Source: Flagellimonas allohymeniacidonis (GTDB taxonomy: Bacteria > Bacteroidota > Bacteroidia > Flavobacteriales > Flavobacteriaceae). From it: a stretch of DNA of 64,000 nucleotides. A program made the position numbers and the translations under genes. Below are positions 1 through 64,000 of this stretch, in pieces. Every line of letters begins with the position of its first letter. The stretch's first letter is position 1. The notes beneath the pieces were generated by a model. It was not told the DNA's origin, ran no database searches, and worked only from the letters and a program-made list of their open reading frames with translations. Location: assembly GCF_004296335.1 (NCBI RefSeq), contig NZ_SGIU01000002.1:695882-759881 (forward strand), in the 5' to 3' direction.

Positions 1-1
1 T

Positions 2-568
2 ACAGCATTGCTATTAGTGGAAGCATTACGGAATGAAGGTCTGAACGCTGTCTTTGTGACCACTGGTCAGACAGGCTTGCTCCAAGGCTCCAAATACGGA
101 GTGGCCATAGATGTATTAACATCGGGGTTTGCCACTGGAGAAGTTGAAAACGCTATCTTAAATGCTTATGAGCAAGAACAACCAGACATCATTGTTGTGG
201 AAGGCCAGGGCGCTCTAAGCCACCCTGCATTTACCTCTTCAAGTGCCATTCTACGCGGGGCAATGCCAGATGCGATTATTATACAACATCCTCCCAAACG
301 AAAAAGTTATTGTGACTATCCCAAAATTCCAATGTTGGACTTGGTAGACGAGATTGAAATGATAGAGATATTCTCCAAATCAACGGTCATAGCAATAACC
401 ATTAACCATGAAAACATGACTCATGTTGAAGTGAATCATATGATAGGTCAGTATGAATCAGAATTTAATCTACCCGTTACAGATGCCCTACTACATGGGT
501 GCGATAAACTGGTAAAGGAGTTGATCAAAACATTTCCAGAGTTAAAAAGAGAGTCGGTGTTGGTTTGA
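2..568 (+). CDS. DUF1611 family protein (DgcN-like), 5' end cut off by the window
   Basis: The reading frame is open from base 2, so the gene begins outside the window and only the C-terminal 188 or so residues are visible. They match the C-terminal, P-loop-like half of DUF1611: TGQTG near the start, a GVAIDVLTSGF segment, a VVEGQGALSHP segment and QHPPKRKSY. DUF1611 includes DgcN, described as a D-glutamate N-acetyltransferase acting with the racemase DgcA in D-glutamate catabolism; family members often sit beside L-Ala-D/L-Glu epimerases. Its stop overlaps the next start (TTGA), so it is translationally coupled to a PLP racemase and then a D-Ala-D-Ala dipeptidase. That context favours a role in using peptidoglycan-derived D-amino acids. 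The family call is firm; the exact substrate is inferred. Confidence 0.8.
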   Translation, partial: TALLLVEALRNEGLNAVFVTTGQTGLLQGSKYGVAIDVLTSGFATGEVENAILNAYEQEQPDIIVVEGQGALSHPAFTSSSAILRGAMPDAIIIQHPPKRKSYCDYPKIPMLDLVDEIEMIEIFSKSTVIAITINHENMTHVEVNHMIGQYESEFNLPVTDALLHGCDKLVKELIKTFPELKRESVLV

Positions 569-1650
569 ATCTTCCCAGAATCGATATTGATTTAGGAAAG
601 ATTGCCCACAACACCCGACGGTTGAAAAAACTGTATGGCTCTCAAGACATTAATATAATAGGGGTGACCAAGGTAATCGCAGGCAATCCAATAATTGCCG
701 ACATCTTGGTCAAAAATGGTATTGAAATTCTTGCAGACTCTAGAATTTCGAATATTATAAAAATGCGAAAAGCGGGTATTAGGGCGCAATACCTATTGCT
801 CAGAACACCTGCGCTCAGCCAAGTGGAAGAGGTAGTAATTCATGCGCACATAAGTCTAAATTCTGAATTGGCAGTTCTAAAAAAACTTTCGGAATATGCC
901 TTAAGAAACCATATGATACACAAAGTTGTCCTGATGGTGGAACTTGGGGACCTGCGTGAAGGAATCATGCCATCTGAAATGAATGCAATTGTAAAGGAGG
1001 TGCTCAACTTGGATGGCCTGGCCTTGATAGGCATTGGAACAAATCTTGCATGCTTTGGCGGAATAAGTCCTGATGCGGACAAAATGAACGAGTTGTCTTC
1101 AATAGCAATCCGTTTGGAAGAAAAATTCAAAATCACGCTGGCTATGGTGTCCGGTGGAAACTCTGCGAATTATAACTGGTTTACATCTTCAAAAAATACG
1201 GGTAGAATAAACAGCTTACGATTGGGAGAATCTATTTTTTTAGGTAGGGAAGCCCTTTGTAGAAGACCGATACCAGGACTTTTTACCGATATCTTTACTT
1301 TACTGGCAGAGGTTATCGAAGCAAAACGAAAACCATCACAACCCTATGGAGAAGTATATCAAAATGCGAATGGCGATATCCCCAGGTTTAAGAACAAAGG
1401 CTTGATGAATAGGGCGGTTCTTGCGATTGGAACGCAGGATGTCATGGTTTCAGGAATCACTCCAAAACAAAAAATAACTGTGCTTGGTGCTAGCAGTGAT
1501 CACTTGTTGATAGACAATGGCAAAACAAGTCTAAAAGTTGGGGATACCGTAGCGTTCGACCTGAATTATAGCGCATTGTTAAGAGTGTTTAACACCCCCT
1601 GCATTGCAAAAAACACAATCAATCAATATGAATGTGAAAGCATATTGTAA
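565..1650 (+). CDS. Alanine/ornithine racemase family PLP-dependent enzyme
   Basis: This is a 361-residue fold-type III PLP enzyme, probably cytoplasmic, that would racemise a free amino acid. The PLP lysine is expected at Lys36 in the motif GVTKVIAGN, following the usual opening of a beta strand and the IAHN motif of alanine racemases. Later conserved segments include SGGNSANY and RLGESIFLGRE, both typical of the ornithine racemase (Orr)/YhfX branch rather than of biosynthetic Alr, which also has a longer C-terminal beta domain. The start is TTG at 565, overlapping the upstream stop by four bases, which indicates coupling with the DUF1611 gene. The substrate cannot be read from sequence; Ala, Orn or Glu are possible. 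The neighbouring D-Ala-D-Ala dipeptidase suggests D-Ala released from muropeptides. Confidence 0.8.
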   Translation: MNLPRIDIDLGKIAHNTRRLKKLYGSQDINIIGVTKVIAGNPIIADILVKNGIEILADSRISNIIKMRKAGIRAQYLLLRTPALSQVEEVVIHAHISLNSELAVLKKLSEYALRNHMIHKVVLMVELGDLREGIMPSEMNAIVKEVLNLDGLALIGIGTNLACFGGISPDADKMNELSSIAIRLEEKFKITLAMVSGGNSANYNWFTSSKNTGRINSLRLGESIFLGREALCRRPIPGLFTDIFTLLAEVIEAKRKPSQPYGEVYQNANGDIPRFKNKGLMNRAVLAIGTQDVMVSGITPKQKITVLGASSDHLLIDNGKTSLKVGDTVAFDLNYSALLRVFNTPCIAKNTINQYECESIL

Positions 1651-2302
1651 TGCGGTCGAGACAAAAGACCTTCAGCATAAACTTTTAGCCCCCACCATTT
1701 GGATTCGAGAAAATCATTCACCGCTAATGAGTTTGATGGACACTAATTTTAATTTGATTTTTGAACCTTCTATTTTGGAAGATTATCAATATTTAATCAG
1801 GGAGGATTTAATTGAAAAAATTGGCCGAATCAGCAAACAATTGGATAGGCAAAATAAAATTTTGATTGTTCGTTCTGCCTGGAGATCCTCCGAACATCAA
1901 AAGCTTTTATGGGATTCCAAATTTGCATACTACCAGAAAAAAAATCCCAAAAAATCAATCGGTGAAATCAAAGAAATATTAAGCTATTTTATCGCTCCCC
2001 CGACCATGTCCATGCATGCGACAGGTGGAGCAGTAGATGCCTTGATTTATGACAGACTTGAAGATGGTGTGATGGATTTTGGAACCAACAATGGTTTGGA
2101 AATCGACCTTTCAAAAAAATGTTATCCCTACCATCCAGATATTAGTGCTAAAGCCAAAAAAAATAGGGCCTTGTTGATTGGTCTATTTGAAGACGAAGAT
2201 TTTGTGTGTGATTTGAAGGAATATTGGCATTTTGATTATGGCAATGTTGTTTGGGCCATTGAAAAAGAAAAGGAATATGCAATTTATGGGCCCACAACTT
2301 AG
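1628..2302 (+). CDS. D-alanyl-D-alanine dipeptidase, VanX-like (peptidase M15D)
   Basis: A 224-residue zinc dipeptidase of the VanX/DdpX type. The metal motif SMHATGGAVD supplies His130 and Asp137, and EYWHFDYGN supplies the catalytic Glu198 and the third ligand His201; VRSAWRS (Arg82/Arg86) matches the substrate-binding arginine region. No signal peptide is seen, so it probably acts in the cytoplasm on imported D-Ala-D-Ala. The ATG at 1628 lies inside the end of the racemase gene (about 23 bp overlap); a TTG at 1604 is in frame but less likely. With the racemase just upstream the pair could turn D-Ala-D-Ala into D-Ala and then L-Ala. Nothing suggests glycopeptide resistance: there are no vanA/vanH-type genes nearby. 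Confidence 0.88.
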   Translation: MNVKAYCNAVETKDLQHKLLAPTIWIRENHSPLMSLMDTNFNLIFEPSILEDYQYLIREDLIEKIGRISKQLDRQNKILIVRSAWRSSEHQKLLWDSKFAYYQKKNPKKSIGEIKEILSYFIAPPTMSMHATGGAVDALIYDRLEDGVMDFGTNNGLEIDLSKKCYPYHPDISAKAKKNRALLIGLFEDEDFVCDLKEYWHFDYGNVVWAIEKEKEYAIYGPTT

Positions 2303-2444
2303 TTTCGACAAACTTTTAACTAATCGGACATATATATAGCCCCTTACTCTACATGATAATATGTGATTTATATAAGATTGGCTTGCATTAGTGCAAGGTA
2401 TAAGGGAATCGGAAATCCTATCTTTATAATTAAACTTGATTACT

Positions 2445-3293
2445 ATGGATAATGACCCTATGGGTGAGCTGAAAAACGTATTGAAAAAAGGGCGAGGGAG
2501 AAATCTAATCATTATTGCCACATTGGTGGTGTTACTGTTTGCATTTAAACCATGGGTTCAAGTCGGTGCAGGTGAGCGAGGAGTTGTCCAGAATTTTGGT
2601 GCCGTACAGGACAACGTGTTAAATGAAGGAATCCATTTCAAAATACCAATTGTGCAGACCGTCATCTTAATGGACGTAAAAATTCAAAAAGCGATGACCG
2701 ATGCTGCTTCTTCATCCTCTGACTTGCAAGATGTGGATTTATCAGTAGCTCTTAATTATCACATCATACCCGATAAAGCAAATTTGGTTTATCAAACTAT
2801 TGGTGTGGAATTCAAGGAGCGTATTATTGACCCCGCCATTCAAGAAGTCATGAAAGCTGTGTCAGCCCGATACACTGCAGAGGAATTGATCACAAAAAGA
2901 CCAGCTGTGAGTACCGAGATGCAGGAAGCCCTTACTTCAAGATTGCTCGCTTCGAACATATCGGTCGATGCTTTTTCGATTATCTCATTTAGCTTTTCCC
3001 AAACCTTTACAGATGCCATTGAAGCAAAACAGACCGCCGAGCAAAACGCACTGAAGGCAAAAAGGGACCTGGACCGGATTAGGGTCGAAGCCGAACAGAC
3101 CATTGCTGCGGCAACAGCCGAGGCCGAAGCACTACGGTTACAAAAAATGAACATTTCACCTGATCTTATAGAGCTAAGAAAGATAGAAGCAAACCTTAAG
3201 GCCATAGAAAAATGGAACGGGATTCTACCTGAGGTTACGGGTGCAGGCGCAATTCCTTTTATTGGCATAGGAGATGCAATTAAGAACAAATAA
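2445..3293 (+). CDS. Prohibitin-family SPFH protein
   Basis: A 282-residue protein with a short cytoplasmic N-terminus, one transmembrane helix at about residues 20-38, an SPFH/band 7 domain that begins with GAGERGVVQNFG, and a long charged, alanine-rich coiled coil at about 180-245, ending in a Gly/Ala-rich tail. This arrangement matches bacterial prohibitins and HflK/HflC-like scaffolds, which form membrane ring assemblies and modulate FtsH-type proteases. ATG at 2445 is taken as the start; a TTG three codons earlier is also in frame. The region upstream (2303-2444) contains a 6-bp dyad at 2382-2397 but no clear promoter. The next gene starts one base after its stop, suggesting a two-gene operon. 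Confidence 0.85.
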   Translation: MDNDPMGELKNVLKKGRGRNLIIIATLVVLLFAFKPWVQVGAGERGVVQNFGAVQDNVLNEGIHFKIPIVQTVILMDVKIQKAMTDAASSSSDLQDVDLSVALNYHIIPDKANLVYQTIGVEFKERIIDPAIQEVMKAVSARYTAEELITKRPAVSTEMQEALTSRLLASNISVDAFSIISFSFSQTFTDAIEAKQTAEQNALKAKRDLDRIRVEAEQTIAAATAEAEALRLQKMNISPDLIELRKIEANLKAIEKWNGILPEVTGAGAIPFIGIGDAIKNK

Positions 3294-3294
3294 T

Positions 3295-3543
3295 ATGAGA
3301 ATATCCTTGGATTTTCATACAGAATCCATAATTGTGGTATTATTCTTCGTCCACTTAATATTAGGCGGTATCCGAGGGCTCTACAGATATCGAATGATTG
3401 AAAAATATCAATACAATTACTATGCCGACCCTCCCATGAATATTTTTGGCAAACTTGCACACAATTGGTTGGCCGGTACGTTTAGCTCGACCACTTTTTT
3501 CCTTTCAGCTTCCATTACGGTAATGCTTTTTTTATTCTTTTGA
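3295..3543 (+). CDS. Small membrane protein of unknown function
   Basis: An 82-residue protein with two predicted transmembrane helices, at about residues 9-27 and at the C-terminus, where the last 20 residues are almost all hydrophobic. Between them lies a Tyr/Arg-rich loop (RYRMIEKYQYNYY). The ATG at 3295 follows the prohibitin stop by one base, so it is probably cotranscribed with it and may work with that SPFH scaffold. I do not recognise the family. After its stop a different frame stays open for about 33 codons to 3644 (KDEIKPKGRSYSWNS and onward); this could mean a frameshifted longer protein or a short separate peptide, and cannot be decided here. Confidence 0.6.
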   Translation: MRISLDFHTESIIVVLFFVHLILGGIRGLYRYRMIEKYQYNYYADPPMNIFGKLAHNWLAGTFSSTTFFLSASITVMLFLFF

Positions 3544-3741
3544 AAGATGAGATAAAACCAAAAGGAAGAAGTTATTCTTGGAATTCAATCCTTTATTGGA
3601 CTAGAGATTTTGTCGGCAACCATCCCAAACCACATGTCATTTAAACCCTAAGGATTTTTTCTTTCTATTTTTTGGTGAGATTGGGAAATTCGTGAAATTT
3701 AGGATCTATGGTGGAAAAGTTGATGCCCCAATTTTGAAACA

Positions 3742-4080
3742 TCACTCTTGAAGATGTTGCCCCGGCATAAGCTTTTGTAAGCGTATTACCGTTGATGTTT
3801 CCTCGCCACCATCTTCCCAAACTCGCTCATTCTCGATAAACGAGATGATGAAATTTCCCCCAATGTGTTTATCCTCATGTAGTGGATACTTTTCAAGTAT
3901 AACCGACAGAATCTCATCGAAAACAACTATTTCCTCCATACCCATTGTTGTTTTGCCACAAAATGAATACCCATCCTCAACACGCCCAAGAAAAATCCCT
4001 TCTACCTTTTTTATTTGACTTGTTCCTTGGGGAGGGAAAATGGCCAATGTGGTCAAAAATATAAAGAATAATATTCGCAT
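3742..4080 (-). CDS. Small secreted protein of unknown function
   Basis: A 112-residue protein with a Sec signal peptide at residues 1-21 or so (hydrophobic stretch, then TSQ as a likely cleavage region). The mature part is a single small domain without motifs I recognise; it contains one cysteine, so no disulfide is expected within a monomer. It reads as a real gene because of the signal peptide and ordinary composition. It stands alone between the prohibitin pair on the other strand and the cold-shock gene, so context says little. Nothing else coding was found in 3545-3741. Confidence 0.5.
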   Translation of the reverse strand: MRILFFIFLTTLAIFPPQGTSQIKKVEGIFLGRVEDGYSFCGKTTMGMEEIVVFDEILSVILEKYPLHEDKHIGGNFIISFIENERVWEDGGEETSTVIRLQKLMPGQHLQE

Positions 4081-4235
4081 AGTAATTTTTATGTCCCTTA
4101 ATGGGAAGTTAAATTGGTGGGGGTGAAGTTCAAGTAATTTTCTGTCTTTAAGATGTCTGGTTTATTTTGGAATACTTGTCTTCAATAAGAGAAGTATGAT
4201 TTGGGCATTGACAAAGAAGACAATAAATAAGACGT

Positions 4236-4264
4236 AAAATGCCATCTTTTAGAGATGGCATTTT
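4236..4264 (-). terminator. Strong hairpin terminator after the cold-shock gene
   Basis: A perfect 12-bp stem (4236-4247 paired with 4253-4264, top strand AAAATGCCATCT) closes a 5-base loop. It ends in an A-run/T-run pair, so it can work on either strand. It lies 25 bases downstream of the minus-strand cold-shock gene, the only nearby gene that needs it. Confidence 0.8.
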
Positions 4265-4289
4265 TACTGATACGGAAGTATGAGATTTT

Positions 4290-4481
4290 TTAAACCAATT
4301 CCACATTTACCGCGTTCATTCCCTTTTGGCCTTTTTCCACGGTGAACTTGACATTGTCATTTTCACGAATCTCATCGATTAGGCCGCTTTGGTGCACGAA
4401 GACATCCTCATCGGAATCTGTGGGTTTGATAAAACCAAATCCTTTGGCACTATTGAAAAATTTTACTGTTCCTTCTTTCAT
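4290..4481 (-). CDS. Cold-shock domain protein (CspA family)
   Basis: A 63-residue single cold-shock domain. The RNP1-like motif is KGFGFIKP and the RNP2-like motif is VFVHQ, both in the usual positions, so it should bind single-stranded RNA or DNA as an RNA chaperone in the cytoplasm. The length is typical for CspA-type proteins. The ATG at 4481 gives the canonical MKEGTVKFF start; the open frame continues 18 codons further upstream, but that part is AT-rich leader, which fits the long 5' untranslated leader usual for csp mRNAs. It is followed by a strong hairpin terminator. It is transcribed separately from the desaturase gene upstream on the same strand. Confidence 0.95.
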   Translation of the reverse strand: MKEGTVKFFNSAKGFGFIKPTDSDEDVFVHQSGLIDEIRENDNVKFTVEKGQKGMNAVNVELV

Positions 4482-4559
4482 TACTTTATATTTATTATTT
4501 ACTATTTTGTTCAATACTTGTTTTATAATATTCATCTTATTTTTTGTCTTAAAATTTAG

Positions 4560-5693
4560 TTATTGCCGCACCACGATAGTCTGCAGCTTTCCCAATTTGC
4601 GCAAAATGCTAGCATGGTCTCTAATGGCACTAACGAATGTTCGTTTTGTATTATAGGGCATCCCATATTCCCTGGCGGTTTCCGCCACGATATTTGATAT
4701 TTTTTTATAGTGTACGTGACAGATGTTGGGAAGTAGATGATGTTCTATTTGATAGTTAAGCCCCCCGATCAACCAGGAAAAAAATCTGCTTCTGGGCGCA
4801 AAATTGGTGGTGGTGGCCAATTGGTGCGCAAACCAATCGCCTTCGACCACTCCGTCTTTATCAGGTAGGGGAAACTCCAAATCAGGCATAATGTGTGCCA
4901 CCTGAAATATACTACTGATGAGCAGTCCAGTGACAAAGTGCATGCTCAGGAAGGCCAAGATAATAATCCACGGGGCCAAGGGTACCATTAGCAAAGGTAT
5001 GATCAGGGCATACGAGTAGTAAAGCAACTTCCAACCAATTATCTTCATAACCTCATCCCTGAATTCATTCTTTTTGTTCAGATATCCCATCTTCCTGTAG
5101 CGTTCAAGTCGAACAAAGTCCTTGGCCGTGACCCATGAAATGGTAGATAAGCCATAAAAGAACCACACATACCAATGTTGGAATCTATGAAGCGCATTTT
5201 TCTTTGCATTTGGAGAAAACCTAAGGAAAAAAGGGGCATTTATATCATCATCTGCTCCTTCTATATTTGTATAGGTATGGTGCAGTACATTGTGTTGGAT
5301 TTTCCAAACCGTGGCGTTCGCACCTATGAGGTTCATGGTATAACCAAGGTATTTGTTCACTTTTTGATTTTTGGAGTACGAACCATGAATGGCATCGTGC
5401 ATGATACCCATGCCAATTCCGGCCATACCAATTCCACTGGATATATATAGGCCAAAAAGCAGCCATGGAGACGCAATGGCGCCAATATTGATAAAAACAA
5501 GGGGGACAAAGAACACTGTTAACATCAGAATGGTCTTACCGACCATGCTTTTGTTCGCATGCTTGCTGATATTGTTTGTTTTGAAATATTGGTTTACCCT
5601 TTTTCTTACTGTTTTAGAGAAATCAGAGTTTGTTCTTTTTGAGAATTTTGGCCTATTGATGCCGTCAATTGTGGTTTGATCTTTTTTCCACAT
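4560..5693 (-). CDS. Membrane fatty acid desaturase (acyl-CoA/acyl-lipid type)
   Basis: A 377-residue integral membrane di-iron desaturase. Three histidine boxes are intact: HDAIH at residues 99-103, HNVLHH at 134-139 and QIEHH near residue 315. The QxxHH form of the third box is that of front-end (delta-5/delta-6-like) and linoleoyl-CoA desaturases. Four or so membrane segments lie at about 55-75, 80-98, 215-235 and 240-262. No cytochrome b5 domain is fused, so an external electron donor is needed. It would introduce a double bond into membrane acyl chains, which fits its position next to a cold-shock gene, since both tend to serve growth at low temperature. Neither a dedicated regulator nor a promoter match to TAnnTTTG was found upstream. 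Confidence 0.9.
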   Translation of the reverse strand: MWKKDQTTIDGINRPKFSKRTNSDFSKTVRKRVNQYFKTNNISKHANKSMVGKTILMLTVFFVPLVFINIGAIASPWLLFGLYISSGIGMAGIGMGIMHDAIHGSYSKNQKVNKYLGYTMNLIGANATVWKIQHNVLHHTYTNIEGADDDINAPFFLRFSPNAKKNALHRFQHWYVWFFYGLSTISWVTAKDFVRLERYRKMGYLNKKNEFRDEVMKIIGWKLLYYSYALIIPLLMVPLAPWIIILAFLSMHFVTGLLISSIFQVAHIMPDLEFPLPDKDGVVEGDWFAHQLATTTNFAPRSRFFSWLIGGLNYQIEHHLLPNICHVHYKKISNIVAETAREYGMPYNTKRTFVSAIRDHASILRKLGKLQTIVVRQ

Positions 5694-6387
5694 GTGATTT
5701 AAAGGATACTAGCAAGCGCAACATGTTTATGATATGTTGAACGATTATACTGTCCTGGTACCACTTAATATTAGTACATCATGACGGCAAGCTTCAACAC
5801 CCTGAACGTTGGGCTTAGAATGTTATTTAATAATTACCTTAAAAAGAAGAGAGCTGAAAATAAATCGAGAATTGGGTAAGACTAAATGAATCTGGGCTTT
5901 CTGATTTTTAACACGGTAAAGGTACGACTAGTTTGAGTAGTATTTCCAAATAGCGTGTTAAATGTTGAAAATTAGCGTTTTAAGTTCTTACGCAGAAGCC
6001 GGCACCCTAAAATAACTTACATAATAGAAAGACCGATTGCCCTAAAACCATATTAGAAATGTTCCTGAAAAAAATAAAGAGGATAAAATATTTTGGTTCC
6101 GATTTAAATCCTTTCCTTTACAAATATCATGGATCATGGACAACTATTGTTCCAATCCTTAAATAAAAAAGATAGTCCTCTTCATTACCTGTATTCAATT
6201 TCCTAGGACCGCTTCTTAGTTATTTTCTGCTTGTACCAATATTTTCAATTTCAAACGCCGTAAAGACCAAAGGCCAAAACTTGGGTTTTCATGGAAAGTC
6301 TATTTCCCGGGCGTTCCGGGAAGAATCTCGAAAACATGGCCCTTTTAAAATAGCTTGATCTATTGATGACGATAAACGAGAGAAGAT
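5694..6387. other. 694-base non-coding gap between desaturase and S21 paralogue
   Basis: No convincing gene was found on either strand; the frames are short and shift often. The right end holds a perfect 7-bp inverted repeat (TTCCCGG, 5-base loop, CCGGGAA) at 6304-6322, 66 bases before the S21 start, probably in the 5' leader of that gene. A second small repeat, AATAG-N6-CTATT, follows at about 6348-6363. The gap must also contain the promoters of both divergent genes, but no good TAnnTTTG element was seen. Confidence 0.4.
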
Positions 6388-6582
6388 ATGCTGATAATCA
6401 AAAGAGTTTCTGATGAGAACATTGAAAGAGCTCTGAAAAGGTATAGGAACAAAGTGCGGAAAACCCAACAGTTGAAACATATCAGGGACAACCAGGAGTT
6501 TACCAAAAAATCCAAGCGAAAAAGGGATGGTCTGGCCAAAGCAGTCTATCGAAACCAGTACTTGAAAAACCAAGAGGAATAA
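6388..6582 (+). CDS. Divergent ribosomal protein bS21 paralogue
   Basis: A 64-residue protein that begins MLII and carries DENIERALKRY, the hallmark of bS21, followed by a basic stretch and AVYRNQYLKN. It has the length of bS21, but its middle (residues 20-50) differs clearly from the housekeeping form of flavobacteria as I remember it, so it is probably a second copy. In Bacteroidota bS21 is part of the pocket with bS18 and bS6 that hides the 3' end of 16S rRNA (the anti-Shine-Dalgarno). Tyr54, which I recall as a contact residue there, is present. The gene is followed after 4 bases by the NYN gene and then by an RpoD-like sigma, probably as one operon. Only a weak purine stretch (GAGAGAAG) precedes the ATG. 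Confidence 0.85.
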   Translation: MLIIKRVSDENIERALKRYRNKVRKTQQLKHIRDNQEFTKKSKRKRDGLAKAVYRNQYLKNQEE

Positions 6583-6586
6583 TTTT

Positions 6587-7324
6587 ATGGATAAAGATCT
6601 AAACCTTGCGGTTTTAATAGACGGCGACAATATTCCCTCCAAATATGTCAAGGAGATGTTGGAGGAGATTGCCAAATATGGAAATCCGACTATTAAGAGA
6701 ATCTATGGGGATTGGACAAAACCAAGTTTGGTGAAATGGAAGGATGTTCTCCTGAAAAATGCGATTACACCGGTCCAACAATACGGATATACCACGGGCA
6801 AGAATGCAACCGACAGTGCGATGATCATAGATGCGATGGACATACTGTATTCCGGTAAGGTAAATGGCTTTTCGTTGGTCTCCAGTGACAGTGATTTTAC
6901 CCGATTGGCCATACGGCTAAGAGAGGCAGGCATGACCGTTTTTGGCATAGGAGAGAAAAAGACCCCCGACCCTTTTATCGTTTCTTGCGACAAGTTCATA
7001 TACCTTGAGATTCTGCAAAAAAACCAAGTCGGGAAATCCAGTACCCCTAAGAAAAGTGATAAAGGCAAAGTCGATACTTTAACCCCAAAAGCCATTGAGC
7101 TTATACTTTCCACTATTTCTGACGTGGAGGATGAGGAAGGTTGGGCATTCTTGGGTGAAGTGGGGAAGTTGATACAAAAGAAGCAGCCCAATTTTGATCC
7201 AAGGAACTACGGATTTCGTAAACTGACGCCTCTGGTCAAATCCTTAGATCAAATGGAAATTGAATCCAGAAAAAATCCAAAAGGCAGCGGAAACCTGATA
7301 TATGTAAAAACTAAATCCCGATAA
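6587..7324 (+). CDS. NYN domain putative RNase with C-terminal LOTUS/OST-HTH domain
   Basis: A 245-residue protein. Residues 1-140 form a NYN (PIN-like) nuclease domain with the expected acidic residues in LIDGDN, TDSAMIIDAMD and SSDSDF, which should bind a divalent metal and cut RNA. After a lysine-rich linker at about 145-162, residues 165-242 form a LOTUS/OST-HTH domain (GWAFLGEVGKLI, NYGFRKLTPLV), a module known to bind RNA, including G-quadruplexes, or protein partners. The NYN-LOTUS pairing is well known in bacteria, but its targets mostly are not. It starts 4 bases after the S21 paralogue and is followed after 12 bases by a sigma factor, so it is most likely part of the same transcript and may act on ribosome-related RNA. 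Confidence 0.9.
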   Translation: MDKDLNLAVLIDGDNIPSKYVKEMLEEIAKYGNPTIKRIYGDWTKPSLVKWKDVLLKNAITPVQQYGYTTGKNATDSAMIIDAMDILYSGKVNGFSLVSSDSDFTRLAIRLREAGMTVFGIGEKKTPDPFIVSCDKFIYLEILQKNQVGKSSTPKKSDKGKVDTLTPKAIELILSTISDVEDEEGWAFLGEVGKLIQKKQPNFDPRNYGFRKLTPLVKSLDQMEIESRKNPKGSGNLIYVKTKSR

Positions 7325-7336
7325 AATAGGAATACA

Positions 7337-8203
7337 ATGAGACCCCTTGCAATATCAAAGCAAATTACAAATAGGGATAGTCCATCTCTCACCAAATATC
7401 TTAGCGATATTGGCCGAATTCCCATGGTATCCCTTGATGAAGAGGTCGATTTGGCGGTTCGTGTCCGTCAAGGAGACGCTGAAGCTTTGGAAAGATTGGT
7501 CTCGGCCAACTTAAGGTTTGTCGTATCCGTTGCGAAACAATACCAATTTAGAGGTCTAAACCTACACGATTTGATTAATGAAGGTAACCTTGGACTGGTC
7601 AGGGCGGCAACCAAATTTGATGAGACCCGAGGGTTCAAGTTCATCTCCTATGCGGTATGGTGGATCCGCCAGGGAATAGTACAGGCACTGACCGAAAAGT
7701 CAAGGATGGTCAGATTGCCCCTGAACAAGATTAATGTGATCAATAAAATCAGTAAAATTTCTTCCCATTTCGAACAAGTACATCAAAGAGCACCTATTGC
7801 GGAAGAAATATCAGAGTTAATCGATTCTTCATTGTCGGAAATTCAATTTTGTTTAAAGCATTCGTCCTGGCCCAGATCAATGGATGAATCATTTAATGTT
7901 GGTGACGGTACGCTAAATATGTACGATATCATACCATCTGATGCTTCCAGCAACCCAGAAAAAAAACTTTTCAAGGACTCGTTGGAATCTGATATCGAAG
8001 AGATACTGAATATTCTCCCATCTCGTGAAGCTTATGTGATCAAAATGTACTTCGGCATTGGTGTAATTGATTCTTTGAGTCTGGATGAAATTGGGAGTAA
8101 TTTAGATATTACAAAAGAAAGGACAAGACAAATCAAATTCACAGCTCTGGAACGCTTAAGACAATCTTCATCATCTGAAATTCTTAAGGACTACATAGAA
8201 TAG
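7337..8203 (+). CDS. RpoD-like sigma-70 factor, second copy (group 2 type)
   Basis: A 288-residue sigma factor with the domain layout and length of Bacteroidota RpoD: region 1.2 (LTKYLSDIG), region 2 with the core-binding NLRFVVSVAKQY and DLINEGNLGL motifs, the -10-reading FKFISYAVWWIRQG helix, region 3, and region 4.2 (LDEIGSNLDITKERTRQIK). Region 2.4 is almost that of the housekeeping factor, while regions 3 and 4.2 have drifted, for instance EIQFCLKHSSWPRS in region 3 and a Thr inside KERTRQI. It should thus read a normal -7 element but differ in upstream recognition or regulation. It is the third gene of a possible S21-NYN-sigma operon, which recalls the rpsU-dnaG-rpoD operon of proteobacteria. 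Confidence 0.9.
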   Translation: MRPLAISKQITNRDSPSLTKYLSDIGRIPMVSLDEEVDLAVRVRQGDAEALERLVSANLRFVVSVAKQYQFRGLNLHDLINEGNLGLVRAATKFDETRGFKFISYAVWWIRQGIVQALTEKSRMVRLPLNKINVINKISKISSHFEQVHQRAPIAEEISELIDSSLSEIQFCLKHSSWPRSMDESFNVGDGTLNMYDIIPSDASSNPEKKLFKDSLESDIEEILNILPSREAYVIKMYFGIGVIDSLSLDEIGSNLDITKERTRQIKFTALERLRQSSSSEILKDYIE

Positions 8204-8258
8204 ACACATTTCAAAAAACATTTTATAAAAGGACGATCACCTGGTATATCCTAATTAC

Positions 8259-8275
8259 GTGTCTTTTTAAGACAC
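8259..8275 (+). terminator. Candidate hairpin after the sigma-factor gene
   Basis: A perfect 7-bp stem (GTGTCTT, loop TTT, AAGACAC) lies 55 bases past the sigma-factor stop, followed only by TTATT. It is plausible as the terminator of the S21-NYN-sigma operon, but the T-run is weak. Confidence 0.4.
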
Positions 8276-8308
8276 TTATTCAAGTCCATAATCATCTAGA
8301 ATGATGGG

Positions 8309-8428
8309 ATGCAAAGTCTGCGCGTCATTTTTGGAAGTGCTGAAAATCAAGGTTTCAGTTTATTGGGCAATTCAGAAGCAAAACAGGCACAAGAAGCATT
8401 ACTTAAAAAAATAGAAGAAGCTCCTTAA
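8309..8428 (+). CDS. Possible 39-residue small protein
   Basis: An ATG-started frame encodes 39 residues (begins MQSLRVIFGS, ends LLKKIEEAP) with an in-frame stop just upstream. The composition is protein-like: an Ala/Gln/Glu/Lys-rich second half that would form an amphipathic helix. No recognisable family and no clear ribosome binding site are seen, and it lies beyond the hairpin that follows the sigma factor. It may be a real small protein, the remnant of a longer gene, or chance. Confidence 0.2.
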   Translation: MQSLRVIFGSAENQGFSLLGNSEAKQAQEALLKKIEEAP

Positions 8429-8483
8429 TGAGCTTTAAATAAAGGAGTTTAAGGAAAAGGTTGGATTCTTGCCGGGGCTACTT

Positions 8484-8885
8484 TCAAACGCTGTTCCCGT
8501 TTTTCACAAATATCTTTTCCAAGGCGTTTCTAGATAACGGCTTATCAAAATAGCCGGAAATCAGTTTGTGTTCTTTGGCAATGGCCCGGTCTTTCGCATT
8601 TACAAAGGCAGAAAGCACGTAAATCTTAGGGAAATTATGCTTTTTGGCTAGGTGATTTAGGTTATCCACAAAGGCCCAACCATCCATTTCTTCCATTATG
8701 AGGTCCAAGAAGATGATATCAGGCAACCTTTTTTGGCTTTCCAACAATTCAGAACATACGACCAACCCTTCCTCAGCGCTCGTACAGGTGATGATTTCAA
8801 AATCATCTTGATATTGTTGAATACAATACCTAGTCGCAAACTGGGACACCAAATCATCATCAATAATACAAATGGTTTGCCGCAT
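8484..8885 (-). CDS. Stand-alone response-regulator receiver protein
   Basis: A 133-residue CheY-like receiver with nothing attached. The acidic pocket is Asp9-Asp11, the phospho-acceptor is Asp61 in IIFLDLIMEEMDGW, the switch Ser is in LSAF at about 92, and the conserved lysine is Lys115 in YFDKP. It should accept a phosphate from a histidine kinase and pass the signal on by protein contact. No histidine kinase or phosphotransfer protein is present in the window, so it is an orphan. It sits 100 bases from the sulfur-transport gene on the same strand; cotranscription with it is possible but not supported by any motif. It is followed by the 280-base gap holding the sigma-gene hairpin. Confidence 0.88.
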   Translation of the reverse strand: MRQTICIIDDDLVSQFATRYCIQQYQDDFEIITCTSAEEGLVVCSELLESQKRLPDIIFLDLIMEEMDGWAFVDNLNHLAKKHNFPKIYVLSAFVNAKDRAIAKEHKLISGYFDKPLSRNALEKIFVKNGNSV

Positions 8886-8985
8886 TGGAGGTTTAAAGTA
8901 GGGGTTATCGGTCGTAAAGCTAAGACCTTCCTGCGAAAATTCAAGCCAAATTCGGCGTTTGGACCAATTAACTGGACAGATAACC

Positions 8986-9399
8986 TTAATGAGGCAACCT
9001 ACTCCTTAAGATTCCATAACAATAAGTCCCTAAAATTGCTGCCCCCAACGCAATCAGTATTGGGAAATAACCCGCGCCAGCAAGCACAAACATGGGACCT
9101 GGACAGGCACCGGCCAAGGCCCATCCCAAACCAAAAAGAATTCCTCCCAAGATGTATCTCGCATATCCCCGATCCTTGGGGATGAAAACAATTTTTTCAC
9201 CATAAAATGATTTTATGTTGAATCTTTTGATCAGTTGAATCTGTACAATCCCCAAAACAAGTGCGGAACCGATTATCCCGTACATGTGGAAGGCGTCAAA
9301 CTGAAACATTTCGTAAATACGGAACCAAGAGGCCGCCTCAGATTTAAAAAGGACTATTCCAAAGAAGATTCCGACAAATAAATAACCTAATACCCTCAT
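8986..9399 (-). CDS. YeeE/YedE-family permease subunit (DUF6691 type)
   Basis: A 137-residue membrane protein with four predicted helices and the family signature GWALAGACPGP at about residues 94-104. The cysteine in that motif is thought to pass sulfur through the membrane in YeeE/TsuA-type thiosulfate transporters. It forms a split permease with the preceding 185-residue subunit: their genes are separated by only 2 bases, and many bacteria carry the same pair (PmpA/PmpB style) beside rhodanese and persulfide dioxygenase genes. The substrate is a reduced sulfur species, thiosulfate or a persulfide carrier, by family and context. Transcription most likely comes from the operator-controlled promoter at 9981-9988. 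Confidence 0.85.
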   Translation of the reverse strand: MRVLGYLFVGIFFGIVLFKSEAASWFRIYEMFQFDAFHMYGIIGSALVLGIVQIQLIKRFNIKSFYGEKIVFIPKDRGYARYILGGILFGLGWALAGACPGPMFVLAGAGYFPILIALGAAILGTYCYGILRSRLPH

Positions 9400-9401
9400 T
9401 G

Positions 9402-9959
9402 CTAAAACAATATTGGAAATAAAACATGAACCATAAAAAGTCCTCCTATGAAAAACCCTATTACAGCAATCAAGGAAGGAAGCTGCAGGTTGCTAAGACC
9501 TGAAATCGCATGACCAGAGGTGCAACCTCCGGCATATCGAGCGCCGAAGCCTACCAAAAAGCCCCCAACTATCAATATGAGCAAAGACGAAATATCTGTA
9601 AAAACCTGGCTTCCAAAGAGGTTTTCAGGTAGATAGGCCTTACCTGCATCGGCAAAGCCCAAAGTATGAAGTTCCGCGCTGCTTTCGTTGGCAATTGCCA
9701 CGGCATTATCAGGAGAAAGACCATAGTTGGCAATAAATCCTCCAATTATTACACCGAGAACCACAGTGAGATTCCATCGATTCGCTTTCCAATCAAACCT
9801 AAAAAAATCGGCATGTTTTCCGGCTCCACAAATGGTACACAGCGTTCTGAGGTTGGACGACATTCCAAAATTTTTGCCCATCATCGTTAGCAAAAAGAGT
9901 ACAAGGGCTATTAATGGCCCTGATACATACCAAGGCCAAGGTTCGAAGATAAAATCCAT
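9402..9959 (-). CDS. YeeE/YedE-family permease subunit
   Basis: A 185-residue membrane protein with about five helices. The hallmark GFGARYAGGCTSGHAISG lies near residues 138-155, with the cysteine expected in the sulfur relay. It also has an N-terminal TICGAGKHADFFRF segment that is conserved in this family. It is the first gene of a two-gene unit with the DUF6691 subunit, and together they match the length of one full YeeE permease. The ATG at 9959 lies about 16 bases from the predicted transcript start, downstream of a TATTTTTG -7 element and a GTAAC-N4-GTTAC-like dyad that also faces the sulfite dehydrogenase gene. Import or export of thiosulfate-like sulfur at the inner membrane is inferred. 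Confidence 0.87.
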   Translation of the reverse strand: MDFIFEPWPWYVSGPLIALVLFLLTMMGKNFGMSSNLRTLCTICGAGKHADFFRFDWKANRWNLTVVLGVIIGGFIANYGLSPDNAVAIANESSAELHTLGFADAGKAYLPENLFGSQVFTDISSLLILIVGGFLVGFGARYAGGCTSGHAISGLSNLQLPSLIAVIGFFIGGLFMVHVLFPILF

Positions 9960-9976
9960 ACTATGTTTTGTTCATT

Positions 9977-9999
9977 CGTGCAAAAATACACTTTGCACG
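9977..9999. promoter_or_regulatory. 8-bp inverted repeat over the yeeE promoter
   Basis: CGTGCAAA and TTTGCACG are separated by 7 bases. The repeat covers the -7 element of the permease promoter (9981-9988), so a second regulator, probably a repressor, could bind here. It may also be chance, since part of it is fixed by the promoter. Confidence 0.35.
9981..9988 (-). promoter_or_regulatory. -7 element of the YeeE/YedE permease promoter
   Basis: On the minus strand this reads TATTTTTG, a perfect TAnnTTTG. Its last base is exactly 36.5 bp from the centre of the dyad at 10011-10024. The ATG at 9959 would lie about 16 bases downstream of the transcript start. Confidence 0.7.
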
Positions 10000-10010
10000 C
10001 GGGTCATTGG

Positions 10011-10024
10011 GTTACTTGGGTTAC
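10011..10024. promoter_or_regulatory. Shared Crp/Fnr-type operator between yeeE and sulfite dehydrogenase
   Basis: The dyad GTTAC-TTGG-GTTAC matches GTAAC-N4-GTTAC at 9 of 10 half-site positions. It lies 36.5 bp (centre to last base) from a TAnnTTTG-like element on each side, which puts it near -42 at both divergent promoters, the classic class II activator position. The same site type and spacing recur at 14477-14490 and 16253-16266. The likely binder is the Crp/Fnr protein encoded at 16272-16904. Confidence 0.7.
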
Positions 10025-10046
10025 ATAAGTATCCTAAAATATATGT

Positions 10047-10054
10047 TACCTTTA
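10047..10054 (+). promoter_or_regulatory. -7 element of the sulfite dehydrogenase promoter
   Basis: TACCTTTA matches TAnnTTTG in 7 of 8 positions counted with the two free bases. It is centred as expected relative to the operator at 10011-10024. The transcript would begin about 6 bases before the ATG at 10066, giving a very short leader. Confidence 0.55.
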
Positions 10055-10065
10055 AATCTGGCATT

Positions 10066-11286
10066 ATGAACCGAAGAGATTTCAACAACAAGTTTTCACT
10101 ATCCACCATTGGAAGTTTTTTGGGAATCCATTTCATTTCCGGACACCTACTTTCAGCAAAACAGCTCCCAGTACACCTTCAAGATCCCGATCCCTACAAA
10201 ATGTTCGGCAAGGATAAGAACATGGTGCTCTTGAATGACAGGCCATGGAACATGGAAGCGAGGGCCCACCTTTTGAATGATGCAATTACCCCGAACAAGT
10301 ACATGTTCATCCGCAATAATGGCAAAATTCCACAGAACATCGACATCAAAAATTGGAGTTTGACCCTAGATGGTGAATCTGTAAAAACAAAAAAAACCTA
10401 TTCCCTTAACGAGCTAAAATCAAGGTTTGAGCATCATACCTATCAGTTGACCTTGGAATGCGGTGGCAATGGTAGAAGTGAGTTCGACCCCCCTGCAAAG
10501 GGCAACCAATGGAGCGTTGGTGCGGTTTCATGTGCGGAATGGACCGGGATTCGGTTAAAAGATGTTCTCAAGGATGTCGGCCTTGAAGATTCTGCGGTTT
10601 ATATCGGCTATCATGCAGCTGACACCCATTTGAGTGGTGACCCAACAAAAGAACCCATTTCACGGGGTGTTCCGATAGCCAAAGCGATGCAAGACGAAAC
10701 CCTTTTGGCCTTTAAAATGAATGGGAAGGACATTCCTTTGGCACATGGATATCCGCTTCGTTTGGTTTGTGGCGGTTGGCCCGCCTCCGCTTCGGGCAAA
10801 TGGATAAATCGCATTAGCGTTCGCAATAAAGTACATGATGGAGCCAAAATGGGAGGCAGCTCGTACCGAGTTCCCTGTGAAACCGTCGCACCAGGGGCTA
10901 AAGTTTCCGATGAAAATATGTGCATCATTCAGTCCATGCCCATAAAATCACTGATTACATATCCAAAGACCGGGGCTATACTTCCCTTGGGAAAATCACT
11001 ATCCATTAAGGGTCATGCCTGGGCAGGGGAATTAGAGGTTGCTAAAATGGAATATTCCATTAATTTTGGAAGCACTTGGGCGTCCTGCTCGCTTAAAAAT
11101 CCACCCAATCGCTTGGCATGGCAACATTTTGATGCCAAAATTCGCTTTCCCAAAAAGGGATATTATGAAGTATGGGCGAGAGCTACCGACTCCCATGGAA
11201 TTGGTCAACCGATGGTGTTGCCAGGATGGAACCCTAAAGGGTATTTGAACAACGCTTGCCATCGTATTGCCGTAAAAGTAGTTTAA
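10066..11286 (+). CDS. Sulfite dehydrogenase, molybdopterin subunit (SorA/SoxC-like)
   Basis: A 406-residue enzyme that would oxidise sulfite to sulfate in the periplasm. The N-terminus is a twin-arginine-like signal (NRRDF followed by a hydrophobic stretch to about residue 32). The sulfite oxidase fold follows: FIRNNGKIP, then TLECGGNGRSEF, in which Cys132 should bind molybdenum, then a C-terminal immunoglobulin-like dimerisation domain from about 290 (VAKMEYSINFGSTW, YEVWARATD). It lacks the haem b5 domain of animal enzymes and instead is followed after 2 bases by a c-type cytochrome gene, the arrangement of SorAB. It begins the plus-strand side of the sulfur cluster, under a promoter with the shared operator. 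SoxC-like activity is less likely because no sox genes are present. Confidence 0.88.
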   Translation: MNRRDFNNKFSLSTIGSFLGIHFISGHLLSAKQLPVHLQDPDPYKMFGKDKNMVLLNDRPWNMEARAHLLNDAITPNKYMFIRNNGKIPQNIDIKNWSLTLDGESVKTKKTYSLNELKSRFEHHTYQLTLECGGNGRSEFDPPAKGNQWSVGAVSCAEWTGIRLKDVLKDVGLEDSAVYIGYHAADTHLSGDPTKEPISRGVPIAKAMQDETLLAFKMNGKDIPLAHGYPLRLVCGGWPASASGKWINRISVRNKVHDGAKMGGSSYRVPCETVAPGAKVSDENMCIIQSMPIKSLITYPKTGAILPLGKSLSIKGHAWAGELEVAKMEYSINFGSTWASCSLKNPPNRLAWQHFDAKIRFPKKGYYEVWARATDSHGIGQPMVLPGWNPKGYLNNACHRIAVKVV

Positions 11287-11288
11287 GA

Positions 11289-11750
11289 ATGTCCGAAGTT
11301 TTTAGAAAACAGGTAAAAAGGTTGATGGGCATGCTAACGATATTCATGTTCTTGATAATTCTCTTTTTGGGCGGATTGATCTATTTTCAAAATCATCCAG
11401 AAAAACTATACCTCAATGCTCCGGAAGAGGAACTTGTTGAAATTTCGGAGCAAATTGACGACAAAATCGAAAATGGAATCCACGTTCGAACGGGATTTGT
11501 GGCTGATGAGGGCATGGACCTGGTCATCCAAAATTGTACCAGTTGCCATTCATCCAAATTGGTCACGCAAAATCGCATGAGCAAGGAAGGCTGGGAGGCT
11601 ACCATACTGTGGATGCAGGAAACTCAAAATCTTTGGGATTTAGGGGCGAATCAGGACGTCATAACAGCCTATCTTGCCAAAAATTATGGACCTGTGGCCA
11701 AGGGAAGACGACAAAATTTAAAGGATATCGACTGGTATCCACTTAAATAA
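11289..11750 (+). CDS. c-type cytochrome subunit of sulfite dehydrogenase (SorB-like)
   Basis: A 153-residue protein with an N-terminal membrane anchor at about residues 12-33 and one haem-binding motif, CTSCH at 83-87, in a small cytochrome domain; a methionine such as Met97 would be the axial ligand. It should take electrons from the molybdopterin subunit encoded 2 bases upstream and hand them to the respiratory chain. The surrounding sequence (VIQNCTSCHSSKLV, WEATILWMQ) resembles the short SorB-like cytochromes that accompany bacterial sulfite oxidases. Start chosen at ATG 11289 because upstream in-frame codons overlap the preceding gene. Confidence 0.85.
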   Translation: MSEVFRKQVKRLMGMLTIFMFLIILFLGGLIYFQNHPEKLYLNAPEEELVEISEQIDDKIENGIHVRTGFVADEGMDLVIQNCTSCHSSKLVTQNRMSKEGWEATILWMQETQNLWDLGANQDVITAYLAKNYGPVAKGRRQNLKDIDWYPLK

Positions 11751-11757
11751 GTACCGT

Positions 11758-12636
11758 ATGCAAGAATATTTTGAAGCATTCGTCAGTGGTTTTTTGGGGA
11801 CTCTGCAATGGACATGGAAGTCCATACTTTTTGAAGTGCCCTGGTACACCAATTATTTTTGGGGCCTGGTTTTGATTTCTTTGTTCATTTGGGCATTGGA
11901 GATACTATTTCCTTGGAGAAAGGACCAATCGGTTTTTAGAAAGGATTTTTGGTTGGACGGGTTTTACATGTTCTTCAACTTTTTCATTTTCTCCATCGTC
12001 ATCAATGGTGTTTATAAGATGTTGGAGGTTGGGTTTCAGGAATTTGGAATTTCAGCAAGCAGTTTGGCCCTTATTGATATGTCTTCATGGTCCATCGGGT
12101 TGCAATTGTTGGTCTTCTTTGTCCTTTTGGATTTTGTCCAATGGCTCACCCACATCGCCCTGCATAAGTTCCCAATACTTTGGCGCTTCCATAAAGTACA
12201 TCACAGTGTAAAGGAAATGGGCTTTGCCGCCCACCTTCGCTATCATTGGATGGAAAACATTTTTTACAAACCCTTAAAAACTTTTGGGGTGATGTTGTTG
12301 GGAGGCTTTGAACCTGATCAGGCCTACATTGTACATTTTACCGCCATTGCCATTGGGCATTTCAACCATTCCAACATTAAGATTACTTGGGGGCCTTTCA
12401 AATACATCTTCAATAATCCCGTGATGCACCTGTACCATCATTCTTATACCCTCCCCAAAGGAAGCTATGGAGTGAATTTTGGGATTAGCCTGAGCTTATG
12501 GGATTACCTATTTAAGACCAATTACATTCCAGAAGATGGTGGTACGATTGACCTGGGGTATCCCGGGGACGAGTCCATGCCCAGCGGTTTTTTTAAACAA
12601 CTGGTCTACGGATTTATTAAAAAAAGGAAGACTTAA
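11758..12636 (+). CDS. Fatty acid hydroxylase / sterol desaturase family membrane protein
   Basis: A 292-residue di-iron membrane protein with about four helices in its first 130 residues. The histidine clusters of the superfamily are all present: HIALHK with WRFHKVHH near 140-157, HFNHSN near 200-205, and HLYHHS near 222-228. Members hydroxylate or desaturate acyl chains, sterols, sphingoid or carotenoid lipids; which substrate is used cannot be told. It begins 7 bases after the cytochrome gene, so it is probably in the sulfite dehydrogenase operon. That link to sulfur metabolism is unexplained; hydroxylation of sulfonolipids, which many Flavobacteriia make, is one guess. Its stop overlaps that of the rhodanese gene on the opposite strand. 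Confidence 0.85.
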   Translation: MQEYFEAFVSGFLGTLQWTWKSILFEVPWYTNYFWGLVLISLFIWALEILFPWRKDQSVFRKDFWLDGFYMFFNFFIFSIVINGVYKMLEVGFQEFGISASSLALIDMSSWSIGLQLLVFFVLLDFVQWLTHIALHKFPILWRFHKVHHSVKEMGFAAHLRYHWMENIFYKPLKTFGVMLLGGFEPDQAYIVHFTAIAIGHFNHSNIKITWGPFKYIFNNPVMHLYHHSYTLPKGSYGVNFGISLSLWDYLFKTNYIPEDGGTIDLGYPGDESMPSGFFKQLVYGFIKKRKT

Positions 12637-13013
12637 TCCCTGGTCCAGTCATCATAGCCCCCAGAATAGTCCAATATGTTTTGAAAGCCTTCTTTTCTCA
12701 ATAGTTGGGCCGCCGAGTTGCTTCGCCCACCTTTTTTGCAATACAGGTACACCGGTTCATCCTTCTCGAGAGCCGAGATTTGTTTTAAGAAAGTTTCTTT
12801 GTCCTTAATGTTGAAATTAACGGCACCATCAATATGTCCTGCGGTAAATTCGGCAGGAGTTCGGACATCAAGTAGTTGTACATCCTTCCCCACAACCTCA
12901 GCCATCACCGTTTGCTTGTCAATCTTTTTGATGGAACCTTCCTTTTTTGGCTGGCATCCAAAAAATTGTAGAAAAAGAGCAACGGCAAGAACAGGTTTAA
13001 AAATAGTGCGCAT
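12633..13013 (-). CDS. Rhodanese-like lipoprotein
   Basis: A 126-residue single rhodanese domain behind a lipoprotein signal peptide; the lipobox cysteine is the one in FFGC at about residue 20. The active-site loop is YCKKGGRS, with the cysteine that carries a persulfide during sulfur transfer, and the CH2A-like motif LLDVRTPAEF lies near 48-57. It should therefore sit in the membrane, facing the periplasm, and move sulfane sulfur there. The gene follows the persulfide dioxygenase gene by 3 bases and is certainly part of its operon. It converges tail to tail with the fatty acid hydroxylase gene, with 4 bases overlap, so the two operons share their 3' ends. Confidence 0.88.
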   Translation of the reverse strand: MRTIFKPVLAVALFLQFFGCQPKKEGSIKKIDKQTVMAEVVGKDVQLLDVRTPAEFTAGHIDGAVNFNIKDKETFLKQISALEKDEPVYLYCKKGGRSNSAAQLLRKEGFQNILDYSGGYDDWTRD

Positions 13014-13016
13014 TCC

Positions 13017-14429
13017 CTAATCTTTTAAAGTGGTCGGGCAAACAAAGTTCGTAACCGGGATTCCAGCCTTTTTAATGGCAGCAAAGCCACCAGCTACGTC
13101 CACCAAATTATGTACACCCCTACTTTTAAGAATGGATGCTGCAATCATGCTGCGGTAACCTCCAGCGCAATGCACATAAAAGGTTTCATCGGATGGGAAC
13201 TCGGTCAAGTGATCATTAAGAAAATCCAGTGGGGTCAAGTGGGCATTATCAATATGCTCCGCGCTGTACTCAGGTTCTTTTCGGACATCAAAGACAGGTA
13301 CTCCTTCCTCGACTTTGCTCTTAAAGGTGTCAGCTTGGATGCTCTGTACACTATCCGTTTCTTTTCCCGAGGCTTCCCAAGCCTCAATTCTACCTTTCAA
13401 ATAACCTATGGTCCCATCAAAACCAACACGGGATAGCCTTGTGATGGTTTCTTCTTCCTTGCCCTCCGGTGTTATGAGCAAAATGGGCTGTTTCACATCA
13501 GCAATTAAGGAGCCCACCCATGGTGCGAAGCTTCCATTTAAGCCAATAAATATGGAACGTGGTATATGGGCCTTGGCAAAGTCATCCTGATGACGGACAT
13601 CCAGAACTACGGCTCCGGTTTCGTTGGCAGCAATTTCAAAAGCCGCCGGTGACAAGGCAACAGCTCCTCTTTCGATTACTTCATCGATATCATCATACCC
13701 CTCTTTGTTCATTTTTACATTTAATGGGAAATATTGCGGGGGTGGTAATAAGCCATCCGTGACTTCTTTTATGAACTCCTCTCGGGTCATATTTGCTCTC
13801 AAGGCGTAGTTCATCTTCTTCTGATTGCCCAAAGTATCGACCGTTTCTTTCATCATGTTCTTTCCGCAAGCCGAACCTGCTCCGTGTGCCGGATAAACAA
13901 TCACCTCATCTGCCAACGGCATGATTTTGGTTCGAAGACTGTCAAACAAGGTGCCTGCCAATTCTTCTTGGGTCATATCGGCCGCCTTTTGCGCCAAATC
14001 AGGTCTTCCCACATCCCCCAAAAACAGCGTATCACCACTAAAAATGGCATGGTCCTTTCCATTTTCATCCCTTAACAAATAGGTTGTGCTCTCCATAGTA
14101 TGCCCTGGTGTATGCAGCGCAACTATGGTTAGTTTTCCTAAAGGAAACTCCTGGCCATCCTCGGCTATAATGGCATCAAAACTTGGATTGGCCAGTGGCC
14201 CGTAAACTATAGGGGCTCCACTTTCCTTGGAAAGGGTAACGTGGCCGCTCACAAAGTCCGCATGAAAATGGGTCTCGAAAATATATTTTATTTTGGCGCC
14301 ATCGGCCTGAACCCTTTTAAGATAGGGCTCGACCTCACGCAAAGGGTCAATAATCGCTGCTTCTCCTTCGCTTTCTATATAGTAGGCTCCTTGCGCCAAG
14401 CATCCTGTATAAATTTGTTCAATTTTCAT
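13017..14429 (-). CDS. Persulfide dioxygenase-like MBL fold protein fused to two rhodanese domains
   Basis: A 470-residue protein related to ETHE1/CstB-type enzymes. The N-terminal metallo-beta-lactamase domain (1-245) has THFHADFVSGH (His54, His56, Asp58, His63), TPGH (His110) and SGDTLF (Asp133), the ligand set for mononuclear iron that oxidises a persulfide to sulfite. Residues 258-355 form a rhodanese fold whose catalytic cysteine is missing (LLITPEGKEEE in the loop), so it is probably structural. Residues 370-465 form a second rhodanese with an intact loop, VHCAGGYRS. This arrangement occurs widely in sulfide detoxification. The sulfite made here could be consumed by the sulfite dehydrogenase encoded on the other strand. 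It has its own operator-controlled promoter and is followed by the rhodanese lipoprotein. Confidence 0.9.
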   Translation of the reverse strand: MKIEQIYTGCLAQGAYYIESEGEAAIIDPLREVEPYLKRVQADGAKIKYIFETHFHADFVSGHVTLSKESGAPIVYGPLANPSFDAIIAEDGQEFPLGKLTIVALHTPGHTMESTTYLLRDENGKDHAIFSGDTLFLGDVGRPDLAQKAADMTQEELAGTLFDSLRTKIMPLADEVIVYPAHGAGSACGKNMMKETVDTLGNQKKMNYALRANMTREEFIKEVTDGLLPPPQYFPLNVKMNKEGYDDIDEVIERGAVALSPAAFEIAANETGAVVLDVRHQDDFAKAHIPRSIFIGLNGSFAPWVGSLIADVKQPILLITPEGKEEETITRLSRVGFDGTIGYLKGRIEAWEASGKETDSVQSIQADTFKSKVEEGVPVFDVRKEPEYSAEHIDNAHLTPLDFLNDHLTEFPSDETFYVHCAGGYRSMIAASILKSRGVHNLVDVAGGFAAIKKAGIPVTNFVCPTTLKD

Positions 14430-14446
14430 CTCAAATAATTTTAATT

Positions 14447-14454
14447 CAAAGATA
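14447..14454 (-). promoter_or_regulatory. -7 element of the persulfide dioxygenase promoter
   Basis: On the minus strand this reads TATCTTTG, a perfect TAnnTTTG. The last base is 36.5 bp from the centre of the dyad at 14477-14490, and the transcript would start about 12 bases before the ATG at 14429. Confidence 0.7.
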
Positions 14455-14476
14455 ACACTGCTAAACTTTCTTTTTG

Positions 14477-14490
14477 GCTACTCAAGTTAC
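14477..14490. promoter_or_regulatory. Crp/Fnr-type operator upstream of persulfide dioxygenase
   Basis: Read towards the gene it is GTAAC-TTGA-GTAGC, matching GTAAC-N4-GTTAC in 8 of 10 half-site positions. It overlaps the stop codon of the SulP gene (14487-14489). Its distance to the downstream -7 element equals that of the other sites in this cluster. Confidence 0.65.
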
Positions 14491-16217
14491 ATAGCCCCAG
14501 TTTTTGATTGCAGGGAAATCTTTTCTTGAATTTCGTTTTTTGTTTTTGGGTTTTCACAATAATCCACAGCCTCATGGGTACGCACAAATAAACTTTGCTT
14601 GCCGATGATCTCTATTAATCCGCTAGAATAAAAAATATCTCGTGTCGGACCAATGGCCCCCGCTATTAAAAATTGAATATTCCGCGCTCGGAGATCGTTA
14701 ATAATTTGTTCCAGCGTTTTGGCTGCACTGCTGTCAATATAATTTATGGCTTCGGCATTTAGCACGACATACCTTAACCCTTCTCCCTTATTGGTCACCT
14801 GTCTGAACAATTCCCTTTTAAAGTAATCTTTGTTTCCAAAGAAAAGTTGTGCATCAAACCTCAAAATTAGAATTTCAGGTCGGGTCTCCACTTCCTTCTC
14901 AAATCGTTCCACATTTTTAAAATAATTGGTGCCCTTGATACGGCCCAAAATGGCGATATGTGGTTTTGAAATTCGATTTACCAGAAGAAAAAGAGAGAAC
15001 AATACGCCTATGATAATCCCCTGTGAAATACCAATCAACAAAGTGGTCAAAAACGTAAAAGCCAGCAGTATAAATTCATCTTTACGTTGTTTGTAAAGTT
15101 CCACGGGGTATTTAAAATCAATTAAACTATAGACTGCCACCAAAATAATGGCTCCTAATACCGCCTTGGGCAAATAACTGAAAAGCGGGGTCAAAAAAAG
15201 CAAGGTCAAAGCCACTACTAAGGTGCTAACTATGGATGCCAGCCCTGTTTTAGCTCCTTCATTGACGTTGACCGCTGTTCTAGACAAGCCGGAATTAGCG
15301 GGATAGGACTGGAAAAATGAGCCCACAATATTGGAAATGCCCAAAGCCCTTAGTTCTTGATTGGCATTAGTATAATACTTATTGCTGCGTTCCTCAACTG
15401 CCTTGGCCATAGTCATCGCTTCCGCAAATGAGATAAAGGCCAAAGTAAGCGCTAGGGGAAACAAGGTGGACCAGTATCCGGTACCCATTGAGTGCATGGT
15501 AAATCTTGGAAGTCCCTTGGGAATTTCACCCACTAGGGCTATGTTTCCTTCTTGTATAGGCAGGTAGTACACAGCTAAAATGGAAAGTATCACCACAGCC
15601 ATGGCTGCAGGTAATTTTCGGTGTAGTCGCTTCAATGCCAAAATCAGTAGTACGCTGGCCAAACCAACTACCAAATCAGGAAAATTGGTTTCTCCAATTT
15701 TGTAGAAAATCTCTTTAAGAACAGCCAATGTGCCCAATGCATCTATCGATATGCCCAAAAGGTATTTTAATTGACTAATGGCTATCACCAAAGCTGCCGC
15801 GGAAGTAAAACCACTGACCACGGGACGTGATAAAAAATTGGCCAAAAATCCCATTTTTAAGAATCCCATAGCCAACTGCAACAATCCAACAAAGAGGGCT
15901 AGAAACAAAGCCATGGCAATGTAATCCTGAAGATTGGACAGTTTCAAGGCCGCTAAGCCAGATGCCACAATTAATGAATCGAGAGCCACCGGACCCACGG
16001 CCAACTTTCTGCTAGATCCCGTTATGGCGTATAAAAGATTCGGTACCAAGGCGGCATATAGTCCGTAAACTGGAGGTAGGCCCGCAATGAGAGCATAAGC
16101 CATACCTTGGGGAATGAGCATGATTCCCACGGTGACTCCCGCAGAAATATCTCCAGACCAATAGCTTTTTTTATAGTTTGGAAGCCAATCGAGTATTGGA
16201 AAGTAGCGTTTCAGCAT
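14487..16217 (-). CDS. SulP family inorganic anion transporter with STAS domain
   Basis: A 576-residue SLC26/SulP protein with 12-14 predicted membrane segments and a cytoplasmic C-terminal STAS domain at about 430-550 (ILRFDAQLFFGN, NYIDSSAAKTLEQI). The N-terminal family signature follows the canonical WLPNY and GVTVGIMLIPQGMAYAL. SulP proteins move sulfate, bicarbonate or other anions with H+ or Na+; here the neighbours suggest sulfate, either uptake or removal of the sulfate that sulfite oxidation makes. The frame is open to an ATG at 16238, but a perfect -7 element (16223-16230) lies within those seven extra codons, so the ATG at 16217 is preferred; this would give a nearly leaderless mRNA. 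It begins 35-55 bases after the Crp/Fnr gene. Confidence 0.9.
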   Translation of the reverse strand: MLKRYFPILDWLPNYKKSYWSGDISAGVTVGIMLIPQGMAYALIAGLPPVYGLYAALVPNLLYAITGSSRKLAVGPVALDSLIVASGLAALKLSNLQDYIAMALFLALFVGLLQLAMGFLKMGFLANFLSRPVVSGFTSAAALVIAISQLKYLLGISIDALGTLAVLKEIFYKIGETNFPDLVVGLASVLLILALKRLHRKLPAAMAVVILSILAVYYLPIQEGNIALVGEIPKGLPRFTMHSMGTGYWSTLFPLALTLAFISFAEAMTMAKAVEERSNKYYTNANQELRALGISNIVGSFFQSYPANSGLSRTAVNVNEGAKTGLASIVSTLVVALTLLFLTPLFSYLPKAVLGAIILVAVYSLIDFKYPVELYKQRKDEFILLAFTFLTTLLIGISQGIIIGVLFSLFLLVNRISKPHIAILGRIKGTNYFKNVERFEKEVETRPEILILRFDAQLFFGNKDYFKRELFRQVTNKGEGLRYVVLNAEAINYIDSSAAKTLEQIINDLRARNIQFLIAGAIGPTRDIFYSSGLIEIIGKQSLFVRTHEAVDYCENPKTKNEIQEKISLQSKTGAM

Positions 16218-16222
16218 TGCCA

Positions 16223-16230
16223 CAAAGGTA
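16223..16230 (-). promoter_or_regulatory. -7 element of the SulP promoter
   Basis: On the minus strand this reads TACCTTTG, a perfect TAnnTTTG, with its last base 36.5 bp from the centre of the dyad at 16253-16266. It overlaps the longest possible SulP frame, which decides for the shorter start at 16217. Confidence 0.65.
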
Positions 16231-16252
16231 GTTAGCATTTATGGGAAAGTGG

Positions 16253-16266
16253 GTAACCCAGGTTGC
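16253..16266. promoter_or_regulatory. Crp/Fnr-type operator upstream of SulP
   Basis: The top strand reads GTAAC-CCAG-GTTGC, 9 of 10 half-site matches to GTAAC-N4-GTTAC. It lies in the 35-bp space between the regulator gene and the SulP gene, at the spacing seen at the other promoters of this cluster. Confidence 0.7.
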
Positions 16267-16271
16267 AAAAC

Positions 16272-16904
16272 CTAAAGGTCCACTATCTTGATATGATTTC
16301 TATGAAGTTCAAGTTTGCCCATTTTTTCCAACTTTTTGAGCAATCTGGAAACCACAACCCGCGAAGTGTGCAAATCCATGGCTATTTCTTGATGTGTGCT
16401 CTGCAAATAAGTATCGTTGGCTATTTCTGATTTCTTTTTGAGATAGTCCACCAACCTTTGGTCTAAATTCTTGAATGCGATATTGTCCACAGTCTGCAAT
16501 AGTTCATTCATACGGTTGTGATAGCTTTCCATAATAAACTTTCGCCATCCATGGTATTTCCCCATCCATTCCTCCATCTTTTGGGCAGGTATCATGATGA
16601 GTTCCGAGGGAGTCTCGGTAACGGCCATAATCTCACTTTTGGTTTGTCCCAAACAACATGCGGTGGTTACGGAACAGGTTTCACCTTGTTCCAAATAATA
16701 CAACAAGAGTTCATCGCCGTCTTCATCTTCCCGTAAAACCTTTATGGCTCCAGATAAAAGAAGCGGTATGGACCGAATATATTTGCCTATCTCCATAATC
16801 TTTTCCCCAGTAGGTAATTCCAAAAGCTTGCCGACATCATTGATTTCATCAATTAATTCTTGCTCAAAAAGGTTTCCAAAAGTGGTTTGAAGTGCTTCTT
16901 TCAT
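16272..16904 (-). CDS. Crp/Fnr family transcriptional regulator of the sulfur cluster
   Basis: A 210-residue regulator with a cyclic-nucleotide-binding-like sensory domain (residues 15-120), a long dimer helix, and a C-terminal winged helix at about 145-210. The recognition helix HTSRVVVSRLLKKLE keeps the Ser-Arg pair of FNR but has Val where FNR has its key Glu, so its site should differ from TTGAT; the GTAAC-N4-GTTAC dyads found at four neighbouring promoters are the natural candidates and resemble HcpR-type sites. There is no N-terminal iron-sulfur cysteine set, but the sensory domain holds Cys77, Cys83 and Cys84 (CSVTTACCLG), which could form a persulfide or tetrasulfide and sense reactive sulfur. 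No such dyad was found before its own gene. Confidence 0.85.
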   Translation of the reverse strand: MKEALQTTFGNLFEQELIDEINDVGKLLELPTGEKIMEIGKYIRSIPLLLSGAIKVLREDEDGDELLLYYLEQGETCSVTTACCLGQTKSEIMAVTETPSELIMIPAQKMEEWMGKYHGWRKFIMESYHNRMNELLQTVDNIAFKNLDQRLVDYLKKKSEIANDTYLQSTHQEIAMDLHTSRVVVSRLLKKLEKMGKLELHRNHIKIVDL

Positions 16905-17027
16905 GACTTTAAATGACCCTTCTAAGATATCGATTTTGGGTGTTTCAGATATGATTTGGGTTCATGTAAAATCCTAAAAAGTCATCAGGGCCAAGCACAA
17001 AACAACCATTGAGGGGGAGTACAAGGT

Positions 17028-17765
17028 TTACTGCTTTGAATTTCGTGGCAGTACTTCCTCAGGAAATGGGAATAGAATCGTAGAGTTTTTCTCAGCCGCA
17101 ATATTGGATAAGGTTTGATACAACCGGAGCTTGATGGCTGAGGGAGATTTGTCTATCTGTAGTCCTGCCTCCAAAAGTTTGGCGGCGGCCTGTTCTTCGG
17201 CTTCGGCCAGAATGATTCGTGCTCTTCTCGAACGCTCAGCTTCGGCCTGATTGGCCATCATTCGTCTCATATTTTCTGGCAACTGAATGTCCTTAATTTT
17301 TACATCCATGATTTCAATACCCCAATGGCCGGTTTCGTTTTCCACTATGCTTTTGATATTCTTGCCCATTTCTTCCCTTTTTGACAAAATGGTATCGAGT
17401 TCCACTTTTCCACAAACATCCCGAAGTGCCGCTTGGGACAACTGGGTTATCGCAAAATCGTACTGTTCCACTTCAAGAACCGCTTTTTCGGGGTCATTGA
17501 TTTTAAAAAATACCACGCCGTCAATACTACAGGGCACATTGTCCTCGGTCATTACTTCTTGTGATACAATATTGATGGTAATAACACGGATATCGACCAC
17601 CTGAATGGTCTCCACCAAAGGAATGATCCATCGGAAACCAGGATTCAGGGTCTTCACATATTTTCCAAAACGGAACTTCAATGCTCTTTTATACTCAAAA
17701 ACAATTCGTATTCCGGCTAAAAGGATGATGCCAAACAGAATACTCAAGAATAATGGAAGGTTCAT
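17028..17765 (-). CDS. Slipin/stomatin-like SPFH protein
   Basis: A 245-residue protein: one N-terminal membrane helix (about 4-22), an SPFH/band 7 domain from about residue 22 (RALKFRFGKYVKTLNPGFRWIIP) to about 175, and a short coiled-coil region rich in Ala and Glu (NQAEAERSRRARIILAEAEE). The order and the LNPGFRW motif fit slipins, which build membrane-associated scaffolds and often pair with NfeD-type proteases. No NfeD gene lies next to it. It is divergent from the tonB gene, with 154 bases between them. It is distinct from the prohibitin-like protein encoded at 2445-3293, which belongs to another SPFH branch. Confidence 0.87.
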   Translation of the reverse strand: MNLPLFLSILFGIILLAGIRIVFEYKRALKFRFGKYVKTLNPGFRWIIPLVETIQVVDIRVITINIVSQEVMTEDNVPCSIDGVVFFKINDPEKAVLEVEQYDFAITQLSQAALRDVCGKVELDTILSKREEMGKNIKSIVENETGHWGIEIMDVKIKDIQLPENMRRMMANQAEAERSRRARIILAEAEEQAAAKLLEAGLQIDKSPSAIKLRLYQTLSNIAAEKNSTILFPFPEEVLPRNSKQ

Positions 17766-17885
17766 ATTTTCTCTGATTTAGGTTGTGGATTTCGCTAGTG
17801 CTGCATCTCTATAATTTACGAAAAATAATCGGGACCTGAAAGCATGATTTTCCGTGGTAATGCCTACAAAATCCATCAAAAAGTG

Positions 17886-17905
17886 GACCTAGGATGATCT
17901 AGGTC
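17886..17905. promoter_or_regulatory. Perfect 7-bp inverted repeat upstream of tonB
   Basis: GACCTAG and CTAGGTC are separated by 6 bases and end 14 bases before the tonB ATG. It lacks a T-run, so an operator for a dimeric repressor is more likely than a terminator. No partner site was found elsewhere in the window. Confidence 0.4.
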
Positions 17906-17919
17906 ATTTGGTAATTTAA

Positions 17920-18684
17920 ATGTTCAGAAGATCTTTTAAACAAATACAGAAGACAAAAGCGATGGAACCCAAAAAATATCCTAAAGCAAATTTAAATCGA
18001 AGCAGCAGTCTTTTTTTTGTGATCGGTTTAGCGGTCACTCTGTTTCTAACTTGGATAGCCCTCGAATATAAAAGCGATGAAAAGGAAATTAAAATAGAGA
18101 TTTCCCATAGAGAGGTGCAAGATTTAAGGGAAGATGTTCCAATCACCGAAATCATAAGAGCCGAGCCTCCGCCACCCCCTCCAAGCGCCCCAAGCGTAAT
18201 AGAGGTCATTGAGGATGAAAATGAAATTGAGGAAACCGTTATCAAAAGCACAGAAGTTTCACAGGAAACGGTTGTAGATGACCCAATAATTGCGGTGGAG
18301 GATGTTGATGTTGACGAGGTGGAAGAAGAAATTACAGTTCCTTTTGCGGTAATTGAGAATATTCCCGTCTTTCCCGGTTGCGAGAATGGCACCGATGAGG
18401 AAAAGAGGGCCTGTTTTCAAAAAAAAGTTCAAGAGCACGTTCGAGATAACTTTAAATACCCCGATTTAGCCCTTGAAATGGGAATTCAGGGAAAGGTGTT
18501 TGTTCAATTCATCATTGATTCAAAAGGTCATGTCACCCAAATAAGGACTAGAGGCCCCGACAGGCTTTTAGAGAAAGAGGCAAAGCGAATCATAGCTTCA
18601 TTGCCTCAAATGACCCCTGGCAAACAAAGAGGCAAGTCTGTGAATATGCCTTATAGTATTCCCATTAATTTTAAGCTACTTTAA
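17920..18684 (+). CDS. TonB-like energy transducer
   Basis: A 254-residue protein with one membrane helix at about residues 30-48, a proline stretch (PPPPPPSAPS) near 86-95, a long acidic linker rich in Val, Glu and Asp, and a C-terminal TonB domain (about 160-254) with FKYPDLALEMGIQGKVFVQF and LPQMTPGKQRGKSVNMPYSI. It would couple the proton-motive force, through ExbB/ExbD, to outer-membrane receptors; neither partner is in the window. The ATG at 17920 is used; ATG 17962 (MEPKKYPK) is an alternative. Its last 84 bases recur in degenerate form at 19342-19432 and 37871-37936. A dyad just upstream suggests specific control. Confidence 0.88.
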   Translation: MFRRSFKQIQKTKAMEPKKYPKANLNRSSSLFFVIGLAVTLFLTWIALEYKSDEKEIKIEISHREVQDLREDVPITEIIRAEPPPPPPSAPSVIEVIEDENEIEETVIKSTEVSQETVVDDPIIAVEDVDVDEVEEEITVPFAVIENIPVFPGCENGTDEEKRACFQKKVQEHVRDNFKYPDLALEMGIQGKVFVQFIIDSKGHVTQIRTRGPDRLLEKEAKRIIASLPQMTPGKQRGKSVNMPYSIPINFKLL

Positions 18685-18781
18685 GAAATACAATTACAGG
18701 GTTTAACTCTTCAACGAAGCGGATTGCCTTGTGGTAAAGCTCAATGCAATACTTCTGGTATTGATTTCATACTTTGTTAAT

Positions 18782-19216
18782 CTACTTAATCCATATACCG
18801 TAAGGCGGTAAATCCCCGGTCGCCACAGTTTGACCCCATTTGACGGCTTTTGCCTTAAAACCTGACTTTTTGTTTTTCAGTTTGGTAGCAGTTGCCGAAC
18901 CTTGTTCGGTGATTTTTGGAATAAGCTTATGTACCACAGCCTTTACCGCAAAAACGTAATGCCCTGGTGGAAGGTCGGGTTGATACTCCCATTTTTTTAA
19001 CTGGATAATGTAAAAGCCGCTTGGACCTTCGGTGACCTTCTTAATCTCGCGCTGGTGTTTATTGGCATGATTCAAAGATGCCATATGATAAATTCCAAAA
19101 TTTGTTTTGGTCAAATTCTTTACCGGCTTGCCGGTTTCTTCATCCGAAACAGAAACAACCATCAAAAAATTCCCAAAGAGCGGACTTGCTTCTGCAGATA
19201 CTACTAATTTGCTCAT
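18782..19216 (-). CDS. Hypothetical protein, possible beta-sandwich
   Basis: A 144-residue protein without signal peptide or membrane segment. The pattern of alternating hydrophobic residues (FLMVVSVSDEETGKPVKNL, GFYIIQLKKW, GHYVFAVKAVV) suggests an immunoglobulin-like or carboxypeptidase-regulatory-like beta fold. The C-terminal third is rich in lysine. I do not recognise the family. It converges on tonB; a small 6-bp hairpin (CAATAC-TTCTG-GTATTG, 18747-18763) between them may end transcription. The eroded tonB copy at 19342-19432 lies upstream of this gene, on the other strand. Confidence 0.45.
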   Translation of the reverse strand: MSKLVVSAEASPLFGNFLMVVSVSDEETGKPVKNLTKTNFGIYHMASLNHANKHQREIKKVTEGPSGFYIIQLKKWEYQPDLPPGHYVFAVKAVVHKLIPKITEQGSATATKLKNKKSGFKAKAVKWGQTVATGDLPPYGIWIK

Positions 19217-19341
19217 GACCTATATAATTACTGTTGATAATCAGACTTTTATACTAGGTATGAATATTATTAGGGTTCTCCAATGGTAATTGTATGATCT
19301 GTACGGAATATTGTGTTTAAGGGGATTCTTGACGGGCACAA

Positions 19342-19432
19342 ATGGTATTGCTACCTCAAATGACCCCTGGTAAAAAAAGGTCGGCCTGTGAATATGCCTT
19401 ATAGCATTCCCACTAATTTTAAACTGCTTTAG
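19342..19432 (+). pseudogene. Eroded copy of the tonB 3' end
   Basis: The sequence matches the last 84 bases of the tonB gene (18601-18684) over its whole length: it encodes LPQMTPGKK, then after loss of two bases PVNMPYSIP and NFKLL before a stop at the same place. The frame break and the absence of any upstream tonB sequence show it cannot make a transducer. It lies in the 350-base gap 19217-19566, in which nothing else was recognised. It shares the GGTCGG variant and AGCATTCCC with the second fragment at 37871-37936, so both may come from a different tonB paralogue rather than from the intact neighbour. Confidence 0.8.
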
Positions 19433-19566
19433 AAAAGCCAGTTATCTTATTTCATCTTAATTTTGAGGTTATCTGGAACATAATCTTGATACTGTTTTCT
19501 CTTCGAGTTGATTTTGCACACTTTGATTATTGATTATCTTGGGATGGAAAAACTAAGCTGACCAGT

Positions 19567-20220
19567 ATGATAAATCGTGTGCTAATATTTCTGCTAGGTT
19601 CATTAATCTTGAGTTGCACATCTACTAAACTCTCCAACTCATACAAGTCCGATAATTTTGAATCGATTCAGGACAAAAATATAATTGTGGTCTCTAGAAC
19701 CCCTCAAGAAGATATCAGAAAATCTTATGAGAATGAGATCTCAAGAAAACTCAGGTCAAAGGGTTTTAATGCAACGGCCAGCCATTTGGTTTTTCCAAAT
19801 CTCAAGCCTTTGAGGAACAAAACTGTGGAAAGAATAGCCGAAACAATTGCCATGTTTAAAGATGAGGGTTTTGATATTCTATTGTTGACTTCCCTTAGGG
19901 GTGTAGAAGAACAAGAAGTGCTTAGAAGGCAAGAAGGTTATGGTTCTTTGTTAGATTATTATGGTAATAAATATATCACCCTAAAAGGGTATTATGACGA
20001 TGTCAACGCCCCACCGAAACTGGAACCTCTGAACAAGGAATTGCAACCGGTAACACAAAAGACCGTAACTTTTATTTTAGAGGCGGTGACTTACAATCTT
20101 TCCTTGCCGGAAGAACAGCGATTACTTTCCGTAGTGACCACTGAGATTACCAATCCCAGTACAGCTTCTTCCGTAAAGAAAGGGTTTGCTAAAATAATTT
20201 CTGAGCAGTTAGCGCAATAA
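19567..20220 (+). CDS. Lipoprotein, paralogue of the one at 26036-26719
   Basis: A 217-residue lipoprotein: hydrophobic signal with lipobox LILSC (Cys17), then a folded domain of alternating strands and helices (KNIIVVSRT, NEISRKLRSKGFNA, EGFDILLLTSL). It resembles the DUF4136-like small lipoproteins of Bacteroidota, which commonly begin with a TK-S-x-W/Y pattern after the cysteine, here TSTKLSNSY. The gene at 26036-26719 encodes a protein with the same order of features. Role unknown; it would be anchored in the inner or outer membrane. It is transcribed towards the porin gene, whose stop lies 3 bases away on the other strand. Confidence 0.6.
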   Translation: MINRVLIFLLGSLILSCTSTKLSNSYKSDNFESIQDKNIIVVSRTPQEDIRKSYENEISRKLRSKGFNATASHLVFPNLKPLRNKTVERIAETIAMFKDEGFDILLLTSLRGVEEQEVLRRQEGYGSLLDYYGNKYITLKGYYDDVNAPPKLEPLNKELQPVTQKTVTFILEAVTYNLSLPEEQRLLSVVTTEITNPSTASSVKKGFAKIISEQLAQ

Positions 20221-20223
20221 TTG

Positions 20224-21393
20224 TTAAAAATCAAAACGAATACCTATACCAAAGATGCTAGGCCTCCTACCATCTCCGTTGACATCCTTGCTTTGATCGA
20301 TTCGAGAAGATGCTGAAATGTAACTGGATTTTTTAAATCTATATGCCAATTCAGTAATAAAGAATTTCGTGTCAAAATCACCTAAATCCTCATCTTCCTT
20401 GGGTTTCAGATAGTTGTATCCCAACGCAAAATGCCACCTTTCATTTTTTGAAAACCGGTATCGGCCAAAAAATTCGAGACCCGTGGCATCGTAGAAGACA
20501 TCCCCAGCACGTTGATGTTGATTTAAACTAGCATAAGAAGCTGCCACGGTAAACCTATCTTTTTCATAGGACGCAGATACAACAAAGGACTCATCTCCCT
20601 CTTTGGCTTGGTCTGGCAGTGGGTCTTCAACACCATCGTTTACCTTGTTATACCCCACTCCGATACCAAATCCGTCGATTCTGTAATTGGCTCCAAAACC
20701 GTAGGTGTCTATAGATTCGTTGTTCTCTGAAATGTTTCTGACCTGTGCTTGTGCTCCAAGGCTCAATCCGTTTTTGGCATATTTCAATATCATGACCTGA
20801 TTGGCACGCCCAGTTCCTGAAACACCCCCATCGGCAATATTCCACACTCCTATACCCGCCCCTCCAAAGGCAAGGGTTTTATCAACCTCAATAGCTCCCA
20901 ATGTATAGTATACGGAGTTTTGTTTCCCGAAAGTAAATTGAAAGTCCTTATAGGTAACCCCCAACCAGCCCAGTCTACTAAAAACGGCATCTCCAACTTG
21001 GGCTATTCCAGCCCCCGGATCTACGGCAAATTCAATAGTTTCATCTCTTGAAACAAGGTTAAACCCAAGCTCAACCCTCCCGACGGCATTAAAATTGTCT
21101 GCCTTATTCGCAGATAAAGCATGTTTGAACCGTATTCCAGCACGAGGGGCATTATTACCTATGCCTATTTCTCCATCCTCGTCGAAACCCACACCTATAC
21201 GGATACTGGCATATGGCTCAATTCTGGATGTTATCTCATCAAACCAATTGGTAACACCATCTTGATTGGAGACAGTTTGTGCTTGTGATACTTGAGCAAC
21301 TACAAAAAACAATCCAAAAATCAATATTTTGAGATACCGGCATATTGAAGTCTTTCTAAGGTTCGAAATTTTCCCTTCTTTTCTCGATTCCAT
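20224..21393 (-). CDS. Outer-membrane porin
   Basis: A 389-residue protein with a signal peptide ending at AQA near residue 39, then about 16 amphipathic strands with the glycine/aromatic pattern of a beta-barrel (WLGVTYKDFQFTFGKQNSVYY, FGANYRIDGFGIGVGYNKV) and a C-terminal IGIRFDF, the outer-membrane insertion signature with a final Phe. It reads like a trimeric general porin, which is not common in Bacteroidota. ATG 21393 is chosen over a TTG at 21414. It is the last gene after dcu and aspA on the same strand, with 64 bases between its ATG and the aspA stop. The context suggests a channel for dicarboxylates or amino acids. Confidence 0.8.
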   Translation of the reverse strand: MESRKEGKISNLRKTSICRYLKILIFGLFFVVAQVSQAQTVSNQDGVTNWFDEITSRIEPYASIRIGVGFDEDGEIGIGNNAPRAGIRFKHALSANKADNFNAVGRVELGFNLVSRDETIEFAVDPGAGIAQVGDAVFSRLGWLGVTYKDFQFTFGKQNSVYYTLGAIEVDKTLAFGGAGIGVWNIADGGVSGTGRANQVMILKYAKNGLSLGAQAQVRNISENNESIDTYGFGANYRIDGFGIGVGYNKVNDGVEDPLPDQAKEGDESFVVSASYEKDRFTVAASYASLNQHQRAGDVFYDATGLEFFGRYRFSKNERWHFALGYNYLKPKEDEDLGDFDTKFFITELAYRFKKSSYISASSRIDQSKDVNGDGRRPSIFGIGIRFDF

Positions 21394-21457
21394 AGTTATA
21401 CTTTTCGTCTGCAAATAGAATGCTTTATAGCAATTATTTAAAGAGGTTTTGAAACAA

Positions 21458-22876
21458 TTATTTGTGCAATTTAGCCCTATACTTGGGATGCATTAGGTTG
21501 TCAATACTTAGAATCTTATCCAACTCTTCTTCGGTCAACAACTCTTTTTCAAGAACCAATTCTCGGATGCTCTTTCCCGTTCGTACCGCTTCTTTTCCTA
21601 TGACATCGCCCATATGGTGCCCAATAAAAGGATTCAAAAAGGTGATGATGCCCACCGAGTTGAAGACCATTTGTTTGGTATGTTCCTCATTGGCGGTGAT
21701 ACCGTCAATACATTTTTCCGCCAAAGTTGTACAGGCATTGGACAACAGTTCAATGGATTCGAACATGCATTGCGCAATTACCGGTTCCATTACGTTCAAT
21801 TGCAGTTGACCCGCCTCTGCAGCAAATGATACGGCGACATCATTGCCAATGATCTTGAAACAGACTTGGTTGGCAACTTCAGGAATCACTGGATTCACTT
21901 TGGCCGGCATGATCGATGAACCTGCTTGCATCTCCGGCAAATTAATCTCATTCAATCCGCATCGGGGCCCAGAGGACAAAAGCCGAAGGTCATTACATAT
22001 TTTTGACAGCTTGACCGCGGTCCTCTTCAATGCTCCGGACATCATGACATAGGCACCACAGTCGGAAGTGGCCTCTATCAGATTGGCAGCAGGAACAAAG
22101 CTGGCCTTGGTGAATTTTTGCAAATACCCAATGGATAGGGCCGTAAAACCGTCGGGCGCATTTACACTGGTCCCAATGGCAGTCGCCCCCAAATTGACCT
22201 CGAGGATCAAGTCCCTAGAATTTTTCAGGTTCTTGGTCTCTTCCTTTAGGTTTACCGACCATGCCCCAAATTCATCCCCCAGGGACATGGGCACGGCATC
22301 CTGCAACTGGGTCCTACCCATTTTAAGCACTTTTTTGAACTCGGCCGCTTTTTTGTCCACGCTCGTGGTCAAAACATTGAGATGTTCGAGCAGTTCGTTC
22401 ATGTAATAATAAAGGGCCACGCGAAACCCTGTGGGATAGGCATCGTTGGTGGATTGGGACTTGTTCACATGATCATTGGGGTGCAATATATCATAGTTGC
22501 CCTTTTCATGGCCGTTCAGGGTAAGGGCGACATTGGCAATGACCTCGTTGGCATTCATATTGACCGATGTTCCGGCGCCCCCTTGAAAAACATCCGAGGG
22601 GAAAAACTTGGAATAGGTATTCAAATCCCCAAGAATGTGGTCGCACGCCTGTAGGATCATATCAGCCTTGTCAGCGGGAATGGTCCCAATTTCCTTGTTG
22701 GCTGCGGCACAGGCTTTTTTAGTGAGGATAAGCCCCTTGATAAATATGGGATAATCCCCGATTTTGGATTTGGATATCTTAAAATTGTCAATGGCCCGTT
22801 GCGTGTGCACGCCATAGTACAATTCATTGTAAATTTCAAGTTCCCCCAAAAGGTCGGTCTCTTTTCTAGTCTTCAT
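21458..22876 (-). CDS. aspA: Aspartate ammonia-lyase
   Basis: A 472-residue member of the fumarase/aspartase superfamily, cytoplasmic and tetrameric. It converts L-aspartate to fumarate and ammonia. The signature loop [11 protein letters not shown] is intact, as are [11 protein letters not shown] and the [12 protein letters not shown] segment with its catalytic-site residues. The neighbours decide for aspartase rather than class II fumarase: a Dcu-type C4-dicarboxylate transporter upstream and a glutamate symporter further up. The length is normal for AspA. Gene order dcu, aspA, porin with gaps of 39 and 64 bases suggests one transcript. The fumarate made can feed the TCA cycle or be exchanged. 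Confidence 0.93.
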
Positions 22877-22915
22877 GATAGCTTATTATTAGGTTCCCAA
22901 AGGATATTGTAATGG

Positions 22916-24217
22916 TTATAAGATTAGTCCACCTATCAAAAACCCGAATATGACACTTGCGGCAATAGTGACGATGCCCGGGATGATAAATGAATGGTTG
23001 AACACGTATTTGCCTATTTTGGTGGTACCTGTATCATCCATTTCCACAGCGGCCAAAAGTGTAGGGTAGGTGGGCAATACGAAAAGGGCACTTACCGCGG
23101 CAAAGGATGCGATGGCCGCTACGGGACTTATGCCCAAAGCCAAAGCGGCTGGCATCAATGCCGTTGTGGTCGCCGCTTGGGAATACAATAGCATACTGGC
23201 AAAGAACAGTACCACGGCTAGCAACCAGGAGTATTGGTTCAACATTCCGCCCGCAGCGGCCTTGATTTCCCCTATATGGTTGCTGACAAAAGTATCACCC
23301 AACCAGGCGACCCCCAATACACAAATTGCGGCGCTCATCCCCGATTTAAACGTGGACATGTTTGGGATGTCCGACATTTTAAGCTTACAGACCAATGCAA
23401 TGACTGTAGCTGTCAAGAGCATTACCGCTATTATGGCTTGATTTCTCGCAAGAGGCGGAGATTCTATAAGGCCCACTTTTTTGGATATGAGTGAGGCATA
23501 GGTAACTATGATTACAATGGCCACCAGAAACACCAAAACACTCCTTTTCGCTTCCTTGGTGTTTTCATTGGTCGCAGCATTTTTTTGTTTGACCAATCCG
23601 GCCTTTAACCGTTCTTGGTAAACGGGGTCTTCGGAAAGTGGTTTTCCAAGGCGGTTTGCAACGATGGCCCCTACGACGCATGCTAAAATGGTCGTTGGGA
23701 TGGCTACGGCCAACAGTTGAAGGTAGGAAATGCCAAAAGGTTCCAGAAAACTGGCAAATATGACCACGGCGGCCGAGATCGGGGAAGCCGTTATGGCTAT
23801 TTGGGAGGCCACTACTGAAATACTCAGGGGTTTGGAGGGTCGAACATTGCCCTCCTTGGAAACTTCGACAATTACCGGAAGTGCTGCATACGCGGTATGC
23901 CCGGTACCGGCAAGCAGGGTCATAAAATAGGTTACCGTTGGACCTAGGAAGGTGACCCGTTTCGGGTTCTTGCGAAGTACCGATTCCGAGAGATGCACCA
24001 GATAATCCAGTCCCCCGGCTTTTTGCATGGCGGCGATGGCGGCGATAACGGCCATGATGATCAAAATAACGTCTACGGGTACCGAACCGGCCTCAAGCCC
24101 AAATAGTAAGGTCAGTACCACCACACCGGCCCCGCCGGCATAGCCAATACCAATGCCTCCCATTTTGGAGCCAAGAAATATAAATAAGAGAACGATAAGC
24201 AATTCTAGCCAAATCAT
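22916..24217 (-). CDS. Anaerobic C4-dicarboxylate transporter (Dcu family)
   Basis: A 433-residue inner-membrane protein with 10-12 predicted helices. It matches DcuA/DcuB: the N-terminal GSKMGGIGIGYAGG motif, AGTGHTAYAALPVIVEVS, and the SQIAITASPISAAVVIFA segment. These carriers exchange aspartate, fumarate, malate and succinate, and paired with aspartase they take up aspartate and export fumarate or succinate. Despite the name, DcuA-type carriers also work under air as aspartate uptake systems. It is 39 bases upstream of aspA, on the same strand, and 39 bases downstream of a small secreted-protein gene. Which of DcuA or DcuB it is cannot be fixed by eye. Confidence 0.9.
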   Translation of the reverse strand: MIWLELLIVLLFIFLGSKMGGIGIGYAGGAGVVVLTLLFGLEAGSVPVDVILIIMAVIAAIAAMQKAGGLDYLVHLSESVLRKNPKRVTFLGPTVTYFMTLLAGTGHTAYAALPVIVEVSKEGNVRPSKPLSISVVASQIAITASPISAAVVIFASFLEPFGISYLQLLAVAIPTTILACVVGAIVANRLGKPLSEDPVYQERLKAGLVKQKNAATNENTKEAKRSVLVFLVAIVIIVTYASLISKKVGLIESPPLARNQAIIAVMLLTATVIALVCKLKMSDIPNMSTFKSGMSAAICVLGVAWLGDTFVSNHIGEIKAAAGGMLNQYSWLLAVVLFFASMLLYSQAATTTALMPAALALGISPVAAIASFAAVSALFVLPTYPTLLAAVEMDDTGTTKIGKYVFNHSFIIPGIVTIAASVIFGFLIGGLIL

Positions 24218-24256
24218 AATGTTCTTAGTTTAAGGGTTGATTATAGTAAATAGTAC

Positions 24257-24685
24257 TCAGTTGGTGTCAAGGCCTTCTTTGAGAATTACGGCCCTAATGA
24301 TGGCTTCCCAACTTTTTTGATGGATTTCGAACTGGGTCTCATTCAAGAATGGACGTACGTCATCATTGAGCAGTCCGACCTGCTGTCTGAGCCGTGATTT
24401 AATTTCCTCGTTATCGAGCTTCGGCCTACTTTGTTTCAAAAGCTCCATTTTCAATGCATGGTAGGCCACCATTTTGTGGTAGTCTTCCCGCAGCTTTCCC
24501 TTGAGTTTCATTTCGTCCATACGATCCTCATACCAAAGGCGCTGCAGCTCTTTGTCATCGGATGTGAAAATTATGACCTTGTATTTCAGATTTTCCCTTT
24601 GTTCCTTGGTCAATTCCTGACCATGTACAAAAGAGACGCCCATCATGGCCAGGCACAACAAGGCCGTGGTGTATTTTGCAACCAT
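24257..24685 (-). CDS. Small secreted helical protein, distant paralogue of 37200-37595
   Basis: A 142-residue protein with a signal peptide (cleaved near VHGQ, residue 22) and a mature part that is nearly all helical and highly charged. The core pattern LQRLWYEDRM, HKMVAYHALKMELL and a later QF-x-IHQKSWEAIIRA recurs in the protein encoded at 37200-37595 (LQLWFYDRS, YNTVLYHTYKMKAL, YAYYLDTYDKLLRD). The shape recalls periplasmic Spy/CpxP-type helical proteins, but no LTxxQ repeat pair is clear. It is the first gene of the group dcu-aspA-porin by position. Function unknown. Confidence 0.55.
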   Translation of the reverse strand: MVAKYTTALLCLAMMGVSFVHGQELTKEQRENLKYKVIIFTSDDKELQRLWYEDRMDEMKLKGKLREDYHKMVAYHALKMELLKQSRPKLDNEEIKSRLRQQVGLLNDDVRPFLNETQFEIHQKSWEAIIRAVILKEGLDTN

Positions 24686-24823
24686 AGTTTAAATATTAGA
24701 AAGAAATTTGCCCTTCTTGTTGGCGTTAAGAATTATTTGCTCAAACCTGTAAAATCCCAACTATGTGAAGCTATGAAATTTAAAGGAAATTTAAAACCGA
24801 CCTACGTTATTAAATTGTAAGGG

Positions 24824-26032
24824 TCAACCAAAGGTCCCGAGCAGAAATTTGATGATCAGCGCATTGGAAAGATCAATAAAGAAGGCACCTACCAAGGGTA
24901 CAACAATGAAAGCCTTGGGAGAGCCCCCGAATTTTTTGGTGACCGCCGTCATATTGGCAATTGCGGTGGGGGTAGCACCAAGGGCCAACCCTGCATAACC
25001 GGCACTCATTACGGCCGCATCATAGTCCTTGCCCATGATACGGAATACAAAAAGCACCACGAACAGACTAATCACTATAACTTGGGCCAGTACGATTAAG
25101 AGCAAGGGGCCGGCCAGATCCACCAAGGTCCAGAGCTGTAGGCTCATGAGCGACATCGCCAAAAACAGACCAAGGGATAAATCGGAAGCCAGCGCGAGTG
25201 ACTTGGATTTTTCAGGATTCCAGTCCACTTTCTTGAAGAATACGGGGATAAGGTTGGTGATAAGGATGCCCGCAAACAGGGCGGTGACAAAGCGCGGAAG
25301 TGAAAGGCCCATGGCACTGACCAGGGCATTGAGACCTTCACCAACGCCAACTGTGGCAAAAATCACATAGATCATCTGTAGGGCACTGCTATAGGTTATC
25401 TGAACATCCTCTCCCTTATCATGACGGACACCAACCGTGATCGGTTGTTCTTCTTTGGGCGTAAGCCGATACTTGTTGATCAAGAATTTTGCGATGGGTC
25501 CACCAATGACGCCTCCCAGTACCAGTCCTATGGTGGCACATGCAATGCCCAATTCCATCGCGTTGTCCAACCCAAAATCCCCTTTGAACGTCGGCACCCA
25601 TGCAATGGTGGTCCCATGGCCCCCACTAAAAGAAACGGAACCGCCCAAGATACCGGTAGTTGGGGAAAGCCCTGTTATTGCGGCCACACCCATACCGGTG
25701 AAATTTTGAATGAAGAGATAGCCAACGGCAAGCACCAACAAAATGATCAGGGACCTACCCCCTTTTACCAAGGTCTTGAATTGGGATGAAAGCCCAATGG
25801 TGATAAAGAAAATTACCAATAACGCATCCCTAAGATCCAAGGCGAAACTGAGTTGTATGCCACCGATAAAATATAGCGCTCCGAATACTATGGAGAACAA
25901 TACTCCACCCGTTACCGGCTCGGGGATATTATACTCCCTTAAAAATGGGACTTTTTTGTTAATGTACTTTCCAAAGAAGAGCACCAAACAGGCGATCATA
26001 ATAGTATCGGCAGGCCCAACAGCTATATCCAT
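24824..26032 (-). CDS. Sodium/glutamate symporter (GltS family)
   Basis: A 402-residue membrane protein with two inverted repeats of helices, as in GltS. Recognisable parts are YNIPEPVTGGVLFS near residue 40, the GGHGTTIAW re-entrant motif near 138, and AGLALGATPTAIANM near 355, which is the matching loop of the second repeat. It takes up glutamate with Na+. The gene follows the lipoprotein gene by 3 bases and lies in the same direction as the aspartase group, which suggests that glutamate and aspartate are handled together. A 138-base gap separates it from the next gene; no terminator was seen in it. Confidence 0.9.
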   Translation of the reverse strand: MDIAVGPADTIMIACLVLFFGKYINKKVPFLREYNIPEPVTGGVLFSIVFGALYFIGGIQLSFALDLRDALLVIFFITIGLSSQFKTLVKGGRSLIILLVLAVGYLFIQNFTGMGVAAITGLSPTTGILGGSVSFSGGHGTTIAWVPTFKGDFGLDNAMELGIACATIGLVLGGVIGGPIAKFLINKYRLTPKEEQPITVGVRHDKGEDVQITYSSALQMIYVIFATVGVGEGLNALVSAMGLSLPRFVTALFAGILITNLIPVFFKKVDWNPEKSKSLALASDLSLGLFLAMSLMSLQLWTLVDLAGPLLLIVLAQVIVISLFVVLFVFRIMGKDYDAAVMSAGYAGLALGATPTAIANMTAVTKKFGGSPKAFIVVPLVGAFFIDLSNALIIKFLLGTFG

Positions 26033-26035
26033 AAT

Positions 26036-26719
26036 TTATCTTGGAATTATTATTCCGTCAGCAACGATTTGATTGACCATGCTTTTGGTAAAGGTTTGCG
26101 AGGCAGCTTTTAAGGAAGAAGGCTCCAGCAAAGAAGATTGCCCTGTCCATACCATGGTTTCCTTTCCTTCAAACAACTCTCCTTTAACATTATACAATAC
26201 CGCTTCAATGAGATATGATTTCGCATTGGTATAATAGCCCGGTGCACTATAGGTTCGATAACCTCGATAGATATATTTTCCTACACGATAATATGATGGG
26301 ATATAGACGGTCTCCCCAGGCTGGTAGCGTTCTTTCTCGTTTGAATCCACTAAGGCCATGGTAAGAACGCCGTCCAAGTTGTTTTCCTTGATTATTTTGA
26401 TATAGTCTTTGGGCCCGCGTATTTCTACTTTCCCGCCGGGGGGAAACATATGAATCCCTACAACTGCATTGATTCCTTGTGCTCTTAAAAGTTCAACGGC
26501 ATCTTGTTCAAAAGTGTTTCGTGCCGATAGATCTTTCCCTACTCCGACAACCGCAATTTTAGCGTACTGCCTATCAGAATAACTTTCTTTGATCCATGTA
26601 GATTGCATTTTAGTGGGGCCACAAGACAACATAAGACTACCAATTGCAAGTAGAAGTATTCTGCCGATTACTTTTATTGAAAAAAAGTTTTTTATGTAAC
26701 GTAGATTATTGAGTCGCAC
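26036..26719 (-). CDS. Lipoprotein, paralogue of the one at 19567-20220
   Basis: A 227-residue lipoprotein with a long signal region (hydrophobic core residues 18-32, lipobox LMLSC, Cys33) followed by GPTKMQSTW, a start seen in DUF4136-like lipoproteins. The fold alternates strands and helices, with a Tyr-rich loop (YYRVGKYIYRGYRTYSAPGYY) in the middle and VWTGQSSLLEP near the end, where related proteins have W-x-G. It starts with GTG at 26719, overlapping the end of the TerB-like gene by 14 bases, and is followed after 3 bases by gltS, so the three are cotranscribed. Function unknown. Confidence 0.6.
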   Translation of the reverse strand: MRLNNLRYIKNFFSIKVIGRILLLAIGSLMLSCGPTKMQSTWIKESYSDRQYAKIAVVGVGKDLSARNTFEQDAVELLRAQGINAVVGIHMFPPGGKVEIRGPKDYIKIIKENNLDGVLTMALVDSNEKERYQPGETVYIPSYYRVGKYIYRGYRTYSAPGYYTNAKSYLIEAVLYNVKGELFEGKETMVWTGQSSLLEPSSLKAASQTFTKSMVNQIVADGIIIPR

Positions 26720-27140
26720 TGTCGTTCACCAAAATTTTAAGTATCGCTGTATCGAATTGATCAAATTCAATGTCTTCTCTGGTAAGTGATAGGGCCTCTG
26801 AAGTGATCTCCCCGATAGAATTTGGTTCAAAGCCTATTGACCTTGCTACCCGACCCAACCATCTGGTCTGATCTTTTCCCTCAATGGTTTTATCCGAGTT
26901 TAAAATTTTTCCCAACTCGTACAAGGCTTTTATTCGTTCATCTTTGGAATATGGAGCAGTTATAGGATAGCTCATATAGTTCTGCATGATAAACTCATAT
27001 TCCCTCTCGTCGAGACTGAGTTTATACCTAAGGTGTTCCAAAAAGATAATCTCCCTTTCCGAAGCATCGCCATCTCTCAAGGTAATCTTTACCATACTGG
27101 CGAAAGCATCGTGGTATTGGCCTTTAAATGGATATCTCAT
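26706..27140 (-). CDS. TerB-like helical protein
   Basis: A 144-residue all-helical cytoplasmic protein. The first half (FASMVKITLRDGDASEREIIFL) fits the TerB/DjlA-N fold: a helix, a DGD turn, then SEREIIFLEHLRYKL, with the acidic turn that may bind a metal. The second half is less conserved. TerB-like proteins are found with stress and membrane-associated systems, but a single-domain copy gives no clear role. It is the first gene of the run TerB-like, lipoprotein, gltS, overlapping the lipoprotein gene by 14 bases. Upstream lies the broken metallo-beta-lactamase gene, on the same strand, 42 bases away. Confidence 0.6.
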   Translation of the reverse strand: MRYPFKGQYHDAFASMVKITLRDGDASEREIIFLEHLRYKLSLDEREYEFIMQNYMSYPITAPYSKDERIKALYELGKILNSDKTIEGKDQTRWLGRVARSIGFEPNSIGEITSEALSLTREDIEFDQFDTAILKILVNDSATQ

Positions 27141-27182
27141 TTCTTAACTGTTATAATCAAAGGTAATTGGCTATAGAACAAT

Positions 27183-28019
27183 TCAAATTAAATTCTCATC
27201 TCCCTCTCTTGCAAAATAACAATTTTGAAACCTTTCTTGGCATTTTCTTTCTTCCTTTTGTAGGAATTCATCATTGTGTTCTGGGTCATGATTGGTAAGG
27301 TACAACTTCTTTACGCCGGCCAGTTTGGCCACTTCAATGGCCTGTTCCCAACTGCTATGTCCCCATCCCCTGAATTTTGGAAGCTCCTCCGGGGTATATT
27401 GTGCCTCATATATTAGCAAATCGGCCTCTTTCGCAAATTCTATGACTTTTTCATTCAAGCATTCACCATGCTCCAAATCGGTACAATACACAAACACCTT
27501 TCCCCCTACCTCCAGTCGGTATCCATAGGCCCCTCCGGGATGGTTGTGTCTATTGGTCAGCAAACGACCTGTTTTACCTGTTGAATAAGAATGTTTATCC
27601 GTATTCTCTAAATGAAAGCTGAACTGTGCGCCCATATTATCCAAACTCACTGGAAAGAATGTGCTTTCCATTTGCTTAGCAAATATTGTTTTCAAATCTG
27701 GTATGTTCAAGTCTTTTCCCATGGCAATAACATCAATTTTTTTTGAAGGGTCGTAGGCTGGAGCGAAAAAGGGAAATCCCTATAAATGGTCCCAGTGGAA
27801 GTGCGAAAAAGCCATTACAAGTCTGATTAGCTCACCAGGGGGTCTTAGCATCAATTCCTTTCCCAGTTTTCTTATTCCCGTTCCTGCATCAAAAATCAAT
27901 ACATCCCCTCTTTTGTTGTCCTCCATTACCGCAACACAGGTGGTGTTCCCTCCAAATTCTTGGAAACTTTTATCACATACAGGTATTGAACCTCTGGTAC
28001 CATAAAACTTAATTAACAT
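27183..28019 (-). pseudogene. Metallo-beta-lactamase fold hydrolase broken by one amber codon
   Basis: The frame would encode a 278-residue MBL-fold protein of the type that opens with FYGTRGSIPV, but a TAG at 27780-27782 stops it right after the first metal motif HFHWDHL. Reading continues in the same frame with GFPFF and ends with HNHPGGAYGYRLE, YCTDLEHGE, WGHSSWEQA and LTNHDPEH, all expected for a complete enzyme. Relatives have Gln at the stop position as I recall (HxQGFPFF), which is one base from TAG. Everything else is intact, so the break is recent, a sequencing error, or read through. A restart at the ATG near 27722 would lack the metal site. Relatives are phosphodiesterase-like hydrolases; the substrate is unknown. 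Confidence 0.8.
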
Positions 28020-28124
28020 AATTCAAATATATTTTTTACAAAATGCCAAGCATCTATGGAAAATTTTATTTCCAATAATATATCGAGTATATTGCTATGA
28101 TACTAATTACCATTCCATATTTTA

Positions 28125-28808
28125 ATGGGACCAAATCTCAGCAAAAGCACCAACTTATATATTGTCGCCTTGCTCTTATTATCGGCATCTTTTTGTGTGC
28201 AAGCCCAGCAAAATATCACAACGGATTCCTTAAACACTCCTTTTCGAAAGGGACGATGGCTTACAGGGCTCTCCGGCAGTATAAGTTCCAATTCCAGTGA
28301 GGTCAGAGGTTCTGATTTAAAAACAATTACAAACGAGTTTGGACTGAACATCTCTACGGGTCAATTTATCAAGGACCGCTGGCTTGTAGGAGGTACGCTA
28401 AATGCGGATCGTGCCAGTTCGGGCGGAAATATTGACAGTACGACTGAAACCCTATATATAGGGCCATTTACAGGTTATTACCTTTCTTCAAATAGTCGAG
28501 GGTCACTTTTTGCAAGATTTTCCCCAGGTTATGTTCGATATAATGAAGAAACCCAACTGAACACATTGTCTGTGCCATCGGAGCTCGAATCGGAAGGCAG
28601 CGGTTTTGGTATGTTGATTGGTCTTGGCTATTCCTATGTCATACATGATAAAATCGCCTTTGATATTGGCTTCGATCTTAACCTATTTTGGATAGGAATT
28701 GACCAGGTACAACAGCCCCCTGGAACTACTACTTCCCAAAACCTGACCATAAGCAACACCGCCTTTACCTTTGGTTTCAACGTAATTCTAGATGATTTCT
28801 TTTTTTAA
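28125..28808 (+). CDS. Outer-membrane beta-barrel protein, small
   Basis: A 227-residue protein with a signal peptide (cleaved at VQAQQ, about residue 28) and about eight amphipathic strands ending in TFGFNVILDDFFF. The size and the patterns WLTGLSGSIS, FGLNISTGQFI and SLFARFSPGYVRY fit an eight-stranded barrel of the OmpW/OmpA-barrel type common in Bacteroidota. The exact family is not recognised. The gene overlaps the next start by one base (TAATG), so it is coupled to the BamA/TamA-like protein, perhaps as a partner or as another cargo of the same regulation. It is divergent from the broken MBL gene. Confidence 0.65.
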   Translation: MGPNLSKSTNLYIVALLLLSASFCVQAQQNITTDSLNTPFRKGRWLTGLSGSISSNSSEVRGSDLKTITNEFGLNISTGQFIKDRWLVGGTLNADRASSGGNIDSTTETLYIGPFTGYYLSSNSRGSLFARFSPGYVRYNEETQLNTLSVPSELESEGSGFGMLIGLGYSYVIHDKIAFDIGFDLNLFWIGIDQVQQPPGTTTSQNLTISNTAFTFGFNVILDDFFF

Positions 28809-29923
28809 TGGGAAAGCGAATATTACATTTTTTGACCTTGATTCTGGTTCCTCTCACTCTTAACGCACAGGGCCGCCCAGAGGAATTTGTAAAAACGGAT
28901 ACAATTGGCAAAAAAAAGAACATAAAATTTATAGGGCTTCCAATAGCCTTTTATACTCCAGAAACTGAGTTCGGAGTTGGTGGGGGCGGGCAAATGTTTT
29001 TGCTCAACAACACCAATCAATACAATCAACGATTATCCAACATTCTTTTTAGTGGAATATATACCACAGCAGGACAAATTATGTTCAATGTTACTCCACA
29101 GGTATATTTGGGCAAAGGCGACTATTTCATTGATGCTGACTATTTGTTTGAGATATATCCCAATTCCTTCTGGGGAATAGGTCCGGAAACTCCAGAGGAG
29201 AACGAAGAGTTTTATGAGCAAACTACACATAAGGTCAAATTGCGATTTCTGAAAAGGTTACCTCCGGATCTGAATTTTGGCCTTACCTATAATTTTGCAA
29301 ATCATCAGGTCACAGAAGTACTTAGTGGGGGTTTATTGGACTCTGGTGATATTCTGGGTGCCGATAGGACTGTAATCAGTGGTATTGGTGCAGAGTTTAA
29401 TCTGGATACCAGAAATAATACGGGTTCACCAACCAATGGACAATTATTTGAAATTGGGGCCCACTTTTCAAGTCCAATTCTAGGGGCAACCCATGGTTTC
29501 AATAAGTTTACGTTAGATTTACGCAATTACGCACCTGTCGGTACTTGGGGGACGCTTGCCACCCAAATCTTCGTCGAAAACAATTTTGGGGACGTTCCTT
29601 TTCAAGGCATGGCTTTCTTTGGGGGCAGTAACAGCGCAAGAGGTTATTTTTACGGTCGTTTTTTGGACAAAAACATGTATGTGGTACAAGCAGAATACCG
29701 GTATCAATTTAAACCAAGATGGAAGTTAGCGGCATTCGGTCTTTTCGGAAGTGTTGCAGGAGATGCTCAAGACCTGCTCCGATTTAACTCTTTAAAACCT
29801 GGTTACGGTGCAGGGGTGCGATTCAAATTATTAAAAGAGCAAGGTACATGGCTACGATTGGATATTGGTAATGGCAAGGATGGTCAGAATGGAATCTATT
29901 TTGGAATAAATGAGGCTTTTTGA
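28808..29923 (+). CDS. BamA/TamA-family (Omp85-like) outer-membrane protein
   Basis: A 371-residue protein with a signal peptide (LNAQ, residue 19) followed by a C-terminal Omp85-like barrel without POTRA domains. The barrel hallmark GGSNSARGYFYGRFLDKN near residue 265 matches the loop 6 motif (RGY/F) of Omp85 proteins. The first strand ETEFGVGGGG and the strand DTRNNTGSPTNGQLFEIG are also typical. POTRA-less members of this group (surface antigen D15-like) are frequent in Bacteroidota, often of unknown function, and some relate to patatin-linked proteins. It is translationally coupled to the small barrel gene upstream and converges on the ion-channel gene. Confidence 0.8.
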   Translation: MGKRILHFLTLILVPLTLNAQGRPEEFVKTDTIGKKKNIKFIGLPIAFYTPETEFGVGGGGQMFLLNNTNQYNQRLSNILFSGIYTTAGQIMFNVTPQVYLGKGDYFIDADYLFEIYPNSFWGIGPETPEENEEFYEQTTHKVKLRFLKRLPPDLNFGLTYNFANHQVTEVLSGGLLDSGDILGADRTVISGIGAEFNLDTRNNTGSPTNGQLFEIGAHFSSPILGATHGFNKFTLDLRNYAPVGTWGTLATQIFVENNFGDVPFQGMAFFGGSNSARGYFYGRFLDKNMYVVQAEYRYQFKPRWKLAAFGLFGSVAGDAQDLLRFNSLKPGYGAGVRFKLLKEQGTWLRLDIGNGKDGQNGIYFGINEAF

Positions 29924-29928
29924 CATAA

Positions 29929-30594
29929 TTATGAATTCCTTTGATTTATAAATTTCCCTACAACTACCGCAGTGATGATAACCAAATAAAATTGTCCTAT
30001 GAGTCCAACTAATATTGCAGCTTTTTGTGCCAATGGTGTTACCGGCACAATCTCACCATAACCAATTGTCATCAATGTTATAAAACTAAAGTACATAAGC
30101 TGCTCCGTAAGCACATTGGGCATTTCACCTCGCATAGCCAAAAGTCCACCTTCAAAAGAATTCGGATGGGTCAACTCTATGCTCATATAAATAAAAAAGC
30201 CAATCAAACCAAGGCATATGAATCCACTTAACATACCAAGAATCACTTTTTTGTTCACTACGTCGGTATACCAGACCTGTCTGATAATCTCATAGCTTAT
30301 CAACAAATAAAAAGCAAAATAAATCCCAAACTGGATATACCTTGTGGAAAGGGTCATATCATCATAGGCCTGCGCAAGACCAAGAATGATGCTACTGGCA
30401 AACAATAAGACCAAAAAGAACCAGAAAAGCTCTTTTCTTTTTGAAATTAATATAACACCCGCAACCAAGTTCAGCAAAAACGCAATGGGCGCAACCGTTT
30501 GTTCGAAAAATTCACCAGGAATAACGAGACCCCCAAAGAGAATAATCATTTGAGTAATAAAAAAGAGCTCAAACCGATACAAATATAGGTTCAT
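29929..30594 (-). CDS. Two-pore-domain-like potassium channel protein
   Basis: A 221-residue membrane protein with about six helices. The last pore region has LMTIGYGEIVPVTP, a K+ selectivity filter (TIGYGE) between two helices, as in the Ion_trans_2 family. The N-terminal part has four hydrophobic segments but no charged S4 segment, so voltage gating is unlikely. There is no cytoplasmic RCK domain. The gene follows the RND permease gene by 9 bases on the same strand and is therefore likely cotranscribed with the efflux pump, an odd association that might balance charge or ions during efflux. Confidence 0.82.
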   Translation of the reverse strand: MNLYLYRFELFFITQMIILFGGLVIPGEFFEQTVAPIAFLLNLVAGVILISKRKELFWFFLVLLFASSIILGLAQAYDDMTLSTRYIQFGIYFAFYLLISYEIIRQVWYTDVVNKKVILGMLSGFICLGLIGFFIYMSIELTHPNSFEGGLLAMRGEMPNVLTEQLMYFSFITLMTIGYGEIVPVTPLAQKAAILVGLIGQFYLVIITAVVVGKFINQRNS

Positions 30595-30603
30595 AACAAT
30601 AGG

Positions 30604-33600
30604 TTACTCAAGTAAAGCTTCATTAAAGGTATATCCCTTATAGTTTACACGATACAATACACTGTAAAATGCCGGAATAAACAATAAGGTAATAACAGTG
30701 CCGAATAAAAGACCCACCATAATGGTTACGGCCATAGGTTCCCACATTTCACCCCCACCTAGATATAAGGGTATCAAACCAAGAACCGTAGTGAACGTGG
30801 CCAAAAGGATTGGTCTAAAACGTTGCAGACAGGCCGCAATAATGGCATCCTGTGGTTTTCGTTGGAGTTCATTTTCCTCTATTTCTATCCTATCCACCAA
30901 TACAATAGCATTGTTGATTACGATTCCCGCCAATGAAATAACACCTAAAAAAGCCATAAAGCCAAAGGGGACATTGAAAATCAACAATCCAAGAACCATT
31001 CCAATGATTCCCAATGGAATTGTACAGACAATCATCACCATTTTTCGGAAAGAGTTAAATTGAATGATTAATAACATCACTATTATGAATGCGGATAGTG
31101 GTAAATAATTGGCCACGGCACCCATGTTCTCAGCTGTACTTTCTGCGTCTCCACCCAATTTATAGGAATAGCCCGAACCCCATATTTCGGCCTGCTCCTC
31201 CAACCATGGTGTAACTTCAGCAACAATGGCGGACGCATTCCCATCTTCAGTCAATTCACTGGAAACGTTTACGGTTCGGGTCAAATCCAATCGTTTGATG
31301 CGGGTATATTGCCATTGCGGAATGATGGAAGCTACCTGAAGTAGCGGGACGCTTTTTCCCGAGTTTTGGGCATATATGTTCAATGTCTCCAAGGATGCCA
31401 GCGATTGTTGCTTATTTTGGTCGCTGAGCATCACTATAGGGATGGATTTATCCTCCTCTCTATACTCTCCCGTTCTAAAGCCATCCAGTACTGTTTGCAG
31501 AGAGGTTGCAATATCTTGATTGGTAACACCGGCCAATTGCGCTTTGTTCTGGTCAATGTCAATGATAAATTTCTTCCCTTTAGGTCCCCAGTCATCCTTA
31601 ATGTTTTTAGTACCGGAAATACCAAACAATTTGGTTTTGATAGATTGTGATATCTCGGCCAGTTTGTCCGGATCGTCCCCTGATACCTTAATTTCAATGG
31701 GCGTGCCTCCTCCCCCTGAACCTAAAAGCCCCACTTTGATGTCCGCATTGGGAAAAGTATTGAAACTGAAAGAGTCCAGTTTTTTGACCATTTCATTGTT
31801 GACCAGAAAATTGGAAGTATTGATCAGGATATGGGCATAATTGGAATTTGCCTCATCGGGATTATAACCTAAATCGTAAGTAGAAGGCCCCTCCCCAATA
31901 TAGGCTGACCAATCCACAACTCCATCGGTTTTTTCTTCGGAGACCTGAAGTTCATTCCGCATGAATTCTTCTATGGCCGCCACCATTTCCTCGGTGCGTT
32001 CAATTTTCGTGCCTTCAGGCAAATTGATGTCAGCCGTAATCATGTTTCGGTCGCTGTCTGGGAAGAACACAAAGGCTAACAGTCCAAAGCCCACAATAGA
32101 TAGCACAAACAAGCCAACGATACCTAAAAGCACGGTGCGTTTCCAACTTAGTGCCACCAAAATCAAATCTTTGTATTTCTTTTTTAAACTGTTGATAAGA
32201 CGGTCTAAGAAACTGGTTTTTCCCTCTTCCCTCTTTTTGACTTTTAAAAAGAACACACAGAACAACGTGATGATGCTCAAGGCAATGATCCAAGACGATA
32301 ACAGTGCTATGGTGATGACCACAAAAATAGGCCCCATGATATCCCCCATTACAGATTCCGCCATGTAGAAAGAAAGGAAAGCGGCCGAGGTAGTCAATGT
32401 TGATATCAATAAGGGCGTAAACAACTCTGAACAAGAATCAATGGCAGCTTTTTTAACATTGGCCCCATTTTCCATTTTGACCATTATGGATTCAGCCACA
32501 ACAATGCCGTTGTCCACCATCATACCCAAGGCCATGATCAAGGCAGCCAATGTTATTTGGTTAAGACCAACATCAATCAACCCCATTACAAACAGAGTGG
32601 TAATGGTCACTATTGGAATCAGACTGGCAATTATCAACCCCGTACGGAAACCAAGAAAAATCAGCATCACTGCCAAAACGATTCCTATGGATTGTAAAAG
32701 GTTGCCGACAAAATCACTGATTTTAAGTTCAATATAAGAATCAATGGAGGCTACTCGATTCAATTCCAATCCGACCGGAAGTTTTTCTCTCCATTCAGCA
32801 AGAACCACATTGAGTTCTTCTCCCAATTTGATAATGTTGGCGCCTGCTTTTAAGGAAACATGCAATGAAAGTGCATCCTTGCCATTGATACTTACAATTT
32901 GGGTGGGTGGGTTAATGTAACCTTTATGCACATTGGTAATATCTTTTAGAGGCACCACTTGACCGCTTTCCCCAACAGGAATCAACATTTCTTCTATATC
33001 AGACACATCATCGAAATTACCGGTAGGTTCCAAAATAATTCGTTCGTCCTCGACATTCACCTGTCCACCAGAGCTTAAAATATTGGTGTTGCTAATCAAG
33101 CCTTGCAACCGGCTTGATGTAAGTCCATAGCTCTTTAGTTTGGTGTTATCAAACTCTACAAAAACCCTTTCCTCTTGGTCCCCATTGATTTCAACCTTTG
33201 CCGCATCTGAGAGTTTAATAAGGTCATCCCTAATATCATCGGCAAATTCTTTCATCTCGGCATAGGAGTAGCCATCACTGGTGACACCAACAGCAATACC
33301 AAAAACCTCTCCAATGCCATCATCTTTCAATTGGGGTTGCACCCCATTGGGCAACCCTTGGATACTATTTAGTTTTCTACGAAGCCTATCCCAAACAGGT
33401 TGCAAATCTTGAGGTTCCACTTGCATGACCAATTCAACCTGTACCACGGAAAGACCTGTTCTAGAAGTGCTTGTTACCTTTTTTAATTCAGGAAGTTCTT
33501 GGGCTACTTTTTCAATTTTATCGGTAACCAATTCTTCAACGCGCTCAGGACTTGCTCCCGGAAAGGAAGAAACAATGGAAGCAACTCGAATGGTGTAGGG

Positions 33601-33714
33601 TGGCATACTATCACGCGAAAGACTTTGATAACCCACCAGTCCCATGAGCATTACCACACCCAAAATACTTAATACAACACGGTTGTTGTCGATTGAAAAC
33701 TTAGTAAGATTCAT
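30604..33714 (-). CDS. RND efflux permease (AcrB/HAE-like)
   Basis: A 1036-residue inner-membrane protein with 12 helices and two large periplasmic loops, the normal size for RND pumps. The TM4 motif ALGMMVDNGIVVAES holds an acidic residue for proton movement; only one Asp is obvious there, as in the broader RND group, where AcrB has two. The C-terminal SLAGIVINNAIVLVDRIE segment matches the second half. It forms a tripartite pump with the membrane-fusion protein and the TolC-like protein encoded upstream. The N-terminus (SIDNNRVVLSILGVVMLMGLVGYQSL) fits members that export hydrophobic drugs or lipids. The substrate is unknown. The K+ channel gene follows. Confidence 0.93.
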   Translation of the reverse strand: MNLTKFSIDNNRVVLSILGVVMLMGLVGYQSLSRDSMPPYTIRVASIVSSFPGASPERVEELVTDKIEKVAQELPELKKVTSTSRTGLSVVQVELVMQVEPQDLQPVWDRLRRKLNSIQGLPNGVQPQLKDDGIGEVFGIAVGVTSDGYSYAEMKEFADDIRDDLIKLSDAAKVEINGDQEERVFVEFDNTKLKSYGLTSSRLQGLISNTNILSSGGQVNVEDERIILEPTGNFDDVSDIEEMLIPVGESGQVVPLKDITNVHKGYINPPTQIVSINGKDALSLHVSLKAGANIIKLGEELNVVLAEWREKLPVGLELNRVASIDSYIELKISDFVGNLLQSIGIVLAVMLIFLGFRTGLIIASLIPIVTITTLFVMGLIDVGLNQITLAALIMALGMMVDNGIVVAESIMVKMENGANVKKAAIDSCSELFTPLLISTLTTSAAFLSFYMAESVMGDIMGPIFVVITIALLSSWIIALSIITLFCVFFLKVKKREEGKTSFLDRLINSLKKKYKDLILVALSWKRTVLLGIVGLFVLSIVGFGLLAFVFFPDSDRNMITADINLPEGTKIERTEEMVAAIEEFMRNELQVSEEKTDGVVDWSAYIGEGPSTYDLGYNPDEANSNYAHILINTSNFLVNNEMVKKLDSFSFNTFPNADIKVGLLGSGGGGTPIEIKVSGDDPDKLAEISQSIKTKLFGISGTKNIKDDWGPKGKKFIIDIDQNKAQLAGVTNQDIATSLQTVLDGFRTGEYREEDKSIPIVMLSDQNKQQSLASLETLNIYAQNSGKSVPLLQVASIIPQWQYTRIKRLDLTRTVNVSSELTEDGNASAIVAEVTPWLEEQAEIWGSGYSYKLGGDAESTAENMGAVANYLPLSAFIIVMLLIIQFNSFRKMVMIVCTIPLGIIGMVLGLLIFNVPFGFMAFLGVISLAGIVINNAIVLVDRIEIEENELQRKPQDAIIAACLQRFRPILLATFTTVLGLIPLYLGGGEMWEPMAVTIMVGLLFGTVITLLFIPAFYSVLYRVNYKGYTFNEALLE

Positions 33715-33736
33715 AATGTGATTGGTTTCAGGTTGG

Positions 33737-34828
33737 TTATTGTAATCTTACTTTCTGACCATCAAGTAAGGTCTGCAGGCCGGCGGTTGCGATTTTCTCC
33801 CCTCCGTTAAGCCCACTTTTTACTTTGAAACCATTGCTCGTTAGTTCGCCAACTTCAATAGTTTGCCTTTTGACCGTACCTGTTTCCCCGTCCTCAGATT
33901 CAATGATAAAGACATAATTTCCATCACCATCTTCGCCTACAGCTTTTACTGGAATAACCAGGGTGTTATCATCTTCCACTTCTCCTGATTCAAAATTGAA
34001 TGTAACCGATGCTGCCATACCTGGCTTGATTTCGGATGAAGGATTGATTATACCAATCGCGGTTATATAGGTCGAAGAGCTCTCATCTATCGAAGGAGAA
34101 ACCTCGATGACCGTTCCCTTAAAGGAGCTGTCTTCAATTGAAGAAAATTCAAGGTCCGTCTCCATACCCACATTTACCCTATTGACAAGTGATTCTGGCA
34201 ATCCAATTTCAATCTTCAAATCATCCCCGGCATTTAAAACTGCAAATACATGTCCAGCGGACACCCTTTCATTGACACCCCCATCAGTGCTTGCGATTAC
34301 CCCATGCTTCGGTGCTCTTATAATGCCATAGCTCAATTGGGTTGCTTGTATACTTCTGTTTCGTTTTGCAGATTCGTATTGGTCCAAAGCGGATTGATAG
34401 GAATTCTTTGCTTGCTCATAATCACTTAAGGATTGACTCCCACTCTCATATAGGGCCTTGACGCGGTCAAGGGCCGATTTTGCAGTTTTCATGGCCGAGT
34501 TCGCACTGTTCAATGCCGAAACCGACTGTTCATAAGCTAAATTTGCTTCTACATTGTCCAATCTTGCAATGATATCTCCCTTTTTAACATTGGCCCCCTT
34601 CCAATGATTGACCTTAGTAATGACACCACCACTTCTAAAGCTTAAATCAATGGCGTCACTCGCTTTTGCGGTTCCACTAAACGTTCTAATTTTTTGGGCA
34701 CTGGATGTTCCTACCACTTGATAGTTTACCGGACGTAAAGCTTCTTCCTTCTTCTTTTCTTCCTCTTTACAGGACGTAAATGCTACAATTGCTAAAAGCA
34801 TTAGTGTTTTATAATGGAAAAATTTCAT
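33737..34828 (-). CDS. RND periplasmic adaptor (membrane-fusion) lipoprotein
   Basis: A 363-residue adaptor with a lipoprotein signal (FTSC, Cys20) followed by a Lys/Glu-rich stretch, then a lipoyl half (GVITKVNHWKGANVKKGDIIARLD near 70-92), a coiled-coil hairpin at about 95-160, the second lipoyl half (YGIIRAPKHGVIASTDGGVNERV), a beta-barrel domain, and the membrane-proximal domain with IETGTVKRQTIEVGE-like strands. It links the RND permease to the TolC channel in the periplasm. It lies 22 bases upstream of the permease gene and 18 bases downstream of the TolC gene, so the pump parts are ordered TolC, adaptor, permease in the operon. Confidence 0.92.
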   Translation of the reverse strand: MKFFHYKTLMLLAIVAFTSCKEEEKKKEEALRPVNYQVVGTSSAQKIRTFSGTAKASDAIDLSFRSGGVITKVNHWKGANVKKGDIIARLDNVEANLAYEQSVSALNSANSAMKTAKSALDRVKALYESGSQSLSDYEQAKNSYQSALDQYESAKRNRSIQATQLSYGIIRAPKHGVIASTDGGVNERVSAGHVFAVLNAGDDLKIEIGLPESLVNRVNVGMETDLEFSSIEDSSFKGTVIEVSPSIDESSSTYITAIGIINPSSEIKPGMAASVTFNFESGEVEDDNTLVIPVKAVGEDGDGNYVFIIESEDGETGTVKRQTIEVGELTSNGFKVKSGLNGGEKIATAGLQTLLDGQKVRLQ

Positions 34829-34846
34829 GGGTGGTATTTTTTATGT

Positions 34847-37198
34847 TTAGTTTCGACTTAGGATAAACGTTCTAGCTCTTTGAATAAAATCTTGATTGTT
34901 TTCATCGGAATTCATTAAAAAGAAATACCCAATGGCTCTTTCCAATTGCATGGAGGCCAGTAGATAGTTATAATTAGCAGTGGCACTTGCCAATTGTGAT
35001 TGCAAATAGTTAGTCTGAGCATCAATTAATTGAATCAATGGAACGGCTCCTTCGCTGTACGCAATTTGGGTCAAATCCAAACTTTCTTTCGCCGCTTCCT
35101 CGGCAATTTTCGAAATTTGAATATTGGCAATCTCATTGGTTAAATCCAAAACTAGGGCATTGACATTGGTTTCGATATTTAAGTCGATATTATCTTTTTG
35201 GATATTCAGTTGGTCTTCTTGGATTTTAGCTGTTTGCCTACCAATATTGTTCAAGTTCTGTCTAAATATGGGAAGGGAAAGATTCAATCCAAAATTGTAA
35301 GTGCCATCGGGAGGCACAGGAAACCCAGTTGGTATCGTTGAACCTTCACCAGACTCGGTTAAAGCCAAATTATATTGTCCTTGAAGTGCCACTGTTGGAA
35401 CAAATCTTCCGCTGGAACTCAAGCGGTAACTGCGTAGGGTTGCCTCAAGATTATATCCAATCCCCCTTAATTCCGGAGCATTCTTCTTAGCTTCTTCAAT
35501 TAAAAAATCAACAAGGAACGGTCTTAGTTTAGGGTCATCTAAAATCTCCAAAAAATCCTCATAGCGATAATTGGAAAACAAACCTTCAGAAATAACAGCA
35601 TCTTGGATGTCAATTTCTGTGTCAATCGGATTGTTCATCAATTGATTGACGGTAAAATAAGCTTGGTTCAGTTGATTGCCCGCCTCGATCAAGGTCTGAA
35701 TGTTTTGGGCCAACTGACTACGAAAACGAAGTACATCGGATTTGCCTGAGGCTCCGGCCTCAAAATTTTGCTCCGAAATTTCAAGGTTCTCTTTTGTTAC
35801 TTCTAAGTTCTCCGCCTGAATCTTAGCATTTGTCTTCAAAATCAAGGCATTAAAGTAGGCAACCGAGCCGTTCAAAATAGCATCCAATTCTGCTGCATTG
35901 TAGGTTTCAATCTGCGCTTTCTGCAAGTTCTCCTGTATGGTGATGCCCGCTGCTGCTGCTTCAGAATATAGCAATTGTTGCAATCCCACGCTACCTGCTG
36001 TAGAGAACTCTGGACTAGCTCCATTTGATATTTCCGCAATTCTGGGGTCGACATAGAGCCCAGTGGCGGAAGCAGTGACATCTGGATAAAAATTGCTTTT
36101 GGCCGTTTTTACATCCTGAATGCTCAAATCGATGTTCCTTCGCTCCACCTCCAGACTCAGATTGCGCCCAATAACCCCATTCATGATGTCCAATAGCGAG
36201 TACGCATTTTCTGAGGTGAATCTACTTTCACCTCCAACAATGTCAACAGTACCCAACATACTGTACCGCAGCGGAAATTGAATTTCCTTGGCGGTATTAA
36301 AATTTAGAGACAGTCGGTTTTTATATTCCAGACGTAATGGTAGATCTGAAGGGTTGGTGCCATTCACTATGGATTCCACATTGAGAGCTATCCGCCTAAA
36401 AAACTGGTCAATATTTGTTTCGGGTTGGTTGGTGGCCAAAATCCCCTTTTCCACATCCTGTTTTTTGCTTGCCGAAAAAGAAGGCAGTCGTCTTGCATTA
36501 ATCTCTGAAACCAAGGTTTCAAAAGCGGCATCTGAAAAGGCAAAGCCTCCTGCCAAATATATGGCATCCTCATCTCCAAGTAGGTTAGCAATGTTGCCGT
36601 CAGTAGGCAGCGCAACTAAACTATAGGTAGATTCTTTGTCCGCAAAATAATCATCAAAAAGTTGTTTTAAGGGTAAGGCTCCAATCAAATAATCATCTAC
36701 CAAAATGGCCACCTTTTTGAAGTCATAAATGGACTTGAAGGCGTCGAGATCCCCTGAGTACGAAATAGGCGTAATGATATAGGCCAAATTATTAATACCA
36801 GAGGTGGTCTGACCTTCTTCCAATTCTATAAAATCACCGTTAACGGAACCAAAAACAATTACGGGTTTTGCGTATGATTTTTCCTGATACAGGGCAATAT
36901 TATTGATGACCCCGAAGGCAAGGATGATATCGGCATCACTTGATACCATTGCCAAATAATTTGCTTTGGCCCTTCTCAAATCAAACCCGTTCTCAACGGG
37001 CTCCTTAAAGATCACATTGGCATCTTGGCCAACCACTACAGTTATCTCATTTTGCAGTTTTTCAAGCAAAGGAGCATTTTCAGCAGAAGTTTCATCAGCC
37101 AATATTCCAATTGTGACAGTCTTTTTTACCTGCGCTGACAACCCCGAGGTCACAAAAAGAAAAAGAATGATAAGTATTGACCTCTTTATGTTTTGCAT
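34847..37198 (-). CDS. TolC-family outer-membrane protein fused to an N-terminal binding-protein-like domain
   Basis: A 783-residue protein, about 300 residues longer than usual TolC proteins. After the signal peptide (ends LSAQ, about residue 22), residues 25-315 look like a two-lobed ABC substrate-binding domain: VKKTVTIGILADET, the ADIILAFGVIN segment, KPVIVFGSVN, KKVAILVDDYL and EDAIYLAGGFAFSD. The rest (about 340-770) has the two TolC repeats of long helices and strands, e.g. NFEAGASGKSDVLRFRSQLAQ and AYSEGAVPLIQLIDAQTNYL. ATG 37198 is taken because it follows the upstream stop by one base; the frame stays open 27 codons further. The extra domain could catch a substrate in the periplasm and offer it to the pump. 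Confidence 0.85.
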   Translation of the reverse strand: MQNIKRSILIILFLFVTSGLSAQVKKTVTIGILADETSAENAPLLEKLQNEITVVVGQDANVIFKEPVENGFDLRRAKANYLAMVSSDADIILAFGVINNIALYQEKSYAKPVIVFGSVNGDFIELEEGQTTSGINNLAYIITPISYSGDLDAFKSIYDFKKVAILVDDYLIGALPLKQLFDDYFADKESTYSLVALPTDGNIANLLGDEDAIYLAGGFAFSDAAFETLVSEINARRLPSFSASKKQDVEKGILATNQPETNIDQFFRRIALNVESIVNGTNPSDLPLRLEYKNRLSLNFNTAKEIQFPLRYSMLGTVDIVGGESRFTSENAYSLLDIMNGVIGRNLSLEVERRNIDLSIQDVKTAKSNFYPDVTASATGLYVDPRIAEISNGASPEFSTAGSVGLQQLLYSEAAAAGITIQENLQKAQIETYNAAELDAILNGSVAYFNALILKTNAKIQAENLEVTKENLEISEQNFEAGASGKSDVLRFRSQLAQNIQTLIEAGNQLNQAYFTVNQLMNNPIDTEIDIQDAVISEGLFSNYRYEDFLEILDDPKLRPFLVDFLIEEAKKNAPELRGIGYNLEATLRSYRLSSSGRFVPTVALQGQYNLALTESGEGSTIPTGFPVPPDGTYNFGLNLSLPIFRQNLNNIGRQTAKIQEDQLNIQKDNIDLNIETNVNALVLDLTNEIANIQISKIAEEAAKESLDLTQIAYSEGAVPLIQLIDAQTNYLQSQLASATANYNYLLASMQLERAIGYFFLMNSDENNQDFIQRARTFILSRN

Positions 37199-37199
37199 T

Positions 37200-37595
37200 T
37201 TATTTCCAACCCTTTCTATCATAGATATCTCGTAATAGTTTGTCGTAAGTATCAAGATAATATGCGTATTGTTTTTCATCCAATATGGTCTTTACCTCCT
37301 TGTGTTGTTTTAATAATAATTCATTGAATTTCTGTCTGATTTGATCCGATGTATACCCTTTTTCCTTTTTCTCCAAAGCCTTCATCTTATAGGTATGGTA
37401 TAATACGGTGTTGTAGAATTCGTTCCTTTTATCCTCATTCAATCCCATTACCGTTGATCGGTCATAGAACCAAAGCTGTAGACTATCACGCTCAGAACCA
37501 TTAAAAACGTCATTTGTTTTATCATTCTTTATTTGCTTTTGGCAGGTTGCGCTTAAAGAAAAAAGTATCGCAAAGCAGCTTAGTAAGACTCTCAT
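37200..37595 (-). CDS. Small secreted helical protein, first gene of the efflux operon
   Basis: A 131-residue protein with a signal peptide (LSATCQKQ, cleavage near residue 18; the cysteine could be a lipobox but the context is poor). The mature part is helical and charged: LQLWFYDRSTVMGLNEDKR, YHTYKMKALEKKEKGYTSDQIRQKF and VKTILDEKQYAYYLDTYDKLL. The layout repeats that of the protein at 24257-24685. It resembles periplasmic stress-sensing or chaperone-like proteins such as Spy/CpxP in size and helix content only. Its stop is one base before the TolC start, so it is cotranscribed with the pump. ATG 37595 is preferred because it starts the signal peptide. Confidence 0.55.
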   Translation of the reverse strand: MRVLLSCFAILFSLSATCQKQIKNDKTNDVFNGSERDSLQLWFYDRSTVMGLNEDKRNEFYNTVLYHTYKMKALEKKEKGYTSDQIRQKFNELLLKQHKEVKTILDEKQYAYYLDTYDKLLRDIYDRKGWK

Positions 37596-37980
37596 ATTTT
37601 CATTATTATGAAGGCAAGTTAGTTCTTTTTCAATATAAAGTTTTTTGGAGTAAAAACCAGCATTAGTCAATCATGAGAACCTAGGTGTTTTGTTTAAAGT
37701 TAAGCTTAGAAATGACCTTTTCATTGGTCAAAACTTAAACAATAATTGAATCAATGAGCTAAGGTATTCAATCAACAAAACAATTTTTAATATAGTTTAG
37801 ATGAGCCTTAGCATAAGGTGAAATGAAAAGCACCCCGAACCAAACCGTTATTTAGATAAAGGCAGGCTTGAGCAAACAAAGAGGTCGGTCTGTGAATATG
37901 CCTTATAGCATTCCCATTAATTTTAAGCTACTATAGGTAGCTTAAGTTAAAAGGAATAAATAAAATGAATGTAATATGAT
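37596..37980. other. 385-base gap between efflux and MORN operons
   Basis: No gene is seen. It contains the upstream region of the minus-strand efflux operon and, on the plus strand, the tonB 3'-end fragment at 37871-37936. No hairpin terminator with a T-run was found for the MORN gene, which ends upstream of nothing else here. Confidence 0.4.
37871..37936 (+). pseudogene. Second fragment of a tonB 3' end
   Basis: Sixty-six bases encode SKQRGRSVNMPYSIPINFKLL and a stop, nearly identical to the end of the TonB protein at 17920-18684 and with no frame break. Upstream of AAACAAAGAGG the similarity ends abruptly. There is no start codon in reach and the genes on both sides run the other way, so it is a relic rather than a gene. 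It shares AGCATTCCC and the GGTCGG variant with the fragment at 19342-19432. Confidence 0.75.
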
Positions 37981-38838
37981 TTAAGGTTTGTGAGCTTGCA
38001 CCAGTTCATCGCTTTCCCAGATGCCCTTGGCGACTACTTTTCCGTCTTTACCATAAAAAACGCCTTCCCCAGTACGCTTGTCTTGCTCCCACAGGCCAAC
38101 AAATTTTTCGCCATTTGACCAATAGTAGGTGCCTTGCCCATCACGTCGGTCGTTTTTGTACTCTCCCACATAATATTCCCCATCGGGCCAGTGAAAGGTA
38201 CCCTCACCGTGGCGTTGGTTGTTGTTCCATTCGCCTTCGTATCGGCTACCGGTATTGAACAGGGCTATGCCATGCCCATGGGCCTTGTTGTTTTTGACTT
38301 GCCCTACATAGTGAATCTCGCTGCCTTTACTACTTTTAAAAGTTAGGTATCGGCCAAGAGATTTTTGGCTTAATCGCCTTTCCATACGTGCCATTCGTAT
38401 TTTGGACTTTTCAAGAGCGAACCGCAACGAATCCACATAGCGAATTTCTTTGGGTGAGGGTGCTTCAGCCACGGTCAAACTATCAACGGTTTCCTGTGGT
38501 TGGCTAGGTTGGGATACCTGCTCAATATTCCTTTCCAAATCCATAAATTTCTGTGCCAAAGCAATACGCAAGTTTGCGTTGTTTTTCCAATCTTTGGTCT
38601 CCACAAATTTTTCTTTTGAAGCGTTTAAGGCATCCTCATATTCACCAGCCACCAATAGCGAATCAACCGCGATTAAACTTCGGTATTCCTCCATTTCTTG
38701 CTGAACTTCTTGTTGAGATGCCAATTGTTCCGTCAGTTGTTTGTTAAGACTGTTCGACTTAATGGCGTAAAACAGGGCCAAACCTGTTGCAACGACCAAA
38801 CACGAGATCAAAATTTTTGTAGAAAGGGGCTGTTTCAT
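37981..38838 (-). CDS. Membrane-anchored MORN-repeat protein
   Basis: A 285-residue protein: short N-terminus, one membrane helix at about residues 9-25, a coiled coil at about 28-60 and a second helical stretch up to about 150, then four or five MORN repeats (YVGQVKNNKAHGHG, YEGEWNNNQRHGEGTF, YVGEYKNDRRDGQGTYYW, FVGLWEQDKRTGEGVF). MORN repeats form elongated beta structures that bind lipids or proteins. Topology puts the repeats either in the cytoplasm or the periplasm. It is the last gene of the minus-strand arm of the 38-52.7 kb locus, 35 bases from the DUF2490 gene. ATG 38838 is preferred over the ATG at 38847. Confidence 0.82.
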   Translation of the reverse strand: MKQPLSTKILISCLVVATGLALFYAIKSNSLNKQLTEQLASQQEVQQEMEEYRSLIAVDSLLVAGEYEDALNASKEKFVETKDWKNNANLRIALAQKFMDLERNIEQVSQPSQPQETVDSLTVAEAPSPKEIRYVDSLRFALEKSKIRMARMERRLSQKSLGRYLTFKSSKGSEIHYVGQVKNNKAHGHGIALFNTGSRYEGEWNNNQRHGEGTFHWPDGEYYVGEYKNDRRDGQGTYYWSNGEKFVGLWEQDKRTGEGVFYGKDGKVVAKGIWESDELVQAHKP

Positions 38839-38873
38839 GATATGCATTAACTGACTAACAGTACATATACGTT

Positions 38874-39716
38874 CTAATCGTCAAAATGGATGGCCGGAAG
38901 TTTATTTTTTACCCGGCGGATATCCGGAGAGAAGTACACATGAAAGCGAACCGTCCAACTTTGCTTAAAAACTCCAGGATTTTCAAGAGTCTGCCCATGG
39001 GAGTACATCAGCCCTCCGGCAAGGGTCAATCTTGGAGTCAGTATGTAGCCCAAAGTGGTGGTCAATCGCAAGTCTTCCATAACGCTGCCCACAACGGCCT
39101 TTCCACTTTGCATGATCAACTCCGCTTCGGGTGAGACATATAGCGTATTGGTTTCCAACTTGTAATTGTTCAGTGGAATCTTTGCCCGGAACATATATCG
39201 CCATCGATTCCGAAAGATATAGTTGCTGTTCTCCTCAAATCCTTGGGTCCATCGGTGCTCAATCCGAATTCGATGATAGATCATGGCACTATATAAGGGC
39301 ATGGCAAATTGATATTGGTGCCAAATACGCCACTCCGGAACCACATTCCTATCGGTAGAATCTTCATCCGTATTGAAGTTGATACGCATGACCCCACCAA
39401 GGCTGAAATTGGTTTTTTTATCATAGATATAACCAATGGCGTGACGATTGTAAATCTGTGCAATTTGCCCGATGAAGGGGGTATCTTCCGACTCTTTAAA
39501 TCTAAAATGCGTTTGAGCATCCCAGAATAAACGCTTTGATATGCGAATGTTCCCATAGGTATTGAACCATATTCTGGTATCAGGATCCTTAAACTCCGAT
39601 GCTTCTGGAAGTACTTCGGTTTGCTGCGCGGTACCCACAACCAACGAACATAACCATGCCGCAGCTATCCAAACGGATTTTTTCATGAACAATGTTTTCA
39701 TAAATGGCCTGCTCAT
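38874..39716 (-). CDS. DUF2490 outer-membrane beta-barrel protein
   Basis: A 280-residue protein with a signal peptide (cleavage near VGTAQQ, residue 31) and about 10-12 amphipathic strands. The DUF2490 pattern is clear: WFNTYGNIRISKRLFWDAQTH-like opening, RHAIGYI, PEWRIWHQYQF and HRIRIEHRW, then RNRWRYM. DUF2490 proteins are outer-membrane barrels of unknown function in Bacteroidota. Its ATG overlaps the upstream stop (ATGA), so it is translationally coupled to the 650-residue protein gene. It may provide the outer-membrane component of the locus that also encodes an ABC transporter and a kinase. Confidence 0.8.
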   Translation of the reverse strand: MSRPFMKTLFMKKSVWIAAAWLCSLVVGTAQQTEVLPEASEFKDPDTRIWFNTYGNIRISKRLFWDAQTHFRFKESEDTPFIGQIAQIYNRHAIGYIYDKKTNFSLGGVMRINFNTDEDSTDRNVVPEWRIWHQYQFAMPLYSAMIYHRIRIEHRWTQGFEENSNYIFRNRWRYMFRAKIPLNNYKLETNTLYVSPEAELIMQSGKAVVGSVMEDLRLTTTLGYILTPRLTLAGGLMYSHGQTLENPGVFKQSWTVRFHVYFSPDIRRVKNKLPAIHFDD

Positions 39717-41665
39717 TTTTTAGATTGGATATTGAACAGCCCAAGGACGATTTGAGGGTCTCGTTCCCGTTTCAATTTTCGCTCAAGCTTGGTGGTATTC
39801 TCATCCCTCAATTCATACATACGCATGTGAATTTGCTCCAGTAGCTTGTTAAATTGAGGGGTATTGTCACATGAAAGTTCTGATTGTATTGAAAGTAGCA
39901 AGTAGGGAATCAGGACATTTTCGTAGGCACTCATGATACGTTTTTTGACCGCTTCGTCCATAATCGTGGCCATAAATGGATTCCACACGGCATCTTGGTA
40001 TTTTTCTTTTAGCTGGCGTTGCTCTTCGGGAAGGCCAGCTATGACAATGGCAAGCCGGTTAAGTTCTTTGAGGCATTCAGCAAGTTCAGTTCCCCTTGCC
40101 ACCTTAGTGTCGTTATCCTGGATAGCTGTATATGCCTGGAGTTTGTTTTCACCAAATTTCTTAATCGCCGCAAGGGTTTTGCTCACCTCGTTGGGTAAGT
40201 TGCTCCCGACTGAATCGATTACCAGGTTAAGTTGTTTGATCTGGGCAATTAAACCCCTTTCCAGTTCCACCAATTCTTGTTGCTTTTGTTCACTGGCCAG
40301 TTTCTTGTTCAATATACTTGCGATGGAATCCGCACTGGTTTGGGCATAGCGGGCCATATGTTCCAGAGCTGTTACCGTACTACTTTCAAAGTTGTAAGTT
40401 TTCGCATCGGGTCCGGTGAACGTCTGTGCAGATAATACTCCATCCTTTTCAATTTCTACCGTGATATTTGCCGTAGGCCGCCCATTTGGAAATAATCGCT
40501 GTAGCAACAATTCGGTGGTAAGGTACCCTGTTATTCCACTTTCATGATATTCCTTTAACTGTTTTAGGGGTTGAAGAAAGTCCGAATCAATTTTTTGCAG
40601 TGCCTTGTAAAGAAAATCAACCTCGGTATCAGACCGAGCTATTATTTGTAATTGCGTGTTGTTCAAAAGCAATTCACTGGCAAGGGTCGCTTTGGCATAC
40701 AAATCCACAATAGTATCCAAGCTTATGATTTCAGCACTGTCTTTTGTTATCTGAGGGACCTTTACCCTAAATTCGGGCATGAAGCTTGTCTTCCCCAAAT
40801 GGGATAGAATGTCGGTTATCTTTTGATAATAGCCATGGTTCTGAAGCAGCAGAAACGCGATATCATTTTCAGCTCTTTCATTTACAGTCGCATCTCCCAT
40901 CAAGTTCAAAAGATTGAGATACGCCTTGTTAAGCGCAACTATCTTGGTCTCCAATTGACTTTCTGTAAACACAGCGGTCTCTGTGGAGCCTTCTTCATCC
41001 TCGTAGGTTATTTGATTCAATAATCCTTCATCAAACACCCAACTTTCTGAAGTGTTGGTGTTTTCCTTATCGTAGCGAGACCAAACGTCATGGGCCAAAC
41101 CATTTCGCAAAAAACGTCCCACAAGCGTGCTCTTTTCATTCTCAATGCGGACATTTCGCTGGGGAACTCCTTTTTCAAAGGAAATAACACTTCTAAAAAG
41201 ATTGCTTTGAAGGGACGAGTTAACCAACTCATTGACCATAAAAATCCATTGGCCATTGGGTTTTCCTTGATTTATAACGCCATAGGCTTCAAACCGTGTT
41301 CCATTGATGTTCAGTCGGTATTGGCCATCTACCAGTCTCGTATTTCCATCAGTGGTATAGGAACCAAATTCAAAACGCCAAAATCCGTCAGCCTCACCAT
41401 CCTTAAAACTTCCATCAAAAACGAAGGTTTCATCCCCGTCTTTCAAAAGGGCATCCAAATTTGACGATTGCATATGAAATGGCCCTTCCAAAAGGGTATC
41501 GGCTTCAAACAATCGGTACGCATAATCGGCATCCCCTTGATAGGAACCTATTTCGAAACTTCCCGTATAGCGCTGTTGCTCCTGAGATTTTAGAACTAGA
41601 GGATGTCCCAAAATAAAAACCCAAAAAACAAATTGAAAAAAAACGTGGGTCAGATACCGTACCAT
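39713..41665 (-). CDS. Large secreted protein with MORN-like N-terminus and coiled coils, unknown function
   Basis: A 650-residue protein with a signal peptide (about residues 1-28, ending LKSQEQ). Residues 30-225 have repeated strand pairs with aromatic-glycine patterns (FDGSFKDGEADGFWRFEF, YGVINQGKPNGQWIFMVN, VGRFLRNGLAHDVWSRY), which resemble MORN or YwqK-type repeats. The rest is mostly helical, with strong coiled coils near 460-500 and at the C-terminus (LEQIHMRMYELRDENTTKLERKLKRER). No enzyme motif was found. ATG 41665 is chosen over TTG 41677. It starts the minus-strand operon, divergent from the M48 protease gene, and a perfect 23-bp dyad lies between them. It may be a structural envelope protein. 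Confidence 0.65.
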   Translation of the reverse strand: MVRYLTHVFFQFVFWVFILGHPLVLKSQEQQRYTGSFEIGSYQGDADYAYRLFEADTLLEGPFHMQSSNLDALLKDGDETFVFDGSFKDGEADGFWRFEFGSYTTDGNTRLVDGQYRLNINGTRFEAYGVINQGKPNGQWIFMVNELVNSSLQSNLFRSVISFEKGVPQRNVRIENEKSTLVGRFLRNGLAHDVWSRYDKENTNTSESWVFDEGLLNQITYEDEEGSTETAVFTESQLETKIVALNKAYLNLLNLMGDATVNERAENDIAFLLLQNHGYYQKITDILSHLGKTSFMPEFRVKVPQITKDSAEIISLDTIVDLYAKATLASELLLNNTQLQIIARSDTEVDFLYKALQKIDSDFLQPLKQLKEYHESGITGYLTTELLLQRLFPNGRPTANITVEIEKDGVLSAQTFTGPDAKTYNFESSTVTALEHMARYAQTSADSIASILNKKLASEQKQQELVELERGLIAQIKQLNLVIDSVGSNLPNEVSKTLAAIKKFGENKLQAYTAIQDNDTKVARGTELAECLKELNRLAIVIAGLPEEQRQLKEKYQDAVWNPFMATIMDEAVKKRIMSAYENVLIPYLLLSIQSELSCDNTPQFNKLLEQIHMRMYELRDENTTKLERKLKRERDPQIVLGLFNIQSKK

Positions 41666-41790
41666 CGGTTGTGACAAAATTTTGATTAGTTAGATTTAGC
41701 TGGAAAATGCTTTCCTATAGCTTTTACGAAAAAAAACGAAGTGTGGATGTTATTTGAACAATGTGGTTGCAAAACAACAATTAAAAATGT

Positions 41791-41813
41791 CGCTGTTTCA
41801 ATTTGAAACAGCG
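41791..41813. promoter_or_regulatory. Perfect 11-bp palindrome between two divergent operons
   Basis: CGCTGTTTCAA and TTGAAACAGCG face each other across a single T. There is no T-run, and a one-base loop disfavours an RNA hairpin, so a DNA operator is the likely reading. It lies 126 bases from the start of the minus-strand MORN operon and 107 bases from the M48 protease start. Confidence 0.6.
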
Positions 41814-41870
41814 CTTGCATACTTCAGAAAATCAACACATTAATTTAGAAGAAAAAAGGACAAATGGAAG

Positions 41871-41905
41871 AAAAAAGATGACATTCGCTATTTTTGGTTA
41901 TATAC
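41871..41905 (+). promoter_or_regulatory. Promoter-like element shared with 47694-47728 (copy 1)
   Basis: AAAAAAGATGACAT, an 11-base spacer, and GGTTATATAC. The same two blocks at the same spacing occur at 47694-47728 (28 of 35 bases identical). Here the spacer also contains TATTTTTG (41889-41896), a perfect TAnnTTTG, so two sigma factors could read this region. It lies 15 bases before the M48 start. Confidence 0.45.
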
Positions 41906-41919
41906 ACCTAAACAACCTC

Positions 41920-42750
41920 ATGAAACAAGCAGTTACCTTTATTCTTGTCTTATTTTCCCTTACACACCTAAGTGCACAGGAACTACCCATTGAAAAATTG
42001 GAAGAAGCATTCGCGGACTACACTTCAAAAATTGATCATGCCACCTTATTGAAGGATTGTGGGCATGCCTTTGATGGTCCTGCTTTTTTATTCAAACAAT
42101 TTGAAAATAATTGGTTGGATGCCATGCTATATGTTACCAGCGATTCAAAGCAAAATATTGGAAAAGAAATCTATCAACAGTATGTTAGTCTAGGCCAGAT
42201 AGATTATAATTATTTTGCCAAACAAAAGGCACAGGAAATCCTGGAGAACCTTACCAAAAACGTTTCAAGAAATGGGGTGACTTATACTTTGAGTATTCTA
42301 AAATCGGAGGAAATCAATGCTTTTGCCACTTTGGGAGGCTATCTCTATATTACCACGGGTCTACTAAACTTTGTGGATTCATATGACGAATTAGCATTTA
42401 TTATAGGGCATGAGGTGGCCCATGAGGATAAGTTGCACACACAACGAAAAGTAACCAAACTTACCTTATCCACCGATCTGGAAAACATGACACGCGTAGA
42501 AGGTTTTCGGGATATCGCCAAAAGAATCAATGGCACTTTTTCTCCCCCATTTGATCAAATTGATGAGTACGAAGCTGACAAATTTGGTTTTGAATTGGCC
42601 CAAAAAGCCGGTTATGATGCAAGTAAGTTTGCAGATTTTTTCAAAAAAATGGAGCGCTACGAGAAACAAGATCTTCTAAAAAAACTTACCTCAACACACC
42701 CTTTTGCCGAACATCGCAAACAATGTATTGAGAGCTATATCCAAAACTAA
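41920..42750 (+). CDS. Secreted M48-family zinc metalloprotease
   Basis: A 276-residue protein with a signal peptide (LSAQ, cleavage near residue 20) and one M48 domain. The zinc motif is GHEVAHE (His164, Glu165, His168), with the third ligand expected in DEYEADKFGFELA; the upstream NAFATLGGYLYITTGLL strand region is also typical. Relatives are BepA and LoiP, periplasmic proteases or chaperones for outer-membrane assembly. ATG 41920 gives the normal signal peptide; the frame extends upstream to ATG 41878. It overlaps the FHA-ABC gene by one base, so the two are coupled: a protease working in the envelope alongside the transporter. Confidence 0.87.
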   Translation: MKQAVTFILVLFSLTHLSAQELPIEKLEEAFADYTSKIDHATLLKDCGHAFDGPAFLFKQFENNWLDAMLYVTSDSKQNIGKEIYQQYVSLGQIDYNYFAKQKAQEILENLTKNVSRNGVTYTLSILKSEEINAFATLGGYLYITTGLLNFVDSYDELAFIIGHEVAHEDKLHTQRKVTKLTLSTDLENMTRVEGFRDIAKRINGTFSPPFDQIDEYEADKFGFELAQKAGYDASKFADFFKKMERYEKQDLLKKLTSTHPFAEHRKQCIESYIQN

Positions 42751-45098
42751 TGACCAACAAAATTCACCTTATTTGCAACGAAAAAACTGTTCCCTTATCA
42801 GAGAATCAAACTATAAGTTTGGGCCGCAAGGGACATGGTGCAGATTTGGAATTGAGTGATCGGATGATCTCACGAAGGCACGCAGAAATAAATATGCGGC
42901 ATGATGGCGTGTTCATCCAAGATTTGGGAAGCTCCAATGGAACATTTGTCAACAATAAGCGCCTGGAACCCAATACTTGGACGAAGATTTCTTTTGATGA
43001 TATGATACGATTGGCTTCTGAGAGCATTCAACTGAAACAAAAGGAAGTCAACAATGAAAAACCTAGTGCCAATCCATCAAAATTTATAGGATTCAAACAG
43101 GCCATAGTTGCCAAAGGGTCTCTCAGTATTGGTAGACAGTCCAATAACGACATTGTTTTGGATGATCCCACCGTTACACGACAGCATGCCCAATTAAGTT
43201 TTGAAAATGGGAGCTTTTGGATACAAGATCTGGGCTCCACTAACAAAACCTATCTCAACGGCAAAGAGGTAAAAACAAAAAGCAGGCTTAAAGACAGCGA
43301 TACGGTAACTATTTCGTTTTATCGTATCACGCTTAAGGATGGGGCCAAGGATCTTCGAAAGGAAAGCAGTGCCATTAAGGCTTTGTCCATCCAGAAGAAA
43401 TATCCCAACAACAAAATTGGTTTGCAAGACATGTCTCTGGACATACCGCACTCAACCTTTGTCGCTTTAATGGGGCCATCGGGCTGTGGAAAGTCAACCC
43501 TTCTTAAGTGTTTGAATGGAGAAAACCCCGCAACCTCGGGGGAGGTATTTATCCACGGCCTGTCCTTGGCCGACAACTTTAATTTGATCAAAAAGAAAAT
43601 TGGTTACGTTCCCCAAGATGACATTGTCCACAAAGAGCTCACCGTATATAAAACACTTTACTACGCAGCCAAACTCCGTCTCCCCGATGATACCGCTCTT
43701 TCGGAAATCAATAAGCGTATCGATAAGGTCATCAATGACCTAAATCTTGATCAGGATAAGGAGAAGGACATTCGAGATATAAAGGTCGGTAATCTTTCGG
43801 GAGGGCAACGCAAAAGGGTTTCCATAGCCGTTGAACTGCTCACAGAACCCACGATACTGTTTTTGGATGAACCTACGTCTCCTTTGGATCCAGAAACCAT
43901 CGAGAGTTTTCTGAAAAGCCTTAAAAAGCTCGCACATTCCGGAACCACCATTGTGATGGTTACCCACAAACCAGAGGACCTTAACTATGTGGATCAGGCC
44001 ATTTTTCTAGGAGTTCAAGGACATTTGGTGTTCAAGGGCCCGGCAGATTTGTTGACCTCTCATTTTGAAGTGCAAAACATTGTTGAGGTGTATAGCAAAA
44101 TGAGCGACTTGAGTGTGGTCTCCACCTACTATCAAAAACCTTCCAAAATTGGTTTCAAGAGTACAAATAACCCAGAGGTAAAAAAAGAAAAACCAGATTC
44201 GTACTGGTTGCAATTGTATTGGTTGTTTTCCAGGTATTTGAACATCAAGCTAAATGACAAGGAAAACTTGGTACTATTGTTGGCACAACCCATAATTATT
44301 GCCGGTCTCGTCTGTTTGGTGTTCAATAAATTTCAGGTTGGGGTTCTTTTTTTAATGGCCATCTCAGCTATATGGTTTGGCGTGAGCAATGCTGCCAAGG
44401 AAATTGTCGGGGAGCTATCTGTTTACAGGCGTGAGCGCATGTATAACTTAAACATCAATACCTACATCCTTTCAAAATGGATGGTCCTCTCTTTGTTTGC
44501 ATTGGTACAGACTGTGATATTTGTGACCATCATCTATTTAAATTTCAGGTTCAACACTTTCGAAGGTTTTGATGATGTGTATTTGAGGCCTTATGGACAA
44601 AGCGTTCTCTTTATGTTCTTCATTTCATTTTCGGCCTCACTGATAGGTCTTTGGTTGTCGTCGGCATTTAATTCCACCGAAAAGGTAATGACCGTCGTAC
44701 CAATAGCTTTAATGCCCCAAATCATGTTGGCTGGAGTAATGACCAAAATAAACAATCCGGTTGTAGAGGTTTTAAGTTTTTTCACTTTGGGCAGATGGGG
44801 AACCGAAGGGTTTGCCCGATTACAGGACAAAGCCTCTTCCACTTTGGATTCCGAATCTGAGGTGGTTCAGTCCGTATTGACATCAATACCCGTTCAACCT
44901 CCTGCTCAAGGAACCATGGAGGTAGCTTCCTCTGCCCTGACTGTTTTGGACTTATACAACTCCGACCTAGTGCATGAAGGCACGCTGATAGGGGATGTTT
45001 TCGACAGTTTTGACATGAACCTACTTGTCATCACCCTGCTCAATATTCTGTTTTATGTAATGATATACTACGCCCTTAAGAAAAAGGACAGTATTTAA
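42750..45098 (+). CDS. ABC transporter with two N-terminal FHA domains
   Basis: A 782-residue ABCG-like half-transporter. Residues 20-90 and 120-190 are two FHA domains that bind phosphothreonine peptides; the first has LGRKGHG, SRRHAEI and SSNGTFV, the second SIGRQSN, TRQHAQL and STNKTYL. The ATPase (about 215-430) has Walker A GPSGCGKST, the signature LSGGQRKR, Walker B ILFLDEPTSPLDP and a switch His in MVTHKPED. About six helices follow from about 500. White-type ATPases usually have SGLDP where this one has SPLDP. FHA domains next to a Ser/Thr kinase and PP2C phosphatase in the same operon suggest control by phosphorylation. The cargo is unknown. Confidence 0.92.
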   Translation: MTNKIHLICNEKTVPLSENQTISLGRKGHGADLELSDRMISRRHAEINMRHDGVFIQDLGSSNGTFVNNKRLEPNTWTKISFDDMIRLASESIQLKQKEVNNEKPSANPSKFIGFKQAIVAKGSLSIGRQSNNDIVLDDPTVTRQHAQLSFENGSFWIQDLGSTNKTYLNGKEVKTKSRLKDSDTVTISFYRITLKDGAKDLRKESSAIKALSIQKKYPNNKIGLQDMSLDIPHSTFVALMGPSGCGKSTLLKCLNGENPATSGEVFIHGLSLADNFNLIKKKIGYVPQDDIVHKELTVYKTLYYAAKLRLPDDTALSEINKRIDKVINDLNLDQDKEKDIRDIKVGNLSGGQRKRVSIAVELLTEPTILFLDEPTSPLDPETIESFLKSLKKLAHSGTTIVMVTHKPEDLNYVDQAIFLGVQGHLVFKGPADLLTSHFEVQNIVEVYSKMSDLSVVSTYYQKPSKIGFKSTNNPEVKKEKPDSYWLQLYWLFSRYLNIKLNDKENLVLLLAQPIIIAGLVCLVFNKFQVGVLFLMAISAIWFGVSNAAKEIVGELSVYRRERMYNLNINTYILSKWMVLSLFALVQTVIFVTIIYLNFRFNTFEGFDDVYLRPYGQSVLFMFFISFSASLIGLWLSSAFNSTEKVMTVVPIALMPQIMLAGVMTKINNPVVEVLSFFTLGRWGTEGFARLQDKASSTLDSESEVVQSVLTSIPVQPPAQGTMEVASSALTVLDLYNSDLVHEGTLIGDVFDSFDMNLLVITLLNILFYVMIYYALKKKDSI

Positions 45099-45107
45099 AT
45101 CAAAACA

Positions 45108-45962
45108 ATGGGAAGAACCTTATTTATACTCATCCTTTTTATCCTCATGGTAAGCTGCAGCGAAAAACCGGAGTTTATAGCGATTGACAATGTTGCCATA
45201 AAGGGTTTGAAAGAGAACAACCTCATTGTGGATATGGATTACGTGGTCTATAATCCGAATAACGTAAAAACAAACTTGCGGCAATCAAGCATGTCCCTAT
45301 TTTATAAAGACTCATTGGTCGGAGATGGATTCTTGAATGAACAGGTGAGCCTGGGGGCGAACGACACAATCAAAATACCCGTTACTTGTGAAATCAGCTT
45401 AAAAAAACTAAATGCCTACTATACTGAACTTTTAGAATCAGACTCAACGGTTTTTGCACTTAAGGGAAATGGGAAGGTAAGCTTTTTGTTGAATTCCTTC
45501 ACCATTGCTTTGGAAGACAAAATCCATTTGAACACCAAAGAAATTATTTTGGAGGAAATCAACAGGAATCTTGATTATGGGAACAACTTCAAGATTCGGT
45601 CGATAGCTACGGACAGGTTGCCCTCACTGAAAAAAACCCACTTAAAGCTCGGCATGGAAACTTTAAACAAGCTACCTCTGGACTATACCATTACCCAACT
45701 AGACCTACAGTTTTATCTAGATAAAAAAAAGGGAGAGGTTGCCTTGTGGAGTTTAGCCCAGCCGTTTGAACAAAAAGTGGGAGGGACCTCAACCTTGCCC
45801 ATCGATGTAACTTTGAACAACCTTGACATTTTGAAGCAGGTTAAGTTTTCATGGCTAACCAATCAAAAGGTCAATTTCACCATCATGGGCGATGCCAAAA
45901 TTCAAATTCAAGATTATGCGTTCAACATCCCGATAAAAGACACTATTGAAATTGGGCTGTAA
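45108..45962 (+). CDS. LEA type 2 family lipoprotein
   Basis: A 284-residue lipoprotein: signal with lipobox LMVSC (Cys17) and then two LEA_2/WHy-like beta-sandwich domains, seen in NLIVDMDYVVYNPNNV, TIKIPVTCEISL, and again in DYTITQLDLQFYLDKKKGE, TSTLPIDVTL. Proteins with this fold are lipid-facing stress proteins in plants and envelope lipoproteins in bacteria. It lies 9 bases after the FHA-ABC gene, so it is probably an outer- or inner-membrane lipoprotein serving the transporter. No catalytic motif is expected. The ECF sigma gene follows after 21 bases. Confidence 0.8.
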   Translation: MGRTLFILILFILMVSCSEKPEFIAIDNVAIKGLKENNLIVDMDYVVYNPNNVKTNLRQSSMSLFYKDSLVGDGFLNEQVSLGANDTIKIPVTCEISLKKLNAYYTELLESDSTVFALKGNGKVSFLLNSFTIALEDKIHLNTKEIILEEINRNLDYGNNFKIRSIATDRLPSLKKTHLKLGMETLNKLPLDYTITQLDLQFYLDKKKGEVALWSLAQPFEQKVGGTSTLPIDVTLNNLDILKQVKFSWLTNQKVNFTIMGDAKIQIQDYAFNIPIKDTIEIGL

Positions 45963-45983
45963 CCCATCAAGAATTCTCTGTAA

Positions 45984-46550
45984 ATGACCGACCACGAATT
46001 GATAGTACAGCTTCGAAACGGCAATGAAAATTGTCTAAAGCAGCTTTACAACCATATGGGAATGGTAAAAAGCTGGATTGGTCAAAACAATGGCAATGAA
46101 GAGGATGCCTTGGATGTGTTCCAAGAGGCGATAATGGTATTTTACAAAAATGTTTTGGCGGATAAATATGAACCGAGGGGTAAAATAAGCACCTATCTGT
46201 TCGAAATTTGTAAGCGGCAATGGCTGAACCAACTCAATCGCAGAAAAAAATATGAAAATAGGGACATTACGTTTTCGATATCTGATGGAGGACAGGAGAA
46301 CAACACCATTGAAATCACCATAAAAGGTCCAAACCTAAAACAGTATTTGCAAAGTACTCTGGAAAAGATAGGAGATCCTTGTAAGTCAATTTTGGAAGCC
46401 ACAATTTTCATGGGCCAAAAGATGGAAGAAATTGCGGAGCGGTTTAACTACTCCAGTGCCCGATCGGCCAGTCAACAAAAATTACGATGCCTTCAAAAAC
46501 TCAGGGAAGAGGTATCCTACGATGTTATTATTCGTCTTAAACCAGAATGA
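45984..46550 (+). CDS. ECF-type sigma-70 factor of the kinase-transporter locus
   Basis: A 188-residue sigma factor with region 2 (about residues 20-90: EEDALDVFQEAIMVFY, GKISTYLFEICKRQWLNQLNR) and region 4 (about 125-178: SILEATIFMGQKMEEIAERFNYSS, RSASQQKLRCLQKLRE). The linker region 2-4 is about 35 residues, normal for ECF factors. Its stop overlaps the next start (ATGA), and the next gene encodes a membrane-anchored anti-sigma-like protein, the usual pairing. It likely controls this locus: the two matching 35-bp elements at 41871-41905 and 47694-47728 are the best candidates for its promoters. The signal is unknown. Confidence 0.88.
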   Translation: MTDHELIVQLRNGNENCLKQLYNHMGMVKSWIGQNNGNEEDALDVFQEAIMVFYKNVLADKYEPRGKISTYLFEICKRQWLNQLNRRKKYENRDITFSISDGGQENNTIEITIKGPNLKQYLQSTLEKIGDPCKSILEATIFMGQKMEEIAERFNYSSARSASQQKLRCLQKLREEVSYDVIIRLKPE

Positions 46551-47683
46551 AAAAGGAGCTTCGACATATTGATCTTATTGATAAGTACCTTTTGGGTCAT
46601 CTGAATCCCGAAGAGGGGAAAGAGGTGCAACGGCTTCTAGCCGAAGATCCTGAATTTTCAAAAGAGTTTGAGGTATTCAAACAGATCTATAAGGGAGTTG
46701 AGCTACAGGCCGAGGATAAACTTCGAAGAAAGCTTACCCATCTCTATCAAGAATACCAGCAAGAGCAAAAGAAAAAGGCGAAGGGCGTTTACCGCAGACT
46801 CATTGTCTATGGTGGTGCCATAGCCGCTTCGATCATTGTGGGAACCGCTCTTTACATTTTCACCAGGCAAGACCCGCAAAGTCCAATTGGAGATGATACC
46901 CTTCCCACTACCGTTGATGCAGATACGTTAAAAAACGAAACTAAGGATACCCTATTCTTGCCAAAGAAGAATACTGAGCTTGTTGAACAAGATAAGACCA
47001 CTCAAAAGGACACTTTTAAGCTTGATGTCGACAATGACGAAGTCCAATTGGCATTTTCAAATGCCAAAACGCTTTCAACAGAAGCAGTTCTTAAGGTTCC
47101 TTATCCGTCTGGAATGCTCACCTATACTTTTGATGGCAAAAAACTTTCCTTATTTGGAGACCCAAGAATTTCTGGACTTCAAATCAAACTGGGTAAAAAT
47201 TCGAACGGGCTTTACTTTTTAGAATACCGGGGAAATCTGTATTCGTTGGATGTTACCCGAACTAAGAAAGAGTTGAACCAGATTGCCAGGCCATACGATT
47301 TCAAAACTGTTCTGGAAGAGGAACTGGAGATAGAAATCCACTCCCTTTTTACCAATGCCAAACCCTCCCAAGACCTTATAGTAAAAGTGGCAAGTGGGGC
47401 TTCACTAAAAAATGAATACTACTTTACAGAGCAAAACGGAAAGAAGGTACTGTTTGTTGATTCCAATATGGACATTGATAAAATGAAGGTAGTGGCTATT
47501 TCAAAAGAGGAGGGAGATGCGTATTACCTCATCCATAATACTACCTTATACCAAATTGAAGCCCATACCGCACAGATGACCCCACTAAAGGAATTGGATT
47601 TTACCGCCAACACCGAGACCCGAATGCTTATGGAAAGACCCTCTTTTGCCTCCAAAGTATACCCATTGAGCTTTCCAGAATAA
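46547..47683 (+). CDS. Membrane anti-sigma-like protein
   Basis: A 378-residue protein. Residues 1-50 carry the Bacteroidota anti-sigma-like pattern YLLGHLNPEEGKEVQRLL-x-EDPEF, a helical cytoplasmic segment without zinc ligands; then a basic coiled coil, one membrane helix at about residues 85-105, and a periplasmic domain of about 270 residues made of beta strands and repeated twice (TYTFDGKKLSLFGDPRIS, LYFLEYRGNLYSLD versus EYYFTEQNGKKVLFVD, AYYLIHNTTLYQIE). The periplasmic part may sense an envelope state. The start overlaps the sigma gene by four bases. I infer regulation of the ECF factor from this position and layout. Confidence 0.75.
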   Translation: MKKELRHIDLIDKYLLGHLNPEEGKEVQRLLAEDPEFSKEFEVFKQIYKGVELQAEDKLRRKLTHLYQEYQQEQKKKAKGVYRRLIVYGGAIAASIIVGTALYIFTRQDPQSPIGDDTLPTTVDADTLKNETKDTLFLPKKNTELVEQDKTTQKDTFKLDVDNDEVQLAFSNAKTLSTEAVLKVPYPSGMLTYTFDGKKLSLFGDPRISGLQIKLGKNSNGLYFLEYRGNLYSLDVTRTKKELNQIARPYDFKTVLEEELEIEIHSLFTNAKPSQDLIVKVASGASLKNEYYFTEQNGKKVLFVDSNMDIDKMKVVAISKEEGDAYYLIHNTTLYQIEAHTAQMTPLKELDFTANTETRMLMERPSFASKVYPLSFPE

Positions 47684-47693
47684 AAAAGTTATA

Positions 47694-47728
47694 AAAAAAG
47701 ATGACATCCAGACTTTACGGTTATATAC
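47694..47728 (+). promoter_or_regulatory. Promoter-like element shared with 41871-41905 (copy 2)
   Basis: AAAAAAGATGACAT, an 11-base spacer and GGTTATATAC, as in copy 1, with 28 of 35 bases identical. It lies 31 bases before the next gene (47759) and just after the anti-sigma stop, where an internal promoter is plausible. It does not contain a TAnnTTTG element. Confidence 0.45.
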
Positions 47729-47758
47729 CTACAGAATGTATAACCAAAACTAAAGAAG

Positions 47759-48292
47759 ATGACATCAAAAAAATTAACAGTGGTATCCTTTGCCATTTTG
47801 CTTTGCGCCTTGGCCAATGCCCAAGAAACCGAGTCCAGAAGAAATAGGGCTCGACAAAATAAGACTGTTCAGAAGGTAGACAAGGTTGATCAAACAGTAC
47901 AACAGACCAATACGGATATTGACAATACCGTACAAGGTGTTGAAAGTACGGTCGAAGGTGCCAAAGAAACTGTTGAGAAAGTAGGCAGTATACTTTTCGG
48001 TTCAAAAAAATCAAAACCAAAAAGTACCGTAAGCATCACTATTAATTCTTTGGAATATGACAATCAAATGGCGGAAAATCTGTATCAAGAAATTGTGAGC
48101 CAAAATGGAATCAAAAAGACCACCAAAACCTATTCCTCGGGAATTCTGACTATAGAAATCAAATCAAAAAAGACCGCCAATATCTTATGGCAACAACTCC
48201 CTGAAGGAATTCGTACTGCCTTCAAGGTGAGAGATATGGAAGAAAGAAGTATATTTATTAGGCTTCGAAAAAAAGCAACCAACAAATCCTAA
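47759..48292 (+). CDS. Small secreted protein with coiled coil, unknown function
   Basis: A 177-residue protein with a signal peptide (ALANAQ, cleavage near residue 22). The mature N-terminus is basic, then residues 36-75 form a heptad-like coiled coil with repeated Val/Asp/Thr units (VDKVDQTVQQTNTDI, VQGVESTVEGAKETV), similar to apolipoprotein-type helices. The C-terminal domain (90-170) is a beta-alpha-beta-like fold (STVSITINSLEYDN, ILTIEIKSKKTANIL, IFIRLRKKA). I do not recognise a family. It is separated from the anti-sigma gene by 75 bases holding a promoter-like element, and precedes the SEL1 gene by 10 bases. Confidence 0.6.
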   Translation: MTSKKLTVVSFAILLCALANAQETESRRNRARQNKTVQKVDKVDQTVQQTNTDIDNTVQGVESTVEGAKETVEKVGSILFGSKKSKPKSTVSITINSLEYDNQMAENLYQEIVSQNGIKKTTKTYSSGILTIEIKSKKTANILWQQLPEGIRTAFKVRDMEERSIFIRLRKKATNKS

Positions 48293-48302
48293 TCAACCAA
48301 AA

Positions 48303-49082
48303 ATGAAAAAGATTACACTACTCATCGCCTTGGTGTTGTTCGTTCCGAATATAGCATCCGCAAAAAGAGTAAAAGGCTTATTTGGCAAAAGTGAACGCAT
48401 AAAAAGAATCAGCGATGTGGATATAAAAGGTCCCAATGGCGAAGATCTTTACTTAGCCTACAAAACAACCTCCCAATTCTTCTTTATGGGCGTTTATATG
48501 ACCGATGATGGATATGTGCTTGGGGTATCGAAGAATTTTGGAACATACTATCCGCTAGATGAGGAAAAGATTGCGGCTTTTCAAGCCAGTGGCAATTTAC
48601 CTGACCCCTTACCAGATTATGGTATCCCCTTTACGGATCGTCTTTGGGGTTTCTCCCTATGGATATTGTTGGCTGTTTTTGCAGGGATTTGGTTTTTCCC
48701 AAAAAACAAGGAAGCTGTTTTTGCCCAAGGGTGTAAGTATTATTTCGGAAAAAATGTTGCGGTAAATTACCCGAAGGCGAAGAAGTACTTCGAAAAATCC
48801 GCTAAAAAAAACCATGCTCCTTCCATATTCAATTTGGGAATTATGCACCTGAATGGCCAGGGGGTTCAAAAGGATATCGACAAATCCATCCAACAGTTCA
48901 AGAAGTCCTCCGAGTTGGGCTATGTGGATGCCTTTGTTACCCTTGGGAATCTGTACTACAACGGCAATGAAGTAAAAAAAGATTTACAAGAGGCCTTGGC
49001 ATGGTATACGGGAGCTTGCAATCGAGGCCATGAGAGCGCATGTAAAATGGTAACCCATTTGCAAGCCAATGGAACGGAGTAA
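48303..49082 (+). CDS. Membrane protein with SEL1 repeats
   Basis: A 259-residue protein with a signal peptide (IASAKR, residue 20), a domain of about 90 residues, one membrane helix at about 117-134 (SLWILLAVFAGIWFF), and two or three SEL1-like repeats at about 140-255 (AKKYFEKSAKKNHAPSIFNLGIMHLNGQGVQKDIDKSIQ is the region, with spacing of 36 residues). SEL1 repeats bind other proteins in signalling assemblies. The kinase encoded next also carries SEL1 repeats, so the two may meet through these. Orientation of the repeats in the cytoplasm follows from the signal plus one helix. Confidence 0.82.
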   Translation: MKKITLLIALVLFVPNIASAKRVKGLFGKSERIKRISDVDIKGPNGEDLYLAYKTTSQFFFMGVYMTDDGYVLGVSKNFGTYYPLDEEKIAAFQASGNLPDPLPDYGIPFTDRLWGFSLWILLAVFAGIWFFPKNKEAVFAQGCKYYFGKNVAVNYPKAKKYFEKSAKKNHAPSIFNLGIMHLNGQGVQKDIDKSIQQFKKSSELGYVDAFVTLGNLYYNGNEVKKDLQEALAWYTGACNRGHESACKMVTHLQANGTE

Positions 49083-49132
49083 TGCCATTCGAAGACGATT
49101 ATTTATACTAAAGGACATCAACTAAACCAATC

Positions 49133-51898
49133 ATGAGACTATCACACTACGAATGGGATCCAGAAAAAGACCTTATAGCGGAAGGTGGATTTTCCGAAGT
49201 GTTCAAAGCTAAGGACCTGAACTCCGAGGGCCGCTATGTTGCCTTAAAAATCTATAAAGAGGCCGTGTCTAGGGGAACTTCTGGTAGTACCGGACAAAAA
49301 AAGTACAGCTTAGAAAAAGAATTCGCGAAGATAGATGGCCTTTCCCATACCAACCTTATTACATATTTCGAATTGGAGTACATCACCCATAAGGATGCCA
49401 TGGGTCGTGATACAAGTTATCCCGTCCTCATTATGGAATATGCCGGTGAAGGCACCTTGAATCAGGCCATTAAAAACAAAATTAGTACGAGTGAAGCCCA
49501 AGATATCATTTCGGAAGTTGCCCATGCTCTTCAGTATTTGCACAGACAGGGCATTATTCATAGAGACCTAAAACCTGGAAATGTGCTTTTCTCCAAGGAC
49601 AGAACCAAAAAACGAGTCGCTAAGGTCACCGATTTTGGAATCAGTCAAGATATTCTATCCGACAAAACCATTCAACAATCGATGACCGAGGGAGTGGGCA
49701 CGCCACATTATATGGCGCCAGAACAATTCTTTAAAAGAAAGTTTGGCCTGAACGGAGATATTAGCGAACGTACGGACATTTGGGCACTTGGGGTTATCTC
49801 TTATAAAACTTTAACGGGTAAACTTCCTTTTGGCCACGGCGTAAAGGACTACGAACTCATTCGAGATGAGATCATATCAAAAGAACCAAATTATGATGTG
49901 GTTCCCGAACGGTTCAAGGCTTGCATCAAAAAGTGTTTGCAAAAAAATGCTGTTGATCGTTATGCCTCTGTTTCTGAATTTATTAAGGACCTCAATGGTC
50001 AGGATAATTCCGAAAATACCGTGTTCTTGGGTAACACCTCACAAGGGAACACGGTTCCCCCTCAAAATATAAAGAAGAGAAGAGTTTGGCCCTTGGTCTT
50101 GACCGGTATTTTTGCCATCGCCCTAAGTGTTGGAGGCTATTCCTTTTATAAATCATCAAAAGTAAAAAGCCTATTGGTCGGAGCGTGGGACGCCTATAAA
50201 ACTGGAGATCATAAAAATGCTTACGAGCAATATTTAAGAGCTTCGGAATACGGATCGGGTGAGGCATTTTATTTTCTGTCCACTTTAAACCAATACGGAT
50301 ATGGCACCGAACAAAGCTATGAGATGGCGATTGAAAATGCCGATAAAGCTGTGGAACAAGGGTTTGAAATGGCCAACTTTCAACATGGATGGAATTATTA
50401 CTACGGCTTGGGACACAATCGAGATTCCTCCAAGGCTATGGAGTATTTCGGCAAGGCCAACAAAGCTGTAAAAAAATTAAGTGATGCGGGAATGCCAGAG
50501 GCGCAAAATGTGTATGGCATTATGCATAGGCTTGGACTGGAAGTAGACCAAGACTTGGAAAAATCTGAAGCCCTTTATGAAAAAGCGGCGGCTCAGAATC
50601 ATCCCGCTGCTATAGAGAATTTGGCCTATATAAAACGAGCAAAAAAAGAGTACAAGGCCGCTTATGATGGTTACACCAAGTGTAAAGATCTAAATAGATA
50701 TTCCTGTTACCGAGGCTTGGCGGAAATGTATCGCTATGGATACTATCCCGAAAAGGACACGGTTAAGGCTTTGGAATTGTATACCACAGCTGCAGAGAAC
50801 AGCGATGTGCAATCCCAATATTGGTTGGGCAAATTTTATAACAAAGGAATTCTTGCCAAGAGGGATCCGATAAAATCCATTAGTTGGTACACCAAGGCAG
50901 CTGAAAATGGATATTTGGACGCTCAAAATGAATTAGGTATCATCTACTATGATGATAAGAATTATTCCGAAGCAGGAAATTGGTTTCAAAAAGCCGCTGA
51001 CAAAGGAAACGCCTTTGCCTCCTACAATTTGGCCTTGATCTACTACAACGGGTATGGAAGACCAAAAGATGTATCCGCAGCCTACAAATGGTTCCTGATT
51101 TCTGCTGAAAAAGGGTATGCCGCTGGTCAGTACATGACAGGAAAGATTTTGGAATTTGGTGAAGCTGGAGAAAAAAATCTCGATAAGGCCATTGAATGGT
51201 ACGAATTGTCCGCGAATCAAAAATATGCATCAGCAGAATATGTTTTGGGAGCTTTGTACTATGAAGGAAAGGGGAAACCCCAAGACTATCAGAAAGCCAA
51301 GACCTACTTTTTAAGTGCGGCCGCCAAGAACAATCGAACGGCAAACTATATGTTGGGCGTAATGGCAGAGAAGGGCTATGCGGGTGCAATAAATTTTGTG
51401 GATGCAGAGAAGTGGTATCTCGCTTCGGCGCAACAGGGTTACATGAACGCCCAAAAAGCACTTGCCAATCTCTATTACAGTGGAAAATTGGGAAGCACCA
51501 ATAAAATAAAAGCAAGACAATGGTATCTAAAAGCCGCGGAGCAAAGTGATACTCACAGTCAGTACCGAGCAGGACTCATGTACTACGACGGCAAGTATTA
51601 CTATGCTGCCCGAAAGTGGTTCGAGAAGGCGGGGGAACAAGACCATGCAGAAGCCCTAAACTATTTAGGTGTAATTTATGAATTGGGGTATGTAGGAAGT
51701 AAAGACAAAACCAAGGCTTACAACTACTACCTCCAATCTTCAAATAAAGGGAGCTCTACGGCCACGTATAACTTAGCACTTTGTCATTACTACGGCAAAG
51801 GTGTCTCAATAAATCGGGGAGTTGCTAAAACCTGGTTCAATAAATCATGCAATATGGGATATTCCGATGCCTGTAGTTTTGTACAAAAAAATTATTAA
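49133..51898 (+). CDS. Transmembrane Ser/Thr protein kinase with many SEL1 repeats
   Basis: A 921-residue protein. Residues 1-290 form a Hanks-type kinase: GGFSEVFKAKD loop, VALKIYKE (Lys39), HRDLKPGN (Asp145), TDFGIS (Asp167), and the APE motif in YMAPEQF. A membrane helix lies at about 318-340. The rest, about 345-920, is made of some 15 SEL1-like repeats, each about 36 residues with an A-x-x-x-x-G-x-x-Y-x-x-G pattern (for instance AQNELGIIYYDDKNYSEAGNWF, NLALIYYNGYGRPKDVSAAYKWF). The repeats then face the periplasm and may sense a ligand or partner. The kinase would phosphorylate targets read by the FHA-ABC transporter; the PP2C gene follows after 9 bases. Confidence 0.93.
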   Translation: MRLSHYEWDPEKDLIAEGGFSEVFKAKDLNSEGRYVALKIYKEAVSRGTSGSTGQKKYSLEKEFAKIDGLSHTNLITYFELEYITHKDAMGRDTSYPVLIMEYAGEGTLNQAIKNKISTSEAQDIISEVAHALQYLHRQGIIHRDLKPGNVLFSKDRTKKRVAKVTDFGISQDILSDKTIQQSMTEGVGTPHYMAPEQFFKRKFGLNGDISERTDIWALGVISYKTLTGKLPFGHGVKDYELIRDEIISKEPNYDVVPERFKACIKKCLQKNAVDRYASVSEFIKDLNGQDNSENTVFLGNTSQGNTVPPQNIKKRRVWPLVLTGIFAIALSVGGYSFYKSSKVKSLLVGAWDAYKTGDHKNAYEQYLRASEYGSGEAFYFLSTLNQYGYGTEQSYEMAIENADKAVEQGFEMANFQHGWNYYYGLGHNRDSSKAMEYFGKANKAVKKLSDAGMPEAQNVYGIMHRLGLEVDQDLEKSEALYEKAAAQNHPAAIENLAYIKRAKKEYKAAYDGYTKCKDLNRYSCYRGLAEMYRYGYYPEKDTVKALELYTTAAENSDVQSQYWLGKFYNKGILAKRDPIKSISWYTKAAENGYLDAQNELGIIYYDDKNYSEAGNWFQKAADKGNAFASYNLALIYYNGYGRPKDVSAAYKWFLISAEKGYAAGQYMTGKILEFGEAGEKNLDKAIEWYELSANQKYASAEYVLGALYYEGKGKPQDYQKAKTYFLSAAAKNNRTANYMLGVMAEKGYAGAINFVDAEKWYLASAQQGYMNAQKALANLYYSGKLGSTNKIKARQWYLKAAEQSDTHSQYRAGLMYYDGKYYYAARKWFEKAGEQDHAEALNYLGVIYELGYVGSKDKTKAYNYYLQSSNKGSSTATYNLALCHYYGKGVSINRGVAKTWFNKSCNMGYSDACSFVQKNY

Positions 51899-51907
51899 CC
51901 GGTGGGT

Positions 51908-52651
51908 ATGAAACTTTTTATGCCTGCCAGTTGCCATCAAACTGGCAAGCGCTCGAACAATGAAGATGCTATATTTCCAGAAGCACCAACCGAGGAGAAC
52001 CGATTGTTTCTGGTCTGTGATGGAGTTGGGGGAAATGCAAAGGGTGAAGTGGCTTCCTCTCTGGTCTGCGAGGGATTTTCCAGTCTATTTGAAACACGGC
52101 CTATAATGAGTGTAAATGAGGCATCGTATTTGTCAAAAGGTTTGGTATTTGTAGAGGAACAGTTTGAAGATTATATAGCGCACAATCCAAAAAGCCATGG
52201 AATGGCAACGACGCTAGCACTTCTATGGCTGTCAGATTCTGAGAATAAGGCCCTTATTGGGTGGGTGGGTGATAGCCGTGTATATCATATCAGAAACGGT
52301 GAAATTCTTTTTCAGACCCGAGATCATTCCGTAGTTCAAGATCTGTTGGAAATGGGAGAAATCACAGAGGAAGAAGCAAAGACCCATCCCAAAAGAAATG
52401 TGATCACCCGTGCCATCAACGGATTGAATCCAACAAGAATCGACCAAGAAGTAATTTCTGAGCTTAAGCCCAACGACTTTTTCCTAGTATGTAGTGATGG
52501 CCTTTTGGAAAGTGTTAACTCCGAAAATATTGGGCTTTGGTTTAAGGAAGACTGTACCCCTATTGAAATCAAGAAGCGCATCCTAGATGATATACGCGAT
52601 AAAGCCCAAGACAATTATTCTATGTTTATCCTCAAGCTGATGGATACGTAA
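51908..52651 (+). CDS. PP2C-family protein phosphatase
   Basis: A 247-residue single-domain phosphatase of the bacterial PP2C (PphA/PrpC/Stp1) type. All the metal-binding motifs are visible: RSNNEDAIF (Asp19-20 region), VCDGVGGNAKGE, GMATTLALLWL, GWVGDSRVY, DHSVVQDLLE, ITRAI and SDGLLES. It removes phosphate from Ser/Thr with Mn or Mg. It acts in the cytoplasm, opposite the kinase encoded immediately upstream, and resets the phosphorylation that FHA domains would read. ATG 51908 is favoured over GTG 51902. It ends the long plus-strand operon; no hairpin terminator was seen in the next 135 bases. Confidence 0.93.
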   Translation: MKLFMPASCHQTGKRSNNEDAIFPEAPTEENRLFLVCDGVGGNAKGEVASSLVCEGFSSLFETRPIMSVNEASYLSKGLVFVEEQFEDYIAHNPKSHGMATTLALLWLSDSENKALIGWVGDSRVYHIRNGEILFQTRDHSVVQDLLEMGEITEEEAKTHPKRNVITRAINGLNPTRIDQEVISELKPNDFFLVCSDGLLESVNSENIGLWFKEDCTPIEIKKRILDDIRDKAQDNYSMFILKLMDT

Positions 52652-52786
52652 TCAGCGTTGGTGAATTGGTTTTGTATTATCTGAACAATGGTCAAATGTG
52701 ACTTCCTGCCTTCTTAATGGTTTCTGGTTTTTCTTTTTTTGAACTCAAAATTGGTTATTTTTAGAAATTGCTGACAATCACACTCA

Positions 52787-55700
52787 ATGAAAAATTTATC
52801 CCTTTTCCTTTTTCTGATTTTATTCGTATTTCCTGTGGGCGATTTGCCCGCTCAACGTAAAAAGAATACCAACACTACCTCTGAAAACTATTCCGAATCT
52901 CTATACAATTCTGTTGAATGGCGTTTAGTGGGACCATTTCGAGGAGGACGTGCTGGCACGGTATCGGGAGTTCTGAACAATCCCAATCTGTACTATATGG
53001 GAACCGCCGGTGGCGGAGTCTGGAAAACCACGGACGCGGGCAATACCTGGAGCTGTATTTCCGATGGATATTTTGGAGGTTCCATAGGCGCCTTGGCCGT
53101 TTCAGAATCAGACCCCAATGTTATTTATGTGGGTGAAGGGGAACAAACACTTCGGGGAAATGTGTCTTCGGGAAATGGTGTCTGGAAAAGTTTGGATGCA
53201 GGGGAAACTTGGAAATTTATAGGTCTAGAAGGTTCTGAACATATCTCAAGGATTCGAATACACCCTACAAATCCCGATTTGGTCTATGTTGCAGCCATTG
53301 GCAATCTATGGAAACCCAACCAGACCCGTGGCGTCTATCGCTCCAAGGATGGCGGCAACAGTTGGGAAAAAATACTCTATGAAAGCGATAAGGCGGGTGC
53401 TGGAGACTTGATATTGGACCCAAACAACGCAAGGATTATTTATGCAGCAACATGGGAGATGAAGAGAAATGGGTACCGAATGGATAGCGGCGGGCCCGAT
53501 AGTAAAATGTACAAAAGTATTGATGGGGGTGATACCTGGACTGACATTTCTAAATACGAGGGCTTGCCCAAAGGCCCATGGGGCATAGTAGGTATTACGG
53601 TTTCTCCTGTTGATTCAAATAGAGTCTGGGCGATTATCGAAGCCGAAAATGGTGGGGTCTTCAGGTCGGAAGATGGCGGTAAAACCTGGAAAAAAATAAA
53701 TGAAAATAGAGCTTTGCGACAAAGGGCATGGTACTATAGTCGTATTTATGCAGATACCCAAAACAAGGATAAAGTGTACGTCATGAACGTCAGCTACGGG
53801 GTATCAACCGATGGCGGAAAGTCGTTCACTTTAAAAAACGCACCACATGGTGATCACCATGATCTATGGATCGACCCCAATAACAACAACAGGATGGTCA
53901 TTGCCGATGATGGCGGAGCACAGGTTTCCAATGATGGCGGAGAGAACTGGACCACCTACCACAATCAACCCACGGCACAGTTTTATAGGGTTACAACGGA
54001 TAATTCTTTTCCATATCGCATATATGGGGCACAACAAGACAATAGTACGGTTCGCATCTCGCATCGCACCTCTGGTTCAAGTATAACAGAAAGGGACTGG
54101 GAACCATCGGCGGGTGGTGAGAGTGCCCACCTAGCTCCAGACCCAAAAAATAATGACATTGTATACGGGGGAACTTATAAAGGCTATATGATGCGTAAAG
54201 ATCATTCGGTTGACCAAACCCGTTCCATCAACATTTGGCCAGACAACCCTGCCGGCTCAGGTGCCGAGGTCATGAAATATCGTTTCAATTGGAATTTTCC
54301 CGTCAAATTCAGTATACATGACAACAACAAATTATATGCAGGCTCTAATTTTTTACATGTAACTACCAATGAGGGACAATCCTGGAAGACCATTTCTCCT
54401 GATTTAACCCGTGGTCTACCTGAGACCATAAAATCTTCCGGTGGGCCAATTACGCAAGATAATACGGGAGCTGAGTTCTATTCCAACCTTTTTGCCATTA
54501 ACGAATCCCCTTTGGAGGAAGGGGTTATTTGGGTAGGTAGCGACGATGGGCTGATTCACATTACTCGGGATAATGGTGCAAATTGGGAGAATATTACCCC
54601 GCCTTCAAGCATAAGTCCGAAACTCAATATGATCAATTGTATTGACCCGAGTCCGTTTCGAAAGGGCACCGCATACGTCGCCGCTACTTCTTACAAATTT
54701 GGTGATTATAGCCCTTATCTCTATAAAACTTCTGACTATGGTAAAACTTGGAAGGTAATTACCAAAGGAATCAAAAATAACCATTACACCAGGGCCATCC
54801 GCTCGGATAAAGTACGGGAGGGATTACTCTACGCAGGAACCGAATGGGGTATGTATGTTTCCTTTGATGATGGCAGCAGTTGGTCCCCTTTTCAACTGAA
54901 TTTGCCCATCACCTCCATTCGTGATCTTAATGTGCGGGACAACGATTTGATTGCAGCCACCCATGGCCGCAGTTTTTGGATGATTGATGACCTGACTCCG
55001 CTTCATCAACTTTCCGATGAAATAGCCAAGTCTCAGTTCTACCTATTCAAACCAGACAAAGCTTACAGAATACAGCAATCAGGCGGGTGGCGAAAACCAA
55101 ACACAAAATTGGTGGGCGAAAACCATCCCAATGGAGCGATAATCAATTACTATGTAAAAAACAGCCAAAAAACGGATACTGTATCCATCGAGATTCTAGA
55201 AATGGATGGCACCTTGATCCAGCGATTTTCCCATGGGGCTAAGGAAGACAAATTGAACCCCGAAGCCGATAAACCTTTAGAAGTGAAATCAGGAGGCAAC
55301 CGATTGATTTGGAATATGCGGTACCCAGGCTACAACACTTTTAAGGGCATGGTATTTTACTCATCCCCAAACATCGGACCCAAAGCGGTTCCAGGCGACT
55401 ATAGGGTTCGATTGAACTATAATGGACAGACTTCAGAACAAGTCCTTACCATCGTCAAAGATCCCCGAATGCCCAATTCCGATAGCGATTATCAAAAACA
55501 ATTTGATTTCTTGACGAAAGTGCGCGACCAGGTAAGCAAAGCCAATTCCGCAATAATTGATATTAGGACCGTCAAAAAAGATTTGGACTACCTCAAGGGA
55601 AAATCCGAAATGAAAAAGGGCTTGAAAGACATGATATCTGAATTTGAATCTCAATTGGATGTTATCGAAAACAACATTCACATGACCAAAAATCAGAGTC

Positions 55701-55939
55701 GACAAGATCCCTTGAACTACGGTATCCGAATCAACAACCGCTTGGCATTTTTGATGACCGACTCCCAACGCGGAGATTATCCCCCTACGGATCAAGCTCA
55801 GCAATTTTTTGTTGAGATCACCAAAGAGTTGGATACCGAAATCAATGCTTTGAACCAATTGATGGGTGAATATGTTTCCAAAATCAATGGACAAGTATCT
55901 GAAAACAAAATGGAAATGATTTCTTTGAAGGCTGAATAA
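52787..55939 (+). CDS. Large secreted BNR/VPS10-type beta-propeller protein
   Basis: A 1050-residue protein with a signal peptide (residues 1-23, ending LPAQ) and about ten sortilin/VPS10-like blades up to about 760, each with the Asp box S/D-x-D-x-G-x-x-W (VWKTTDAGNTWSC, VWKSLDAGETWKF, VYRSKDGGNSWEK, VFRSEDGGKTWKK, LYKTSDYGKTWKV). A C-terminal beta domain follows, then a helical tail at about 900-1045. Such proteins are common in Bacteroidota and are often called glycosyl hydrolases, but no catalytic residue can be seen. A binding or adhesive role outside the cell is likelier. It stands alone, 135 bases after the PP2C gene. Confidence 0.85.
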   Translation: MKNLSLFLFLILFVFPVGDLPAQRKKNTNTTSENYSESLYNSVEWRLVGPFRGGRAGTVSGVLNNPNLYYMGTAGGGVWKTTDAGNTWSCISDGYFGGSIGALAVSESDPNVIYVGEGEQTLRGNVSSGNGVWKSLDAGETWKFIGLEGSEHISRIRIHPTNPDLVYVAAIGNLWKPNQTRGVYRSKDGGNSWEKILYESDKAGAGDLILDPNNARIIYAATWEMKRNGYRMDSGGPDSKMYKSIDGGDTWTDISKYEGLPKGPWGIVGITVSPVDSNRVWAIIEAENGGVFRSEDGGKTWKKINENRALRQRAWYYSRIYADTQNKDKVYVMNVSYGVSTDGGKSFTLKNAPHGDHHDLWIDPNNNNRMVIADDGGAQVSNDGGENWTTYHNQPTAQFYRVTTDNSFPYRIYGAQQDNSTVRISHRTSGSSITERDWEPSAGGESAHLAPDPKNNDIVYGGTYKGYMMRKDHSVDQTRSINIWPDNPAGSGAEVMKYRFNWNFPVKFSIHDNNKLYAGSNFLHVTTNEGQSWKTISPDLTRGLPETIKSSGGPITQDNTGAEFYSNLFAINESPLEEGVIWVGSDDGLIHITRDNGANWENITPPSSISPKLNMINCIDPSPFRKGTAYVAATSYKFGDYSPYLYKTSDYGKTWKVITKGIKNNHYTRAIRSDKVREGLLYAGTEWGMYVSFDDGSSWSPFQLNLPITSIRDLNVRDNDLIAATHGRSFWMIDDLTPLHQLSDEIAKSQFYLFKPDKAYRIQQSGGWRKPNTKLVGENHPNGAIINYYVKNSQKTDTVSIEILEMDGTLIQRFSHGAKEDKLNPEADKPLEVKSGGNRLIWNMRYPGYNTFKGMVFYSSPNIGPKAVPGDYRVRLNYNGQTSEQVLTIVKDPRMPNSDSDYQKQFDFLTKVRDQVSKANSAIIDIRTVKKDLDYLKGKSEMKKGLKDMISEFESQLDVIENNIHMTKNQSRQDPLNYGIRINNRLAFLMTDSQRGDYPPTDQAQQFFVEITKELDTEINALNQLMGEYVSKINGQVSENKMEMISLKAE

Positions 55940-56035
55940 GTTGTTCAAAAAGAAAGAACTTTTTTGATGCTGTACAGGTTCCGAGACTCACTACTATTGA
56001 ATCTTATGTAGATTAAACACTTATAAAAATTTGTA

Positions 56036-57733
56036 ATGAAAAACTTCTTCCCAATCCTTATATCCTTTTTTCTATTTATTTCTTATGCCATTGCCCAAGA
56101 CCGTATTACCGGCGAACCTTTTGCCACACGATCTGAAGTGTTGGGACAAAACGGAATGGTTGCAACTAGCCATCCCCTAGCCACCCAAATAGGACTTGAC
56201 ATCCTAAAAAGCGGAGGAAATGCCATCGATGCTGCCATTGCAGCCAACGCTGCACTGGGATTAATGGAACCCACAGGCTGTGGTATTGGCGGAGATCTTT
56301 TTGCAATAGTTTGGGATGGTAAAACAAAAAAGCTATACGGTCTGAACGCAAGTGGAAGGTCACCGCAAAAGCTAACCTTGGAATATTTTGAAAAAGAAGG
56401 CATGGAGAAAATCCCTTCCCATGGCCCGCTGCCCGTAAGTGTACCTGGGGCTGTGGATGGCTGGTTTGAGCTTCATCAGAAATTCGGTTCCAAACCCATG
56501 ACTGAAATTCTGGCCCCAGCCATCGATTATGCGGAAAAAGGTTTTCCGTTGACCGAACTTATTGCTTGGTACATGCAACGTACGGTACCTTTTTTTGAAT
56601 CAAAGGGGTTCCCCAATATTGAGGATACCTACAAATCACAAAATGGTGGCAAATTGCCCGATGAAGGAGAGATTTACAAAAATCCCTATTTGGCCAATAC
56701 CTATCGCAAAATTGCCGAAGGTGGGCGAGATGCTTTTTACAAAGGTGATATCGCCAAGACCATTGGTAAGTTCATTCAAGAGCAAGGTGGTTTCTTATCG
56801 GCTAAAGATCTTGCCTTGCATAAATCGGAATGGGTAGAACCCGTTTCCATCAATTACAGGGGATATGATGTTTGGGAACTTCCTCCCAATGGTCAGGGAA
56901 TTGCAGCACTCCAAATGTTGCAAATTTTGCAGGGGTATGACTTTTCCCAAATTAAATTCGGAAGTGTGGAACATCTGCATCTTTTCACAGAAGCTAAAAA
57001 ATTGGCTTTCGAAGACCGAGCCAAATACTATGCCGATATGGATTTCTTTGATGTTCCTGTGGAACAATTGCTATCTGACGCGTACGCCGAAAACCGAAGA
57101 AAATTGATTGGCGAACGTTCGGGAAAATACTCTGCAGGCGAAATTTCTGCTGGAGAAACCATTTACATGACCGTGGCCGATGATGAGGGCACTATGATAT
57201 CCTTGATACAGAGCAATTATCGTGGAATGGGGTCTGGCATGGCACCACCAAAATTGGGCTTTATGTTACAAGACCGAGGTGAACTCTTCAGTTTAAAGCG
57301 TGGCCAAGCCAATACCTACGAACCAGGCAAGCGCCCCTTCCATACCATTATTCCCGCTTTTATGACCAAAGACGGTAAACCCTATGTTAGTTTTGGGGTG
57401 ATGGGTGGTGATTTTCAGCCCATGGGCCATACACAAATCGTCATGAATCTTGTTGATTTTGGCATGAACCTGCAAGAAGCAGGCGATGCCCCGCGTTGGG
57501 ACCATACCGGAGGAGCTAGTCCTATGGGAAGAACCACAGAAAATTCGGGATTGATTCGAACGGAATCTGGCATTCCTTACTCCACCATTCGTGGATTAAT
57601 GGATAAAGGGCATAAAATTGGGACCGCCCGAGGTGTTTATGGCGGGTATCAGGCCATTCTATGGGATGACGAAAACAAGGTTTACCATGGGGCTTCCGAA
57701 AGTCGAAAAGATGGGCAGGCAGCGGGGTATTAA
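56036..57733 (+). CDS. Gamma-glutamyltransferase family protein
   Basis: A 565-residue Ntn-hydrolase precursor with a signal peptide (residues 1-20, AIAQ). The processing site, where Thr becomes the nucleophile of the small subunit, is GETIYMTVADDEG; Thr375 aligns with the catalytic Thr, but the usual second Thr and His (TTH) are Ile and Tyr, as in one branch of the family. Substrate-site motifs are GCGIGGDLF near 81-89, and IQSNYRGMGSGM. It would hydrolyse or transfer the gamma-glutamyl group of glutathione-like compounds in the periplasm. The branch may also contain enzymes with other substrates. No operon partner is seen. Confidence 0.88.
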   Translation: MKNFFPILISFFLFISYAIAQDRITGEPFATRSEVLGQNGMVATSHPLATQIGLDILKSGGNAIDAAIAANAALGLMEPTGCGIGGDLFAIVWDGKTKKLYGLNASGRSPQKLTLEYFEKEGMEKIPSHGPLPVSVPGAVDGWFELHQKFGSKPMTEILAPAIDYAEKGFPLTELIAWYMQRTVPFFESKGFPNIEDTYKSQNGGKLPDEGEIYKNPYLANTYRKIAEGGRDAFYKGDIAKTIGKFIQEQGGFLSAKDLALHKSEWVEPVSINYRGYDVWELPPNGQGIAALQMLQILQGYDFSQIKFGSVEHLHLFTEAKKLAFEDRAKYYADMDFFDVPVEQLLSDAYAENRRKLIGERSGKYSAGEISAGETIYMTVADDEGTMISLIQSNYRGMGSGMAPPKLGFMLQDRGELFSLKRGQANTYEPGKRPFHTIIPAFMTKDGKPYVSFGVMGGDFQPMGHTQIVMNLVDFGMNLQEAGDAPRWDHTGGASPMGRTTENSGLIRTESGIPYSTIRGLMDKGHKIGTARGVYGGYQAILWDDENKVYHGASESRKDGQAAGY

Positions 57734-57805
57734 AACTTGACGGACCAAAAACGTTGTGTCCTTTTTAGCATCTCTAAGGATAAACTTCTTGCAACAAAAG
57801 GGTAA

Positions 57806-57831
57806 TAAAAAAAGCCACACTCTCGTGCGGC
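57806..57831 (-). terminator. Terminator of the tRNA-Asn gene
   Basis: On the minus strand, GCCGCAC, loop GAGA, GTGTGGC, then seven T. The stem has one G-T pair. It lies 14 bases after the tRNA 3' end. Confidence 0.85.
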
Positions 57832-57845
57832 CTTCTTCATTTATG

Positions 57846-57919
57846 CTCCCCCTCTTGGGCTCGAACCAAGGACCCTCTGATTAACAGTCAGATGCTCTAA
57901 CCAACTGAGCTAAGGAGGA
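57846..57919 (-). tRNA. tRNA-Asn (anticodon GTT)
   Basis: A 74-base cloverleaf on the minus strand. The acceptor stem pairs TCCTCCT with AGGGGGA (one G-T), the D arm reads AGCTCAGTTGGTTAGAGC, the anticodon arm CTGACTGTTAATCAG has GTT in the loop, and the T arm contains GGTTCGAGC. The CCA end is not encoded. A hairpin terminator follows. Confidence 0.97.
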
Positions 57920-57987
57920 ATAATTTCCATTAAGCGGGTGCAAATATAGCAGTTTCTTTAAAACACTACAACCAAAAAAGTGGTTTT

Positions 57988-59349
57988 CTATTTAAAAAGC
58001 CACTTGTACAAATCATTGCCATTGGCAAACAACAGCAAGCCAATCAACAAGAAGAAACCTACCATTTGGGCATACTCCAAAAACTTATCACTGGGCTTTC
58101 TCCCCGATACCATTTCGTAAAGCAAGAACATCACATGCCCTCCATCCAAAGCAGGGATGGGCAAGATGTTCATAAACGCCAAAATAATCGAAATAAAGGC
58201 TGTGGTTGCCCAGAAGGCAGGCCAGTTCCAAGTGTCTGGAAACATGCTCCCAATCGCGCCAAAACCTCCAACACCTTTATAGGCTCCTGTTTCTGGATTA
58301 AATATTTTTTTGAGTTGCTTTACATAGCTTTCCAAGATATCCACCCCTTTTCGAATCCCTGCCGGAATGGATTCCAAAAAACTGTATTTCACTGTTTGAA
58401 TACGGTAGTAACCTCTGTCCTGATACTCTTCCAAGGTCAATGCACCAAGACGCACTCCCAACTTACCTTCATCACTTACTGTGGCATTTAAGGTTGCTTC
58501 CTCTCCCGTGGAACGGCGCACTTGAATGGCAATTTCCTTACCCTTGTTTTCTTCTAAAATGCGTTGTACCTGATCAAAATAAATGGCTTCTTGGCCATTG
58601 ATCGCCAGAAACTCATCATGTTTTCTAAACTCTACAGCCTCATTGGCAGAGCCCTTTTCTACATTATTGACCACAAAAGGTTGCCTAGGTTGTAGGAACC
58701 TAATTTTGTTTTCATCTTCGATTAGGGTGGCAATAAAATCTACGGGTATATCCTTCTGAATTTTTTGGCCTTCCCTTTCCAACGTAAAACTGTTCCCGTT
58801 CACCAATCCCATAAACACATCGGAAAAAGCCTCAATTTTTTCTCCGTCAACGGCAACGATCTTATCTCCCGTCTGAACGCCCAATTCATCACCGATTTCT
58901 TTTTCAGTGACCCAAAGGCCATCCTTTAAACTTTCCATGGGAATGTACTGGTCTCCATAGGAATATGCCATGCCAATGTAAATCAAAACCGCCAGTACAA
59001 AATTCACGGTTACCCCTCCCAACATGATAATCAAACGCTGCCAAGCAGGCTTGCTTCGAAACTCCCAGGGTTTGGGCTCCTCCTTCATTTGTTCGGTGTC
59101 CATGCTCTCGTCGATCATCCCGGATATTTTCACATATCCTCCTAACGGCAACCATCCGATACCATAAACCGTTTCCCCTATTTTCTTTTTAAAGAGGGAA
59201 AACTTAACATCGAAAAAGAGATAGAATTTTTCAACTCGGGTTTTAAAAATCTTTGCAGGTATGAAGTGACCCAACTCATGTAGAACAATGAGAAGGGATA
59301 GACTTAAAAAAAATTGTATGGTCTTGATTACTACGGGGCTCATCAGCAT
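57988..59349 (-). CDS. rseP: RIP metalloprotease RseP (site-2 protease)
   Basis: A 453-residue M50 membrane protease that cuts substrates inside the membrane, e.g. anti-sigma factors. The zinc motif is HELGH (His24, Glu25, His28), followed by the GGYVKISG element near 72, one or two PDZ domains at about 125-310 (QTGDKIVAVDGEKIE, HDEFLAINGQEA), and the third metal ligand in PIPALDGGHV near 401-410. Four helices are placed as in RseP. ATG 59349 is used; ATG 59343 is close. A TACTTTTG -7 element lies 18 bases upstream (59367-59374). It may process the anti-sigma factors of this organism, two of which are encoded in the window. Confidence 0.94.
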   Translation of the reverse strand: MLMSPVVIKTIQFFLSLSLLIVLHELGHFIPAKIFKTRVEKFYLFFDVKFSLFKKKIGETVYGIGWLPLGGYVKISGMIDESMDTEQMKEEPKPWEFRSKPAWQRLIIMLGGVTVNFVLAVLIYIGMAYSYGDQYIPMESLKDGLWVTEKEIGDELGVQTGDKIVAVDGEKIEAFSDVFMGLVNGNSFTLEREGQKIQKDIPVDFIATLIEDENKIRFLQPRQPFVVNNVEKGSANEAVEFRKHDEFLAINGQEAIYFDQVQRILEENKGKEIAIQVRRSTGEEATLNATVSDEGKLGVRLGALTLEEYQDRGYYRIQTVKYSFLESIPAGIRKGVDILESYVKQLKKIFNPETGAYKGVGGFGAIGSMFPDTWNWPAFWATTAFISIILAFMNILPIPALDGGHVMFLLYEMVSGRKPSDKFLEYAQMVGFFLLIGLLLFANGNDLYKWLFK

Positions 59350-59366
59350 TCATCTGTTAAAACGCA

Positions 59367-59374
59367 CAAAAGTA
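59367..59374 (-). promoter_or_regulatory. -7 element of the rseP promoter
   Basis: On the minus strand it reads TACTTTTG, a perfect TAnnTTTG, 17 bases before the rseP ATG at 59349. No TTTG box was seen at the usual upstream distance. Confidence 0.5.
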
Positions 59375-59458
59375 AACTTTTAAGAAATCATAAAAAAACG
59401 TAAAAACAAAGCTGTTCTGGGTTTTAAGAAAGATTTAGCACCGGAATCTTTGTTTTGG

Positions 59459-59490
59459 TTTGAAGAATCTTTTTATGCAACGTAATTTTG
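59459..59490 (+). promoter_or_regulatory. Full Bacteroidota-type promoter of the SCO gene
   Basis: TTTG at 59459-59462, a 20-base spacer, and TAATTTTG at 59483-59490 match the -33/-7 consensus. Transcription would start about 5-6 bases further, at or next to the ATG at 59496. Confidence 0.6.
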
Positions 59491-59495
59491 CAAAT

Positions 59496-60170
59496 ATGCG
59501 CAGGTTTTTCGCTAAATATAAGTTTTTTGGGATTGTGCTGTCCGCAGTTTCATTGGTAATCATCTACCTATTCTACAACGCGCTACAGCCTAAAAAAAAC
59601 TTACCCATTTATCAACCTTCCATGGTGAGCCAAGAATTGGTGGATAGTACCCTGCATTATAAAAAGAAATATCATTCCGTTTCCGATTTTAAACTCGTCA
59701 ACCAAAATGGAGACACTATTACGCAGAATACTTACAACGGAAAAATTTATGTGGCCGATTTTTTCTTCACCACCTGCCCCACCATTTGCCCCATAATGAC
59801 CAAAAACATGGCGGAAATCCAAACGGAAATATTGGAGGATAGCGATGTGATGCTTCTGTCCCATTCCGTAACTCCGGTTATAGATTCAGTGGCCCAGCTT
59901 AAAAAATATGCGTTGGAAAAAGGGGTTGTAGACAGTAAGTGGAATTTGGTGACCGGGGACAAAAAGCAAATTTATGAGCTTGCCAGAAAATCCTATTTAG
60001 CCGTAAAAACAGATGGTGACGGCGGACCTTACGATATGATTCATACCGAAAATTTCATACTTGTGGATAAGGAGCGAAGAATTCGGGGGTTTTATGATGG
60101 CACCAACTCAGAGGAAATTCAAAAGTTGTTGGTCGACCTCGAAATTCTGAAAGCAAGCTATACCGAATAA
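59496..60170 (+). CDS. SCO1/SenC family protein
   Basis: A 224-residue protein with an N-terminal membrane anchor at about residues 9-27 and a thioredoxin-fold SCO domain. The copper site is CPTIC (Cys94, Cys98, CxxxC) in FFFTTCPTICPIM, with the partner His in MIHTENF. SCO proteins bring copper to the CuA centre of cytochrome c oxidase or act as thiol reductases in the periplasm. The start at 59496 (MRRFFAKYK) gives the normal anchor; an in-frame ATG at 59475 lies within the promoter and is less likely. It is monocistronic as far as can be seen; oxidase genes are not in the window. Confidence 0.92.
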   Translation: MRRFFAKYKFFGIVLSAVSLVIIYLFYNALQPKKNLPIYQPSMVSQELVDSTLHYKKKYHSVSDFKLVNQNGDTITQNTYNGKIYVADFFFTTCPTICPIMTKNMAEIQTEILEDSDVMLLSHSVTPVIDSVAQLKKYALEKGVVDSKWNLVTGDKKQIYELARKSYLAVKTDGDGGPYDMIHTENFILVDKERRIRGFYDGTNSEEIQKLLVDLEILKASYTE

Positions 60171-60222
60171 AATTCACATTCGCTTTTTAGAAGTTTCAAG
60201 GGGGGCATTGGGCATTTTTCTT

Positions 60223-60230
60223 TACTTTTG
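60223..60230 (+). promoter_or_regulatory. -7 element of the feoAB promoter
   Basis: TACTTTTG is a perfect TAnnTTTG, 30 bases before the feoA start. No Fur-like repeat was seen around it. Confidence 0.5.
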
Positions 60231-60259
60231 CTTACTTAAAATGAATCTAAATAAAGTTA

Positions 60260-60502
60260 GTGGCTACAGTTGCAGATCTTGAACAAGGTCAAAAAGGAAT
60301 TATCAAAGACTTTGACGACGACATTCTCCCTATCAAACTCTTGGAATTGGGCTGTCTACCAGGAAATTCCGTGGAACTTGTTCAAATTGCACCCTTAAAC
60401 GATCCCATATACATCAATTTAAATGGAAGCCATATTGCCATAAGACGTTCATTGGCCGCCGAAATACCTGTGGAAATTGTTGAAGATAAGTTAGCGCAAT
60501 GA
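60260..60502 (+). CDS. feoA: Ferrous iron transport protein A
   Basis: An 80-residue SH3-like protein. It starts with GTG at 60260; the frame is closed 10 bases upstream by TAA, and the product then begins with the canonical ATVADLEQGQKGIIKDF. The rest, including LLELGCLPGNSVELVQIAP and GSHIAIRR, is typical FeoA. It works in the cytoplasm with FeoB in Fe2+ uptake. The stop overlaps the feoB start by four bases (ATGA), so the two are coupled. In this phylum FeoA is often fused to FeoB; here the two are separate. Confidence 0.94.
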   Translation: MATVADLEQGQKGIIKDFDDDILPIKLLELGCLPGNSVELVQIAPLNDPIYINLNGSHIAIRRSLAAEIPVEIVEDKLAQ

Positions 60503-62736
60503 GCAAAAACATCAATGTTGCCCTCATCGGGAATCCCAATACAGGCAAGACCTCCGTTTTTAATCAGCTTACCGGCCTGAAACAAAAAGTGGGAAACTAC
60601 CCTGGAATCACTGTGGAAAAGAAGGAGGGGCTTTGCAAACTGCCCAGAGGGGTAAAGGCCCATATTCTTGATCTGCCAGGGACATACAGCCTAAACACCA
60701 CCTCATTGGATGAAAGCGTAGTAGTGGAACTCCTCCTGAACAAGAAAAGTAAGGATTACCCTGATGTGGCCATCGTGATCACCGATGTGGAAAACCTAAA
60801 AAGGAATCTACTTCTTTTTACACAGATCAAAGATCTGCGCATCCCAACCATTTTGGTCATTAATATGGCGGATAGAATGTCTCGTAAAGGAATTTCTCTG
60901 GACATTGACGCCCTTGAACAAAAACTGGATACTAAAATTGCTCTGGTTAGTACCCGAAAAAGCAGCGGCATCGATCACATCAAAGAACTTATTGCCAATT
61001 ACAAAATCCTTTCCACCAATCCCGTTGTCAATGCATCCAGAATTGCCCCAGAATATTTTGATAGACTTAAAAAGGCTTTTCCCAATGAGGATTTATACAA
61101 ACTATGGTTGGTGATTACGCAAGATGTCAACTTCTTGCCCATTGAAAAGAAGCGTATTGAAGACGCAACTTCGTTTTCCACCAAATCCAAGTCTGAACTC
61201 AAAAAGCTCCAGCATAGGGAGACGGTTCTCCGGTATCAATTTATCAATCAAACCCTTCGAGATACCTATAAGGTAGATTTGCAGGCAGCCAAAGGTCTTC
61301 GAGCCTCCTTGGATAAAATATTGACCCACAGAATATTTGGATACGTTATCTTTTTCCTTATTCTACTGATCATATTTCAAGCCATTTTTGATTGGAGCAC
61401 ATATCCGATGGATTTTATCGATGCCCAGTTTGCATCGGCCAGTGAATGGATCAAAACAACATTTCCTCCCGGAATTCTTACTGATTTATTGGCCGAAGGT
61501 ATTGTAGCTGGCATAGGGGGTATTGTCATTTTTATTCCCCAAATAGCCTTTCTGTTCCTGTTCATCTCCCTCTTGGAAGAAACCGGATATATGAGCCGGG
61601 TGGTTTTTTTAATGGACAAACTTATGCGCCCATTTGGTTTGAGTGGCAAGAGTGTAGTTCCTTTAATATCAGGCACCGCATGTGCCATTCCTGCCGTAAT
61701 GGCAACGCGTACCATTGAAAATTGGAAAGAGCGTTTGATAACCATTTTGGTCACTCCGTTCACCACCTGTTCCGCAAGATTGCCCGTGTATTTGATTCTG
61801 ATTGCCCTTGTGATTCCAAAAGGAACGGTTTTAGGGCTCAGTTATCAGGCTCTTACCCTTATGCTTTTGTATTTACTGGGCTTTGCCATGGCCATATTCT
61901 CAGCAATGGTGTTGAACAAGATTTTGAAAATCAAGAGTCGTTCCCTATTTATGGTTGAAATGCCCACCTATCGTTTGCCCTTGACCAAGAATGTTGCGTA
62001 TACCGTTTTGGAAAAAACCAAAAGTTTTGTTTTTGGAGCAGGAAAAATCATTCTAGCCATTTCCATTGTTCTTTGGTTTTTGGGGTCCAATGGTTTTTCA
62101 GAAGATTTCAAAAATGCCGAGTCCATCGTAAACAAAAGGATAGAACAACAAGGACTCTCCCCCTACAGCAAGAATTACATCCAAAACAACATTCAAACCT
62201 ATATGCGCAATACCAAATTGGGCATTGTGGATCAAGAAAATGCGTTGGGATTAAGATCAATGCAAGATTCTGTTCAAAGTATGACCAGTATTCTTACGGA
62301 GCGTGCGAGAGATCAAGAAATTGCAAGCTATCGGTTGGAACACTCCTATATCGGTTTTGCCGGGAAGGCCATTGAACCTATCGTTCGACCTCTCGGCTAT
62401 GATTGGAAAATTGGAATTGCCGTATTGACCTCCTTTGCTGCCCGAGAAGTTTTTGTGGGCACCTTGGCCACCATTTACAGCGTTGGTAATGACCAAGAGG
62501 AAACTATTAAAAACCGAATGGCCGCAGAACTTGATGAGTCCGGAAAAAAACCCTTGTTCAACCTGGCCTCCGGAATTTCCTTAATGCTCTTTTATGCCTT
62601 TGCGATGCAATGTATGAGCACGCTTGCCATCGTGAAACGGGAGACCAACTCATGGAAATGGCCTCTGTTGCAGCTGCTGTTTATGAGCGTTTTTGCGTAT
62701 CTTGTAGCACTTACCGCTTTTCAAATTTTGAATTAG
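60499..62736 (+). CDS. feoB: Ferrous iron transporter B
   Basis: A 745-residue protein: an N-terminal GTPase (GNPNTGKTS at 11-19, DLPGTYSL, NMAD), then a helical GDI-like region, and a membrane domain from about 275 with eight or more helices, two Gate motifs (GYMSRVVFLMDKLMRPFGLSG) and the C-terminal core with TCSARLPVYL, in which the cysteine lies on the permeation path. It takes up Fe2+ through the inner membrane. The domain order and length match FeoB. It is coupled to feoA and followed directly by a gene for a small cysteine-rich membrane protein. Confidence 0.96.
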   Translation: MSKNINVALIGNPNTGKTSVFNQLTGLKQKVGNYPGITVEKKEGLCKLPRGVKAHILDLPGTYSLNTTSLDESVVVELLLNKKSKDYPDVAIVITDVENLKRNLLLFTQIKDLRIPTILVINMADRMSRKGISLDIDALEQKLDTKIALVSTRKSSGIDHIKELIANYKILSTNPVVNASRIAPEYFDRLKKAFPNEDLYKLWLVITQDVNFLPIEKKRIEDATSFSTKSKSELKKLQHRETVLRYQFINQTLRDTYKVDLQAAKGLRASLDKILTHRIFGYVIFFLILLIIFQAIFDWSTYPMDFIDAQFASASEWIKTTFPPGILTDLLAEGIVAGIGGIVIFIPQIAFLFLFISLLEETGYMSRVVFLMDKLMRPFGLSGKSVVPLISGTACAIPAVMATRTIENWKERLITILVTPFTTCSARLPVYLILIALVIPKGTVLGLSYQALTLMLLYLLGFAMAIFSAMVLNKILKIKSRSLFMVEMPTYRLPLTKNVAYTVLEKTKSFVFGAGKIILAISIVLWFLGSNGFSEDFKNAESIVNKRIEQQGLSPYSKNYIQNNIQTYMRNTKLGIVDQENALGLRSMQDSVQSMTSILTERARDQEIASYRLEHSYIGFAGKAIEPIVRPLGYDWKIGIAVLTSFAAREVFVGTLATIYSVGNDQEETIKNRMAAELDESGKKPLFNLASGISLMLFYAFAMQCMSTLAIVKRETNSWKWPLLQLLFMSVFAYLVALTAFQILN

Positions 62737-62886
62737 ATGGAACTTTTTCAGCACATATTGGCCTATTTAATTTTGACCTTGGCGGTGGCTTATTTGGTCT
62801 GGAAATTTTTTCTTCCCAAATCCTTGGTAAGTTTTGGCAAAAAAAACACCAAAGCTTGTGGAGATGATGACTGCGGTTGCCATTAA
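62737..62886 (+). CDS. FeoB-associated Cys-rich membrane protein
   Basis: A 49-residue protein starting directly after the feoB stop. One membrane helix occupies about residues 6-25, followed by a basic segment and the C-terminus ACGDDDCGCH, with three cysteines and a histidine that could bind iron. Short proteins of this form (FeoC-like in position, the 'FeoB-associated Cys-rich membrane protein' group) are common after feoB in Bacteroidota. It probably assists or regulates FeoB at the membrane. It is too short for most gene finders, but the frame, the position and the Cys motif support it well. Confidence 0.85.
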   Translation: MELFQHILAYLILTLAVAYLVWKFFLPKSLVSFGKKNTKACGDDDCGCH

Positions 62887-62960
62887 TCCCTTTTTTCTTC
62901 GGTTTTCTTACTACAACTAAACCTCTTCCAAAAAAAGTTCAATTTTTTTGGCCATGCTGT

Positions 62961-62990
62961 TGTAACCTTTTTAATTTTCTTGACTATATA
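62961..62990 (+). promoter_or_regulatory. Possible ECF-type promoter of the second sigma operon
   Basis: TGTAACCTTTTT (from 62961), 15 bases after GTAAC, then GACTATATA. This looks like an ECF promoter (-35 GTAAC, -10 GACTA), as often seen for autoregulated RpoE-type factors in Bacteroidota. The gene starts 28 bases further. Confidence 0.4.
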
Positions 62991-63017
62991 GGATGAAACA
63001 ACAACTAAAAACAACTT

Positions 63018-63542
63018 TTGGACCAGCTCACTGACGAAATTATAATGCAAAAGGTTGCTGAAGGTAATCTTGATCTGCTAAAAGTTCTTTTTGATAGACA
63101 TCATAAGCATGTATTCAATTTTTTATGCAAGATGTCAGGTGACAGAATGTTAAGTGAGGATTTGACCCAAGATGTTTTTTACAAATTGATAAAGTATAGA
63201 GCATCTTACAAAAATGGATCGTTTGTTTCTTGGCTTTTTACCATCGCCAGAAACAGCTTAAAAACCCATTTTACAAGAAACCATCAAAACCATCTCGATG
63301 TAGATGTCTTAGAGTTTAGAACAGTGGAACCAGAGCAAGTGGTTGGAGATGAGTATTCGCATTTACAAAATGCCTTGAATCAATTAGACCCAGCGGATAG
63401 GGAACTGGTCATTTTGAATCGATTTAAGGAAATACGTTACGAAGAGTTGGCCGAGATTGTGGGAAGTTCTCCCGGTGCGGTGAAAACCAAAGTGTGCCGG
63501 GTATTGAAGAAATTAAAGAAAATCTATTTGGAAACTATTTAG
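63018..63542 (+). CDS. RpoE-like ECF sigma-70 factor
   Basis: A 174-residue ECF sigma factor. Region 2 covers about 20-85 (MLSEDLTQDVFYKLIKY, SFVSWLFTIARNSLKTHF) and region 4 about 115-170 (LDPADRELVILNRFKEIRYEELAEI, SSPGAVKTKVCRVLKKL). The start is TTG at 63018 or ATG at 63045; an in-frame TAA at 63006 excludes a longer form. The next gene, 2 bases after the stop, codes for a zinc-finger anti-sigma factor, the usual pairing for envelope or metal stress control. It is the second ECF system of the window; the first is at 45984-47683. Confidence 0.93.
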   Translation: MDQLTDEIIMQKVAEGNLDLLKVLFDRHHKHVFNFLCKMSGDRMLSEDLTQDVFYKLIKYRASYKNGSFVSWLFTIARNSLKTHFTRNHQNHLDVDVLEFRTVEPEQVVGDEYSHLQNALNQLDPADRELVILNRFKEIRYEELAEIVGSSPGAVKTKVCRVLKKLKKIYLETI

Positions 63543-63544
63543 CC

Positions 63545-64000
63545 ATGAAAGAAGATCATGTATCAGAAATGTTACCGGAATATTTGGATGGTATGCTCTC
63601 AAGTACTGACAAACAACTTGTCAAAGCCCATTTAAGCAACTGCCCTAGGTGTAGTCAAGAGCTTGAAGACCTTAAATCGTTGTTTGGTGCTTTTGATAAC
63701 GAAAAGCTGTCTGTGCCTTCCAATAGGCTAAGTGCCAAGTTTGAGGAAGCCCTGGCATTGGAAAAGGAAAAAGCATCCAAAGTGGTGCCGTTGGTATCAC
63801 AAACAAAAAAGTCGGCATGGGCCTCCAACATCTTGAAAATTGCAGCAAGTATCGCTCTCTTGGTGGCCTCATTTCAAATGGGGAGTGTATTCCAACAGAA
63901 AAAAGTGAGTGATGATATTGCCCAGTTGGAAAATGAAAGTCTGCAGATGAAACAAACCGTAATGCTTTCCCTTATGGAAAATCAATCGGCGAGCAAACGC
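63545..64000 (+). CDS. Zinc-finger anti-sigma factor, 3' end cut off by the window
   Basis: The frame is open to the last base of the window; 152 residues are visible. The N-terminus (about 1-45) is a ZAS domain with the motif HLSNCPRC, the H-x3-C-x2-C zinc ligands that hold the sigma factor. A membrane helix lies at about 98-114 (IAASIALLVASFQMG), and a coiled coil begins after it (DDIAQLENESLQMKQ), probably in the periplasm. It should hold the ECF factor of the preceding gene and release it on a signal or on proteolysis. Its start is 2 bases after the sigma stop. Confidence 0.88.
   Translation, partial: MKEDHVSEMLPEYLDGMLSSTDKQLVKAHLSNCPRCSQELEDLKSLFGAFDNEKLSVPSNRLSAKFEEALALEKEKASKVVPLVSQTKKSAWASNILKIAASIALLVASFQMGSVFQQKKVSDDIAQLENESLQMKQTVMLSLMENQSASKR

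Follow-up and report, generated by a model that had tools for sequence, protein, structure and literature searches.

The sulfur gene cluster of Flagellimonas allohymeniacidonis borders on a gene for a Crp/Fnr-family regulator, and palindromes of the form GTAAC-N4-GTTAC lie ahead of several of its genes. The question is whether this protein controls the cluster, in which direction and in response to what signal. We analysed a window of 64,000 nucleotides (contig NZ_SGIU01000002.1, positions 695,882 to 759,881), to which all coordinates below refer, together with the rest of the genome and orthologous loci of other Bacteroidia. The comparisons indicate that the regulator is very probably a class II activator of the genes for oxidation of sulfide to sulfate.

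Genes, dyads and -7 elements of the cluster

8986..9399, minus strand: second YeeE/YedE half (DUF6691/Sulf_transp; PF20398, PF04143)
9402..9959, minus strand: YeeE/YedE-type sulfur transporter half (PF04143, 66.3 bits)
9981-9988, minus strand: -7 element TATTTTTG of the yeeE operon
10011-10024, no strand: dyad GTTACTTGGGTTAC, 9/10 half-site match, common to the divergent yeeE and sorA promoters
10047-10054, plus strand: -7 element TACCTTTA of sorA, 5/6 defined bases
10066..11286, plus strand: SorA-like molybdenum sulfite oxidase/dehydrogenase (PF00174, PF03404; sulfite oxidase 2a9d, E 7.5e-54)
11289..11750, plus strand: SorB-like c-type cytochrome (weak match, NF052246 29.2 bits, cut-off 93; CTSCH in the sequence)
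11758..12636, plus strand: fatty-acid-hydroxylase-family membrane protein (PF04116)
12633..13013, minus strand: rhodanese (PF00581), 3 bp downstream of the persulfide dioxygenase gene
13017..14429, minus strand: metallo-beta-lactamase and rhodanese domains (PF00753; PF00581 in two stretches; 3tp9, E 9.3e-75; 3r2u, E 2.1e-50)
14447-14454, minus strand: -7 element TATCTTTG of the persulfide dioxygenase gene
14477-14490, minus strand: dyad GCTACTCAAGTTAC, 8/10, predicted operator of the persulfide dioxygenase gene
14487..16217, minus strand: SulP-STAS anion permease, sulP (TIGR00815, 494 bits, over cut-off)
16223-16230, minus strand: -7 element TACCTTTG of sulP, 22 bp from the dyad
16253-16266, minus strand: dyad GTAACCCAGGTTGC, 9/10, predicted operator of sulP
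16272..16904, minus strand: Crp/Fnr-family regulator, 210 aa, recognition helix SRVVVSR at 181-187 (PF00027, PF13545)

The product of 13017..14429 is likely a persulfide dioxygenase (PDO)/sulfurtransferase, and the adjoining rhodanese gene would form one operon with it, as the fatty-acid-hydroxylase-family gene would with sorA. The product of 10066..11286 scores 225 bits with the SorA model, whose cut-off is 600. The start of sulP was taken as the ATG at 16217; in the longest open reading frame the start, at 16238, lies upstream of the -7 element.

The sequence-only reading had reported three GTAAC-N4-GTTAC dyads and four TAnnTTTG-like -7 elements, all of which were found in their places when the sequence was rechecked by script. 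The distance from dyad centre to last -7 base is 36.5 bp in 4/4 cases, that is, a gap of 22 bp from the dyad end to TAnnTTTG. The first dyad does have -7 elements on both sides, as two divergent promoters would require. Across this shared dyad a second -7 element matching 6/6 is found in five of the eight relatives with a sorA site, and all eight carry the TAnnTTTA variant of the sorA -7 element. The dyads of the window itself are degenerate, matching 8-9 of 10 positions.

Spacing in the genome and in relatives

With a dyad of at least 8/10 and a -7 element of at least 5/6, the window has four matches at gap 22 and none or one at each alternative gap between 10 and 40; it holds 20 dyads of at least 8/10 in any context. 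Four such coincidences had been called unlikely, and simulating the window with a first-order Markov model bears this out (mean 0.345 at gap 22, maximum 2, 200 runs). The dyad alone was rejected as a search key: allowing up to one mismatch, the genome has 61, fewer than the 416 of the reversed control, and four relatives have 5, 9, 4 and 8 perfect dyads vs 14, 8, 8 and 11 for controls. The dyad becomes informative only together with a -7 element at gap 22. Of the genome's 61 dyads of at least 9/10, 48 were examined (43 outside the window and five inside); two of these, both in the sulfur cluster, are the only ones with a -7 element at gap 22 that matches 5/6 or better.

Conservation was assessed around orthologues of the crp gene in named flavobacteria, using the best 80 of 588 loci; these are centred on that gene and include some close kin. 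The expectation that relatives carrying the Crp/Fnr gene would keep the dyads was borne out: a perfect TAnnTTTG follows a perfect dyad at 22 bp in 122 cases vs 0-6 for every alternative gap between 5 and 55. When all 1024 palindromic 5-mer half-sites were scored with a perfect -7 element at gap 22 in these loci, GTAAC gave 122 and the next, GTGAC, 4. Under a relaxed definition the site is present in 80/80 of these best loci; it precedes sulP in 26/38 of those holding sulP and the PDO gene in 58/69 of those holding that gene. The DNA of the same loci contains 224 perfect dyads vs 6 of the control, and the trinucleotide TTG occurs at six -33-like places only 19 times in 282 spacers. The dyad/-7 layout recurs across many genera of marine flavobacteria.

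Extent of the proposed regulon

The four promoters described by the sequence-only reading stand, but the regulon appears wider. Outside the window, the genome has a perfect dyad before a sulfide-quinone reductase (SQR) gene, with a weak -7 element (4/6). Among the 43 dyads outside the window, 3/86 oriented dyads reach 4/6 at gap 22 vs a mean of 4.6 at other gaps, so that the SQR -7 element by itself is no better than chance. A site lies at the SQR gene in three of the four relatives with that SQR, and one of five SQR genes is without a site.

Predicted targets in the best 80 of 588 loci, named by similarity to window proteins or from one representative per cluster, comprise PDO/rhodanese, SulP, TauE/SafE, a YgaP-like TM protein, SQR-like proteins, SorA, YeeE, cytochrome bd and peroxiredoxin. 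The idea that sites occur only near sulfur genes holds for the own genome among the 48 dyads of at least 9/10 examined (with a -7 element at gap 22) but not for relatives, where a TolC-MFP-RND efflux operon, DUF983, thioredoxin, peroxiredoxin and cytochrome bd are also targets.

The regulator and its link to the dyad

The protein has an N-terminal cyclic-nucleotide-binding-type domain (PF00027, 38.0 bits, cut-off 27.5) and a C-terminal Crp-type helix-turn-helix (PF13545, 36.8 bits, cut-off 27). It is indeed the only Crp/Fnr protein of the window, one of the genome's 19 PF00027 matches (18 over cut-off). Cys77, Cys83 and Cys84, singled out earlier as possible sensors of reactive sulfur, are present and are its only cysteines. 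They are invariant, as are R182, V183 and R187, in 109 orthologue loci; since Crp proteins are shared among loci (five of the 29 loci L006-L034 share theirs with a named locus), these represent 103 distinct proteins. Among 69 distant homologues C77 is kept in 69 and C83 in 67, and C84 is lost in 20. Persulfide sensing is plausible; what bears on it is the conservation of C77, C83 and C84 and the target genes. A structure prediction from 19 sequences (pLDDT 72.6) has helices at 171-177 and 182-194; the cysteine loop (63-90) has a pLDDT below 50, so that the model says nothing on cysteine distance or geometry.

Assignment to CRP fails (NF008732, 51.8 bits vs cut-off 266), as does assignment to FNR (25.1 bits vs cut-off 228), and the NtcA family model reaches 39.4 bits vs a cut-off of 244.95. 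In the alignment register used, the cAMP-contact places are without the CRP residues E72 and R82: the aligned positions 79 and 89 have Met/Val and mostly Lys. FNR has an N-terminal cysteine cluster for Fe-S; the regulator has cysteines only at 77, 83 and 84.

In silico, the regulator family is tied to the dyad by the covariation of recognition-helix residue 183 with the half-site, which would agree with a palindromic operator read by that helix. This was seen in 69 class-level loci (the best matches in order, minus the skipped rows G315 and G326, some from the same genome): V183 goes with perfect GTAAC in 13/31 loci and E183 with perfect GTGAC/T in 7/38, and all 20 perfect dyads of these loci are at gap 22. 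The independent V/E pairs number three, all concordant and too few for significance. No perfect dyad with a -7 element at gap 22 lies within 1.5 kb in 18/31 Val and 30/38 Glu loci (one CTGAC locus being counted as having one). The half-site code is loose for weak sites: in Val-type genomes, GTGAC-like dyads of 8/10 precede SQR (G120) and PDO (L046), and a GTGAC site of 9/10 occurs at L221, one of the Val loci at class level.

Sites also follow the distribution of the gene. The PDO gene has a site no more than 1.5 kb away in 24/30 genomes with the orthologue (taken from the top of the Crp matches and scored at a single PDO copy each), 6/30 being without one, vs 1/18 PDO loci from 17 genomes without a match at 1e-20; a Fisher test on these counts ignores kinship. 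Twenty genomes without a match were listed (three more are unlisted) and 9/20 are at least 90% complete, so that some may only seem to lack the orthologue. L215, the single site-bearing locus among the 18, is a fragment at a contig end, and its genome is about 75% complete. On these comparisons the link between the Crp regulator and the dyad appears well supported.

Proposed activation, and alternative explanations

In E. coli, class II promoters of CRP have their dyad at about -41.5. In the cluster studied here, a dimer of the protein encoded at 16272-16904 would bind GTAAC-N4-GTTAC at a centre near -41.5, so placed that the right half of the dyad adjoins the usual -33 region and 22 bp separate it from the Bacteroidetes -7 element downstream, and would activate yeeE1-yeeE2, sorA-sorB, sulP and persulfide dioxygenase-rhodanese, probably along with the SQR gene outside the window. 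The gene products would form a route from sulfide through persulfide and sulfite to sulfate, with transport of sulfur anions. The conserved sites, their near absence at PDO genes without the regulator and the protein-DNA covariation all favour the class II reading put forward earlier. In silico support comes from the sites, their fixed spacing and conservation, the association with the orthologue and the way residue 183 covaries with the half-site. From it we infer the transcript starts, DNA binding and an effect that is activating, not repressing.

That the pattern reflects chance, or shared ancestry of non-functional sequence, is barely conceivable. Kinship does make related loci non-independent, and it is close for some of the named ones, but the DNA that yields the perfect dyads yields few of the control, and other families of the class have kept the sites although the spacers have diverged; a chance reading is also contradicted by the window gap counts, the simulation and the spacing in relatives. 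It is very improbable that another regulator binds the dyad and the adjoining Crp gene is a bystander. Most of the genome's 19 PF00027 matches are too divergent for helix alignment, which leaves room for such a protein, but the covariation of residue 183 and the single site in 18 orthologue-free PDO loci speak against it, as do the two other own proteins with an aligned helix (L132, L133), which have TESxIR instead of SRVVVSR. A candidate second protein with an RVV helix, L141, was discarded because its partial alignment came from a neighbouring reading frame.

We consider it unlikely that the regulator is a repressor covering the -33 region and released by sulfide. The dyad does abut the -33 position, and several persulfide sensors (CstR, SqrR, BigR) repress; a repressor would, however, tolerate shifts, whereas a single strict spacing is what contact with RNA polymerase requires, and with so few TTG in the spacers the promoters look weak without an activator. 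The nature of the signal is the less certain part of the activator model. Whether it is a sulfide-derived persulfide or polysulfide, sensed by C77 together with C83/C84 in the counterpart of the loop to which cyclic nucleotide binds in CRP, is a weaker proposition that we rate about evenly. Dyad and activation may instead be real and the cysteine loop respond to nitric oxide, oxygen, a low-molecular-weight thiol or the general redox state of thiols, a possibility of some weight although we do not favour it. It would suit the peroxiredoxin, thioredoxin, cytochrome bd and efflux targets of relatives, and PMC7315123 describes a glutathione response of Crp-family PrfA and Vfr; the same paper, however, has sulfide inducing cytochrome bd and ROS enzymes in Acinetobacter. 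The commonest targets in the best 80 of 588 crp-centred loci, moreover, are PDO/rhodanese, SulP, TauE/SafE-like and SQR-like.

Relation to known systems

The proposed activator resembles E. coli CRP in fold family, helix-turn-helix and predicted dyad position (about -41.5), but has Val in place of the helix Glu, E181 of CRP, and the half-site GTAAC. Persulfide repressors such as CstR, SqrR and BigR, which act through cysteines, control the same kind of genes but have CsoR/ArsR folds. The Crp/Fnr-family structure PDB 3dv8 has cysteines aligned with C77 and C83; its helix, SHREVITR, has Arg-Glu vs Arg-Val here, and the entry name gives no function. The helix-turn-helix of the regulator aligns to RVtVtRLL of NtcA, a Crp-family nitrogen regulator of cyanobacteria, which has Val at the equivalent place of its helix. 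The dyad bound by NtcA, GTAN8TAC at about -41.5 (PMC3898017), is similar in sequence and in predicted position; the regulator differs from it in the cysteine loop with its putative sensory role, the sulfur regulon and the Bacteroidetes -7 element. FisR, according to PMC9774590 and PMC7315123, is a persulfide-linked activator of sulfide-oxidation genes in Cupriavidus and Acinetobacter; it is a sigma-54 activator unrelated to the protein described here. In sediment, sulfide raises sqr and pdo transcripts, Bacteroidota ones included (PMC12345210). In the open-access literature searched (top matches where there were many) we found no description of this regulon, nor of any regulator of sqr/pdo in Bacteroidota.

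Implications

For sulfide oxidation in Bacteroidota the analysis names a regulator gene with its putative operator and targets, together with a core-promoter spacing, and is thus directly testable; it would also supply a class II promoter usable in Bacteroidetes genetics. The covariation points to a likely protein-DNA specificity switch of one residue and one base. More tentatively, and with slightly less than even confidence, we suggest that these regulators may form a Bacteroidia-wide Crp/Fnr class that no longer binds cyclic nucleotides, has converted the phosphate-binding loop to persulfide sensing by C77 with C83/C84 and has taken control of the complete sulfide-to-sulfate route, with V183/GTAAC and E183/GTGAC types that would have switched at least three times.

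Promoter sites in the window

The regulator considered here is a Crp/Fnr-family protein of 210 aa whose gene, as the sequence-only reading had maintained, is the sole PF00027 match of the genome located inside the window. Re-reading of the window sequence and a scripted scan reproduced all dyad coordinates, dyad scores and distances of that reading. Dyads of the form GTAAC-N4-GTTAC that match at least 8 of the 10 half-site bases are followed at a gap of 22 bp by a -7 element (TAnnTTTG, at least 5 of its 6 defined bases) in four cases, and at any other gap of 10–40 bp at most once. A Markov model of the window gives 0.345 expected matches at the 22-bp gap, with a maximum of 2 in 200 runs, so that four coincidences at one spacing are indeed improbable. 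The genes behind the dyads, in their probable operon grouping, and the regulator gene are as follows.

10011–10024, divergent dyad, one side: two YeeE/YedE-type transporter halves
10011–10024, divergent dyad, other side: SorA-like sulfite oxidase, SorB-like cytochrome (weak match) and fatty-acid-hydroxylase-family protein
14477–14490, second dyad: metallo-beta-lactamase/rhodanese protein, a putative persulfide dioxygenase (PDO), and a rhodanese
16253–16266, third dyad: SulP-STAS permease
16272–16904, reverse strand: Crp/Fnr-family regulator (Crp)

The fatty-acid-hydroxylase-family gene (11758–12636) comes after sorAB and has no obvious sulfur role. In the sulP region (16217–16238), the -7 element ends 5 nt upstream of the ATG at 16217, which makes the longest-ORF start at 16238 unlikely to be correct and suggests that the sulP mRNA may be leaderless; the same 5-nt distance is found at 5 of 26 sulP sites of relatives.

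The whole genome has 61 dyads that deviate from the consensus at one base or none; 43 of those outside the window were examined, and none has a -7 element of at least 5/6 at the 22-bp gap. Three have one of 4/6, which is no excess, as other gaps average 4.6. One of the three, at contig 2, 516797, is a perfect dyad separated by the 22-bp gap from TAACTTAA; the gene immediately downstream encodes a protein matching sulfide-quinone reductase (SQR) 3hyv (E 4.9e-60). The same SQR is present in 4 of 48 genomes searched, all four with a Crp orthologue; three of them show dyads of 8/10, 10/10 and 10/10 with -7 elements of 5/6 at the 22-bp gap, and the fourth has no site. Since a 4/6 -7 element is no commoner here than at other gaps, the case for the SQR site of this genome is made by its perfect dyad, the downstream gene and the relatives.

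Conservation and target genes in relatives

Of 149 genomes of the family, 126 contain a match to the Crp protein with E 1e-20 or better, a count that includes paralogues; in the class, 121 of 198 genomes have one at 1e-25. The best 80 of 588 loci from named flavobacterial genomes, 1.5 Mb in total, were used for further analysis; the closest come from Allomuricauda, Flagellimonas and Muricauda, with identity up to 78%. In these loci perfect dyads number 224 vs six of the reversed pattern. Among 444 oriented perfect dyads, a perfect TAnnTTTG occurs 122 times at gap 22 and 0–6 times at every other gap from 5 to 55, so the fixed spacing that the sequence-only reading proposed to look for in relatives carrying the Crp gene is conserved there. 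At least one side has a -7 element of at least 5/6 at this gap in 196 of 222 dyad places, and both sides in 22. When all 1024 palindromic 5-mer half-sites were tried, GTAAC scored 122, GTGAC 4, ATGAC 2 and two others 1 each. Relaxed sites (311) were found in 80/80 loci. In a matrix of 287 distinct sites, whose dyad and -7 bases served as selection criteria, the dyad is preceded by T (0.86) and followed by a weak T/A-G-T/A. TTG at six -33-like places was seen 19 times in 282 spacers.

Genes downstream of the 311 relaxed sites, named by similarity to window proteins or from one representative per cluster, encode PDO/rhodanese (91), SulP (26), TauE/SafE-like (25) and YgaP-like membrane proteins (23), SQR-like flavoproteins (20; 3hyv, E 3.9e-36), fatty-acid-hydroxylase-family (19), DUF983 (19), TolC-like (13) and cytochrome c (13) proteins, peroxiredoxin (11), SorA (8), YeeE (8), Crp itself (7) and cytochrome bd (6); the remaining targets occur once or twice each and nine sites have no ORF. 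This list is skewed to crp neighbours because the loci are centred on crp. Per locus having the gene, a site lies upstream of PDO in 58/69, SulP in 26/38, SorA in 8/14, YeeE in 8/17, fatty-acid hydroxylase in 19/37 and crp in 7/80. The sorA -7 element reads TAnnTTTA, as in the window, in all eight loci having a sorA site, five of which share the window layout with a second perfect -7 element on the far side of the dyad.

In four whole genomes of relatives, a -7 element of at least 5/6 follows 16 of 26 perfect dyads at the 22-bp gap, and the genes behind them resemble TauE/SafE, PDO, SQR, a TolC operon, DUF983, thioredoxin and others. TolC-like genes with a site occur in 3/4 whole genomes and 13/80 named loci; in one relative (L195:1917-7507) a perfect site precedes a TolC–membrane-fusion–RND efflux operon that adjoins a second metallo-beta-lactamase/rhodanese gene. 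The DUF983-type gene, named from one representative (L081:819-1238, L190:10606), is a recurrent target (19/80 named loci).

Link between the regulator and the dyad

A site within 1.5 kb of PDO was found in 24/30 loci from genomes with a Crp orthologue vs 1/18 from genomes without one. In the recognition helix SRVVVSR (residues 181–187), all 109 close orthologue loci (103 distinct proteins) share R182, V183 and R187. Among 69 more distant loci, 31 have Val and 38 have Glu at position 183. With any half-site allowed and a -7 element required at gap 22, Val183 loci had GTAAC in 13 loci and three other half-sites once each; Glu183 loci had GTGAC (4), GTGAT (3), CTGAC (1) and two unrelated half-sites at a single locus (L302). 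No Val locus had a Glu-type half-site and no Glu locus had GTAAC. With no promoter prerequisite, 13 GTAAC dyads at Val loci and seven GTGAC or GTGAT dyads at Glu loci all lay at gap 22, and the crossed classes had one dyad each, neither at that gap. This residue–half-site code is a preference, since the rest of the 69 loci lack a perfect dyad of this kind within 1.5 kb and Val-type regulators are also found with weak GTGAC-like sites. On a tree built without the helix columns residue 183 changes four times, at least three of them forced; the three independent Val/Glu pairs all agree with the half-site, a number too small for significance.

Loci L231, L239, L293, L300, L309, L315 and L316 encode Glu183-type homologues and have their GTGAC or GTGAT dyads at the 22-bp gap; in 16 of the 38 Glu-type loci, genes for PDO, rhodanese, SulP or hydroxylase lie nearby. 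Four loci (L087, L099, L100 and L111) carry near the first Crp a second paralogue that keeps C77, lacks C83 and C84, and has a helix of the Glu type (SREVISR or SREGISR). GTGAC sites, for instance those upstream of certain PDO and SQR genes, are possible targets of this paralogue.

Probable mechanism, possible signal and known systems

A Crp-type dimer would sit 22 bp from the -7 element, with its centre at about -41.5 if transcription starts some 5 nt beyond it. Class II activators of the Crp/Fnr type bind dyads at about -41.5; the dyad position and a mostly absent -33 element would correspond to this layout, and the Crp protein probably activates its targets. It differs from CRP in having Met/Val in place of the cAMP-contacting glutamate. 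The cysteines 77, 83 and 84 noted in the sequence-only reading are present; all 69 distant homologues retain C77, 67 retain C83 and 49 retain C84. Cysteines also occupy the C77 and C83 places of the Crp/Fnr structure 3dv8. The chances that the signal is persulfide or polysulfide appear about even. Sulfide raises sqr and pdo transcripts in sediment, Bacteroidota ones included (PMC12345210). Cytochrome bd is induced by sulfide in Acinetobacter, where a Crp becomes persulfidated (PMC7315123).

The recognition helix can be aligned with that of NtcA, whose sites are GTAN8TAC near -41.5 (PMC3898017); the consensus dyad here also reads GTA-N8-TAC. In the open-access literature searched, we found no description of a cysteine-bearing Crp activator for Bacteroidetes sulfide oxidation with its operator, spacing and residue–base code. 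Taken singly, its parts (Crp/Fnr proteins, class II sites and sulfide oxidation genes) are of familiar types.
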